Source: Roseburia sp. (GTDB lineage Bacteria; Bacillota; Clostridia; Lachnospirales; Lachnospiraceae). From it: a stretch of 35,289 nucleotides of DNA. Location: contig JAMPIG010000035.1 in NCBI GenBank assembly GCA_023662875.1, positions 1 through 35,289 on the forward strand, read 5' to 3'. The notes beneath the pieces are model-generated. The model was not told the origin of the DNA, did not search any database, and saw only the letters and a program-made list of their open reading frames with translations. A program made the position numbers and the translations under genes. Positions 1-35,289 of the stretch are shown one piece after another (position 1 is the first letter of the stretch; each line of letters begins with the position of its first letter).

Positions 1-54
1 CAATCCTCGAATCCTGTAGTATGATTTTCGTATCAAAATGAAAGGGGCGATGTG

Positions 55-210
55 ATGGTAACAACAATGCGGCTGCCGGATGAATTGCACGAGGATCTGA
101 AAAAGCAGGCGGAGAGAAAGGGCATGACGTTTAATGCGTACCTTCTCAGTATTCTGTGGGAAGTGTACAAAAAGGATGAACTGAATCATAACAGACAAGA
201 AAGGGGTTGA
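55..210 (+). CDS. Small ribbon-helix-helix (Arc/CopG-like) DNA-binding protein
   Basis: This 51-residue ORF starts at ATG 55 after an AAAGGGG Shine-Dalgarno. The sequence MRLPDELHEDLKKQAERKGM followed by a short second helix is the usual ribbon-helix-helix pattern: a beta strand with alternating polar residues, then two amphipathic helices. Such proteins bind operators as dimers and act as small phage or plasmid repressors or toxin-antitoxin regulators. It is the first gene seen and is followed after 4 bases by the next plus-strand gene, so it probably heads the small-gene operon. The ATG overlaps the stop of a five-codon mini-ORF (TGATG), which may be chance. A regulatory role is inferred from fold and position; no toxin partner is recognisable. 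Confidence 0.75.
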   Translation: MVTTMRLPDELHEDLKKQAERKGMTFNAYLLSILWEVYKKDELNHNRQERG

Positions 211-214
211 GAAG

Positions 215-403
215 ATGTCTTTGTTAAAACTGGAAGTGCTGAAAGAGGAAGGTTTGCAGTTTCTGAAGGAAAGCCAGTACGAGGAGTTAGACGTTCTGGC
301 GAAAATGAACGCTAATGCATACATAAAGGGTTTGTACGATGGCCAGAAACTGAAGGAAGCGGAGAACAGGAAGATGCGTCCGATCGAGCGGGCGGCGGTG
401 TAG
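215..403 (+). CDS. Small hypothetical protein ending in RPIERAAV
   Basis: A 62-residue soluble, charged protein with ATG at 215; its ribosome binding site (AAGGGG) lies inside the end of the preceding gene. I do not recognise the family. The N-terminal two thirds look helical (KLEVLKEEGLQFLKE). The last eight residues RPIERAAV and the stop codon are encoded by a DNA repeat that recurs near 2509 and 3094, and the repeat runs into the ribosome binding site of the next gene. It probably forms one operon with the genes on either side. Confidence 0.6.
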   Translation: MSLLKLEVLKEEGLQFLKESQYEELDVLAKMNANAYIKGLYDGQKLKEAENRKMRPIERAAV

Positions 404-408
404 AGGAG
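377..408 (+). repeat. RPIERAAV-stop junction repeat, copy 1
   Basis: The sequence CGTCCGATCGAGCGGGCGGC, then GGTGTAG and AGGAG, recurs with few changes at 2509-2540 and 3094-3127. Here it encodes RPIERAAV and the stop of the upstream gene and ends in the Shine-Dalgarno of the gene at 421. Conservation spans both the coding end and the downstream leader, which suits a recombination junction between small-gene cassettes. Confidence 0.7.
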
Positions 409-420
409 GTGAAGAAAAAA

Positions 421-648
421 ATGTATGTTCCCAGAAAATATTTTGTAAGTCAGGAGGTCTCATCAAAGCTAAAAAGAGATGATATCGGTGCGAAGTTGGA
501 TAAAACCATATTGCACGTGGCCGACTGCATTCTGAAGACAAATGGTAAGAGGGCAGACAATATTGCCGAAATGGCTAAGGCTCTTGCGGAATTGGTACAG
601 GCAAGAGCCTATGCAGAACATCTTATTTGTCTGCAAGAAGAACAGTAA
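421..648 (+). CDS. Small hypothetical protein, MYVPRKYF family, paralogue of the gene at 3136
   Basis: A 75-residue protein. I chose ATG 421 over GTG 409 because the paralogue at 3136 begins with the same MY(V/I)P(R/K)KYF sequence and the AGAGGAGG site lies 11 bases upstream. The two proteins align along most of their length (IGAKLD-TILH-ADCIL and ALAELV-AR are shared), with divergence in the middle. The helical C-terminal half is compatible with a small dimeric protein. Function is unknown. The 3' end overlaps the convergent minus-strand gene by 26 bases. Confidence 0.65.
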   Translation: MYVPRKYFVSQEVSSKLKRDDIGAKLDKTILHVADCILKTNGKRADNIAEMAKALAELVQARAYAEHLICLQEEQ

Positions 649-832
649 AAATTTGAATCAAGGCATGCTGTAGAAATTCATTATTCTTTTTAAGTGATGA
701 TTTTACACGGAGCCAGCTGTAAGGATTTGAGAAGGCAGCCGGATAAAGGTCTTGTTCAATTTGTTTTGCCCAAGCAGAAAATGCGTTTTGAAAAGATGCA
801 TTAACAACCTCTTCGATTTGTGCTTTATCCAT
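623..832 (-). CDS. Small hypothetical protein of the minus-strand cassette set (1)
   Basis: A 69-residue protein starting at ATG 832 (MDKAQIEEVV). The start is fixed by an AAAGGAG site belonging to the shared leader element at 841-876. The protein is helical with several aromatic residues (FSAWAKQIEQDLYP) and no clear membrane segment. Family unknown. It converges on and overlaps the plus gene ending at 648 and has its own sigma-A-like promoter. Expression is therefore expected to be independent of the plus-strand operon. Confidence 0.6.
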   Translation of the reverse strand: MDKAQIEEVVNASFQNAFSAWAKQIEQDLYPAAFSNPYSWLRVKSSLKKNNEFLQHALIQIFTVLLADK

Positions 833-840
833 ATAAAAGT

Positions 841-910
841 CTCCTTTCTTTTGTACTCGGCCTGGCGGGGCCTGTAGGTACAGTATAGAGGAGAGCATCG
901 GAAAAAGCAA
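841..910 (-). promoter_or_regulatory. Minus-strand promoter and conserved leader, copy A
   Basis: Read on the minus strand: -35 TTGCTT (905-910), a 17-bp spacer, -10 TATACT (882-887), then the 36-nt leader at 841-876. The leader contains GGCCCCGCCAGGCC, which can fold as a GGCC/GGCC stem, and ends in AAAGGAG. The leader matches copies B and C almost base for base. It drives the gene at 623-832. The near-5'-end hairpin could be an RNA element or a repressor site. Confidence 0.7.
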
Positions 911-947
911 GCCGCGGATACCAGAGTAGGGAGGAGGTGAAGGAAGC

Positions 948-1148
948 GTGCCTGTGGAGGTCGGATCATATTTTCACAATAAATATTTGGAACTAAAACA
1001 GAATGCCCATACATATGGGGAATTGGAAGAAGCAATAAAAAGAGAGGCCAGTGCAGCGAGTTTTACGGATTCTACATGGGGACATTTCATGTATGCACAG
1101 TTAATGGAAATGCTGCATAAAGAGTGGAACGGCTTACCCATTCAGTAA
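948..1148 (+). CDS. Small hypothetical protein with GTG start
   Basis: A 66-residue protein that begins at GTG 948, eight bases after a strong GGAGGAGGTGA site; no ATG fits that site. The sequence is acidic and helical (YGELEEAIKREASAASF) with a tryptophan- and methionine-rich end. Family not recognised. It lies between the divergent promoter repeat A and the convergent gene 1164-1427 and ends 15 bases from that gene. Confidence 0.6.
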   Translation: MPVEVGSYFHNKYLELKQNAHTYGELEEAIKREASAASFTDSTWGHFMYAQLMEMLHKEWNGLPIQ

Positions 1149-1163
1149 GCCGCCCTTCAAAGA

Positions 1164-1427
1164 TTACAATTCAGTCTCAATGCGGACTAAGGACTTTGTG
1201 GAGTACGCAACGGAATATTCTGCATTTAAATAAAAATAGTCACAATTGCAGAAAGCTTCCATAAGTGATGGAATTAATCCATTGTGTATATGAGAACACA
1301 CTTTAACGGATAAACCCATGGATGCAGTTGAAAAATCGTTATAGGTAGAGGACACGATCGGTATGATAGAATCGTTTTCTTTGACAACTAAGCTTGTTCC
1401 ATCAGCGAATTTGATTAGTGCTTTCAT
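1164..1427 (-). CDS. Small hypothetical protein of the minus-strand cassette set (2)
   Basis: An 87-residue protein starting at ATG 1427, preceded by AAAGGAG from leader copy B. The N-terminus (MKALIKFADGTSLVVKENDSI) looks like paired beta strands, and later residues include CNCDYFYLNAEYS. There is no signal peptide or membrane segment. The fold resembles small phage beta-rich proteins, but I cannot name a family. It has its own promoter at 1434-1504 and converges with the plus gene ending at 1148. Confidence 0.65.
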   Translation of the reverse strand: MKALIKFADGTSLVVKENDSIIPIVSSTYNDFSTASMGLSVKVCSHIHNGLIPSLMEAFCNCDYFYLNAEYSVAYSTKSLVRIETEL

Positions 1428-1433
1428 AAAAAT

Positions 1434-1504
1434 CTCCTTTCTTTTGTACTCGGCCTGGCGGGGCCTGTAAGGGGATTATAGCAGAGGAAGATAGCAAAAC
1501 ACAA
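1434..1504 (-). promoter_or_regulatory. Minus-strand promoter and conserved leader, copy B
   Basis: On the minus strand: -35 TTGTGT (1499-1504), an 18-bp spacer, a perfect -10 TATAAT (1475-1480), then the 36-nt leader (1434-1469) with the GGCC...GGCC inverted repeat and AAAGGAG. The predicted start of transcription falls at the edge of the inverted repeat, so the hairpin would sit at the very 5' end of the mRNA. Confidence 0.75.
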
Positions 1505-1578
1505 TAGCGTAGAACTAAAAAATGGAGAGCGAGGGAAATGACAAGCGTCGGGCACCAGCGTAGAGGGGGTGAGGACAA

Positions 1579-1701
1579 ATAAAAAAGGACGATGACCTGA
1601 TCGCTACAATAATATGCCGTCTCATTGGTTCGATATTGGGCCTAACATTAGTGAAATGGATCCCCAAAATTTTTACTATGTTGTTCAATAAGTATTTCTA
1701 A
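1579..1701 (+). CDS. Possible 40-residue membrane peptide with a non-standard start
   Basis: An open frame encodes KKDDDLIATIICRLIGSILG followed by LTLVKWIPKIFTMLFNKYF, a credible single-pass membrane peptide with a charged N-terminus. A GAGGGGGTGAG leader like those of the neighbouring plus genes lies just upstream, but no ATG, GTG or TTG is in frame; ATA 1579 or CTG 1597 are the only candidates. It may be a gene with a mutated start or a chance open frame. It overlaps the minus-strand candidate at 1648-1818. Confidence 0.25.
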   Translation: MKKDDDLIATIICRLIGSILGLTLVKWIPKIFTMLFNKYF

Positions 1702-1818
1702 TTTATTTAGCAGAATAACATAATCGTCTTTTGATTCGATGGCGTAGTATTCAGCGTTTAATGCTTTGACCTCATCATCTGTCAAGTAGCAGGAAGCAAT
1801 TTTGATGTTTTGGTTCAT
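1648..1818 (-). CDS. Possible 56-residue hypothetical protein
   Basis: The frame encodes a soluble protein with plausible composition (LTDDEVKALNAEYYAIESKD then a leucine-rich helix). The start is ATG 1818 or ATG 1824. Unlike the four other minus-strand genes it has no leader repeat and no clear Shine-Dalgarno; a TATATT sequence lies upstream. Position and strand fit the alternating pattern of the region, but expression signals are weak. Family unknown. Confidence 0.4.
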   Translation of the reverse strand: MNQNIKIASCYLTDDEVKALNAEYYAIESKDDYVILLNKLEILIEQHSKNFGDPFH

Positions 1819-1887
1819 GTACATTACACAGCGGTTAATATAGGAAGTCTGAAATGCGGAGAAAAGCGTAGAAGGGAGATGAGAAAG

Positions 1888-2082
1888 ATGTATGATGCAG
1901 AGAGTAATTCCAAGGTACGAAAATTTGTGGATAGGATAATGGAGCTCATGGAAGCGGAACACATGAGTATTGCAGAAGCGGAAGAGATTCCGGAAAGACT
2001 ATCAAAAAGAGTAGAGGAGAACGGTAAACGGATTGAAAAATCCAAGCCGTTTACCGTATACCATAACGCAGTTATTCACTAA
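1888..2082 (+). CDS. Small helical hypothetical protein
   Basis: A 64-residue protein, MYDAESNSKVRKFVDRIMEL onward, almost entirely helical and charged. ATG 1888 is chosen over ATG 1879 because the GAAGGGAG site gives about ten bases of spacing. The central segment MEAEHMSIAEAEEIPERLSK resembles small phage proteins without known function. Its last 11 bases overlap the convergent minus gene 2072-2236. Confidence 0.55.
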   Translation: MYDAESNSKVRKFVDRIMELMEAEHMSIAEAEEIPERLSKRVEENGKRIEKSKPFTVYHNAVIH

Positions 2083-2236
2083 GATAGTTCAAAAATTCCT
2101 TATAGCCGTGCTCATAATCAGCGAAAAAGCCTTCCGGAGAGATCTGTTCAGAATCTTCTCGTTGAGTGGTTAAATAAAGTTCATAAGCAATGGCTAAGTC
2201 ATGGGCAATTTGTTCTTTGGTAAGTTTTGAAGTCAT
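2072..2236 (-). CDS. Small hypothetical protein of the minus-strand cassette set (3), KLTKEQIAHDLA type
   Basis: A 54-residue protein that begins MTSKLTKEQIAHDLAIAYEL and ends DYEHGYKEFLNYLSE. The start is ATG 2236, eight bases after AAAGGAG from leader copy C; an ATG at 2241 gives only two codons. Short proteins with this KLTKEQIAHDLA beginning and an aromatic C-terminal helix are, from memory, common in Firmicutes phages and mobile elements, with no assigned function. It has its own promoter at 2245-2315 and overlaps the plus gene by 11 bases. Confidence 0.7.
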   Translation of the reverse strand: MTSKLTKEQIAHDLAIAYELYLTTQREDSEQISPEGFFADYEHGYKEFLNYLSE

Positions 2237-2244
2237 TGCATACA

Positions 2245-2315
2245 CTCCTTTCTTCTGTACTCGGCCTGGCGGGGCCTGTAAGGAGAGTATAGCAAAGTAA
2301 GGCGGTAAAGCGCAA
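2245..2315 (-). promoter_or_regulatory. Minus-strand promoter and conserved leader, copy C
   Basis: On the minus strand: -35 TTGCGC (2310-2315), an 18-bp spacer, -10 TATACT (2286-2291), then leader 2245-2280, which differs from copies A and B at one base (TTCTG for TTTTG). It serves the gene at 2072-2236. Confidence 0.75.
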
Positions 2316-2374
2316 TAGCGGGCAGCTGAAAATGTGGAGCGATGCCAGCATAGAGAGGAGGTGAGGACACAGTT

Positions 2375-2476
2375 TTGAAATGGTGGCAGAAACTTATTAT
2401 TGCAGTCGTTTTATTGCTTATGATGGCAATGATTTTATTGGAAATAGCTGCTTACATGAAATTTATGATCTTCATG
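2375..2476 (+). CDS. Possible small membrane peptide (TTG start)
   Basis: TTG 2375 lies about 11 bases after GGAGGTGAGG and opens a 33-residue frame beginning MKWWQKLIIAVVLLLMMAMI. A basic and tryptophan-rich N-terminus followed by about 20 hydrophobic residues is a convincing single transmembrane helix. It lies inside another frame, 2380-2535, that ends in RPIERAAV. Only one of the two may be translated; ribosome spacing and hydrophobic pattern favour this one. Confidence 0.45.
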
Positions 2477-2535
2477 TAAGCAGCTGCGGAAGAATTAAAG
2501 AGACGCCGCGTCCGATCGAGCGGGCGGCAGTATAG
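2380..2535 (+). CDS. Possible 51-residue protein ending in RPIERAAV, overlapping frame
   Basis: ATG 2380 opens a frame beginning MVAETYYCSRFIAYDGNDFI that ends exactly with the RPIERAAV-stop repeat, as the gene at 215-403 does. The Shine-Dalgarno is 16 bases away, which is long. It overlaps the hydrophobic peptide 2375-2476 in a different frame. The in-frame tail argues for it; the spacing and the strong alternative frame argue against. No family recognised. Confidence 0.35.
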   Translation: MVAETYYCSRFIAYDGNDFIGNSCLHEIYDLHVSSCGRIKETPRPIERAAV

Positions 2536-2540
2536 GGGAG
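2509..2540 (+). repeat. RPIERAAV-stop junction repeat, copy 2
   Basis: This copy matches the one at 377 over CGTCCGATCGAGCGGGCGGC and continues AGTATAGGGGAG. It ends the frame 2380-2535 and provides the ribosome binding site for the gene at 2547. Confidence 0.7.
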
Positions 2541-2546
2541 AACAAA

Positions 2547-2684
2547 ATGAAAGAGAGTAATGTAGGCGGGCACATTATTGGCTATATAATCGGTTTTCTG
2601 ATAGGCGAATTTATAGTGTGGAAAATCACAGGAAGCTGCGTATTAGCCACTCTATTGCAAGCGCTGATAGAATACCTGAGATAA
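2547..2684 (+). CDS. Small membrane protein
   Basis: A 45-residue protein with ATG 2547 after AGGGGAGAAC. The segment GGHIIGYIIGFLIGEFIVW is a glycine-spaced transmembrane helix (GxxxG-like pattern), followed by a second hydrophobic stretch (CVLATLLQALIEYL). This suits a small oligomeric membrane peptide. Function unknown. Its last 59 bases are antisense to the end of the minus gene 2626-2976, which also encodes a membrane segment there. Confidence 0.55.
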   Translation: MKESNVGGHIIGYIIGFLIGEFIVWKITGSCVLATLLQALIEYLR

Positions 2685-2976
2685 AGCCGGGGATCCATTT
2701 TGTGAAAAAGAAAATCCGGATATTATCCATCAGGATCCGGTAGCGGTGATATCCTTCGTAGGTCAAAGTAAAATATATCTGTAAAGGATGATCGGCGAGC
2801 TCAAGATATCCTTGATCTGCCAGAAACCTGATAATGTGAGCGGATTCATCAGATTTAAGGGCCACGGTAATGTTGTCTTCGCAGAGGCAGTTATTTTCTT
2901 CGTCAAAGTAAATAAGACTGTCAAGGTTGAAATTTTTCCTTATCAAGTTTAAGAGTTTACGTTCTTGCTTAAGCAT
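2626..2976 (-). CDS. Winged-helix-like protein with a C-terminal membrane anchor, minus-strand cassette set (4)
   Basis: A 116-residue protein starting at ATG 2976 behind GGAG from leader copy D. Residues 1-85 look like a small winged helix (KLLNLIRKNFNLDSL, then HIIRFLADQGYLEL and YFTLTYEGYHRY). The last 25 residues (WIPGFISGILSALAIEWLIR) form one transmembrane helix. This domain order is familiar from Firmicutes phage proteins of unknown role. It is likely membrane bound with the N-terminus in the cytoplasm. It has its own promoter and is convergent with the gene at 2547. Confidence 0.7.
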   Translation of the reverse strand: MLKQERKLLNLIRKNFNLDSLIYFDEENNCLCEDNITVALKSDESAHIIRFLADQGYLELADHPLQIYFTLTYEGYHRYRILMDNIRIFFFTKWIPGFISGILSALAIEWLIRSFL

Positions 2977-2983
2977 GAGATGT

Positions 2984-3056
2984 CTCCTTTGTTTTGTATT
3001 TGGATCTGGCGGGAATTTATAAAGATATTATAGCAGAGCAAGGCGACAAAGCACAA
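2984..3056 (-). promoter_or_regulatory. Minus-strand promoter and diverged leader, copy D
   Basis: On the minus strand: -35 TTGTGC (3051-3056), an 18-bp spacer, a perfect -10 TATAAT (3027-3032). The leader is recognisable (CTCCTTTGTTTTGTA and CTGGCGGG on the plus strand), but the GGCC inverted repeat is lost, so the hairpin is not strictly required for this gene. Confidence 0.65.
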
Positions 3057-3093
3057 TGGCGGACAATGGTGAAATTGAAAGGAAGAGACGCAG

Positions 3094-3127
3094 CGTCCGA
3101 TCGAGCGGGCGGCGGTGTAGAGAGGAG
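3094..3127 (+). repeat. RPIERAAV-stop junction repeat, copy 3 (no upstream gene)
   Basis: The same sequence as at 377 and 2509, followed by the Shine-Dalgarno of the gene at 3136. Here the RPIERAAV frame has a TGA 33 bases upstream and no start codon, so the coding part is a remnant while the leader part is kept. Confidence 0.7.
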
Positions 3128-3135
3128 AAAAAAAT

Positions 3136-3357
3136 ATGTATATTCCCAAGAAATATTTCCCGAAACAGGAAGTTCCCCAAAAGGAAGAAAGTACGGACAT
3201 CGGTGCAAAGCTGGATATAACCATCTTGCACATAGCCGACTGTATCCTGGAGATGGATAAACGGAACGATGCGGATCGTATCCCGGCGCTGGCAAGCGCC
3301 CTGGCGGAGCTGGTAACAGCCCGGACGGAGGCGGATAAAAGAGATATATGGGAGTAA
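3136..3357 (+). CDS. Small hypothetical protein, MYIPKKYF family, paralogue of the gene at 421
   Basis: A 73-residue protein with ATG 3136 after AGAGGAG. It shares the N-terminus MYIPKKYF, the core IGAKLDITILHIADCILEMD and the C-terminal ALAELVTAR with the protein at 421. The codon usage is more GC-rich than that of the first copy, which suggests divergence by descent or separate acquisition rather than a recent duplication. Function unknown; both copies follow the RPIERAAV repeat. Confidence 0.65.
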   Translation: MYIPKKYFPKQEVPQKEESTDIGAKLDITILHIADCILEMDKRNDADRIPALASALAELVTARTEADKRDIWE

Positions 3358-3382
3358 AAGTGTAAGGAAGGGGGCGGAAAAT

Positions 3383-3583
3383 TTGAAAGGAACGGAACGG
3401 GTATCCGTAATGCAGGCGGCGGAGGAGCTTGGCGTGTCGCCGCAGGCGGTGCGGGTACAGATGGAGCGGGGACTTTTGGATATCGGGGTCGTACTGCCGA
3501 GCCTGCAGGGAGACCGAAAACAGTATTGGATCTACCGGGAGAAGCTCAACCGACTTTTAGGCAGGAAAGAGAAAGAAGGCTGA
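3383..3583 (+). CDS. Small helix-turn-helix DNA-binding protein (MerR/excisionase-like)
   Basis: A 66-residue protein that starts at TTG 3383 after GGAAGGGGGCGG. Residues 7-30 (VSVMQAAEELGVSPQAVRVQ) are a clear helix-turn-helix of the MerR/Xis-like class, followed by a wing-like segment (QYWIYREKLNRLL). Such small proteins act as phage regulators or excisionases. It opens the GC-rich early block. Its target is unknown; the absence of a nearby integrase makes an excisionase role less likely. Confidence 0.65.
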   Translation: MKGTERVSVMQAAEELGVSPQAVRVQMERGLLDIGVVLPSLQGDRKQYWIYREKLNRLLGRKEKEG

Positions 3584-3653
3584 GACGCTTATTATTTTTT
3601 TGCCTTTTTTCAGGCGATTGTATCAAAAAACAGCACAAGAAAGGAGACAAGCT

Positions 3654-4220
3654 ATGATCGAGAAGGAAGAGATGATGTTGGAGGTAGAGGAGATCCGGCA
3701 GCACCCGGATCGAATCTGGAGCAGCCAGGACAGGGAGCTGGCGGCCGCCGTCCTGGAGGAGATCCGGGAGGACTACCCGGAGGCGGTACTCTGCGGGTAT
3801 CTGCGGAATTACTGGATTCCCTTAAACGCTTCCCAGCGGGAGGAGCTGCGGGAGATGCTGGAAAGCGTATGGGAGCGGATGCTGGACAACCTGGCGGAGG
3901 TGGAGGAGTCCCTGCGGGACCTGCACGTAACGGAGAAGGAGAAGCTGGCGGCCTGGCTGGATCGGAAGATGAAACAGGTGAAGGCGGCCTATGACGGGAG
4001 GATTTACCGGGAGGGCATCGAGATAGGGTTCAAATCCCGGAACCGCGATGTATACCAGCTCCATGGACTGGAGCAGGCGGCGGGAATCCTGGGGCTGGAG
4101 GTAGAGAAGAGGGAAGACGTGGCCGGGGACGTCCGGAAGAGCTTCCGCTACCGGGGCAGGGAATTCTACGAGTGGATTTACTGTCCGGAGGTTCCGGAGG
4201 GGAAGGAGGCGGAAGCATGA
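3654..4220 (+). CDS. Hypothetical early protein
   Basis: A 188-residue charged, helical protein. ATG 3654 is chosen because AAAGGAG lies 7-8 bases upstream; an in-frame TTG at 3600 has no such site. The C-terminal part (YRGREFYEWIYCPEVPEGKE) contains a compact aromatic cluster. I do not recognise the family. It precedes a small membrane protein with an ATGA overlap, so the two are probably translationally coupled. Confidence 0.65.
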   Translation: MIEKEEMMLEVEEIRQHPDRIWSSQDRELAAAVLEEIREDYPEAVLCGYLRNYWIPLNASQREELREMLESVWERMLDNLAEVEESLRDLHVTEKEKLAAWLDRKMKQVKAAYDGRIYREGIEIGFKSRNRDVYQLHGLEQAAGILGLEVEKREDVAGDVRKSFRYRGREFYEWIYCPEVPEGKEAEA

Positions 4221-4432
4221 AACGGTGGGGTAGGGGCGACATCTTCGGCGGGATTGCATTCCTGGTGCTTCTGGTGTTCCTGCCCGGGGCGGTGGAGGGA
4301 ATGCTGGAGGGGGAGCAGGTGGTAGAAGCGGGAGGACTCCTCCTGGTGGCGGTTTTGGCAGCGGTCTTTTCCGTCTGCATCCTTTTGTCCCTGCGGGAGG
4401 AAGGCCGGGAAGCAGACCGGGAAGGGAGGTAA
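4217..4432 (+). CDS. Small two-helix membrane protein
   Basis: A 71-residue protein starting at ATG 4217, overlapping the preceding stop (ATGA), with GGAAGGAGGCGG upstream. There are two hydrophobic segments, IFGGIAFLVLLVFLPGAV and GGLLLVAVLAAVFSVCILLS, separated by a short acidic loop, then a charged tail. The topology resembles small phage inner-membrane proteins. Function unknown. Confidence 0.6.
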   Translation: MKRWGRGDIFGGIAFLVLLVFLPGAVEGMLEGEQVVEAGGLLLVAVLAAVFSVCILLSLREEGREADREGR

Positions 4433-4435
4433 GGG

Positions 4436-4930
4436 ATGGAAAGCGAAAAGACCAGAACCGCGGAGAGGGAAGCAGAAGGAGGGAACCGGAGCAGCCGGGA
4501 GCCCGAAAGGACGGCAGGCGGCAGGATCCCGGAAGCCCAGCTCCCGGGGTGGCTTCGGGAGATCGTGGAGTGTCTGGAGCGGGATCCGGACATGCCCTAC
4601 CTGATCCCGCGGGAAGACCGGGCGCTGGAGGCTTACGCCAGAATGAAGCTGCTGTATCCCGGGACAAAGCTGGCGGTGAAGCGGGGAATGCGGTATCTGA
4701 CGGTCAGCGACGCGGCGCTGCGGCATCTTTTCGAGCAGCTGGAGCGGGAGAGGGGGCAGTTTGCGGAGGTCGTAGCGGCCTATGACCGGGAGATCGCCGG
4801 GATCCGGGGGCTGATGGGCCGGGAGCAGGGGACAGGGATCTATTGGGCCCCGGACAGCCTGTGCCGTCCGCCTGCCACAGGGGAGGAGCGGCGGAAATAC
4901 CGGGAGGCCCTGGAAGGAAAAAGCGCATAA
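4436..4930 (+). CDS. Hypothetical early protein
   Basis: A 164-residue protein with ATG 4436 after GGGAGG. The first 35 residues are low-complexity and charged. The remainder (PGWLREIVECLERDPDMPYL onward) is helical with a pattern often seen in phage replication-module proteins of unknown function. It is the last gene before the initiator and its upstream hairpins. Family not recognised. Confidence 0.55.
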   Translation: MESEKTRTAEREAEGGNRSSREPERTAGGRIPEAQLPGWLREIVECLERDPDMPYLIPREDRALEAYARMKLLYPGTKLAVKRGMRYLTVSDAALRHLFEQLERERGQFAEVVAAYDREIAGIRGLMGREQGTGIYWAPDSLCRPPATGEERRKYREALEGKSA

Positions 4931-4935
4931 AAAGA

Positions 4936-4970
4936 GGCGGCATTGCAAGATGCCGCCAGCCCGTCCGGGC
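4936..4970. other. Tandem GC-rich hairpins upstream of the initiator gene
   Basis: GGCGGCAT (4936-4943) pairs perfectly with ATGCCGCC (4950-4957) around a 6-base loop, and GCCCGTCCGGGC (4959-4970) forms a second small hairpin. No T-run follows, so a terminator is unlikely. Position 107 bases before an HUH initiator gene makes this a candidate double-strand origin or operator; that is inference. Confidence 0.45.
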
Positions 4971-5076
4971 GTACTGAAAAACCTCAAAACCATCGTACAC
5001 CAGGACGGGAAAAAAGTCAAGAAAAACGCGGATTTTGGGCGCGTTTGCGGCTTGTTAAAAAAATTAAAGTTAGGGT

Positions 5077-6030
5077 GTGGAGAGGATGGCATACGGGAAA
5101 AATACATACCGGTATCCCAACGCGATCGAGGTGGAGGAATACCACAGCGCAAGGTACGGGGCGCCGGGACAGAAGAGGGAGAAGAAGGAGAAGCCGACCC
5201 CGGAGCAGATGCAGCGGGTGAACCAGAGGAACAAGGAAAAATTATGCCGCAGGAGGATGCGGCAGTACTTCCGGGAGAGGGATCTGTTCGTGACCCTGAC
5301 CTATGCGCCGAAAAACCGGCCCCCGGACATGGCTGCGGCGAAGAAGCACTTCCGGGAGTTCTGCAGCCTGCTCCGGAAGAAGTACAAAAAGGCGGGAATC
5401 CCCTTCCGGTGGATCCGGAACATCGAGAACGGGACGAAAAACGCCTGGCACATCCATGTGCTGCTGAAGCGGATCCCGGACGCGGATCTCCTGATTGCGG
5501 AGGCCTGGCCCTACGGGACGGTCGACCTGATCCCCTGCTACAAGAAGGGGGAGTTCCGGGAGCTGGCAGCGTACCTGACGAAGGGCCCGGCGACGAGCCC
5601 GCGGCTGAAGGAGGCCAGCTACTCCACATCGCGGAACATGCCCCTGCGGGAGCCGGAGCGGAAAGTCATCAAACGGTGGGAGACCTTCCGGGAGAACATC
5701 CGGATCCCGAAGGGGTTCTACCTGGAGAAGGAGTCCTACCACGAGGGGACAAACCCGGTGACCGGGTTCCCCTACCGGGAGTACACCTTATTGCGGATCC
5801 AGAAACGGGAGGAGAAGGAGGAGAAGGGTGAAAAGGGTAGACGTATACATCGCCGCCAGCATCCGGGGTCCCGGAAAGGGGACGGGAAGGGTGGCCTACG
5901 TGATGAAGTGCCGCAGGGCGGACGGAAGGGAGCACGAAAGCAGGGCGGAGGTCGCGGAGTACGACGAGGCGACGGAAAGCCGCCTGGTCCTGTACGGGAT
6001 CCGGGAGGCCCTCCAGCGGCTGAGGTATAG
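5077..6030 (+). CDS. HUH-type rolling-circle replication initiator (ORF2/G2P-like)
   Basis: A 317-residue protein starting at GTG 5077; ATG 5086 is an alternative too close to its GGAGAGG site. Motif 1 is FVTLTYA (71-77), the HUH metal-binding motif is WHIHVLL (H125, H127), and the candidate nicking tyrosine is Y166 in LAAYLTKG. Proteins with these motifs nick one DNA strand at an origin and stay bound through the tyrosine. The normal protein appears to end near residue 250 (YREYTLLRIQ). The remaining 68 residues are an arginine- and glycine-rich extension read out of frame across the next gene, probably after loss of a stop codon. The family is usual in small plasmids and filamentous phages and less expected in a tailed phage. 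Confidence 0.8.
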   Translation: MERMAYGKNTYRYPNAIEVEEYHSARYGAPGQKREKKEKPTPEQMQRVNQRNKEKLCRRRMRQYFRERDLFVTLTYAPKNRPPDMAAAKKHFREFCSLLRKKYKKAGIPFRWIRNIENGTKNAWHIHVLLKRIPDADLLIAEAWPYGTVDLIPCYKKGEFRELAAYLTKGPATSPRLKEASYSTSRNMPLREPERKVIKRWETFRENIRIPKGFYLEKESYHEGTNPVTGFPYREYTLLRIQKREEKEEKGEKGRRIHRRQHPGSRKGDGKGGLRDEVPQGGRKGARKQGGGRGVRRGDGKPPGPVRDPGGPPAAEV

Positions 6031-6301
6031 CTGCGAGGTCGTGGTACATACGGAGTGCGCCTATGTGGCCGGGGCCATCGCCCAGGGCTGGCCGGAGGCC
6101 TGGGAGCGGGGGCATTGGAAGAACCGCAAAGGGGAAGCGGTCAAGGACAGCGTCCTCTGGAGCCAGATCCTGCAGGAGGTAACGGAGCAGGGGCACCAGC
6201 TGAAGGCGGAGGCGGGGAAGCACGAGTACGCCAACTGGCTGCGGTACAAGATGCACCTGGCCCCGGGACACAAGGAGGTCTTCTGGCAGATTCCGGACTG
6301 A
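5828..6301 (+). CDS. RNase H-fold protein
   Basis: A 157-residue protein with GTG 5828 after GGAGGAGAAGG. The order of motifs matches a phage branch of RNase H: VDVYIAASIRGPGKGTG at the first strand, EATESRLVLYGIREAL for the helix with a catalytic Glu, HTECAYVAGAI in place of the usual aspartate strand, and HEYANWLRYKMH at the end. It would remove RNA from RNA-DNA hybrids during replication, but the TDGS position of canonical enzymes reads IAAS (residues 8-11), so the first acidic ligand seems missing and activity is uncertain. It overlaps the initiator frame by 203 bases. Confidence 0.75.
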   Translation: MKRVDVYIAASIRGPGKGTGRVAYVMKCRRADGREHESRAEVAEYDEATESRLVLYGIREALQRLRYSCEVVVHTECAYVAGAIAQGWPEAWERGHWKNRKGEAVKDSVLWSQILQEVTEQGHQLKAEAGKHEYANWLRYKMHLAPGHKEVFWQIPD

Positions 6302-6327
6302 GTGCAAACCAGGACACTTTTTGGAAA
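6301..6327 (+). repeat. 27-bp direct repeat, copy 1
   Basis: AGTGCAA, three variable bases, AGGACACTTTTT and GAAA recur at 6384-6410 with 23 of 27 positions identical. It starts at the last base of the RNase H stop codon. Together with the second copy it brackets a short stretch with a CCTTCC/GGAAGG inverted repeat. Confidence 0.6.
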
Positions 6328-6383
6328 AATCAAAAATACCCTCTTTTCGGGGGAACCTTCCTCGTGGGGAAGGGATTTTGAAA

Positions 6384-6410
6384 AGTGCAAGAGAGGACAC
6401 TTTTTTGAAA
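6384..6410 (+). repeat. 27-bp direct repeat, copy 2
   Basis: The second copy of the repeat at 6301. The 6302-6521 gap (220 bases) is otherwise free of supported genes and could hold protein-binding sites or a small RNA. No promoter with good -35 and -10 boxes was identified. Confidence 0.6.
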
Positions 6411-6521
6411 TCCGACCTGCCGGGAGAGGGGCAGGAGGAACCGGCGGCAGGCTTAAAGGGCCGGAGCCGGGGAAAAGACAGAGAACAAAAGGCAGCAGGG
6501 CTGCCGGGAAAGGAGCGATTT

Positions 6522-7022
6522 ATGTTTGACCGATTCGGGGAATTTGACAGTGCGGAGGAGATCAACGCGACGGCGGCAGGCCTGCGGAAGGAGGGGGACC
6601 GGGAAAGCCTGGAGGTACTGGCAAAGGAAAACGGGATCGACGGCGATCTCGTGGAGGCCTTCTGGGAAGGGGATCTTTTGTACCTGTGCGACGACATGAG
6701 CGCCGCCATCGGGAAGCTGGACGTAGAGGCGCAGGAAATCAAATGCGCGGAGATTCTGGGGGATTGGGTGGAATACCTGAAGGCCCAGTGCCTGGAGAGG
6801 CCGGAGGTGGCGGCGGCCGTCCGCAGGAAGGGGAAGAGCCTGGCCGGGTGCGTGGCAGCGCTGCTGCACTGGTCCTTCCGGCACCAGACGCCGGTAGACG
6901 AAAAAATCCTGAAAGCCGCTAACGTAAAAGCGGGGCGGTGTACCTTAGGGATCCCGGGGATGGCCACCGCGAAGAAGCTGATGACAGAGTATTACCTGGG
7001 GAAAGGGGGCGCGGGGAAATGA
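6522..7022 (+). CDS. Conserved hypothetical protein upstream of PcfJ-like protein
   Basis: A 166-residue protein. ATG 6522 follows AAAGGAG with good spacing and begins MFDRFGEFDSAEEINATAAG. I recognise the overall pattern (GEFDSAEEIN at the start, KSLAGC and LGIPGMATAKKL-EYYLG at the end) as one recurring in Lachnospiraceae mobile elements, without a known function. It is all-helical and soluble. It ends in an ATGA overlap with the PcfJ-like gene, so the two are coupled. The position corresponds to PcfK in PcfK-PcfJ pairs, although the sequence is different. Confidence 0.65.
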   Translation: MFDRFGEFDSAEEINATAAGLRKEGDRESLEVLAKENGIDGDLVEAFWEGDLLYLCDDMSAAIGKLDVEAQEIKCAEILGDWVEYLKAQCLERPEVAAAVRRKGKSLAGCVAALLHWSFRHQTPVDEKILKAANVKAGRCTLGIPGMATAKKLMTEYYLGKGGAGK

Positions 7023-9181
7023 AGCGGAAGGCAATCGAAAAAATTCCCTACCTGACCCTGCCCCGGGTGGTGCGGAAGGGGAAACCGGACTATGTGGCGG
7101 TAACGGCGCTCCGGGAGATCGGCGGGGAGGAGCACTTCCTTCTGGAGGTCTACCGGAACCGGAAGGAGGGCCGGAAGGCTCCGGTAGTCCGGATTGCCCT
7201 GACGGAGAAGGATTTCGGGAATTACTTCCCGGGAAGCGGGGACTGGAGCCGGGAGAAGATCGAAGGCAGCATCTGGTCAGGGGACGGCCCGATCTGGCGG
7301 AAAGAGGATGGGCGGAAGAGCCGGGAGGAGCTGGAGAAGGAGAATGTCCTGTACGCCAAGGAGGATCTGGGGCGGATCCAGACCTTTGCGGGCGGCGACG
7401 TCTGCAGCTGGCGCGACCGGCAGTGGTGGGATTACCTCAAAGGGAAACAGGAGGAAATCCTGACGGGGGAAAGAGTAAAGCGGGCAGCCAGAAAATGGGA
7501 GAAGCGGCGGCAGGCCCTGGCGGAGCGGATGGAGCAAACGGAGGAGCTGCCCAAACAGCGGATCCTGGAGTATGCGGAGCGGGTGGTGTTTGGGGAAAGG
7601 CATTTCCTGTATTACAAGAAGCGGGGCTGCTGGGCGGAGGTGGCCTGCAGTAAGTGCGGGGGCGTAACGGAGGCGCGGTGGAAGGAAGGGATTTCCTACG
7701 AATCTCAGCTCCAGCGCCGGATCCCGAATCCCCGGGAAGGGGAGAGAGGCGTCTGCCCCCTCTGCGGGGCCGCCGGGAGGTATAAATGCCAGGGGAAAGC
7801 CAGGGCAGTCCACGAAAAAAGCGTTTTCCTCTGGCTGGGGCAGAAATACGGGGAGCAGGGGATGGTGTTCCGTTATCTCCAGGTGGAGAAATTCTGGCAG
7901 CTGGAGGAATACTGCGAGGAGAAGGAGGTTCGGATGCACGGCGCTTCCGAGGAGCTTTCCGGGATCGAGATCGCCCGGGTCTACTTCCAGCCGGGGGAAA
8001 AGACGCAGACCGACTACCACAAGCACAACGGCTGGTCAGGGGAGGACTTCTGGGACGACTGCAACCTGTCCGGGCTCACCAGCATCCAGCTTTGTCCGGG
8101 ACTTGTGCTGCCGGAGACCTATGAGGCGATGGAGGGGACGATGTTCCAGTACAGCGCCCTGCGGGAATACGCCCGGGCAGCAGGCGAGGTGAACCCGAAG
8201 GCTTACCTGGAGCGATACCAGGAGTTCCCACAGCTGGAGATGCTGGCCAAGCTGGGTCTGACGGAGATAACGGAAGAGCTGGTTCGGCATCGGTACAACG
8301 ACGGGATCATCGCCGATGAGACCGCGAAAAGCCCGGACAAATTTCTGGGGATCCGGAAGGAGCGGGTCGGGCTGCTGCGGCGGGAGAAGGGGAGCCGGGA
8401 GCTTTTGAAGGTACTGAAGATGGAAAAGCGGATGGGGGCGGCCTGGACGGAGGAACAGATCCGGTGTCTGATGGAAACAGGGCTGCAGCGGGGCCAGCTG
8501 GAAACTGCCCTGCAGTGGATGGGCCTGCAGCAGCTGTTAAACCGGGTCCGGAAGTACGCCGGGTGCGAGTATGGAGCGCCGTGCGGGAGGGCAATGGAGG
8601 CAATCCATGACACCGCGGGACTTTACCTGGATTACCTGCAGATGCGGCAGGCCTTAGGCTATGACATGACCAATACCGTGTACCTGCAGCCGCGGGATCT
8701 GCGGGTGGCCCATGACCGGATGGCGGAGGAGCAGAACACAGTGACGGACGTGGAGAGGAGGGATCGGCGGCTGCAGGAGGTTTCCCAAAAATACCCGGGA
8801 ATCCGGAAAAATTACCGGAGGCTGCGGAAGCGGTTCTATTACGCCGATGAGGATTTCCTGATCCGGCCCGCCCGGTCGGCGGAGGAGATCGTAGCGGAGG
8901 GAAGGATCCTGCACCACTGTGTCGGCGGGGACAGTTACCTGGAAAAGCATGACGATGGGGAGAGCTACATCCTGATGCTGCGGACAAAGCAGGAACCGGA
9001 AATGCCTTATATCACCGTGGAAATCCGGGCGGACAGCCTGCAGATCGTCCAGTGGTACGGGGCGTATGACCGGAAGCCGGACGAGAAGCGGATGGAGAAG
9101 TGGCTCAAGGAGTACCGGGAAGGGCTGGAGAGGAAGGAAAGGGGCGCGGAGGAAAGGGCGGAGATCCGGATTACCGCTTAA
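7019..9181 (+). CDS. PcfJ-like protein
   Basis: A 720-residue protein with ATG 7019 overlapping the upstream stop. The C-terminal signature ILHHCVGGDSYLEKH (about residues 630-644), followed by SYILMLRTK and ITVEI, is that of the PcfJ family, first named from conjugative plasmid pCF10. Two CxxC pairs at about 209-212 (CSKCGG) and 246-249 (CPLCG) form a likely zinc ribbon. PcfJ proteins occur widely on phages, plasmids and integrative elements; their biochemical role is not settled. It probably acts with the small partner encoded just upstream. Confidence 0.85.
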   Translation: MKRKAIEKIPYLTLPRVVRKGKPDYVAVTALREIGGEEHFLLEVYRNRKEGRKAPVVRIALTEKDFGNYFPGSGDWSREKIEGSIWSGDGPIWRKEDGRKSREELEKENVLYAKEDLGRIQTFAGGDVCSWRDRQWWDYLKGKQEEILTGERVKRAARKWEKRRQALAERMEQTEELPKQRILEYAERVVFGERHFLYYKKRGCWAEVACSKCGGVTEARWKEGISYESQLQRRIPNPREGERGVCPLCGAAGRYKCQGKARAVHEKSVFLWLGQKYGEQGMVFRYLQVEKFWQLEEYCEEKEVRMHGASEELSGIEIARVYFQPGEKTQTDYHKHNGWSGEDFWDDCNLSGLTSIQLCPGLVLPETYEAMEGTMFQYSALREYARAAGEVNPKAYLERYQEFPQLEMLAKLGLTEITEELVRHRYNDGIIADETAKSPDKFLGIRKERVGLLRREKGSRELLKVLKMEKRMGAAWTEEQIRCLMETGLQRGQLETALQWMGLQQLLNRVRKYAGCEYGAPCGRAMEAIHDTAGLYLDYLQMRQALGYDMTNTVYLQPRDLRVAHDRMAEEQNTVTDVERRDRRLQEVSQKYPGIRKNYRRLRKRFYYADEDFLIRPARSAEEIVAEGRILHHCVGGDSYLEKHDDGESYILMLRTKQEPEMPYITVEIRADSLQIVQWYGAYDRKPDEKRMEKWLKEYREGLERKERGAEERAEIRITA

Positions 9182-9225
9182 GACCCGGAAAGGGAAGGGG
9201 CACCACCCAGACCCCGGAAGGATTC

Positions 9226-9241
9226 GTTGCGACATCGCAAC
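9226..9241. repeat. 16-bp palindrome, copy 1 (before the ParB-like gene)
   Basis: GTTGCGACATCGCAAC is an inverted repeat except for its central AT. It lies 14 bases before the ATG at 9256, where a bound protein would block translation or transcription. Copies with central GT occur at 10187 and 23961. Confidence 0.75.
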
Positions 9242-9255
9242 AGAAAGGAAAGAGG

Positions 9256-10896
9256 ATGGAGTACACACAGGTTACTTTAGAGGAATGGATGCAGTGGAAG
9301 GAGGAGATCCGGGAGAAGCTTTCGGAGACGGCGGGGAACTTTGTCTATATCGGCTACCGGTTAAAGCAGATCCGGGATTCCGGGCGGTACGGCGGGGCGG
9401 CGGACGTCTTCGGCTTTGCGGAGAAGGAATACGGCCTGGGCAAAAGCACGGTGTCCCGTTTTATCGCCATCAATGAGAAATACAGCGAAGGGGGGAACTC
9501 CCTGGAGCTGAAGGAGGAGTATAAGAATTTCTCCTCCTCCAAGCTGGCGGAGATGCTGACGCTGCCGGACAGCGAGCTGGGGCTGATCACGGAGCAGACG
9601 ACGATCCGGGAGATCCGGGAGCTGAAGAGCTTCCGGGCGGAGGAAGAGCGGGAATATCCCCAGGAGGAGATCCCGGGGCAGGCAAGCATTGGGGATTATC
9701 CGGGGGTTGTGCCGGGGGCGGGGAGTCCCCGGGAGGAACGGAGGATAGGAGAAGGAGACGCAGAGAAGCAAGGGGCAGCAGGCAGAGAGGCGATAGAAAG
9801 CCAAAGCGCGGAAGCGGAACTGCGGGAGCCGGAAGAGGACGGGACGGAGGCAGCTGAGACCCCTTTAGGGAAATGCCTGGTGGACTTCTTCCGGGAGAAG
9901 AAAGAGGTTTTCGATACCGTGATGCGGTATCTGGAGGAGGAAGAGCCGGATTACAAGGGGGCGGCGGAGCAGATGGCCCCGTCGGGCCAGGCGTCCCACC
10001 GGAAAGGGATTGTCTTCCTGTTTTTGTACGGCTGGGCGGAAGGCGTCAAATACCGGGAGATGGGGAAGCCGAAGCCGGTGGCCATGACATGGCCGGTGCT
10101 TCTGGAGTTGGTGCGGGAGATTTACCGGGATTACCGGAAGCCGGGCTTCTGGGAGCGGCTTTACGGGGAAAATCCCGTTGCGACGTCGCAACAGCCGGGA
10201 GAGGCCGCGGAGGAGAAGCCGGGGACGGACAGGGAACCGGGAGGGAAGAGGCCGACGGAAACCAGGGAAGGAAAAAGCAGGGAGACCTTGGAAATCCAAG
10301 GCGCGGAGGCTTCCGGGAGCGGGACGAAGCCGGCGGAGAACGGGATAGAGGAAGAGAAGAGCCTGTCCCTGGAAGAGGAGAAGCCGACGATTATCCCGGG
10401 AACCGGCGCGGTAGAAATCAAGGATGAGGGGGAAGAGGATGGAGAGAGCAGCGGAACCGACGGAGGAGAGGCCGCGGGAGGAGACGCCCCGGCGGCAGGA
10501 GAGCCGGAAGACGCCCCGGCAGCAGGAGGGCCGGGAGGAGTCCAGGGAACCGACCGGGAGGAGGATCCCGAAGCGGCCGCTTCCGGGGTTCCCGTTGGAG
10601 AACCTGATGCGGGCGCTGGAGCTGCAGAGGGCGGAGGACGTGCGGGAGATTCTGGAGAGACGGAGCTTCCCCTAGAGGAGGAAATCGCGAAGATCTTTTC
10701 CGAAATGAAATTTTTACTGGAAGAATTGAATTATTTTCGGGTCATATACCAAGGGAGCGACCTGAGCGACCTGGAAGATATCCCGCCGGGAAGACTGGAA
10801 GAAGCCTACCGGAAAGCGGTGAGCCTGGCGGCGGATCTGGAAAGGCTGCTGATCCTCCGGGAAAAGCTGCGTATGACCCGGGGAGGGCAGCTATGA
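9256..10896 (+). CDS. ParB-like helix-turn-helix protein with acidic low-complexity linker
   Basis: A 546-residue protein. ATG 9256 follows GAAAGGAAAGAGG. Residues 25-115 (GNFVYIGYRLKQIRDSGRYG, then FAEKEYGLGKSTVSRFIAIN and SSSKLAEMLTLPD) resemble the DNA-binding part of ParB/KorB-like phage regulators. A second helical domain (about 205-310) and a C-terminal helix (about 485-546) flank a long Glu/Gly/Pro/Ala-rich linker. In the linker, bases about 10440-10672 read as typical coding sequence in another frame, so this part may be a compensated frameshift. The protein is a likely DNA-binding regulator or partition-type protein; the 16-bp palindrome upstream and inside the gene could be its site. 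Confidence 0.65.
   Translation: MEYTQVTLEEWMQWKEEIREKLSETAGNFVYIGYRLKQIRDSGRYGGAADVFGFAEKEYGLGKSTVSRFIAINEKYSEGGNSLELKEEYKNFSSSKLAEMLTLPDSELGLITEQTTIREIRELKSFRAEEEREYPQEEIPGQASIGDYPGVVPGAGSPREERRIGEGDAEKQGAAGREAIESQSAEAELREPEEDGTEAAETPLGKCLVDFFREKKEVFDTVMRYLEEEEPDYKGAAEQMAPSGQASHRKGIVFLFLYGWAEGVKYREMGKPKPVAMTWPVLLELVREIYRDYRKPGFWERLYGENPVATSQQPGEAAEEKPGTDREPGGKRPTETREGKSRETLEIQGAEASGSGTKPAENGIEEEKSLSLEEEKPTIIPGTGAVEIKDEGEEDGESSGTDGGEAAGGDAPAAGEPEDAPAAGGPGGVQGTDREEDPEAAASGVPVGEPDAGAGAAEGGGRAGDSGETELPLEEEIAKIFSEMKFLLEELNYFRVIYQGSDLSDLEDIPPGRLEEAYRKAVSLAADLERLLILREKLRMTRGGQL
10187..10202. repeat. 16-bp palindrome, copy 2 (inside the ParB-like gene)
   Basis: GTTGCGACGTCGCAAC is a perfect palindrome and encodes VATSQ within the ParB-like reading frame at the border of its low-complexity linker. 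Confidence 0.75.
10439..10675 (+). pseudogene. Out-of-frame coding block inside the ParB-like gene
   Basis: In the frame shifted relative to the long ORF, ATG 10439 to TAG 10675 gives a peptide that ends FPLENLMRALELQRAEDVRE plus eight residues. Its codons (CGG, CTG, GAG, GCG) fit the rest of the genome, while the main frame across the same bases yields an unusual Gly/Ala run with rare codons. It is either a pair of compensating indels within the gene or a small nested gene. AGGAGG follows the TAG directly. Confidence 0.35.
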
Positions 10897-11201
10897 GCAA
10901 GTCCATCCTGCACAACAAGCAGGAAGGAACCTACTATCTCTGTAAGAAGCTGCACCAGGACAGCTCCCGCCGGACGGGGCTGGAGGAGCATCATGCCCTG
11001 ATGGGGACGCAGTACCGGAAGCTGTCCGAGCATTACGGCCTGAAGGTCTACCTCTGCCCGGGGCACCACCGGATCGGCAAGGAGGCGGTACATAGCAATA
11101 TCGAAATCTGCCGCCTGGTACAGAAGGAGGCGCAGAAAGCCTTCGAGGCCCGGTATTCCCATGAGAAGTGGATGGAGGTATTCGGCCGCAATTTTCTCTA
11201 G
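10893..11201 (+). CDS. HNH-like small protein
   Basis: A 102-residue protein with ATG 10893 in ATGA overlap with the upstream stop. The pattern YLCKK...LEEHHALMG...LKVYLCPGHHRIGKEAVHSN resembles the zinc-binding HNH proteins of Firmicutes phage replication modules (often written LEEHH...LCxxHHR...AVH). These are thought to be nucleases that process DNA junctions or breaks. Only single cysteines are visible at two of the usual CxxC positions, so zinc binding may rely on histidines. The assignment rests on motif recognition alone. Confidence 0.65.
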   Translation: MSKSILHNKQEGTYYLCKKLHQDSSRRTGLEEHHALMGTQYRKLSEHYGLKVYLCPGHHRIGKEAVHSNIEICRLVQKEAQKAFEARYSHEKWMEVFGRNFL

Positions 11202-11398
11202 CCTTTTGGAAAAGGGATTGATACATCACAAGGAACCGGAAACGAAGCACCGAGGGGACACGGCAGCTATGCAGCCGGGCAGCCAAGGCAGTCAGGGCAG
11301 CTGGGCAATAGAAAAAGTCCGGCAGCAGGCGCAGGAAAGCAAAAAGAAGCATCCTGGCAGCAGGCGAAAAAAGCCGTGTCCCCGGAAAGGAGACGGAG
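11202..11398 (+). other. Gap with no supported gene
   Basis: This 197-base stretch is open in one frame (from an in-frame start at 11161) but has no start with a ribosome binding site of its own, and its Gln/Lys/Ser-rich translation looks non-native. No promoter or terminator was identified. Confidence 0.4.
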
Positions 11399-11542
11399 AT
11401 GAATTTAAGCGATTTGAAATTGCTGCGGTATCTGTGGAAAAGGGAATACATTGTTTGCGACCGCTACGCGGCCTGCTACATCGACCGGGAAGGCGCACTC
11501 CGGATGCGGGAGCTGCTGACGGCGGCGGATCTGCAGAAATGA
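11399..11542 (+). CDS. Small hypothetical protein (47 residues)
   Basis: ATG 11399 follows AAAGGAGACGG with good spacing. The protein begins MNLSDLKLLRYLWKREYIVC and includes a second cysteine at about residue 26. Codon use is typical of the early block. It ends 7 bases before the next start. No family recognised; length and context are those of phage early accessory proteins. Confidence 0.5.
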   Translation: MNLSDLKLLRYLWKREYIVCDRYAACYIDREGALRMRELLTAADLQK

Positions 11543-11549
11543 GGCGGGC

Positions 11550-11894
11550 ATGAAGAGAGAAATAAGCCTCGGGAGAAATACAAGGACGAAAAACTGGAAC
11601 AAGCGCGGAAAAATCCGGAACGTAAAGCCGGGAGACCGGCTCCGGTTAAGGGATCCCATCCGGACGGTGCATGACAGCGGGACAGTGTTCCAGGACTACT
11701 GCGTCCGGGAGATTTATCCGTATTTTGCCCTAGCGGAGAATCTCCGCACCGGGGAATTGCGGGGTATTCCTTACGGGGAGCTGATTCTGCTGGGGCTGGA
11801 GAGGCAGGAGCCGCGGCTGGAAGCGCTGCGGTTGGAAGAGAATGGAAAAGCCTGGCGGAAGGGGCGGGAAGGAGACGGGGAAGATGAAAGCTGA
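11550..11894 (+). CDS. Conserved hypothetical small beta-rich protein
   Basis: A 114-residue protein from ATG 11550. The segment KIRNVKPGDRLRLRDPIRTV followed by GTVFQDYCVREIYPYFALAE looks like an SH3-like beta barrel (KPGDRL, then strands), of the type found in small RNA-binding or structural phage proteins. The C-terminal 30 residues are charged. It overlaps the next gene by 11 bases. Function unknown. Confidence 0.6.
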   Translation: MKREISLGRNTRTKNWNKRGKIRNVKPGDRLRLRDPIRTVHDSGTVFQDYCVREIYPYFALAENLRTGELRGIPYGELILLGLERQEPRLEALRLEENGKAWRKGREGDGEDES

Positions 11895-12102
11895 GGAAAA
11901 GGCGGAAGGAAAGAGGAAGCTGGATCTGCAAAAGAAATATCGGGAGGACGCCGGGCTCCGGCGCTACGTAGACCGCTACGCATCCGGGTATCAGAGCGGC
12001 GGGCGGATCCCTGTAGAGGAGGCATTGAGGCACAGAATTGTCCGGCTGGTGGCGGAGGAAAGGGAAGAGGATGAAAGCAATTTTGAAATATCCGGGGAGT
12101 AA
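11884..12102 (+). CDS. Small helical hypothetical protein
   Basis: A 72-residue protein from ATG 11884, preceded by GGAAGGAGACGGGG. It is highly charged and helical (EKAEGKRKLDLQKKYREDAG). It overlaps both neighbours, including the first 32 bases of the methylase gene, so translation is probably coupled. No family recognised. Confidence 0.55.
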   Translation: MKAEEKAEGKRKLDLQKKYREDAGLRRYVDRYASGYQSGGRIPVEEALRHRIVRLVAEEREEDESNFEISGE

Positions 12103-12901
12103 GTGGTCGATCGCGGAGTGGATTATCGGCTTTTTCCCGCCCCATTCTAGTTACCTGGAGCCCTTTTTCGGGAGCGGAGAGGTACTTTTCAGGAAGCCGC
12201 GCTCCCCGATCGAAACGGTCAATGACCTGGACGGGGAAGTGGTCAACCTGTTCCGGTGGATCCGGGAGGATCCGGAGAAGCTGGCCCATGAAATTTATTA
12301 TATTCCCTATGCCAGACAGGTCTATGAAGAAAGTTACGGGGAGCCGCCGGGGGACAGCCTGCAGCAGGCGGTTCGTTTTGCCATCCGGCTGCAAATGGGA
12401 TACGGATACCGTACCAATGGGGAGAGAGTGGGCTGGAAAAGAGATATACAGGGGAGGGAAGCCGCCTATGCCGCCCGGGACTGGCGCAGCCTGCCGGAGC
12501 GGCTCCTGGAGGCGGCGGAACGGCTCCGGGGCGTGCAGATCGAGAACCGGCCGGCGGTAGAGTTAATCCGGGAATATCATTCCGAGAAGGTACTGCTTTA
12601 TTTGGATCCGCCGTATATGCCGCAGACCCGTTACAGGAAGCAGTACCGGCATGAAATGTTTACGGAGGAGAGCCATGAGGAGCTGCTGGCAGCAGCCCTG
12701 CAGCATAAGGGGCCGGTTTTAATCAGCGGGTATGATTCGGACTTATACAGGAGGATGCTGCGTGGCTGGAGGCGGGAAGAAACCATCGGGCACAACCAGA
12801 GGGGCGGGAAACGGAAGGAAGTACTGTGGATGAATTTTGAAAGCTGCAGGCAGATCAGCCTGCAGGAGATCGCGGTGCAGGGACAGGAAGGCGGCTTATA
12901 A
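12071..12901 (+). CDS. dam: DNA adenine methylase (Dam/DpnIIA-like)
   Basis: A 276-residue protein; ATG 12071 follows GGAAGAGG. KYPGSK (6-11) and EPFFGSG (30-36) form the S-adenosylmethionine pocket, and DPPY (179-182) is the catalytic motif IV; the order is that of alpha-class N6-adenine methylases such as M.DpnIIA and Dam. Such enzymes commonly methylate GATC. In a phage it would protect the genome from host restriction or tune regulation. No restriction partner lies nearby, so it is an orphan methylase. Length and motifs are complete. Confidence 0.9.
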   Translation: MKAILKYPGSKWSIAEWIIGFFPPHSSYLEPFFGSGEVLFRKPRSPIETVNDLDGEVVNLFRWIREDPEKLAHEIYYIPYARQVYEESYGEPPGDSLQQAVRFAIRLQMGYGYRTNGERVGWKRDIQGREAAYAARDWRSLPERLLEAAERLRGVQIENRPAVELIREYHSEKVLLYLDPPYMPQTRYRKQYRHEMFTEESHEELLAAALQHKGPVLISGYDSDLYRRMLRGWRREETIGHNQRGGKRKEVLWMNFESCRQISLQEIAVQGQEGGL

Positions 12902-12922
12902 AAGGGCAGGAAGGAATGGAGA

Positions 12923-13891
12923 ATGGGCTGTGTGGATGAAATCATAAAAAGATTGGCAATAGGCGGGGAATGGGATGAAACCAGGCTCAGGATCGTCCTG
13001 AACGATTACGATATCACAAAGAGGACAACCGAATTAGTAATCGCGGGTTCAAGCGAATGGCAGAAGGCGGTACAGATGTTCCTTGTCACGAAGAAGGTAG
13101 AGGGATGTACGGAAAAGACAATCCGGTACTACAAGGGAACCCTTCGGAAATTTTTCCACGAGATCGGCATGGAATTAAAGGAGATTGACGCTGACCAGGT
13201 TAAGTATTATCTGGCAATCCGTGCGTCCCGGGACAAATTAAGTAAAACGTCCCAGGATAACGAACTCCGGGTGCTGAAAAGCTTTTTCAAATGGTGTATG
13301 AATGACGAATACATCATCAAGGATCCGACTGCGAACATAAAGGCTGTAAAAAAGGAAAAGAGGATCAAAAAAACTTTTACGGAGACAGAACTTGAGCTGA
13401 TCCGGAAAAACACGAAAACGATCCGTGACCGTGCAATTGTGGAGGTATTGTATTCCACGGGGGTACGGGTCAGCGAATTATGTGGAATAAACCGGCAGGA
13501 TATAAACGGGGATGAGATACTTGTTTTCGGAAAAGGGGAAAAGGAGCGTGTTGTTTTTCTGAATGCCAGGGCAAAGCTTGCGTTAAAAGAGTATCTGGAA
13601 AGCCGGACAGACGAAAACGAAGCCTTGTTTGTTGCGGAAAGGGCCCCGCATGAACGCTTGGAAGCGGGAGGGGTAGAAGTAATGATCCGGGAAACGGGAG
13701 AGCGGGCAGGGATCCATAAATGCCATCCACACCGATTCCGGCGGACAGCGGCGACCATCGCTTTAAACCGGGGTATGCCGATCGAACAGGTGCAGAAAAT
13801 GCTGGGCCATGAGGACATCGGGACGACAACTATATATGCGAGGAGCGAGGAGGAAAATGTCAAAGCAAACCATAGAAAATACGTTGTCTAA
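12923..13891 (+). CDS. Tyrosine recombinase (XerC/XerD-like)
   Basis: A 322-residue protein from ATG 12923. Residues about 43-130 form the SAM-like DNA-binding domain, and the catalytic domain contains R182 (TGVRVSEL), K204 (GKGEKERV), H270-x-x-R273 (HPHRFRRTAA), H296 (LGHEDIGTT) and Y305. All catalytic residues are present. It has no signs of an integrase arm-binding domain at the N-terminus, and no att-like repeat was found beside it. Located between replication and packaging genes, it may resolve genome dimers, act as an integrase displaced from the usual end, or invert a segment. Its last 35 bases overlap the next gene. Confidence 0.9.
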   Translation: MGCVDEIIKRLAIGGEWDETRLRIVLNDYDITKRTTELVIAGSSEWQKAVQMFLVTKKVEGCTEKTIRYYKGTLRKFFHEIGMELKEIDADQVKYYLAIRASRDKLSKTSQDNELRVLKSFFKWCMNDEYIIKDPTANIKAVKKEKRIKKTFTETELELIRKNTKTIRDRAIVEVLYSTGVRVSELCGINRQDINGDEILVFGKGEKERVVFLNARAKLALKEYLESRTDENEALFVAERAPHERLEAGGVEVMIRETGERAGIHKCHPHRFRRTAATIALNRGMPIEQVQKMLGHEDIGTTTIYARSEEENVKANHRKYVV

Positions 13892-14525
13892 AATAAACAG
13901 GCTGCTGGGGATAAGCGAAAGCTACAAAGCGCCAGAGCGGATCATGGAGATCCTGGGAGATCGGGAAACTTACCAGAAGGTATTTCGGGAGTTTCTGATC
14001 GAATTTCAATACAATCTGGGATATGAGTGGTTTTTGGAATATTTCGAGGACGAACACGCCGACCGGAAAGGTCGGAAGCAGGACTTTACCCCGGCGGGTA
14101 TTTCTGAGCTTCTGGCGCAGATGCAGGGGAAGGAGCCGCAATACGGCATTATCTACGAACCGGCGGCAGGGACGGGAAGCACGGTCATCTCCCATTGGAA
14201 GCTGGAGTGTGCAAAGCATAGGTTCCCATGGGACTATGACCCGGATCACTATCTGTATATCTGTGAAGAGCTGAGCGAAAGGACGGTGCCCTTTCTGCTC
14301 TTTAATCTGATGATCCGTGGGATAAACGCGGTTGTCATCCATGGGGACACACTGACGCGGGAGGCAAGGGAAGTTTATCATTGCGATAACAGGGGGGGAA
14401 TGATGTGTTTTTCGAAGCTGCGGAGGCTGCCGCATACCGCAAGAATAGAGGAACTGTTCCAGATAAAATTCATAGAAAAGGTACAAGGAGGAGCAGATGA
14501 GCAGAATTTTACCGGTTCTTTTTAA
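13857..14525 (+). CDS. N6-methylase-like protein, apparently without catalytic motif
   Basis: A 222-residue protein from ATG 13857 after GGAGGAAA. The segment YEPAAGTGSTVISHW is a SAM-binding motif I as in HsdM-type methylases, preceded by QDFTPAGISELLAQM, which matches the HsdM 'TP..i..lm' region. The motif IV (N/D)PPY/F expected about 100 residues later is absent; the region reads VIHGDTLTREAREVYHCDN. Proteins like this are frequent in Firmicutes phages. It may be a SAM-binding regulator rather than an active enzyme. Both ends overlap neighbouring genes. Confidence 0.7.
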   Translation: MSKQTIENTLSKINRLLGISESYKAPERIMEILGDRETYQKVFREFLIEFQYNLGYEWFLEYFEDEHADRKGRKQDFTPAGISELLAQMQGKEPQYGIIYEPAAGTGSTVISHWKLECAKHRFPWDYDPDHYLYICEELSERTVPFLLFNLMIRGINAVVIHGDTLTREAREVYHCDNRGGMMCFSKLRRLPHTARIEELFQIKFIEKVQGGADEQNFTGSF

Positions 14526-15201
14526 CACAGAGATGGTACAGGCGATTTTAGGGGGCCGGAAGACAGTGACGCGGCGGATTGTCAAGCCGCAGCCGATCGA
14601 GCGCATTGCGTATGCCGTTGCCGGATATCAGCATGGTACTTGGGGATATCCGGACAAAAATGCATGGGAGAGCTGGGGAGAAGGGTTCAAGCAGGGTGAG
14701 AATCTGACCGAGGAAGAGAGAAAAAAGCGGTGGGTGCCGCCGTACCAGACGGGGGATACCCTGTATGTGCGGGAGACCTGGTATTACGAACATTTTTATG
14801 AAAGCGAAAAAGAGAAATCTGATTTGCCATCCGGGAGGCGGTCATGGAGATATGTGTATAAGGCTGACGAACCCGATTATCCCGTTATCCCAGGGAGGTG
14901 GCGTCCCTCCATCCACATGCCGAAGGAAGCGGCCCGGCTCTGGCTGAAGGTCAAGCGTGTGAGGGTGGAGCGGCTGCAGGATATGAAATTTGAGGATTGT
15001 CTTGCGGAGGGAGCCTTCGTGTATCTTGCCGCAGATGGAAGTTTTAACAGGGATGTTGTAGAACCAGAAGCCAAAAGAAAATTTAGACAACTTTGGAATT
15101 CCACCATCAAAAAATCAGACATTGCTCTTTACGGCTGGGATGCTAGCCCTTGGGTATGGGTGATCGAATTTGAGCGGTGCGGGAAGCCGGGAAGCGAGTG
15201 A
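14497..15201 (+). CDS. ASCH/PUA-like phage protein
   Basis: A 234-residue protein from ATG 14497 after AAGGAGGAG. The sequence features VLFNTEMVQAILGGRKTVTR, the central GDTLYVRETW, WRPSIHMPKEAARLWLKVK and C-terminal SPWVWVIEFER define a common phage family with an ASCH/PUA-like fold. Its role is unsettled; RNA or modified-base binding is suggested from the fold. It sits just before the late regulator, the usual position. Confidence in the family is good, in the function low. Confidence 0.75.
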   Translation: MSRILPVLFNTEMVQAILGGRKTVTRRIVKPQPIERIAYAVAGYQHGTWGYPDKNAWESWGEGFKQGENLTEEERKKRWVPPYQTGDTLYVRETWYYEHFYESEKEKSDLPSGRRSWRYVYKADEPDYPVIPGRWRPSIHMPKEAARLWLKVKRVRVERLQDMKFEDCLAEGAFVYLAADGSFNRDVVEPEAKRKFRQLWNSTIKKSDIALYGWDASPWVWVIEFERCGKPGSE

Positions 15202-15205
15202 TAGC

Positions 15206-15766
15206 ATGGCAAGCGCAGAGGAGACGAAACGGTTCAAAGCAAAGCAGCTGCGGTATAAAAAGCCGATTGCAAAAGGGCTGAACCTGGAGGATATCCAAAA
15301 TAGATTGTGGGAAATCCAGGACGCGCGCGAGGAGAAAAAGAGAATGGAAAAGCAAATCCTGCAGGACTACATAGACGCCTGCGAACTGGTGGAGGAAACG
15401 GAGAAGGAAATCCGCAGACTGTCGCAGAAAAAGAAAACTATTATCCAGACCAATGTAAAAGGCTCCTCCCACGAGTTTCCGTATACGGAGCAGCATTTCA
15501 AGGTGCAGGGGAAAATCTTTACCGTCCAGGACGACAGCCGTCTGCGGCAGGAAGAAAAAGTCCTGATCCAGAGAAAGGAGAACGCGGAGCGGATCAAGGT
15601 ACAGGTGGAAGAATGGCTGTTGACGATTCCGGCGCGGATGCAGCGGATTGTGAAGTACCGGTATCTGGAGGGTCTATCCTGGGAGCGGGTAGCGGTTAAG
15701 ATGGGCAGACAGGTAACGGCGGACAGTGTAAGAAAGGAATTGGAAAGATTTTTTGAAAAAAAGTAA
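15206..15766 (+). CDS. Sigma region 4-like late transcription regulator
   Basis: A 186-residue protein from ATG 15206. The N-terminal two thirds are coiled coil (about 35-85 and 115-140). The C-terminus, RMQRIVKYRYLEGLSWERVA and the following helix, is a sigma-70 region 4-type helix-turn-helix. Proteins of this ArpU/sigma-like class lie just before the packaging genes in Firmicutes phages and switch on late transcription. The three TGTCCG repeats starting five bases after its stop are its likely target. Function is inferred from position and fold. Confidence 0.75.
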   Translation: MASAEETKRFKAKQLRYKKPIAKGLNLEDIQNRLWEIQDAREEKKRMEKQILQDYIDACELVEETEKEIRRLSQKKKTIIQTNVKGSSHEFPYTEQHFKVQGKIFTVQDDSRLRQEEKVLIQRKENAERIKVQVEEWLLTIPARMQRIVKYRYLEGLSWERVAVKMGRQVTADSVRKELERFFEKK

Positions 15767-15770
15767 AGTT

Positions 15771-15812
15771 TGTCCGTTTTGTCCGCAATGTCCGTTTTCG
15801 ATGTGGTAATAT
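15771..15812 (+). promoter_or_regulatory. Putative late promoter with three phased TGTCCG repeats
   Basis: TGTCCG occurs at 15771, 15780 and 15789, exactly 9 bases apart, and TAATAT (15807-15812) follows after 12 bases as a -10 box. There is no good -35 box, and the third repeat lies where it would be, as expected for an activator-dependent promoter. It directly follows the sigma-like regulator and precedes the HNH/terminase genes. Confidence 0.6.
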
Positions 15813-15843
15813 GGTATCAAGTCGAAGAAGGCATAGACAAAAA

Positions 15844-15883
15844 AGCAGCGACCGCCGGCATCCCGCCGCGGGTCGCTGCTTTT
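15844..15883 (+). terminator. Strong hairpin with short T-run between late promoter and HNH gene
   Basis: AGCAGCGACC (15844-15853) pairs with GGTCGCTGCT (15871-15880), and TTTT follows. AAAA before the stem pairs with the T-run, so it could act in either direction. Placed downstream of the putative late promoter, it could be a site of antitermination. Confidence 0.6.
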
Positions 15884-15900
15884 GTGATGGAGGGATCCAA

Positions 15901-16200
15901 GTGGAGAAAGAGAAACTAACCTGGCTCCGGTCGCTCATAGCGAAAAATAATCTGCATGATTTTTATTCCTCGGCGGAGTGGCAGGCGCTGGCGGCCATGG
16001 CAAGGGACAGACAGCATAACGAGTGTCAGAGATGCAGGGCGAAAGGCTTTTACAGTCCTTGCGAGATTGTGCATCACAGGAAGCATGTGAAGAGCAATCC
16101 TGAGCTGGCGCTGTCGATCGAAAATCTGGAGTGCCTTTGCAGGAATTGTCACGAAGAGGAACATAAACCAAAGAAATACAGCAACGAGGAGCGGTGGTAG
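15901..16200 (+). CDS. Phage HNH endonuclease (packaging-associated)
   Basis: A 99-residue protein starting at GTG 15901 after GGAGGG. ECQRCRAKGFYSPCEIVHHRK, then NLECLCRNCHEEEHK, gives the zinc-binding CxxC...CxxC and the HH...N...H catalytic pattern of the HNH family. In HK97-type phages this small nuclease is encoded beside the terminase genes and is needed with the large terminase to cut cos ends. The context here (cos-like DNA, P27, terminase) agrees fully. Confidence 0.85.
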   Translation: MEKEKLTWLRSLIAKNNLHDFYSSAEWQALAAMARDRQHNECQRCRAKGFYSPCEIVHHRKHVKSNPELALSIENLECLCRNCHEEEHKPKKYSNEERW

Positions 16201-16364
16201 GATACCCCCGGTGGAAAAAAGGCAAAAATCCGGAGGGTGGGTAGACCGCCCCCCATGCTCGACAGTTCTTCTCTCGCGCGCACGCGCGAGAAAAAATTGA
16301 CGCTTGACGGGAAGGAGCAGAGGCCATATTTTACGCGCCGCCCTAAAAGGGAGGGGGAGGAGAC
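16201..16364. other. Probable cos region
   Basis: This 164-base gap between HNH and small terminase is rich in G/C tracts (ACCCCCGG, GGTGGGTAGACCGCCCCCC), a layout I associate with cohesive-end sites of HK97-type Firmicutes phages. It contains a perfect hairpin, TCTCGCGCG (16272-16280) against CGCGCGAGA (16283-16291), followed by six A. The exact nick positions cannot be read from the sequence. No gene is supported here. Confidence 0.5.
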
Positions 16365-16670
16365 ATGAAGCAAGCGGACATCAAGAAGGGACTGATAAAC
16401 CAGCTGGAGAAGAAAGGCGCAAAAACCGCCCACTTTTTGTCTCTGGTGGAGGACTATATGTTCCTGCATGGTCAGGTACAGAAGATGAAGACAAGTATCC
16501 GGCAAAAGGGAATGGAATACGAGGCAGTCTCCGCCGCGGGGAAGACTTATCAGAAGGAAAACCCGGCGGCAAAAAATATTATCCTGTACAACAGACAGAT
16601 GCTGGCAATTTTAAAGGAGCTGGGGCTGAGTACGGACGGTTTGGCGGATGATGAGGATGACGAATTGTAA
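16365..16670 (+). CDS. terS: Terminase small subunit (P27 family)
   Basis: A 101-residue protein from ATG 16365 after GGGGGAGGAGAC. The sequence KQADIKKGLINQLEKKGAKT followed by HFLSLVEDYMFL and the acidic end (ADDEDDEL) is the P27-like small terminase pattern. It recognises the packaging site and loads the large subunit. The adjacent upstream DNA is the likely cos. It overlaps the start of the large subunit by about 20 bases. Confidence 0.85.
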   Translation: MKQADIKKGLINQLEKKGAKTAHFLSLVEDYMFLHGQVQKMKTSIRQKGMEYEAVSAAGKTYQKENPAAKNIILYNRQMLAILKELGLSTDGLADDEDDEL

Positions 16671-18303
16671 GGAAATCGACGAGTATATGGAGATCGTGCG
16701 GAAGGGGACGTTTCCGTGCTGTAAAGAACAGAAACAGTTGTGCCGCTTCGTAGAGAAAACCTTCCGGAAGGAACGGCTGACGATAGATCGGGATCAGCTG
16801 GAGAGATACATGGCGCTGCAGAAGTATTTCGAGTATGAGCTGTTTCCCTGGGAGAAGTTTCTGTTTGCCCTGCATAACTGCGTATACGACGGGAAAGGGA
16901 TGCTCCGCTGGCCGGATCTGCTCGCCATGATCGGGAGGGGAGCCGGAAAGAACGGATATCTCGCGTTTGAGGACTTTGCCCTGTTGACGCCGGTAAACGG
17001 AATCCGGGAGTACAATATCGATATCTTTGCCAACAGCGAGGATCAGGCGAAGATGACCTTCCTGGATATTTACGGGGTACTGGAAAACAACAAGGCGAAG
17101 ATGTCGAAGCATTTCAAGTGGAACCTGGAGGAGATCAGGAATCTGAAGACCAATTCCACGCTGCGCTTCCGGACGTCGAATCCGAAGACGAAGGACGGGG
17201 GTCGCCCTGGGAAGGTGGACTTTGACGAGTATCATCAGTACGAGGATTATAAGACCATAGAGGTCGCAAAGACAGGCCTGGGAAAGAAAGAATGTCCCAG
17301 GACGACGATCGTTACTACAAACGGCAACGTCCGGGACGGCCCGTTAGACCACATCCTGAGCAGGGCGGAGGGGATCCTCGCGGGGGATGTGCCGGATAAC
17401 GGCCTTTTACCGTTTATCTGCCGATTGGATGACAAAAAAGAGGTGGATGACAAACGGATGTGGCATAAAGCAAACCCTTCCCTGCGGTATTTCCCCACCC
17501 TGCAGAACCAGATGGAGCGGGAATACGCCGACTATGTGCTGGATAACCTGGGAAACAGTTCCTTTATGACGAAGCGGATGAACCGTCCGATGGGAGAAAT
17601 CGAAGACGGGGTGACGGATTGGGAGAACATTGCCGCTACCGCAAGGGAAATCCCCTGTTTAAAGGGGCGTTCCGGGATTGGAGGGATGGACTATGCGAAG
17701 ACGAACGATTTTGTAGCGGCAGGCGTTCTGTTCGAAATGGAGAATTACTGGTACTGGATTACTCATTCCTGGGTCTGCCGTCAGACAAAGGATTGGAGCC
17801 GGATCAAATTTCCCATCGAGGAGGCGGCGGCAAAGGGCTATCTGACCATCGTGAACGATGTGGAGGTGTCGGCGGAGCTGGTGGCGGAATGGTTCGCGGA
17901 GATGACAGGCAGCTACAACATTGTCCGAATCGCCTATGACGGCTTCCGGCATACCTGGGTGGAAAAAGCCCTGCGGAATGTGGGGTTTGACGCGGACAAG
18001 GACGGGAGGAACAACATCGCCCGGATCTATACGCGGGATATCATGAAGACAGCGCCGTTGATCTCCAGCCAGTTTGCAAACCGCAGGATTATATGGGGCG
18101 AGAACCCGCTGATGCGCTGGTATACCCAGAATACGAAACAGAAATTAGACGCCAGGGGGAATGTCTCTTACGAGAAGATAGAGCCGAAATCGAGGAAAAC
18201 GGACGGGTTTATGGCGCTTGTTGCCGCGGCGACCCAGATCAACGGCATACAGGGCTGGAATGATGTCCGGGAAGAGGAATATCTGGATGTATATACCTAC
18301 TGA
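16648..18303 (+). CDS. terL: Terminase large subunit (Terminase_1 type)
   Basis: A 551-residue protein; starts at ATG 16648, 16651 and 16657 are possible, none with a strong ribosome site, as is common for a coupled gene. The ATPase part has a Walker A variant IGRGAGKNGYL (about 94-104) and Walker B VDFDEYHQYEDY (about 189-200). The nuclease part begins GIGGMDYAKTNDFVAAG (first catalytic Asp). It drives DNA into the procapsid and cuts the genome. Full length for the family. Confidence 0.95.
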   Translation: MMRMTNCKEIDEYMEIVRKGTFPCCKEQKQLCRFVEKTFRKERLTIDRDQLERYMALQKYFEYELFPWEKFLFALHNCVYDGKGMLRWPDLLAMIGRGAGKNGYLAFEDFALLTPVNGIREYNIDIFANSEDQAKMTFLDIYGVLENNKAKMSKHFKWNLEEIRNLKTNSTLRFRTSNPKTKDGGRPGKVDFDEYHQYEDYKTIEVAKTGLGKKECPRTTIVTTNGNVRDGPLDHILSRAEGILAGDVPDNGLLPFICRLDDKKEVDDKRMWHKANPSLRYFPTLQNQMEREYADYVLDNLGNSSFMTKRMNRPMGEIEDGVTDWENIAATAREIPCLKGRSGIGGMDYAKTNDFVAAGVLFEMENYWYWITHSWVCRQTKDWSRIKFPIEEAAAKGYLTIVNDVEVSAELVAEWFAEMTGSYNIVRIAYDGFRHTWVEKALRNVGFDADKDGRNNIARIYTRDIMKTAPLISSQFANRRIIWGENPLMRWYTQNTKQKLDARGNVSYEKIEPKSRKTDGFMALVAAATQINGIQGWNDVREEEYLDVYTY

Positions 18304-18323
18304 CAAGAGGGAGGTGAGAAAGA

Positions 18324-19481
18324 ATGGGAAGTTTTACAAAATGGCTTTCGGAGCTGTTCGGGGCGGCGCGGGCGGAGGAGATAGAAGAGAACGGATACCG
18401 GCTGGAGGAGAGGGATACGCCGCTTCAGCTGGAAAGGATGGCGATCCAGTCGGCGGTGAGCCTGATTTCCGCGGCGGTGGGACAGTGCAGGTTCCGGACG
18501 TTTCTGGAGGGAGAGGAAAAGCAGCTGGAAGAATATTATCTCTGGAATTACTCGCCGAATGCCAACCAGAGCAGCACGCAGTTTCTGCAGGATTTTGTGG
18601 AAACTCTGGTGTACAACAACGAGGCGCTGATCGTAGAGAGGAGGGGAGAGCTGTTTTTAGCGGAGTCCTTTTCCTATCAGGAGGAGGGGTCGAAGGAGCT
18701 GACGTTTACCAATATCACGATCGGGAGCGAAAGCATATCGGACAAAAAGGCCGGGAACGTGCTGTTTTTCCGGCTGGGCAATACGGATATCCGGCCGCTG
18801 CTGTCAAATCTCTGTCATCAGTACGAATCGCTGATCCAAAAGGCCGTAAACAGCTATGAGCGCGGAGCGGCGGATAAGGGGATCCTGAATATTGACACCC
18901 TGAAGCGTGGAAAGGTCGAGGATGAAGAGCAGTACAGAAGGGATCTGATGGACGGCAGATTTAAAAAATTTTTCAGCTCCCAGAACGCGGTGCTGCCTTT
19001 ATATGACGGATATACCTATACGCCGCACAAAAGGGAGCTGAGGAACACGTCGGAGCTGAACGACGTAAAAAACATGAGCGACGAGATCTATAACCGGGTA
19101 GGACAGGCGTTCCGGATCCCTCCGGCTTTCCTGCGGGGAGAGACGGCGCAGAGCGGGGACGGGATGGATCAGTTTATCCGGATGTGCGTCAGGCCGATCT
19201 GCAACATGCTGGAGGAGGAAATCACCAGGAAGCGCTACGGGATAAAGGAGTTTCAAAAGGGCTCCTTTGTGGCGGTGGATATGTCCCTGCTGGAGATCAC
19301 AGGGATCTTCGCGTCGGCGGATAAGCTGGATAAGATCATCGGCTGCGGGATCTTAAGTATCGACGAGGTTCGGGCAAAGACCGGCGAAGCCGCCCTGAAT
19401 ACGCCGGAGGCGCAGAAACACTTTATCACAAAAAATTACGGCGAAGTAGAGACCGGGGAAGGGGAACAGAATGAGGAATAA
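18324..19481 (+). CDS. Portal protein (HK97 type)
   Basis: A 385-residue protein from ATG 18324 after GGGAGGTGAG. Features of the HK97 portal family: AIQSAVSLISAAVGQCRF near the start, a middle NNEALIVERRGE, and IYNRVGQAFRIPPAFLRGET, a hallmark segment around 250-275. It forms the dodecameric ring through which DNA passes. It overlaps the protease gene by 11 bases. Confidence 0.95.
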   Translation: MGSFTKWLSELFGAARAEEIEENGYRLEERDTPLQLERMAIQSAVSLISAAVGQCRFRTFLEGEEKQLEEYYLWNYSPNANQSSTQFLQDFVETLVYNNEALIVERRGELFLAESFSYQEEGSKELTFTNITIGSESISDKKAGNVLFFRLGNTDIRPLLSNLCHQYESLIQKAVNSYERGAADKGILNIDTLKRGKVEDEEQYRRDLMDGRFKKFFSSQNAVLPLYDGYTYTPHKRELRNTSELNDVKNMSDEIYNRVGQAFRIPPAFLRGETAQSGDGMDQFIRMCVRPICNMLEEEITRKRYGIKEFQKGSFVAVDMSLLEITGIFASADKLDKIIGCGILSIDEVRAKTGEAALNTPEAQKHFITKNYGEVETGEGEQNEE

Positions 19482-20184
19482 ATATTTCATGGCGGAGGAG
19501 AAGGGGGAAAACCTGAATATTACCATATACGGGGACATTACCTCCTGGGAGTGGCTGGAAAGCGACGTATCCAGCTACACCCTGTCGAAGCTGATCCAAA
19601 ACAGCGGCGCAAAGACGATCACCGTTTCCATCAACAGCTACGGCGGGGAGGTTTCGGAGGGCCTTGCGATCTACAACGCGCTGCGGAGCCATCCGGCGCA
19701 TGTCGTTACGGTGTGCGACGGGTTTGCCTGCTCGGCGGCATCGGTGGTCTTTATGGCCGGGGATGAGCGGATTATGAATGAGGCCAGCCTGCTCATGATC
19801 CATAATGCGTGGACTTATGCCAGCGGGAGCGCGGAGGAGCTGCGGAAGCAGGCGGACGATCTGGATGTAATCTCGCAGACGGCGGCAAAGACCTATCTGA
19901 CGCATATCAACATCTCCGAGGAGGAGCTGCAGACAATGCTGACGGAGGAGGCCTGGATCACACCGGAGGACGCGATTGCCAAGGGATTCGCCACAGCGGT
20001 CAGGGAGGAAAACGTAAGCGCAAGGCAGCAGTATTCCGCAAAGCGGAAAATCATCAGGCAATTAGTGGAAGGAAAAAGCGTGGAAGGCGGAGAGGGACAG
20101 CCTGCGGCAGCAGGCGGGACAGATATTCCCGAAGAGCCGGAAAGCGGGTTCCGGAAGCTTTTTGATAAATTTCATGCCGAATAA
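19471..20184 (+). CDS. Head maturation protease (ClpP-like)
   Basis: A 237-residue protein from ATG 19471. It has the ClpP fold motifs: ITIYGDITSWEW, SINSYGGEVSEG (GG at 58-59), the nucleophile S88 in DGFACSAASVVFMAG and H111 in LLMIHNAWT. It cleaves the capsid protein delta domain during head maturation. The C-terminal 40 residues are a flexible acidic tail that may help scaffolding. Confidence 0.93.
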   Translation: MRNKYFMAEEKGENLNITIYGDITSWEWLESDVSSYTLSKLIQNSGAKTITVSINSYGGEVSEGLAIYNALRSHPAHVVTVCDGFACSAASVVFMAGDERIMNEASLLMIHNAWTYASGSAEELRKQADDLDVISQTAAKTYLTHINISEEELQTMLTEEAWITPEDAIAKGFATAVREENVSARQQYSAKRKIIRQLVEGKSVEGGEGQPAAAGGTDIPEEPESGFRKLFDKFHAE

Positions 20185-20196
20185 GGAGGAAAAAAG

Positions 20197-21390
20197 ATGA
20201 AGGCAAAAGACTTGATTTACCAGGCGAGGGAGAAGTTCTCGGCGGACTTTTTGGAGTCGGTCAGGAACGGGGACGAGGGGAAGATGGCGGATGCGATCGC
20301 CGAGTTTTCCCAGCAGCTGCAGGAGGCGATGCTGCAGGAGGCGGCTGACACAAACGGCGACCGGGCGGCGCTGGCCGCGAGGGGCGTGAGAGTGCTGACG
20401 TCCCAGGAGCAAAAGTACTATGAAAAGCTGATCGAGGCGATGAAGACGGACGGCAATGTCAAGATGGCGATCAGCGGATTGAATGATGCCATGCCGGAAA
20501 CGATTATCGACGCGGTGATGGAGGATATCCAGAGCGATTTCCCGCTCCTGGACGCTATTGACTTCCGCAATACGACGGCAGTTACAAAGTGGTTTTACAA
20601 CAAGCAGGGGACGCAGCAGGCGGAGTGGGGGGATCTCGGAACATCGATCACAAAGGAACTTTCCGGAAGCATCGGGAATATGGATCTGACGCAGTGCAAG
20701 CTGACCGCCTACATGGTAGTCAGCAAGGATTTCCTGCTGTTGGGGCCCGCATGGCTCGACCGCTATATCAGGAGCATCCTGTCGGAGGCGAACGGCCTGG
20801 CGCTGGAGGCGGCGGTTGCGGATGGGGACGGAAAGTCATCGCCCATCGGCATGTCGCGTGACCTGACAAAAGGAACGACGACGGATCAAAAGACTACATA
20901 CTCCAGAAAGGCAGCCGTAAAGGTGAAAACGCTGGATCCGGAAACTTATGGGAGCATCCTGGCGAAGCTGGCCGTAACGCCGTCCGGGCGGCAGAGAACC
21001 GTGAGAGAGGTAATCATGGTCGTGAATCCCTCCGATTACCTGACGAAGGTGATGCCCGCCACGACGATTATGACGCCCCAGGGAACCTATATCAGCGACG
21101 TGCTCCCGTTCCCGACGAAGGTAATCCAGAGCGTCGGGGTAGAAAAGGGACATGCCATAGTCGGTCTCGGGAAACGCTATTTCGTCGGGCTGGGAACCAG
21201 CAAGAGGGGATTCATCGAGTATTCGGATTATACGCAGTTTCTGGAGGATAACCGGGTCTACACGACGCATCTGTACGGGAACGGTATGCCGTTGGATAAC
21301 AATGCCTTTGTGTACCTGGATATTTCGGGGCTGGAAGCGCCTGCGCTGAAGGTACAGGGAATCTCGGAGGTACAGGAAAGCCAGGCGTAA
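20197..21390 (+). CDS. Major capsid protein (HK97 gp5 fold)
   Basis: A 397-residue protein from ATG 20197 after AAGGAGG. The first about 90 residues are helical and charged, as the delta domain of HK97 capsids. The core shows PETIIDAVMEDIQSDFPLLD, GDLGTSITKELSGS and a C-terminal FIEYSDYTQFLEDNRVYTTH typical of the family. It forms the icosahedral shell and is processed by the adjacent protease. Confidence 0.93.
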   Translation: MKAKDLIYQAREKFSADFLESVRNGDEGKMADAIAEFSQQLQEAMLQEAADTNGDRAALAARGVRVLTSQEQKYYEKLIEAMKTDGNVKMAISGLNDAMPETIIDAVMEDIQSDFPLLDAIDFRNTTAVTKWFYNKQGTQQAEWGDLGTSITKELSGSIGNMDLTQCKLTAYMVVSKDFLLLGPAWLDRYIRSILSEANGLALEAAVADGDGKSSPIGMSRDLTKGTTTDQKTTYSRKAAVKVKTLDPETYGSILAKLAVTPSGRQRTVREVIMVVNPSDYLTKVMPATTIMTPQGTYISDVLPFPTKVIQSVGVEKGHAIVGLGKRYFVGLGTSKRGFIEYSDYTQFLEDNRVYTTHLYGNGMPLDNNAFVYLDISGLEAPALKVQGISEVQESQA

Positions 21391-21410
21391 CATAGCGGGA
21401 GGACAGGGAT

Positions 21411-21710
21411 ATGCTGGAAGAGCTGAAGGACTATCTGAATATAACCTATGATGATCCTGTGACGGATCGGGTTCTGCAGGGGGCGCTGGAGAGGGGAAAG
21501 ACCGTGCTGAACGATTACGCCGGCGCGGAGCTGGACTATAAAGAGGCAGGGCTGCCCAGACAGCTTCTCTTCGATTACTGCCGGTACGTGCGTTCCCATG
21601 CGGCGGAGATGTTTGAGGTAAACTTCCGGCATGACCTGATTTCCCTGCGGGAGAGGACGGAGGTGCGAAAGCTTGCGGATCAAAACAAACATACCGTTTC
21701 AGACCTTTAA
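21411..21710 (+). CDS. Head-tail connector (gp6-like)
   Basis: A 99-residue helical protein from ATG 21411, starting LEELKDYLNITYDDPVTDRV, the standard opening of the HK97 gp6 adaptor family. It forms a ring under the portal. Order after the capsid gene is canonical. It overlaps the next gene by 38 bases. Confidence 0.88.
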   Translation: MLEELKDYLNITYDDPVTDRVLQGALERGKTVLNDYAGAELDYKEAGLPRQLLFDYCRYVRSHAAEMFEVNFRHDLISLRERTEVRKLADQNKHTVSDL

Positions 21711-22026
21711 CGATGGAGTCTGCCGGATCTGCTCCCTGGAAAATGCAGGCGAAAAGGGGAGGCTGCCGGTGATGGAGCTGAGGGAAAAAGCCGGGCGGGC
21801 CCCCTTTGAGAACCGGCGGGTAGGCGTGAAACGCTTTTTCGACGCAAAGCAGGAGAATGTGGAGATCGATAAGGTGATCCGGATTCCGGATGCGTACCAG
21901 GTCTCCACGCAGGATGTCTGTATCCTGGACGGGATACAGTACGGCGTCTATCAGGTGCAGAGCGTGCCGGGCGCTATACCGGGGGCGCAGGATCTGTCGC
22001 TAAAGAGACTGGAGGAAAAGTATTGA
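21673..22026 (+). CDS. Head closure / head-tail adaptor (SPP1 gp16/HK97 gp7-like)
   Basis: A 117-residue protein starting at TTG 21673, eight bases after GGAGGTG inside the connector gene. A beta-rich protein: VCRICSLENAG, RRVGVKRFFDAKQENVEIDK, VSTQDVCILDGIQYGVYQVQ. This matches the small beta-barrel head closure proteins in this position. The TTG start is preferred because no ATG precedes the conserved strand. Confidence 0.75.
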   Translation: MRIKTNIPFQTFNDGVCRICSLENAGEKGRLPVMELREKAGRAPFENRRVGVKRFFDAKQENVEIDKVIRIPDAYQVSTQDVCILDGIQYGVYQVQSVPGAIPGAQDLSLKRLEEKY

Positions 22027-22039
22027 CAGGAGGCGGGGT

Positions 22040-22357
22040 ATGAGTCTGCAGGAATTTGGGGAAGTACTGAAAAGCGTTACGGAGGCGGTGTATCACTTCG
22101 AGGCCTGGCAGGAGACGGCGGGGGAATACATCGTCTGGCAGGAGACAGGCTCCCGCAGCATCCACGCGTCAAACGTCCGTGTGGAAACGGCTAAACGGAT
22201 CCAGGTGGAGCTCTATACCGAAGAGGAGTTTTCCGAAACGCCGGAAAGGCTGATGGAGACGCTGGAAGAGTATGAGGTTGCCTTCGAGGAACCGGTGATC
22301 GATTACGACAGGGACTTAAAAAAGTTCCGGTATATTCTGGAATGTGAGGTGATCTAG
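22040..22357 (+). CDS. Tail terminator-like protein
   Basis: A 105-residue protein from ATG 22040 after AGGAGGCGG. The beginning (VTEAVYHFEAWQETAGEYIV followed by WQETG) and the RIQVELYTEEEF strand resemble the small tail-end/neck proteins of siphoviruses. It caps the tail tube and joins it to the head. In many relatives the order with the next gene is reversed, so the exact label (terminator or completion protein) is uncertain. Confidence 0.6.
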   Translation: MSLQEFGEVLKSVTEAVYHFEAWQETAGEYIVWQETGSRSIHASNVRVETAKRIQVELYTEEEFSETPERLMETLEEYEVAFEEPVIDYDRDLKKFRYILECEVI

Positions 22358-22358
22358 C

Positions 22359-22775
22359 GTGAAACTTGAGATCGAAGGACTGGACGAGCTGATCGGGGGT
22401 CTGGAGAATATTATGGATCTCCCGAGAACGGTTCAGCGGGATATGCTGAACGCGGAGGCGGACGTTGTAGTAAGGGCGCAGAAGAAAAAAATTGACGAGT
22501 TGGGGCTGGTCGATTCGGGACAGCTGAAAGCTTCTATCGCCAGGGAGCGGGATATCAAGACGGATCGAATCGGGGTATGCATGGATATTCGTCCCCAGGG
22601 ATACAGGGCGGACGGCATAAGTAACGCAGAGGTGGGATTCGTCCATGAATACGGAGCGCCGAAAAGGCACATCAAGGCGTCTTCCTGGATGCGGAAAGCA
22701 AACGAGGAATGTGCAGACGAAGCCGTAAAGGCGGCAGCAGACGTGTACGAAAAATTTTTACAGGACAATTTATAA
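22359..22775 (+). CDS. HK97 gp10-like tail completion protein
   Basis: A 138-residue protein with GTG 22359 two bases after the preceding stop. KLEIEGLDELIGGLENI, VVRAQKKKI, DSGQLKASI and VHEYGAPKRHIKASSWMRKA are standard HK97-gp10 family landmarks. It takes part in tail completion. Confidence 0.9.
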   Translation: MKLEIEGLDELIGGLENIMDLPRTVQRDMLNAEADVVVRAQKKKIDELGLVDSGQLKASIARERDIKTDRIGVCMDIRPQGYRADGISNAEVGFVHEYGAPKRHIKASSWMRKANEECADEAVKAAADVYEKFLQDNL

Positions 22776-22800
22776 CAGCAGCTTAGAGAGGAGAAAAATC

Positions 22801-23400
22801 ATGGCAGCATTTGGAGCGAAGTATATCAATTTTGCAAAGATTGACAGGGAGGAAAAAGGGAAACTGCCTACGTATGGCAGCGAAAAGATAAGCCTGGGAT
22901 TACTGGTCAAGGCGGATTTGACCGTGAATTTTGCCACGGGCGAGATGTACGCGGACGACCGGCTGGCGGAAAAGATGGAAGAGTTCGTCAGCGGCAGCCT
23001 TGCGGTAGAAGTGGACGAGCTGGAGGACAAGGACGCCAGCATTATCTACGGTTCCAAGATCAACGGGCAGGGAGAGAAAACGGACAACACGGGGGACAGC
23101 GCGCCCTACGGCGGAGTCGCGTATTATAAAAGCCTGTCGAAGGACAACAAGAAATTCTATCGCGGATACTTTTACCCGAAAGCGCGGGCGGCGCTGGGGA
23201 ACGATAATGCGGCGACGAAATCCAACAGCATTACCTTTGCGACGACGCCGATTACCTTTACCGTATACGAGCCGGAGAATGGAGACTGGAGATATACAAA
23301 ACGGTTTGATACCGAGGAGGAGGCAAGAGCCTGGGTAGATGCGAAGCTGTCGAATCGCGAGCCGGAAGAAAAGCAGTCCGGCAGCGAAACGGCTGATTGA
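22801..23400 (+). CDS. Major tail tube protein (phi13 type)
   Basis: A 199-residue protein from ATG 22801 after GAGAGGAG. FGAKYINFAKIDREE at the start, DLTVNFATGEMYADDRLAE, and a beta-rich core with YFYPKARAALGND match the phi13-like tail tube family. It polymerises into the tail tube. The C-terminal 40 residues (after YTKRFDTEEEARAW) look like a small added segment. It overlaps the region before the chaperone start. Confidence 0.9.
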   Translation: MAAFGAKYINFAKIDREEKGKLPTYGSEKISLGLLVKADLTVNFATGEMYADDRLAEKMEEFVSGSLAVEVDELEDKDASIIYGSKINGQGEKTDNTGDSAPYGGVAYYKSLSKDNKKFYRGYFYPKARAALGNDNAATKSNSITFATTPITFTVYEPENGDWRYTKRFDTEEEARAWVDAKLSNREPEEKQSGSETAD

Positions 23401-23420
23401 CGAAGCGGGAGGAGATAATC

Positions 23421-23831
23421 ATGCTGTGCAGATATACGACAGCGGAGTTTAACGGGCGGGAGGTTTATCTTGCCTATACGGTCGGCGCGATGTTCCGTAC
23501 AAACGACCTGCTGAAGGAGGACGAGCAGATCATGGATCTGATGGACGGGCAGGGAGAGGAGGGCTTTGCGCGGTTTTGCGAGGCGGTCAGTATTCTGGCG
23601 GGATGCGGGAGGCAGATCAGGGAGTCCGAAGGGCTCCCTGGCGCGGCCTGCCCGGAGCCGGAAGAGCTCCGCGCCTGTATGAACCCGGTGGAATACCTGA
23701 GGATAAGGCGCGCGGCCATGGAAGCGGTTCTCCTGGGTTACGGAAGGGAAGTAACCGATGAAAACGAGGAAATCGATCTGGAGCTGGCGCAGCTCGAAAA
23801 AAAAGAAAGCCCGCCAGGGCGGCTACTTTAA
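23421..23831 (+). CDS. Tail assembly chaperone, short form (gpG-like)
   Basis: A 136-residue protein from ATG 23421, seven bases after GGGAGGAG. It begins MLCRYTTAEFNGREVYLAYT, is acidic, and lies between tail tube and tape measure genes, the place of gpG in lambda-like tails. A run of eight A near its end allows a -1 shift to a longer product. It binds the tape measure protein during tail assembly. Confidence 0.8.
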   Translation: MLCRYTTAEFNGREVYLAYTVGAMFRTNDLLKEDEQIMDLMDGQGEEGFARFCEAVSILAGCGRQIRESEGLPGAACPEPEELRACMNPVEYLRIRRAAMEAVLLGYGREVTDENEEIDLELAQLEKKESPPGRLL

Positions 23832-23953
23832 GTATGGCCGTTCTGGTGGGCTTTAGCGTTTCGGAAGCGCTGCAGAGCGCGCCGGGGCTGATATTCGATA
23901 TGCTGGAGCTGAAGGCGCAGCAAAACGGCTGGAGGCGCAGCGAGATAGACTAA
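23421..23953 (+). CDS. Tail assembly chaperone, frameshifted long form (gpGT-like)
   Basis: A -1 shift on A AAA AAA (23798-23804) leads to the frame KPARAATLSMAVLVGFSVSE and onward to the stop at 23953, adding about 49 residues. The downstream frame has a sensible protein composition, including SVSEALQSAPGLIFDMLELK, and lacks a start with its own ribosome site. This is the classical gpG/gpGT arrangement. A separate small gene from ATG 23834 is the alternative. Confidence 0.75.
23798..23804 (+). promoter_or_regulatory. -1 ribosomal frameshift slippery site A AAA AAA
   Basis: Seven A in phase X XXY YYZ, within a run of eight A, nine codons before the zero-frame stop. The codon after the site in the zero frame is GAA. 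Confidence 0.75.
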
Positions 23954-23956
23954 AAA

Positions 23957-23980
23957 CCCCGTTGCGACGTCGCAACGGGG
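23957..23980 (-). terminator. Intrinsic terminator of the minus-strand moron; contains palindrome copy 3
   Basis: CCCC, the 16-bp palindrome GTTGCGACGTCGCAAC (23961-23976) and GGGG form a perfect 12-bp inverted repeat. On the minus strand it is followed by TTTTT, so it is an ideal terminator 18 bases past the stop of the minus gene. On the plus strand no T-run follows. Confidence 0.85.
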
Positions 23981-23997
23981 AAGTATAGAATCCAGTG

Positions 23998-24297
23998 TTA
24001 TAATTTTTGGACGCGCTCCAGGGCCTTTTCCATTTCCCGGACAGCCTTATCGAGGCTAAGACTGTAAATCCGGTCTACCTCCGGGCTGAAATCGGTACGG
24101 GGAATCCCTTTTTCATCCATTACTTGGAGAACTTCGTCGTGGAGGCGGGAGAGTTTTTCGCGGAGGGGCTTGTTTTTCCGGCGGATTTGAACGGCCTCCC
24201 TTACCAGCAAGACCGGAATGGAAAGGATACAAAAAGTACCAATCCAAGCGAAACCTACACCGTCAGGAATCATCATTAAAAAAGTATTGTTTAACAT
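23998..24297 (-). CDS. Minus-strand moron: small N-terminally anchored membrane protein
   Basis: A 99-residue protein from ATG 24297 after AAAGGAGGG. A hydrophobic segment at about 12-33 (GFAWIGTFCILSIPVLLV) is followed by basic residues and a helical cytoplasmic domain (LREKLSRLHDEVLQVMDEKG; later KAVREMEKALERVQKL), so the N-terminus is outside. It has its own sigma-A promoter and intrinsic terminator and interrupts the plus-strand tail operon. This is the definition of a moron gene; likely expressed in a lysogen and possibly acting on the envelope or on superinfecting phage. No family recognised. Confidence 0.75.
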   Translation of the reverse strand: MLNNTFLMMIPDGVGFAWIGTFCILSIPVLLVREAVQIRRKNKPLREKLSRLHDEVLQVMDEKGIPRTDFSPEVDRIYSLSLDKAVREMEKALERVQKL

Positions 24298-24325
24298 ATC
24301 TCAAAACCCTCCTTTCCCTGCCTTT

Positions 24326-24354
24326 ATTATACGGGAAACGGGAGAAAAAGTAAA
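24326..24354 (-). promoter_or_regulatory. Sigma-A promoter of the minus-strand moron
   Basis: On the minus strand: -35 TTTACT (24349-24354), a 17-bp spacer, -10 TATAAT (24326-24331). Transcription would start about 22-24 bases before the ATG at 24297, leaving room for the AAAGGAGGG site. Confidence 0.8.
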
Positions 24355-24369
24355 GGAAAGGAGAAAAAT

Positions 24370-27300
24370 ATGGCAACCAGAACCTTGGAAACAAAGATAG
24401 TAATTTCAGGGGATGAAAAATTCAGAGAAAAATTAAGCCTGGCCAGATCTGAACTGACTAAACAGCGGACTATTATGAAGGAGCTGTCGGAAGAGTATAA
24501 GAACAACGCGAATACCCAGGAAGCGCTGACAAAGAAACTGGAACGGCTGAAAGAAGTACAAAAGGCCTACAGCCAGGTCGTAGAGGCTGCAAAAAAGGGG
24601 CTGGAAAACGCGACAGCGGAGAAGAATAAATATGCGGCCCAGATAAAGGTAATCCAGGAGAACCTGCAAAAGGCGCAGGTCGAGCAGGAAAATCTGAACC
24701 TGGAGACGAAGGTGGGGGCGGAGCGGCACGCGGAGCTCAGCATCGAGATCGAAAAATATAAGGAGGAGCTGGAAGCGGCTTCCCAGGGGCAGAAAGCCGC
24801 GGCGGAAGCGGTTAACAAGTGGACGAAGGATCAAACCAACGCGGAGACGGCGGTCAGCAGGACGAAGCTGCAGATCCTGCAATATACGGATTACCTGAAG
24901 GAGGCGGAGGAGAGTACAGATCACTGCGCCACCAGTATCGACCAATACGGGAAGAAGGTAAAGAAGACCTCCGAGAGCCAGGAAGAGCTGAATGAAAAGA
25001 TGAGCGGCACGGGAGCGGCGGTCAGCAATTTTGCCTCATCTTTGATGTCAACAGGGATAAATAAAAGGCTGGAGGAGCTTAAGGACACGCTGCTGGACTG
25101 CGTCCAGTCGGCCGCGGAGTTTGAGACCGCGCTGGCGAAGGTCTCTACGATCGCGGATACCGAGGCGGCGAGTATGGACGCGATAAAGGGGAGCATCTTA
25201 AGGCTCTCCAACGAGACGGGGCAGGCGGTAGAGGCCTTGTCGGAGGCGGTCTACAACGCGATCTCCGCGGGGGTGGATACGGCGGAGGCGGTGGACTTTG
25301 TCTCCACGGCCACAAAGCTGGCCGCGGGAGGCTTCACGGACAACGCGACGGCGGTGGATATCCTGACGACGGTTCTGAACGCGTATAACAAGGAGACGGA
25401 GGAAGCCGGGAAGATGGCGGACTACCTGATCACGACGCAGAACCTGGGCAAGACGACAGTAAACGAGCTGGCCGGGAGTATGGGTAAGGTTATCCCGGTA
25501 GCGGCGACCTATAACGTGGAGATGGGGAACCTTTCCTCGGCCATGGCGATCCTGACCGCAAACGGTATCGCGACGGCGGAGAGTACGACCTACTTGAAAT
25601 CCATGCTGAACGAGCTGGGGGACAGCGGGAGCACGGTTTCAAAGACCCTGCGGAACCAGACGGGGCTGTCCTTCGCCGATCTGATGAAGAAGGGCTATTC
25701 TCTCGGGGACGTCATGGAGATTCTGGGAAAGGCGGTGGAGAACGACAAGGGAGCCTTTAATGAGCTTTGGGGCAGCTCGGAGGCGGGGATCGGCGCTTTG
25801 TCCCTGCTGTCGGCGGGTTCCGAAAAGTATAACGAGGTACTCCGGAAGATGGAGGAGAGCGCGGGCGCGACGGCGTCGGCCTATGAGAAGATGGCGGATA
25901 CGTCGGAAAACGCGCAGAAGAAGCTGGAAAACGCGTTCCAGAATTTAAAGATCGCGATCGGGAGCGACCTGCAGGAGCAGATGAAAGGAGTAAAAGAGGC
26001 GGGGGCGGATCTGCTGACCTGGGCGGCGGAGTTTATCGAGAAAAACGAGTGGCTGGTTCCGGTATTGGAAACCCTGGCGGCGGGCCTCGGTCTGGCGGGC
26101 ACGGCGGTGGCGGGTTATACCATGGTGACGGAGATCGCGATTCCGATGGTGAAGGCGTTTATGGCGGCGCTGAGCGCGAATCCGGCGGGGCTTGTGGTTA
26201 CCGGACTTGTCGGGCTGATCGCGGTGCTGACGCCGCTGATTGCGAAGCTGGGGAGCGCCCGGACGGAGATCGAGGAGCAGGCGGAGGGCTGGAAAAGCCA
26301 GGCCGAGGCCGTCCGGGAGACAACGGCCGCCTATAAGGAGCAAAAGGCGGAGACGGAGCAGCTGTCCGGGAACACAAGGGAGCTGGCGAAAAGCCTGAAG
26401 GAGCTGGCCGCGAAGGAGGAGAAATCAGAGGCGGAGAAACAGGCCATTGCGGATATTACGGATCAGCTGAACGAAAAGATCCCGAACTTAGGACTGCAGT
26501 ATGACAGCCTGACGGACTCCATCAATATGACGACGAAGGAGCTGGATCGTCTGTTGGAAACGATGGAGCTGCAGGAGAGATATGACGACGCGAAGGAAAA
26601 TTATACAAAAGCCTATACGGAAAGGAAACAGGCGACGGAAGCGCTGACGGAGGCGCAGGAGGCGCTGACGGAGGCCACGGCCAGGTACGAAGAGCTGTGG
26701 AACCAGGAGGGACTCGGGCAGGATCCCCGCAGGCTCTCTTCAAAAAGCTTCCGGGAGGCGGCGGAAGACGTAGCAGCCTGCACGGAGGCGGTAGACGAAT
26801 TACAGAGGGCGGTTTCGGAATCGGACGAAGTAATCGCCGAGATGGAGTATACCATCAACCTGTATACCATCGAGACGGCGAACATGACGAAGGCGGAGAG
26901 GGAAGCCATCGACGCCATGCTGGAAGCGGCGGAGACAAAGCGCGATAACCTCCCGGCGTACTACGAGGAGATCGAGGCGGTCGCCCAGACCGCAAAGGGC
27001 TACGAGGAGTACGCTTCTTCCGTTCAGGCAAACGCGGAAACGGTAATGGCGCAAATCCAGGAGCTGCAGGAAAAGTACCAGGAGAGCTACCAAAGCGCTT
27101 ACGAGAATATCCAAAACCAGATCGGACTGTTTAACGAGATGAAGGTGGAAAGCTCCCGGAGCATCGACGAGTTGATCGGGAGCCTGAGCAGCCAGATCGA
27201 CTACATGAACGAATACGCGGAAAATATGCGCCAGGCGATGGAGTACGGGGTGGCGGAAGGGATCCTGAAGCAGCTGGCGGACGGCTCCGAAGAGTCGGCG

Positions 27301-27993
27301 GCAATCCTGCAGGAAATCGTAAACGGCGGCGAGGAGAAGATTCAGGCGTTAAACGAGCAGTTCGCGAAGGTGGAGGAGGGAAAGGATAATTTTTCCAATG
27401 CGATCGCAGACCTGGAGACTTATTACACAGAGGAGCTGGATAAGCTGATCGAAGATACCGAGAACGCTGTAAAGGATATGGCGAAATACGACGACGCATA
27501 CCAGGCGGCGGTACAGACCTGCCACGGTATCGTCGCGGGGATCAATTCGCAGTGGGGAAGCGTGACGGAAAAGTATAAGGCGCTGGCACAGGCCGCGATG
27601 AGGGCTTACAACCAGGAAATGAAGATTCATTCTCCATCCAGGGAATTTGCCTGGTCTTCGGAGATGACGATAGAGGGAATCCGGGAAGGAGTGGATCAAA
27701 ACAAGAAGAAGGCGGCGGAAAAATATGAGGAGCTGGCGGAGGAAAGCCTGGCAGCCTACCGGGAAGGAATGCAGAAGCTGGAGGAGATGCTGCCTTATGT
27801 CGGGATTGCCGAAAACAGGAATACAGCGGCGCAGAACCGGTATCTGCAAAACGCCGACAGGACTGCAAAACAGGAGACAGTGCAAAACACAACGACGCAG
27901 ACCTTCAACATTTACCAGCCGGTAAAAACGCCCAGCGAGATCATGAGGGCGGCCAGGCTGGAGCAGCAGTACGGATTAGCGGGAGATATGTGA
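24370..27993 (+). CDS. Tape measure protein
   Basis: A 1207-residue protein from ATG 24370 after GGAAAGGAG. It starts with a long coiled coil (about 20-200), then the conserved tape-measure domain (AKVSTIADTEAASMDAIKGS ... NAISAGVDTAEAVDFVSTAT), hydrophobic segments at about 560-640 (AAGLGLAGTAVAGYTMV; NPAGLVVTGLVGLIAVLTPL), a second coiled coil (about 650-1000) and a C-terminal SPSREFAWSSEM segment common in the family. It sets tail length (about 1200 residues suggests a tail near 180 nm if the usual scaling holds) and is ejected with the DNA. Confidence 0.95.
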   Translation: MATRTLETKIVISGDEKFREKLSLARSELTKQRTIMKELSEEYKNNANTQEALTKKLERLKEVQKAYSQVVEAAKKGLENATAEKNKYAAQIKVIQENLQKAQVEQENLNLETKVGAERHAELSIEIEKYKEELEAASQGQKAAAEAVNKWTKDQTNAETAVSRTKLQILQYTDYLKEAEESTDHCATSIDQYGKKVKKTSESQEELNEKMSGTGAAVSNFASSLMSTGINKRLEELKDTLLDCVQSAAEFETALAKVSTIADTEAASMDAIKGSILRLSNETGQAVEALSEAVYNAISAGVDTAEAVDFVSTATKLAAGGFTDNATAVDILTTVLNAYNKETEEAGKMADYLITTQNLGKTTVNELAGSMGKVIPVAATYNVEMGNLSSAMAILTANGIATAESTTYLKSMLNELGDSGSTVSKTLRNQTGLSFADLMKKGYSLGDVMEILGKAVENDKGAFNELWGSSEAGIGALSLLSAGSEKYNEVLRKMEESAGATASAYEKMADTSENAQKKLENAFQNLKIAIGSDLQEQMKGVKEAGADLLTWAAEFIEKNEWLVPVLETLAAGLGLAGTAVAGYTMVTEIAIPMVKAFMAALSANPAGLVVTGLVGLIAVLTPLIAKLGSARTEIEEQAEGWKSQAEAVRETTAAYKEQKAETEQLSGNTRELAKSLKELAAKEEKSEAEKQAIADITDQLNEKIPNLGLQYDSLTDSINMTTKELDRLLETMELQERYDDAKENYTKAYTERKQATEALTEAQEALTEATARYEELWNQEGLGQDPRRLSSKSFREAAEDVAACTEAVDELQRAVSESDEVIAEMEYTINLYTIETANMTKAEREAIDAMLEAAETKRDNLPAYYEEIEAVAQTAKGYEEYASSVQANAETVMAQIQELQEKYQESYQSAYENIQNQIGLFNEMKVESSRSIDELIGSLSSQIDYMNEYAENMRQAMEYGVAEGILKQLADGSEESAAILQEIVNGGEEKIQALNEQFAKVEEGKDNFSNAIADLETYYTEELDKLIEDTENAVKDMAKYDDAYQAAVQTCHGIVAGINSQWGSVTEKYKALAQAAMRAYNQEMKIHSPSREFAWSSEMTIEGIREGVDQNKKKAAEKYEELAEESLAAYREGMQKLEEMLPYVGIAENRNTAAQNRYLQNADRTAKQETVQNTTTQTFNIYQPVKTPSEIMRAARLEQQYGLAGDM

Positions 27994-27995
27994 AT

Positions 27996-28850
27996 ATGTA
28001 TATAAAAATCGTAAGGGATGACCAGAGGATATTTTACCTGGGAGGATCCTATAAAGACGATGCGTCCTGGGGAATTACGGAAATATCAGGCACAGATACC
28101 ATTGAAAATGTGATGACTACCGTGACGCCTGCGGTAGGCGACGGCGACGACATCACGGGCGAGAGGATACCGGCCAGAAACATCGATATCTTTGCAAGCG
28201 TGAAAAACCGTCGGAATAATACGGCGGAAAGAAGGAGCGCGCTGGACTTTTTTAACCCGAAGCACAGCTTTACGCTGTATGTAACGAAGGGCGGGGTAAC
28301 GAGGTGGTGCGTGGCGAAGCTGGAGAGATTTCAGTGTCAGGAGAAGGCACCGGATAAGCATGTGGCGATGAATATTGCAATGAGATGTCAGGATCCTTAT
28401 TTCTATTCTGTCGATGACTACGGGAAGAATATCGCGGCAGTGACGGGATGCTTTGGCTTTCCATACGTGTCGCCGATCGGAAAAGGATTCCGGACGGGAT
28501 ATTATAACTTTGCGAAGCGGGTAAGCATCGAGAATGATGGGGACGTCGAAACCTACGTTAAAATCATTGTGGATGCAACCGGCAGGGTAAAAAATCCGAA
28601 AATCCTGCAAAATGACGTATATATCAGGCTGTTGGATACGCTGCAGGAAGGGGACAGACTGGAGATTGATATGACGAAAAACACGATCCGGAAGAATGGG
28701 GCGAACTGCATCGGGAAGGTAGACAGGCTTTCTTCTTTTACGGGGATGAAGCTGCAGCCCGGCGATAATGAGATAGCCTTTGACGCGGACGACGGCGACA
28801 CGAACATGAAGGTGTTTCTGTATTACAATCTGCGTTATCTTGGGGTGTAG
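27996..28850 (+). CDS. Distal tail protein (Dit-like)
   Basis: A 284-residue protein. ATG 27996 is preferred to GTG 27990 because GGGAG lies ten bases upstream. It is beta-rich with the typical pattern NIDIFASVKNRRNNTAERRS, LDFFNPKHSFTLYV and a C-terminal galectin-like half (ENDGDVETYVKIIVDATGRV). It follows the tape measure and forms the hub of the tail tip. Confidence 0.85.
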   Translation: MYIKIVRDDQRIFYLGGSYKDDASWGITEISGTDTIENVMTTVTPAVGDGDDITGERIPARNIDIFASVKNRRNNTAERRSALDFFNPKHSFTLYVTKGGVTRWCVAKLERFQCQEKAPDKHVAMNIAMRCQDPYFYSVDDYGKNIAAVTGCFGFPYVSPIGKGFRTGYYNFAKRVSIENDGDVETYVKIIVDATGRVKNPKILQNDVYIRLLDTLQEGDRLEIDMTKNTIRKNGANCIGKVDRLSSFTGMKLQPGDNEIAFDADDGDTNMKVFLYYNLRYLGV

Positions 28851-28949
28851 CGCGGGAAGAGTTTCTAACCGCACAACAACCGGTGCCTGCTTCCCGGACG
28901 TTGCCGGTTTGCGAAAAATTTGTGCCTGCGGAAAGGAATGGCTATCAGC

Positions 28950-29990
28950 ATGGAGATTATGACGTTAAATTTGGACTTTGAGCCGATCGGCCTGACGAAT
29001 CTTCCGTATCTGGATATGGTCTGGGATCGGAAGTATTACGAAACGGGGAAGTTTTCGGTTCAGATTCTCGCGGAAAATTACAACAGCGAGATGCAGTATA
29101 TTTATACAAAAGAGAGGCCGGAGCTGGGTATGATCCAGCAGACAGCCTATTCGGAGAAGGATGAGACGGTAACCTTAAGCGGTTTCTTTTACGAAAAGCG
29201 GCTCGCGGACAAAATTGTCTATCCGATGTTTGAACAGTATGGGACGAGGGAGGAGTTTGTTGCGGCGGTTGTGGAAAGGTATAAGTCCGACATCCCGAAG
29301 CTGACGATCGCGGCAGGACAGAGTACGGGAGAAAAGATCCGGAAGCAGGAGACCGGCGCGACGCTGGAGGAGACGGCGTACAGCACGCTGCAGGTAGAGG
29401 GAAAGTCCTTTCGTTGTATTTATCGTTTTGAAAGGGACGAGATAGAATTTCAGATCTATCAGGGAATCGACCGGACGCAGGCGCAGAGTGTCAATAACTT
29501 TGTGACGTTTTCGAAGGGCTTCCGAAATATTCAAAATGTAAAAGCGCAGAATGACAGCAGCGCCTATAAAAACTATTTTGTAGTGGGAGGCCAGGGGGAG
29601 GGCGCGGACAGGATAATAGCAGTGCTGGATCTGTCGGGGGGAGGATACCGGCGGGAGCTGTTTATTGACGGAGGTACAAAAACTTATAATCCGGCGGAAC
29701 AGTCGGCGGAAGAGTATAAAAGCGTACTGGTACAGATGGCTGTCGAGAGAGCGCAAAGGTATGTCAATATCAGCAATGTGGAATTTGATACTGTGGCGGA
29801 CGCAGGGGCGAAATATTTAGAGGATTATGATCTGGGGGATAAGTGCGATATTATCCTGGATCGGGTCGGGATGTCTTTTGAAGCGAGGATCATTGAGATT
29901 TTGGAGACCTGGAGCGGAGGAGAGCATCAGGTAACGCTGACATTTGGAGATAAAATACCGACACTTTATGAAAGGGCAAGGGTAAGATAA
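28950..29990 (+). CDS. Siphovirus Gp37-like tail tip protein (ReqiPepy6 family)
   Basis: A 346-residue protein. ATG 28950 (MEIMTLNLDFEPIGL) is favoured; GGAAAGGA at 28929-28936 is too near ATG 28938. WDRKYYETGKFSVQILAENY, an internal EFQIYQGIDRTQAQ, NFVVGGQGEG-like strands and DLGDKCDIILDRVGM identify the family. It forms the tail tip structure joined to Dit. The 99 bases before it hold a small AACCGG/CCGGTT inverted repeat without a clear role. Confidence 0.88.
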   Translation: MEIMTLNLDFEPIGLTNLPYLDMVWDRKYYETGKFSVQILAENYNSEMQYIYTKERPELGMIQQTAYSEKDETVTLSGFFYEKRLADKIVYPMFEQYGTREEFVAAVVERYKSDIPKLTIAAGQSTGEKIRKQETGATLEETAYSTLQVEGKSFRCIYRFERDEIEFQIYQGIDRTQAQSVNNFVTFSKGFRNIQNVKAQNDSSAYKNYFVVGGQGEGADRIIAVLDLSGGGYRRELFIDGGTKTYNPAEQSAEEYKSVLVQMAVERAQRYVNISNVEFDTVADAGAKYLEDYDLGDKCDIILDRVGMSFEARIIEILETWSGGEHQVTLTFGDKIPTLYERARVR

Positions 29991-30775
29991 TGAAAAGTTT
30001 TCCTTTTGATTCAGAGATCACGTTTGACCAGGACGGAAGGCCGCTTTATGACAGAGGAATCGACAGCGAAGAATTGAGGAGCTATTACCATTTACTGTAT
30101 ACGGACGGGGTATTTCCAAATCCATCTACAGGATTACAGGTAACGGAATATAACCAGGAGATGAGTGTGAGCGTACAACCTGGAAGCGTAATCATACAGG
30201 GGGCGCTGGGAATCGAAAAGAATAGCAGGACTTTAGTTTTTGAGGCGGCGGGAAGTAACTATGACAGGATCGATGCTGTGGTAGCCAGATTAAACACGAA
30301 CTACGATCACAGAAATATTGATCTGTATGTGGTAAAGGGAGCGGAAAATACGAATCCTGCCGCTCCGGAGCTGACAAGGGAGGGAGGAATCTACGAGCTT
30401 CGCCTTGCGAATGTGTTTATCGCAAAAAATACTACGACAATCTCTGCAGAAAGAATCACTGATACAAGGCTGAATTTGGAAGACTGCGGGATTGTAACGA
30501 GCAATCCGGACCCGGTGGATACCACCGATATATTTCATCAATATCAGGCGGCGCTGGATCATTTTCTGGAATATGCGGACGAGTGTCTGGATGGGACGAT
30601 AGTCGGTAATCCGGAAGATTTAAAGACAGAGGATAAGTCCTCGTTGGTCAGTGCGATCAATGAGTTGAGCGAAACGATCCGGAAGCTGCAGGAAAGCCGC
30701 GTAGTCTGCACGCAAGCGGAGTATGACGCGATGGCGAGCAAGGACGACAACACAATTTATCTGATTACGGGGTGA
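29990..30775 (+). CDS. Baseplate / upper tail fibre structural protein
   Basis: A 261-residue protein whose ATG overlaps the preceding stop. The first half (MKSFPFDSEITFDQDGRPLY, then VQPGSVIIQGALG, DRIDAVVARLN) matches the N-terminal part of Firmicutes baseplate proteins that attach the receptor-binding module. The C-terminus (VCTQAEYDAMASKDDNTIYL) is a common connector motif of tail fibres. It likely links the fibre encoded next to the tail tip. Confidence 0.75.
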   Translation: MKSFPFDSEITFDQDGRPLYDRGIDSEELRSYYHLLYTDGVFPNPSTGLQVTEYNQEMSVSVQPGSVIIQGALGIEKNSRTLVFEAAGSNYDRIDAVVARLNTNYDHRNIDLYVVKGAENTNPAAPELTREGGIYELRLANVFIAKNTTTISAERITDTRLNLEDCGIVTSNPDPVDTTDIFHQYQAALDHFLEYADECLDGTIVGNPEDLKTEDKSSLVSAINELSETIRKLQESRVVCTQAEYDAMASKDDNTIYLITG

Positions 30776-30779
30776 CGTC

Positions 30780-32237
30780 ATGGGAGTGATGACAGGAAGT
30801 AAAAAACTAAAAGGCTGCCGTATAGGCAGTAAAAAGGTGAAAAAGATCATGCGCGGGAGCCAGAAGATCTGGAGCGCCGGGAACATCGTGACCTACCGGG
30901 TGGATAGCGGGATATCTTACACGGAGGAAATCGATGAAGGCGCTGACTGCCTATCCCCGAAATCCTTTGCCCCGGCAAAAACCGGCTGGGAGTTTGTGGG
31001 CTGGCGGCAGGATACTACGGCATCCGGCAGCGTCCTGGGCAGCCTTGCTATGGGGGACGCCCCGATCACGCTGTATGCGGTATTCCGGAAGACGGTAACC
31101 GTGACATACTATAACCTGAGCACCGCCGCGTCGAGGACATCCGGGTATCGCTACTACAACAACGGCAATATCGTAAATCCCAGCTTTACGCTTACACAAG
31201 CAGCCTCCTCGGGCTGGACGGCGAGGGGCTGGTCAACGTCCAATGCAGGAAATGCAGCTATCGCTTACGGCAACGGTGCGACATTTACCAGGGACTCGGA
31301 TGTCACGCTGTACGGCCTGTACCAGCAGACCATAACCGTCACCTATTACAACGGTTCAACATCCGCAAGCAAGACAACCGGTACAAGGTATTGGGCCCCT
31401 GCAGGAGCCATCAATCCATCCTTCACCCTGACACAGGCAGCGCTTTCCGGCTGGGCGGCGAGGGGCTGGAGCACTGGCACCGCTGGAAACAGCGGGATCA
31501 CCTACAACAATGGGGTAGCATTTACCAGGGACAGCAATGTCACGCTGTACGGGATGTACTATCAGACGGTTGTCCTGACAACGGTTGCGAACGGTGTATC
31601 AAGCAATAGTAATGGTATCCGGTATTATAATCCGGGCTCCGGAAAGATCGTAAACCCAACCTTCACGGTAGCCAATCCGTCGAAGAGCGGCGCAACCTTC
31701 CAGGGATGGAGCACATCGGCCAGTTCCACGGCCGTCGCAAACTCCTCGATATCAGGATTGGAGCTGGGTGCCTCGGCTACCCGATATGCGGTATTCAAAT
31801 ACAATGACCTGGCGGATTATACGGTGAGGACATATACCATCAAGAACATGGCGAGTTACTATAATGCCAGCCAGGCAATCACACTCCTCACCATTGGCGA
31901 GGAATATACCGGGTGGACGATTTCGGCTGCCGTCGGGGATTTCGGGATAGCCCAGGCAACGTCGGGGCATTCAAGGGTTGAGGTTAGTGTATGCGACACT
32001 GTGGCAAGGGTAAAATACCTCAATAATTCCAGTGATGATAAAAACGGCACAGGCCGGGAGGAGACCGTATATGTTTATACAAATAAAGCGTTACCTGGCG
32101 CGAATGGCGCGAGGTTTACGCTCAGCGGAACAGGTGCCATCACTGCCAGCGCCAAAAATACGACAAACCATTCGGTAACTGACATCCCGATTTACATCTA
32201 CAGCGTTACGGCGGCCGGGAAAACCGTTGTCGGATAA
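30780..32237 (+). CDS. Tail fibre with four InlB-type repeats (putative receptor-binding protein)
   Basis: A 485-residue protein from ATG 30780. Residues 6-32 (GSKKLKGCRIGSKKVKKIMR) resemble fibre attachment segments. Four InlB B-repeat-like (Listeria-Bacteroides) units lie at about 36-102, 104-181, 184-260 and 262-343, each with (T/S)GW-x-x-x-GW(S/R) and a closing LY(A/G)-(V/L/M)-(F/Y) strand. Units 2 and 3 are nearly identical. The remaining 140 residues are a beta-rich distal domain. Such repeats bind surface structures in bacterial adhesins; here they likely form or extend the receptor-binding part. The last gene before the terminator, a position where host-range proteins diversify. Confidence 0.8.
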   Translation: MGVMTGSKKLKGCRIGSKKVKKIMRGSQKIWSAGNIVTYRVDSGISYTEEIDEGADCLSPKSFAPAKTGWEFVGWRQDTTASGSVLGSLAMGDAPITLYAVFRKTVTVTYYNLSTAASRTSGYRYYNNGNIVNPSFTLTQAASSGWTARGWSTSNAGNAAIAYGNGATFTRDSDVTLYGLYQQTITVTYYNGSTSASKTTGTRYWAPAGAINPSFTLTQAALSGWAARGWSTGTAGNSGITYNNGVAFTRDSNVTLYGMYYQTVVLTTVANGVSSNSNGIRYYNPGSGKIVNPTFTVANPSKSGATFQGWSTSASSTAVANSSISGLELGASATRYAVFKYNDLADYTVRTYTIKNMASYYNASQAITLLTIGEEYTGWTISAAVGDFGIAQATSGHSRVEVSVCDTVARVKYLNNSSDDKNGTGREETVYVYTNKALPGANGARFTLSGTGAITASAKNTTNHSVTDIPIYIYSVTAAGKTVVG

Positions 32238-32315
32238 GACTGTGAAAGGAAGAGGAAAATGAAAAACAGAGCGCCCCCTGCGGGGAAAGGGGAACGAAAA
32301 AGAAAAAAGAGCCAC

Positions 32316-32348
32316 AGAGCCGGATGTTGCACGCGTCCGGCTCTTTTT
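32316..32348 (+). terminator. Intrinsic terminator after the tail module
   Basis: AGAGCCGGA (32316-32324) pairs with TCCGGCTCT (32336-32344), followed by TTTT. It ends the structural operon and separates it from the lysis genes. A small open frame from ATG 32259 with a GAAAGGAAGAGG site runs through it, but it is not supported as a gene. Confidence 0.85.
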
Positions 32349-32352
32349 CATG

Positions 32353-32387
32353 ACAATGGAATTCCCGCGAAGCGTGAATTCTATTGT
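32353..32387. promoter_or_regulatory. 12-bp inverted repeat before the lysis genes
   Basis: ACAATGGAATTC (32353-32364) pairs with GAATTCTATTGT (32376-32387) with one G-U pair; the loop contains CGCGAAGCG, which can add three pairs. It lies directly upstream of the AGGAGGGAGG site of the next gene and just after the terminator. An RNA processing or binding site, or a second weak terminator, is possible. Confidence 0.55.
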
Positions 32388-32411
32388 TGACGACAGGAGG
32401 GAGGTGAAGAT

Positions 32412-32924
32412 ATGTTTTCAAGACGTCAGCCGGAATCGGACGGGAGCGTCCTTCGCCGGGTAGAGGAGGTTTCCGCGGATGTAAAAACGTTGAAGGAAAG
32501 GTTAGAAGACTTCCGGGAGAGCGTCGCCACAACGCACGCCAACCTCGGCAAGCGGATCGGGACGCTGGAGGGCCAGGAGCAGGTGCGGGACGAACAGTAT
32601 AAGCATATCAACGATAAGCTGGAAGACGTTACCCGGGAGATGGCGGAATTCAAGCGGGAGAACAAGGATTCCATCGCCGAGCTGCGGAAGGAGCATAAGG
32701 ATTCCATGGCGGAGCTGAAGGCGGGGAACAAGGAGATCCTGGACGCCTTAAACCCGCTGAAGCACAAGGTCGAAGACCTGGAATTGATGAAAAAGGATGT
32801 GGATGAAATCCAGAAAAAACCGGGGGAGACCTGGGAGCATCTCAAGAAGCAGACGCTGGTATGGGGTCTTCTCTTGATCCTGGCGATCGTTGCGGCGGCC
32901 CTGGGACTGGAAAAATTTCTGTAA
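32412..32924 (+). CDS. XhlA-like coiled-coil protein with C-terminal membrane helix
   Basis: A 170-residue protein from ATG 32412 after GGAGGGAGGTG. Residues about 15-140 are a continuous charged coiled coil with an internal duplication (KENKDSIAELRKEHKDSMAE-type heptads). Residues about 148-168 (LVWGLLLILAIVAAALGLEK) are a transmembrane helix. This architecture is that of XhlA/haemolysin-like proteins that precede holins in Firmicutes prophages. It probably takes part in lysis. Confidence 0.75.
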   Translation: MFSRRQPESDGSVLRRVEEVSADVKTLKERLEDFRESVATTHANLGKRIGTLEGQEQVRDEQYKHINDKLEDVTREMAEFKRENKDSIAELRKEHKDSMAELKAGNKEILDALNPLKHKVEDLELMKKDVDEIQKKPGETWEHLKKQTLVWGLLLILAIVAAALGLEKFL

Positions 32925-32971
32925 CAGGAAAGCGGGACAGGAAGAATTAAAAAAGAGGAGGACGAAAAAAG

Positions 32972-33277
32972 ATGGATATTAGTTTTTTACTGGGGATGGT
33001 GAATCCCCTGATACTTGGGATGTGCCTGGCGGTAGGCTACGTGCTGAAGATAGCGTTTGAAAAGTTCCCGAACCGGTACATCCCGCTGGCGGCGCTCAGC
33101 TGCGGGACGCTGCTGTCGATCATCCTGCACTGGAAGAGCGGGATCAACGCGGAGATTCTGCTGGGCGGCATGATCAGCGGCCTGGCGTCCACGGGGCTGT
33201 ATGAAATGCTGCGGAACCTGTTAAAGTTCGACGGAAAGAGCGGCGGGGAAGGAGAGAGCGGTGGGGAAGATGACTAA
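32972..33277 (+). CDS. Phage holin
   Basis: A 101-residue protein from ATG 32972 after AGAGGAGGACG. Hydrophobic segments at about 3-25 (FLLGMVNPLILGMCLAVGYV), 36-54 (YIPLAALSCGTLLSIILHW) and 61-80 (LLGGMISGLASTGLYEML), with a charged hydrophilic tail (GKSGGEGESGGEDD). Size, topology and place directly before the endolysin indicate a holin that permeabilises the membrane for the lysin. Confidence 0.85.
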   Translation: MDISFLLGMVNPLILGMCLAVGYVLKIAFEKFPNRYIPLAALSCGTLLSIILHWKSGINAEILLGGMISGLASTGLYEMLRNLLKFDGKSGGEGESGGEDD

Positions 33278-35129
33278 AATATTAGGACAGGCGGAAGCTG
33301 CCGCCGAACAGATGGCGGCCTATCTGCTGTCAGTCAACCCCTCGCCGCAGACCAGCGTCCCGCCGCTGGAGCTGTGCCGGGCATTCCTGGAGCAGGCAGC
33401 AAAGGAGGGCGTCCGCGGGGACGCCCTCTTTGCGCAGTCCTGTAAGGAGACGGGCAATTTTGCCTTCCGGGGAACGGTAAAGCCGGGACAGAATAACTTC
33501 GCAGGGCTGGGGACGACCGATCCCGCCACGCCTGGGGCGTCCTTCCCGGACGCGGATACCGGGATCCTGGCGCAGGCCCAGCACGCAAAGGCCTACGCTA
33601 CCGCCGCGGGTCTGGCGTGTCCTTGCGTGGATCCCCGGTACGGGCTGCTGGTCAAGTACGGCAAGGCCGGGACGGCTCCGCATTGGGAGGAGCTGGGCGG
33701 CAGGTGGGCGGTGCCCGGGTACGATACCAAAAAGTATCCGTCCCTGGAGGAGGCGGATGCCGCCGGGGACAGTTATGGATACCAGATCATTAGGATTTTG
33801 CAGAAGATACTGGCTATGCCAGTGGAGGAAGAGAGAAAGGAGCCTACAATGATTAAAAAAACAGCATATCAAACCAAAAACCGGGCTTATACCAGCGGCA
33901 GGACAATCTCTGTGGCCGGGGCCATGCTGCACAGCTACGGCTGCCCGCAGCCGGATCCCAATGTTTTGGCGGAGAGGTGGAACAATTCCGCGGCAAGCGC
34001 CTGCGTCCATGCGCACATCGGGAAAGAGTTATGCATCGAAACCCTGCCCTGCGCGGAGCAAAAGGGAAAAGCCCGGAGAGGATGGCATTCCGGCTCCGGA
34101 AAAAAGGGATCCGCGAATAATACCCATATCAGCGCGGAGATGACGGAACCGGCTACGATCAAATATGTCGGCGGGTCGAACTGGATCGAGCTGGGGGACG
34201 GGAGCAATACAAAGGCACATGTCCTGGCGACCTACAAAAATGCGGTGGAGGAATTTGCGCAGTGGTGCAAATACCACGGTCTGAATCCACTTGCGGACGG
34301 CGTGATCCTGTCCCACCGGGAGGGATGCGCGCGGGGGATTGCCAGCAATCACGGGGATGTAGAGCATATCTGGGCTAAGTTCGGCCTCACGATGGATCAG
34401 TTCCGGCGGGATGTGGCAGCAGCCATGCAGGGCAACGTTGTAGATTTCGGCGGCATGGTAGCGGTAACCGACACGTCCGGCCAGAAAATCAGCCCGCTGG
34501 ACGGCACGTTGACGGTTATCTACGGAGGGGAGGACGGCCTGAATATTCGTGAAGCGCCGTCCTATAATGCGCCTGTGCAGGACGTGGCTTATAAAAACGT
34601 CGTATTTACCGTTACGGGGATTTCGGCGGATGAAAAATGGTATCAGCTGAAAGGCAGCGGATTTGTCTCCGCCGTCCCGTCCTATGTATCCTTTAAGGCC
34701 ACGCCTGCGCAGAAAGAGGCGACAGCCGGGACAGGATACTACCGTGTACGTCAGGCGTGGGACAAGCCGGATACCCAGATCGGGGCATTTAAGGTGCAGG
34801 AAAACGCGATCGAACTGTGCCTGCAGAACAGCGGCTACCGGGTCTACGATCCGGACGGGAAAGAGATTTATCCCTGTACGGAGGCCCAGGCGGTGCCGAT
34901 GCAGGCTGCGGTAAAGATTTCCAACCTGCGGATCCGCAAAGGGCCTGGGACTACCTATGATTACCACAAAAAGGGAGGGCAGGCCGTTTACACCGGTAAG
35001 AAAACCGTAACGATCGTTGAAACGTCAGACGGGCCCGGGGCAAAGCTGTGGGGGTTGCTGGGCGACTATACGCAGGAGCGTAACGGCTGGATTGCCCTGG
35101 ATGATGCGTATGTAGATATCCGAAAGTGA
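33261..35129 (+). CDS. Two-enzyme endolysin: glucosaminidase, amidase and SH3b domains
   Basis: A 622-residue protein from GTG 33261 (seven bases after GGAAGGAG; ATG 33270 is an alternative). Residues about 30-185 are a glucosaminidase domain with likely catalytic E63 (QSCKETGNFAF). Residues about 197-390 are an Amidase_2-like N-acetylmuramoyl-L-alanine amidase (LHSYG, NNTHISAEM, LSHREGCARGIASNHGDVEH). Two SH3b-like domains follow (LDGTLTVIYGGEDGLNIREA; VKISNLRIRKGPGTTYDYHK). It degrades the host wall on lysis, cutting both glycan and peptide links. An internal ribosome site at 33836 and ATG 33849 would yield the amidase-SH3b part alone. Confidence 0.9.
   Translation: MGKMTKILGQAEAAAEQMAAYLLSVNPSPQTSVPPLELCRAFLEQAAKEGVRGDALFAQSCKETGNFAFRGTVKPGQNNFAGLGTTDPATPGASFPDADTGILAQAQHAKAYATAAGLACPCVDPRYGLLVKYGKAGTAPHWEELGGRWAVPGYDTKKYPSLEEADAAGDSYGYQIIRILQKILAMPVEEERKEPTMIKKTAYQTKNRAYTSGRTISVAGAMLHSYGCPQPDPNVLAERWNNSAASACVHAHIGKELCIETLPCAEQKGKARRGWHSGSGKKGSANNTHISAEMTEPATIKYVGGSNWIELGDGSNTKAHVLATYKNAVEEFAQWCKYHGLNPLADGVILSHREGCARGIASNHGDVEHIWAKFGLTMDQFRRDVAAAMQGNVVDFGGMVAVTDTSGQKISPLDGTLTVIYGGEDGLNIREAPSYNAPVQDVAYKNVVFTVTGISADEKWYQLKGSGFVSAVPSYVSFKATPAQKEATAGTGYYRVRQAWDKPDTQIGAFKVQENAIELCLQNSGYRVYDPDGKEIYPCTEAQAVPMQAAVKISNLRIRKGPGTTYDYHKKGGQAVYTGKKTVTIVETSDGPGAKLWGLLGDYTQERNGWIALDDAYVDIRK
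33836..33851 (+). promoter_or_regulatory. Internal ribosome binding site and start in the endolysin gene
   Basis: AAAGGAG (33836-33842), six bases, then ATG 33849, in frame with the endolysin (residue 197). The site falls exactly at the junction of glucosaminidase and amidase domains. The product would be 426 residues, an amidase with two SH3b domains. Confidence 0.65.
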
Positions 35130-35289
35130 TCCATGACATAAGGCGCTAACTTCTATCCTTTTAAAATAGAAATAGGTATAATAAATAATATATGGAAAAA
35201 GATAGTTAGCAACAATTAGCAACACGAAAAAAGTAGGAAATACTGTAAATACGGGCTTTTGACAAATAAAAGTCTTAATAATTTTTTAA
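35130..35289. other. AT-rich non-coding right end
   Basis: No gene is supported in these 160 bases. They contain TTAGCAAC twice in tandem two bases apart (about 35206-35223), an imperfect inverted repeat of CTAAC...CTATC with GATAGTTAG, TATAAT-like sequences and TTGACA near 35258 followed by an AT-rich stretch that runs off the end. The content is compatible with a regulatory or attachment region next to genes outside the window. Confidence 0.4.

Follow-up and report, generated by a model that had tools for sequence, protein, structure and literature searches.

Four small minus-strand genes between positions 421 and 3,357 of a 35,289-nucleotide Roseburia contig (the whole stretch analysed, here called the window) are led by one common promoter-hairpin module, which also leads many unrelated small genes elsewhere, mainly in Clostridia genomes and viral contigs. 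As judged from sequence comparison, the best reading is that these genes are lysogeny-expressed and moron-like, each locked to an early lytic gene, and that a few of them are related to defence genes. The 5' hairpin, which is absent from the initial annotation of this DNA, is the most distinctive feature of the system.

The ORF map (Table 1) confirms the strand alternation across the region and the overlaps of the convergent pairs as they were first given, namely 26 nt for 421/623, 11 nt for 1888/2072 and 59 nt for 2547/2626; the pair 948/1164 is separated by a gap of 15 nt. The minus frame at 1648, which had already been set apart, lacks the element. Its plus partner at 1579 would require an ATA start, which makes this pair doubtful.

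Table 1. Features of the small-gene array (genes are named in the text by their first coordinate).
Feature	Position	Strand	Basis or remark
Early gene	421..648	+	ORF; convergent partner of 623-832
Hairpin with 10-bp stem past stop of gene 623, within 421-648 CDS	578..610	-	Sequence inspection
Element-led gene, 69 aa	623..832	-	L224 homolog (57%) led by intact element
Element of gene 623	841..887	-	-10 TATACT, 5 nt, hairpin TACA-GGCC-CCGCCA-GGCC-GAGTA, SD AAAGGAG
-35 TTGCTT of gene 623 element	905-910	-	Sequence
Early gene, GTG start, convergent partner of 1164-1427	948..1148	+	ORF and homologs
Terminator-like hairpin 3' of gene 1164, within 948-1148	1127..1155	-	Terminator scan
Element-led gene, 87 aa, phrog_6996 (unknown function)	1164..1427	-	Family match
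Element of gene 1164	1434..1480	-	Repeat, alignment, covariance model
Doubtful gene, possible orphan minus frame without element	1648..1818	-	ORF
Early gene, convergent partner of 2072-2236	1888..2082	+	ORF; matches weak
15-bp inverted repeat past gene 2072, within 1888-2082	2021..2057	-	Repeat search
Element-led gene, 54 aa, AHDLA-type family (by sequence pattern)	2072..2236	-	Clustering
Element of gene 2072	2245..2291	-	Repeat, alignment, covariance model
Early gene, convergent partner of 2626-2976	2547..2684	+	ORF and L317 homolog
Element-led gene, 116 aa; hydrophobic C-terminal segment by eye	2626..2976	-	Homologs
Decayed element of gene 2626	2984..3032	-	E 0.09; -10 and loop kept, stem broken
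Paralog of 421-648 without minus partner	3136..3357	+	Protein comparison

Alignment of the four upstream regions revealed one module common to genes 623, 1164, 2072 and 2626, consisting of a sigma-A-like promoter, 5 nt, a hairpin (UAC-A-GGC..GCC-GA-GUA, at the predicted mRNA 5' end) and a strong Shine-Dalgarno (SD) site. The promoters originally assigned to each of these genes are thereby recovered as one shared promoter. A repeat search gave an 88-nt family at 841, 1434 and 2245, and the covariance model finds four window copies at E values up to 1, three of them at about 1e-11. A generic promoter scan of positions 1-5100 did not list the minus promoters and returned 4 sites where 6.2 are expected by chance. 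That result would suit the view that the minus frames are ordinary antisense noise within an early region. This view is hardly credible and was rejected, as homologous element-led pairs were found and the element, the proteins and the pairs are conserved across genera.

Three of the four window pairs recur elsewhere with the element and the fourth recurs weakly. Conservation of the frames as proteins, on which the initial annotation had made its proposal depend, holds for 623/421, 1164/948 and 2626/2547, which have element-led relatives facing related partners; the two genes of 2072/1888 have weak matches (E 8e-4 and 0.001), and the loci searched gave no homolog of the frame at 1648. The 623 homolog in locus L224 faces a partner related to 421, whose family is also found opposite various other small led genes and includes the paralog at 3136 (58% over 67 aa). 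Compared with 245 partners from other loci, the 948 protein matches only those in L083 and L080 (30-32%, E 5e-10 and 3e-8), both of which face gene-1164 homologs; L080 also has a further early ORF that is more similar (39%) but does not face such a homolog. A search of solved structures with the gene-1164 family gave nothing meaningful (best E 0.28). Gene 2626 has homologs in L201, L215 and L317 (53%), and the L317 partner, related to 2547 (53% over 30 aa), likewise overlaps its gene by 59 nt. Gene 2072 clusters with led genes of L179, L195 and L302 and weakly matches a led frame of Blautia phage Montmirail (L355:4662-4826; 39%, E 8e-4), while 1888 has weak matches only, to a Montmirail partner (E 0.001, single comparison) and in L087 (E 0.001). 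The led 54-aa frame of Montmirail is missing from its GenBank record. By DNA, the nearest GenBank phage shows no match to window positions 1-8000.

From 371 aligned matches (104, 150 of 157, and 117) 336 distinct copies of the element were obtained, 132 from genome contigs, 111 viral, 89 from further genomes and 4 from the window; the genome sets searched overlap in part. A further 119 matches (35 genome and 40 viral stretches, 5 GenBank loci) lie outside these pooled counts. Loci from the pattern scan have the -10, the spacing, GGC/GCC and GAGTA fixed by construction and model R1 includes the -10 and the SD, so that the conservation of all these letters is biased. The -35, inner-stem covariation, orientation and linkage tests are independent of the fixed letters. 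In the pooled set 309 of 315 parsed copies have 5 nt between -10 and hairpin, a spacing that model and pattern largely fix there, and so do 332 of 341 hairpins of the likewise biased regex scan; the other nine have the -10 at 6 nt (six) or 4 nt (one), run into a contig end (one) or have none (one). With an 18-mer of the hairpin alone nine viral contigs were fetched, five of them leading one same gene, and all nine carry a -10 exactly 5 nt upstream and an SD-like stretch downstream. The -35 letters TTG, present in neither model nor pattern, are found at 95, 89 and 82% of the 336 copies. A predicted promoter separate from the lytic operons, as is expected of morons, thus precedes the led genes.

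ORFs were called on a start plus an SD. The element leads 136 unrelated gene clusters with a median length of 73 aa, and these genes are predicted to be monocistronic, as a close co-directional strong-SD ORF lies beside only 7 of 277. Together with the convergent position of the partners, this led us to reject a co-directional type II toxin-antitoxin operon. Named phages in which the model finds the element are Montmirail (2 copies), phiRg507T2_2, ANDSL2_ph1 and AC844P2; for RG-TP1 and phiRg507T2_3 there is BLAST similarity only. In locus L172 seven led genes stand in tandem. In L106 a cassette lies, by eye, inside an apparent structural operon, which counts against the best reading.

The stem of the hairpin is paired in 97.1% of cells, with 64 two-sided changes against 14.7 in shuffled alignments, and with slid structures the pairing does not exceed 38%. 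One pair of the ungapped 16-nt class (n=105) occurs as CG 32, AT 26, GC 26 and TA 12 times and is canonical in 96% against 39% when shuffled, and the loop-closing pair is C.A in 70 or U.G in 24 copies. This is a conserved secondary structure with compensatory changes, as is characteristic of a cis-acting structured RNA leader. A palindrome just downstream of a -10 stands where repressors often bind, and from its position it might be a duplex-DNA operator. We consider this quite improbable and disfavour it, because the half-sites vary freely with compensation, up to all four Watson-Crick pairs at one position, because the stem contains an asymmetric 1x2 internal loop (A against GA), and because of the C.A/U.G co-variation at the loop. 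Apart from a tRNA, Rfam gave no gathering-level match in the window and nine loci; a permissive search of window positions 600-3400 returned four weak matches, all below gathering score. Among the freely accessible papers listed in literature searches, no title or beginning of an abstract describes the element. The hairpin appears to represent an RNA leader class without an Rfam entry.

The led genes are antisense to most of their neighbours in 249 of 253 cases and in 101 of 102 loci they share the strand of a repressor-like gene, as found with a few repressors from the collected loci as queries. Of the 336 copies 277 were used for pairing, after removal of incomplete ORFs, ORFs below 40 aa, L190 and copies near a contig end. 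A convergent gene stands opposite 229 of these 277 led genes and is overlapped by 188 of the 229; as a control, only 95 of 259 other strong-SD ORFs of 50-130 aa from the same loci have a convergent strong-SD ORF. A stable hairpin tends to lie about 30 nt past the stop of the minus unit, with an energy peak at 20-40 nt (150 of 227 junctions folded), and strict terminators follow 46 of 228 units against 7, 3 and 2 of 228 in controls; the hairpin past gene 623 gave no strict terminator match. Owing to these 3' structures, minus transcripts would reach little more than the 3' end of the plus gene. Early transcription would cover the whole minus gene, so the antisense relation looks asymmetric. The mutual control by antisense overlap suggested at first is weakened by this, and a shut-off of the minus gene by early transcription is favoured.

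Where led genes are 60-80% identical, relatedness extends to the convergent partners in 26 of 29 pairs but to the divergent neighbours in 0 of 13, which identifies the convergent pair as the inherited unit. Against such linkage, led genes below 40% identity have related partners in just 24 of 101 pairs. In the boundary comparison (34 pairs, after dropping those with the far upstream >90% identical) the edge of the unit lies in the promoter-hairpin spacer. The earlier proposal of repeat-bounded promoter-gene cassettes firing against the early operon stands in outline; the unit has to be corrected, since the minus gene travels with its plus partner rather than with its promoter alone. A clean empty site between genes adjacent in relatives was not among the alignments. 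A DUF4145-type gene and its partner occur in Streptococcus phage PH15, and likewise in Anaerostipes AC844P2, with no hairpin at this gene; the hairpin is thus not needed for the arrangement.

Alternatively, the hairpin could be a recombination site, folded as single-stranded DNA like integron attC, with arrays built by cassette capture and the promoter nearby as a secondary matter. Identity of exchanged copies can indeed begin right at the hairpin (L004/L007), the cargo consists of many unrelated small genes which may stand in tandem as in L172, and the asymmetric internal loop would suit such a site. However, the repeat in L172 runs from SD to SD (about 95 nt) and exceeds the hairpin, the hairpin-fetched contigs all have the -10 at a single spacing and the SD-like stretch, and the C.A/U.G swap suits RNA. 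Maps inspected by eye show only phage-type integrases, some kilobases off (L102, L123), and the window integrase at 12923 matches general phage integrase families. We regard a recombination site as improbable. An integron cassette array proper was rejected, as the hairpin lies between -10 and SD and not, like attC, at the 3' end of genes.

Most of the cargo is without known function, and clear scores against defence libraries are few. PADLOC recognised 4 of 135 cluster representatives at E < 1e-10 (PDC-S47, PDC-S16, PD-T7-4 and a TIR effector), and the members behind all of these but PDC-S16 were traced, to loci outside the window (L080, L124, L249). For the window it is correct, as stated at first, that no product falls into a family of known function, whereas elsewhere the same slot carries Abi_alpha, DUF4145/PD-T7-4-like and TIR-like genes. 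Such cargo, together with one Tad2-like partner (L307) from a Thoeris anti-defence family, could mean that each pair is a functional couple, in which a lysogenic defence or toxic effector is neutralised by the early partner to let the phage carrying it go through lytic growth. The match between partner and cargo families persists across large distances, the restricted matches of 948 agree with that, and phages of Clostridia and of Streptococcus both have a DUF4145-type pair (judged by eye wherever Pfam was not run). On the other hand, linkage may result from the physical overlap of the tails alone, without shared function; the Tad2-like partner is not opposite the TIR-like gene of L249; the gene-1164 homolog in L174 has an unrelated partner, which counts against pair linkage as well; and members of the 421 family stand opposite led genes of several different kinds. 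We hold the functional couple to be somewhat unlikely. Rather doubtful, too, is the wider proposal of an undescribed modular arsenal in prophages of Lachnospiraceae and other Clostridia, composed of interchangeable cassettes with a lysogen-protecting gene and a facing early disarmer for the lytic cycle, all of them tuned by one exchange-marking 5' RNA hairpin recognised by a trans factor.

As a whole, we consider it likely that temperate phages of Lachnospiraceae and other Clostridia possess here an accessory system of the moron type, with lysogen-on units, antisense shut-off, exchange of pairs and an RNA hairpin. Each minus gene would form a transcription unit of its own, intended for activity in the lysogen, with a sigma-A-like promoter (TTG-17/18-TATAMT), a transcript predicted to begin at the hairpin UACAGGC..GCCGAGUA, a strong SD and a small ORF; many units would end, within the last part of the early gene opposite, in a stable hairpin or a terminator. 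Placed backwards among early lytic genes, they would run while the repressor silences the early operon; upon induction, the operon would be transcribed across them as antisense and shut them down. Exchanged between phages would be the convergent pair, in which the tails tie a lysogenic gene to an early gene of its own. The exchange would take place in the divergent spacer common to the units, which runs from SD to SD and contains promoter and hairpin, probably by homologous recombination. The hairpin is most likely an RNA, presumably a 5'-terminal mRNA-stabilising or protein-binding leader providing equal expression for all cargo, part of which may be antiphage defence.

The handle TATAMT-N5-TACAGGC..GCCGAGTA picks hundreds of small accessory genes of temperate phages from raw genomes of a dominant gut bacterial group, most of them without known function and a few in known defence families. 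As it also names the facing gene, the pairs can be tested directly for defence, counter-defence and self-immunity, and the role of the leader can be tested in a reporter. The shared promoter and hairpin may thus open a way to many candidate phage-defence genes; if the modular arsenal were true, searching for the hairpin would lead to hundreds of new defence/anti-defence pairs.

Several known systems resemble parts of this arrangement. Integron gene cassettes are likewise small genes of unrelated kinds in arrays, with a structured repeat between them; here, in contrast, the repeat lies at the promoter and 5' UTR and not at the gene 3' end, a unit has two facing genes, and the host is a phage. 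The start-associated sequences of mycobacteriophages (SAS/ESAS) are short repeated elements with an SD before many unrelated phage genes, whereas the present element also has a promoter and a covarying hairpin, and phages of many genera have it in common. BstA is a prophage defence which spares its own phage by a self-immunity DNA site; here that part could at most be played by a protein partner. In P. aeruginosa phage Fc02 (olg1/gene 10) a gene on the repressor strand likewise overlaps a lytic-operon gene of the opposite strand, and exclusion activity is described for gene 10 and for one of two overlapped repressor-strand ORFs (PMC9936078). Fc02 is a single locus with another kind of overlap, and its abstract speaks of no shared leader element or array (PMC9936078). 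Closest are phage morons such as STMMW_20121 of prophage ST64B, which is reported to be expressed in lysogeny and is alike in having its own promoter and lying antisense to lytic genes (PMC7067206). Different from the morons, one promoter-hairpin module here serves 136 unrelated gene clusters, and it is the convergent pair that is exchanged.

The strand alternation of the small early genes and the overlaps of 26, 11 and 59 nt, which the initial annotation had described, were exact on recheck of the ORFs. The doubtful minus-strand frame at 1648, which had been set apart there, is indeed without the element described here. Alignment and repeat search revealed one upstream module common to the four minus genes at 623, 1164, 2072 and 2626 (left coordinates), which are called led genes in the following. 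It consists of a -35-like TTG, a -10 of the form TATAMT, 5 nt, a TACA-stem-loop-stem-GAGTA hairpin and, ahead of the start codon, an A-rich stretch containing GGAG. The stem is lost in one of the four window elements (table); the other three are intact. By eye, the TTG is located one base further upstream in three of the four copies, resulting in an 18-nt spacer.

The window, 35,289 nt long, is the complete contig C80 of a genome of 3.72 Mb in 151 contigs. Matches to PHROGs families include terminase, portal, head protease, major head protein and tape measure as well as integrase, replication initiator and amidase/endolysin; judged by this gene content the window is a tailed phage. Two further features are listed in the table: a solitary frame, possibly a second kind of moron, and a repeat that encodes the tail RPIERAAV-stop, with an SD behind it, and that appears to be a vestigial translational-coupling leader.

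The exact hairpin 18-mer was found in nine viral contigs, all of which have a -10 at 5 nt 5' of the hairpin and a downstream ORF; five share their led gene, and the remaining four have unrelated ones. Within the genus, a covariance model (R1) built from 18 sequences matched 28 of 138 genomes; within the order it matched 16 of 392 (12 from the same family besides the own genome, and three from one other family), and within the phylum 5 of 398, own genome counted. We also searched with a degenerate pattern in which about 20 bases are fixed and for which we estimate about one chance match per 257 Gb at equal base use. Genome contigs gave at least 115 matching stretches, viral contigs at least 120. 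Lachnospiraceae genera or other Clostridia are named in 68 of the 80 genome titles listed; two titles give Bacillota only and ten only a bacterium. From the pooled set 336 distinct copies were kept, in which the TTG at the -35 position is conserved to 95, 89 and 82% per base. Neither model nor pattern includes this triplet, which therefore supports a promoter independently. By these searches the element is widespread. No Rfam family matched the window or nine loci at gathering level.

The family is probably wider than R1, which misses a weaker hairpin variant (-10, then TATCGGCA-CTGCAA-TGTCGA) leading the homologs of gene 1164 in two loci, L349 and L350. Two further copies have a long extra arm in the hairpin (table).

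In an alignment of 102 distinct element rows, 97.1% of the cells are paired, and both sides have changed in 64 cells compared to a shuffled mean of 14.7; structures slid by one to three columns are paired to at most 38%. At the innermost stem pair of 105 distinct ungapped hairpins, CG occurs in 32, AT in 26, GC in 26 and TA in 12, with 96% canonical versus 39% after shuffling. In this class 70 hairpins have C.A and 24 have U.G as the two end bases of the loop; these are isosteric wobbles. A direct swap is seen between L086 and L090 (GGCCA-CTGCCA-TGGCC versus GGCTG-TTGCCG-CAGCC), two loci with related led genes that are also related to the Abi_alpha protein of locus L080. The compensatory changes together with the loop swap count against a duplex operator, and on this covariation the element is a hairpin of RNA type.

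A complete ORF follows 308 of the 336 copies (median 73 aa). The start lies 5-13 nt past the model end in 300 of the 315 copies with any ORF, although the ORF rule sought starts in that vicinity. The 306 led proteins of at least 40 aa fall into 136 blastp clusters with 74 singletons, so most of them are unrelated in sequence. The majority have no known function; cluster representatives match Abi_alpha, DUF4145, DUF2513, KTSC, DUF2188, DUF1883, YozE-like and zinc-ribbon families, and 4 of 135 representatives have PADLOC matches below 1e-10 (table). One genome, G478, carries one led 107-aa gene twice (L106 and L107). DUF4145-type genes, assigned by eye, face a matched small gene in phages from several host families, with the hairpin present or missing.

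Led genes are antisense to most of their strong-SD neighbour ORFs in 249 of 253 cases. All copies are on one strand in 72 of 72 multi-copy loci, and the best repressor-like match is on the strand of the element in 101 of 102 loci. The GenBank phages Montmirail (a Blautia phage), phiRg507T2_2 and ANDSL2_ph1 have a like arrangement. Locus L172 contains seven led genes within 7.4 kb in alternation with plus ORFs; one interval has two plus ORFs, one of which spans a run of N. L106 is an exception, as its sole copy appears by eye to lie within a structural operon. The partner of its led gene, also by eye, is related to one in L172.

The flank was long enough in 277 led genes, and 229 of them have a convergent strong-SD ORF that ends -120 to +150 nt from the led stop, compared to 95 of 259 control ORFs; 188 of the 229 partners overlap the led gene, the median offset being an 11-nt overlap. 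Only 7 of 277 led genes have a close co-directional strong-SD ORF. Partners are related in 8/9 cases at a led-gene identity of at least 95%, in 9/9 at 80-95%, 26/29 at 60-80%, 32/69 at 40-60% and 24/101 below 40%, the background among unrelated led genes being 88/25,889. For the neighbour on the far side of the element the numbers are, in the same order, 0/8, 0/6, 0/13, 1/50 and 0/62 (background 81/16,697). In 34 pairs of related genes from different contexts the upstream identity is lost almost to background level at 25-60 nt upstream of the -10; sometimes, as between L004 and L007, it switches at the hairpin itself. The repeated spacer of L172 is delimited by the SD of the plus gene on one side and that of the minus gene on the other. 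Judged by the partner linkage and these junctions, the inherited unit is the convergent pair.

All four window pairs have element-led relatives, those of 2072/1888 being weak matches. For 623/421 the relative is found in L224 (57% and 43% identity, overlap 11), for 1164/948 in L080 and L083 (about 42% and 30-32%), the only loci whose partners 948 matches (2 of 245), and for 2626/2547 in L317 (53% and 53%, identical 59-nt overlap). Gene 2072 has a weak match of 39% identity in Montmirail (E 8e-4), where the partners also match weakly (E 0.001). A second weak match of 1888 is to a partner from L087, and the led gene of that locus is by eye of similar type. Against a strict linkage of the pairs, however, L174 has a 1164 homolog facing an unrelated partner, 948 has a closer match in L080 to an early ORF facing no 1164 homolog, and partners of the 421 family occur opposite several different led genes. 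The table lists varied small led genes that face this family (..ALAELV.AR..) and that resemble one another by eye only. Several partner clusters share by eye the small beta-type pattern I.IDG..L..V..I.F.HK.G..P.L.I..D and are perhaps one superfamily.

Coordinates of individual features (single numbers are gene positions)
Locus	Position	Feature
Window	2984-3032	element without stem
Window	23998-24297 (-)	solitary 99-aa frame directly ahead of tape-measure gene, no element
Window	366-415	RPIERAAV-stop repeat, ahead of plus gene
Window	2498-2547	same
Window	3083-3132	same
L349	2937-2995	variant; loop CTGCAA/CTGCCA kept, TACAGG/GAGTA missing
L350	2937-2995	same
L226	7523-7583	extra arm (from match length only), flanking motif retained
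L078	8023-8085	extra arm, flanking motif retained
L355 (Montmirail, ON453898.1)	4662-4826	54-aa led frame, weakly like 2072, absent from record's annotation
L174	7493	led gene facing 421-family partner
L156	1241	same
L112	7006	same
L119	2490	same
L290	1673	same
L113	7666	partner with beta-type pattern
L253	5117	same
L293	822	same
L300	4610	same
L237	2083	same
L358 (PH15)	ORF6/ORF7	DUF4145-type facing pair
L350	1479-2298	same
L357	00024/00025	same
L080		Abi_alpha protein, PADLOC PDC-S47
L124		DUF4145 protein, PADLOC PD-T7-4
L249		PADLOC TIR effector
		PADLOC PDC-S16, cluster member not traced

Stable hairpins peak on the own strand 20-40 nt past the led-gene stop (150 of 227 junctions folded), with a mean of -7.4 versus about -4 kcal/mol, and 25% of junctions lie below -12 kcal/mol at the peak versus 0-6% away from it. 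Strict terminators follow 46 of 228 led genes versus 7, 3 and 2 of 228 in controls. The led units would be on in the lysogen, and upon induction transcription of the early operon would overrun them. The 5' hairpin may stabilise the message or bind a factor, and exchange between phages would be homologous, across the promoter-hairpin spacer.

In the openly accessible journal papers searched, judged by titles and abstract openings, no system turned up that combines a shared promoter and covarying 5' hairpin for many unrelated cargo genes with a convergent pair as its unit. The moron as such is of an already known kind; an antisense moron expressed in the lysogen from its own promoter is described in PMC7067206. 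In Streptococcus phage PH15 a DUF4145-type gene faces a matched small gene from a plain promoter, thus the hairpin is not required for the arrangement.
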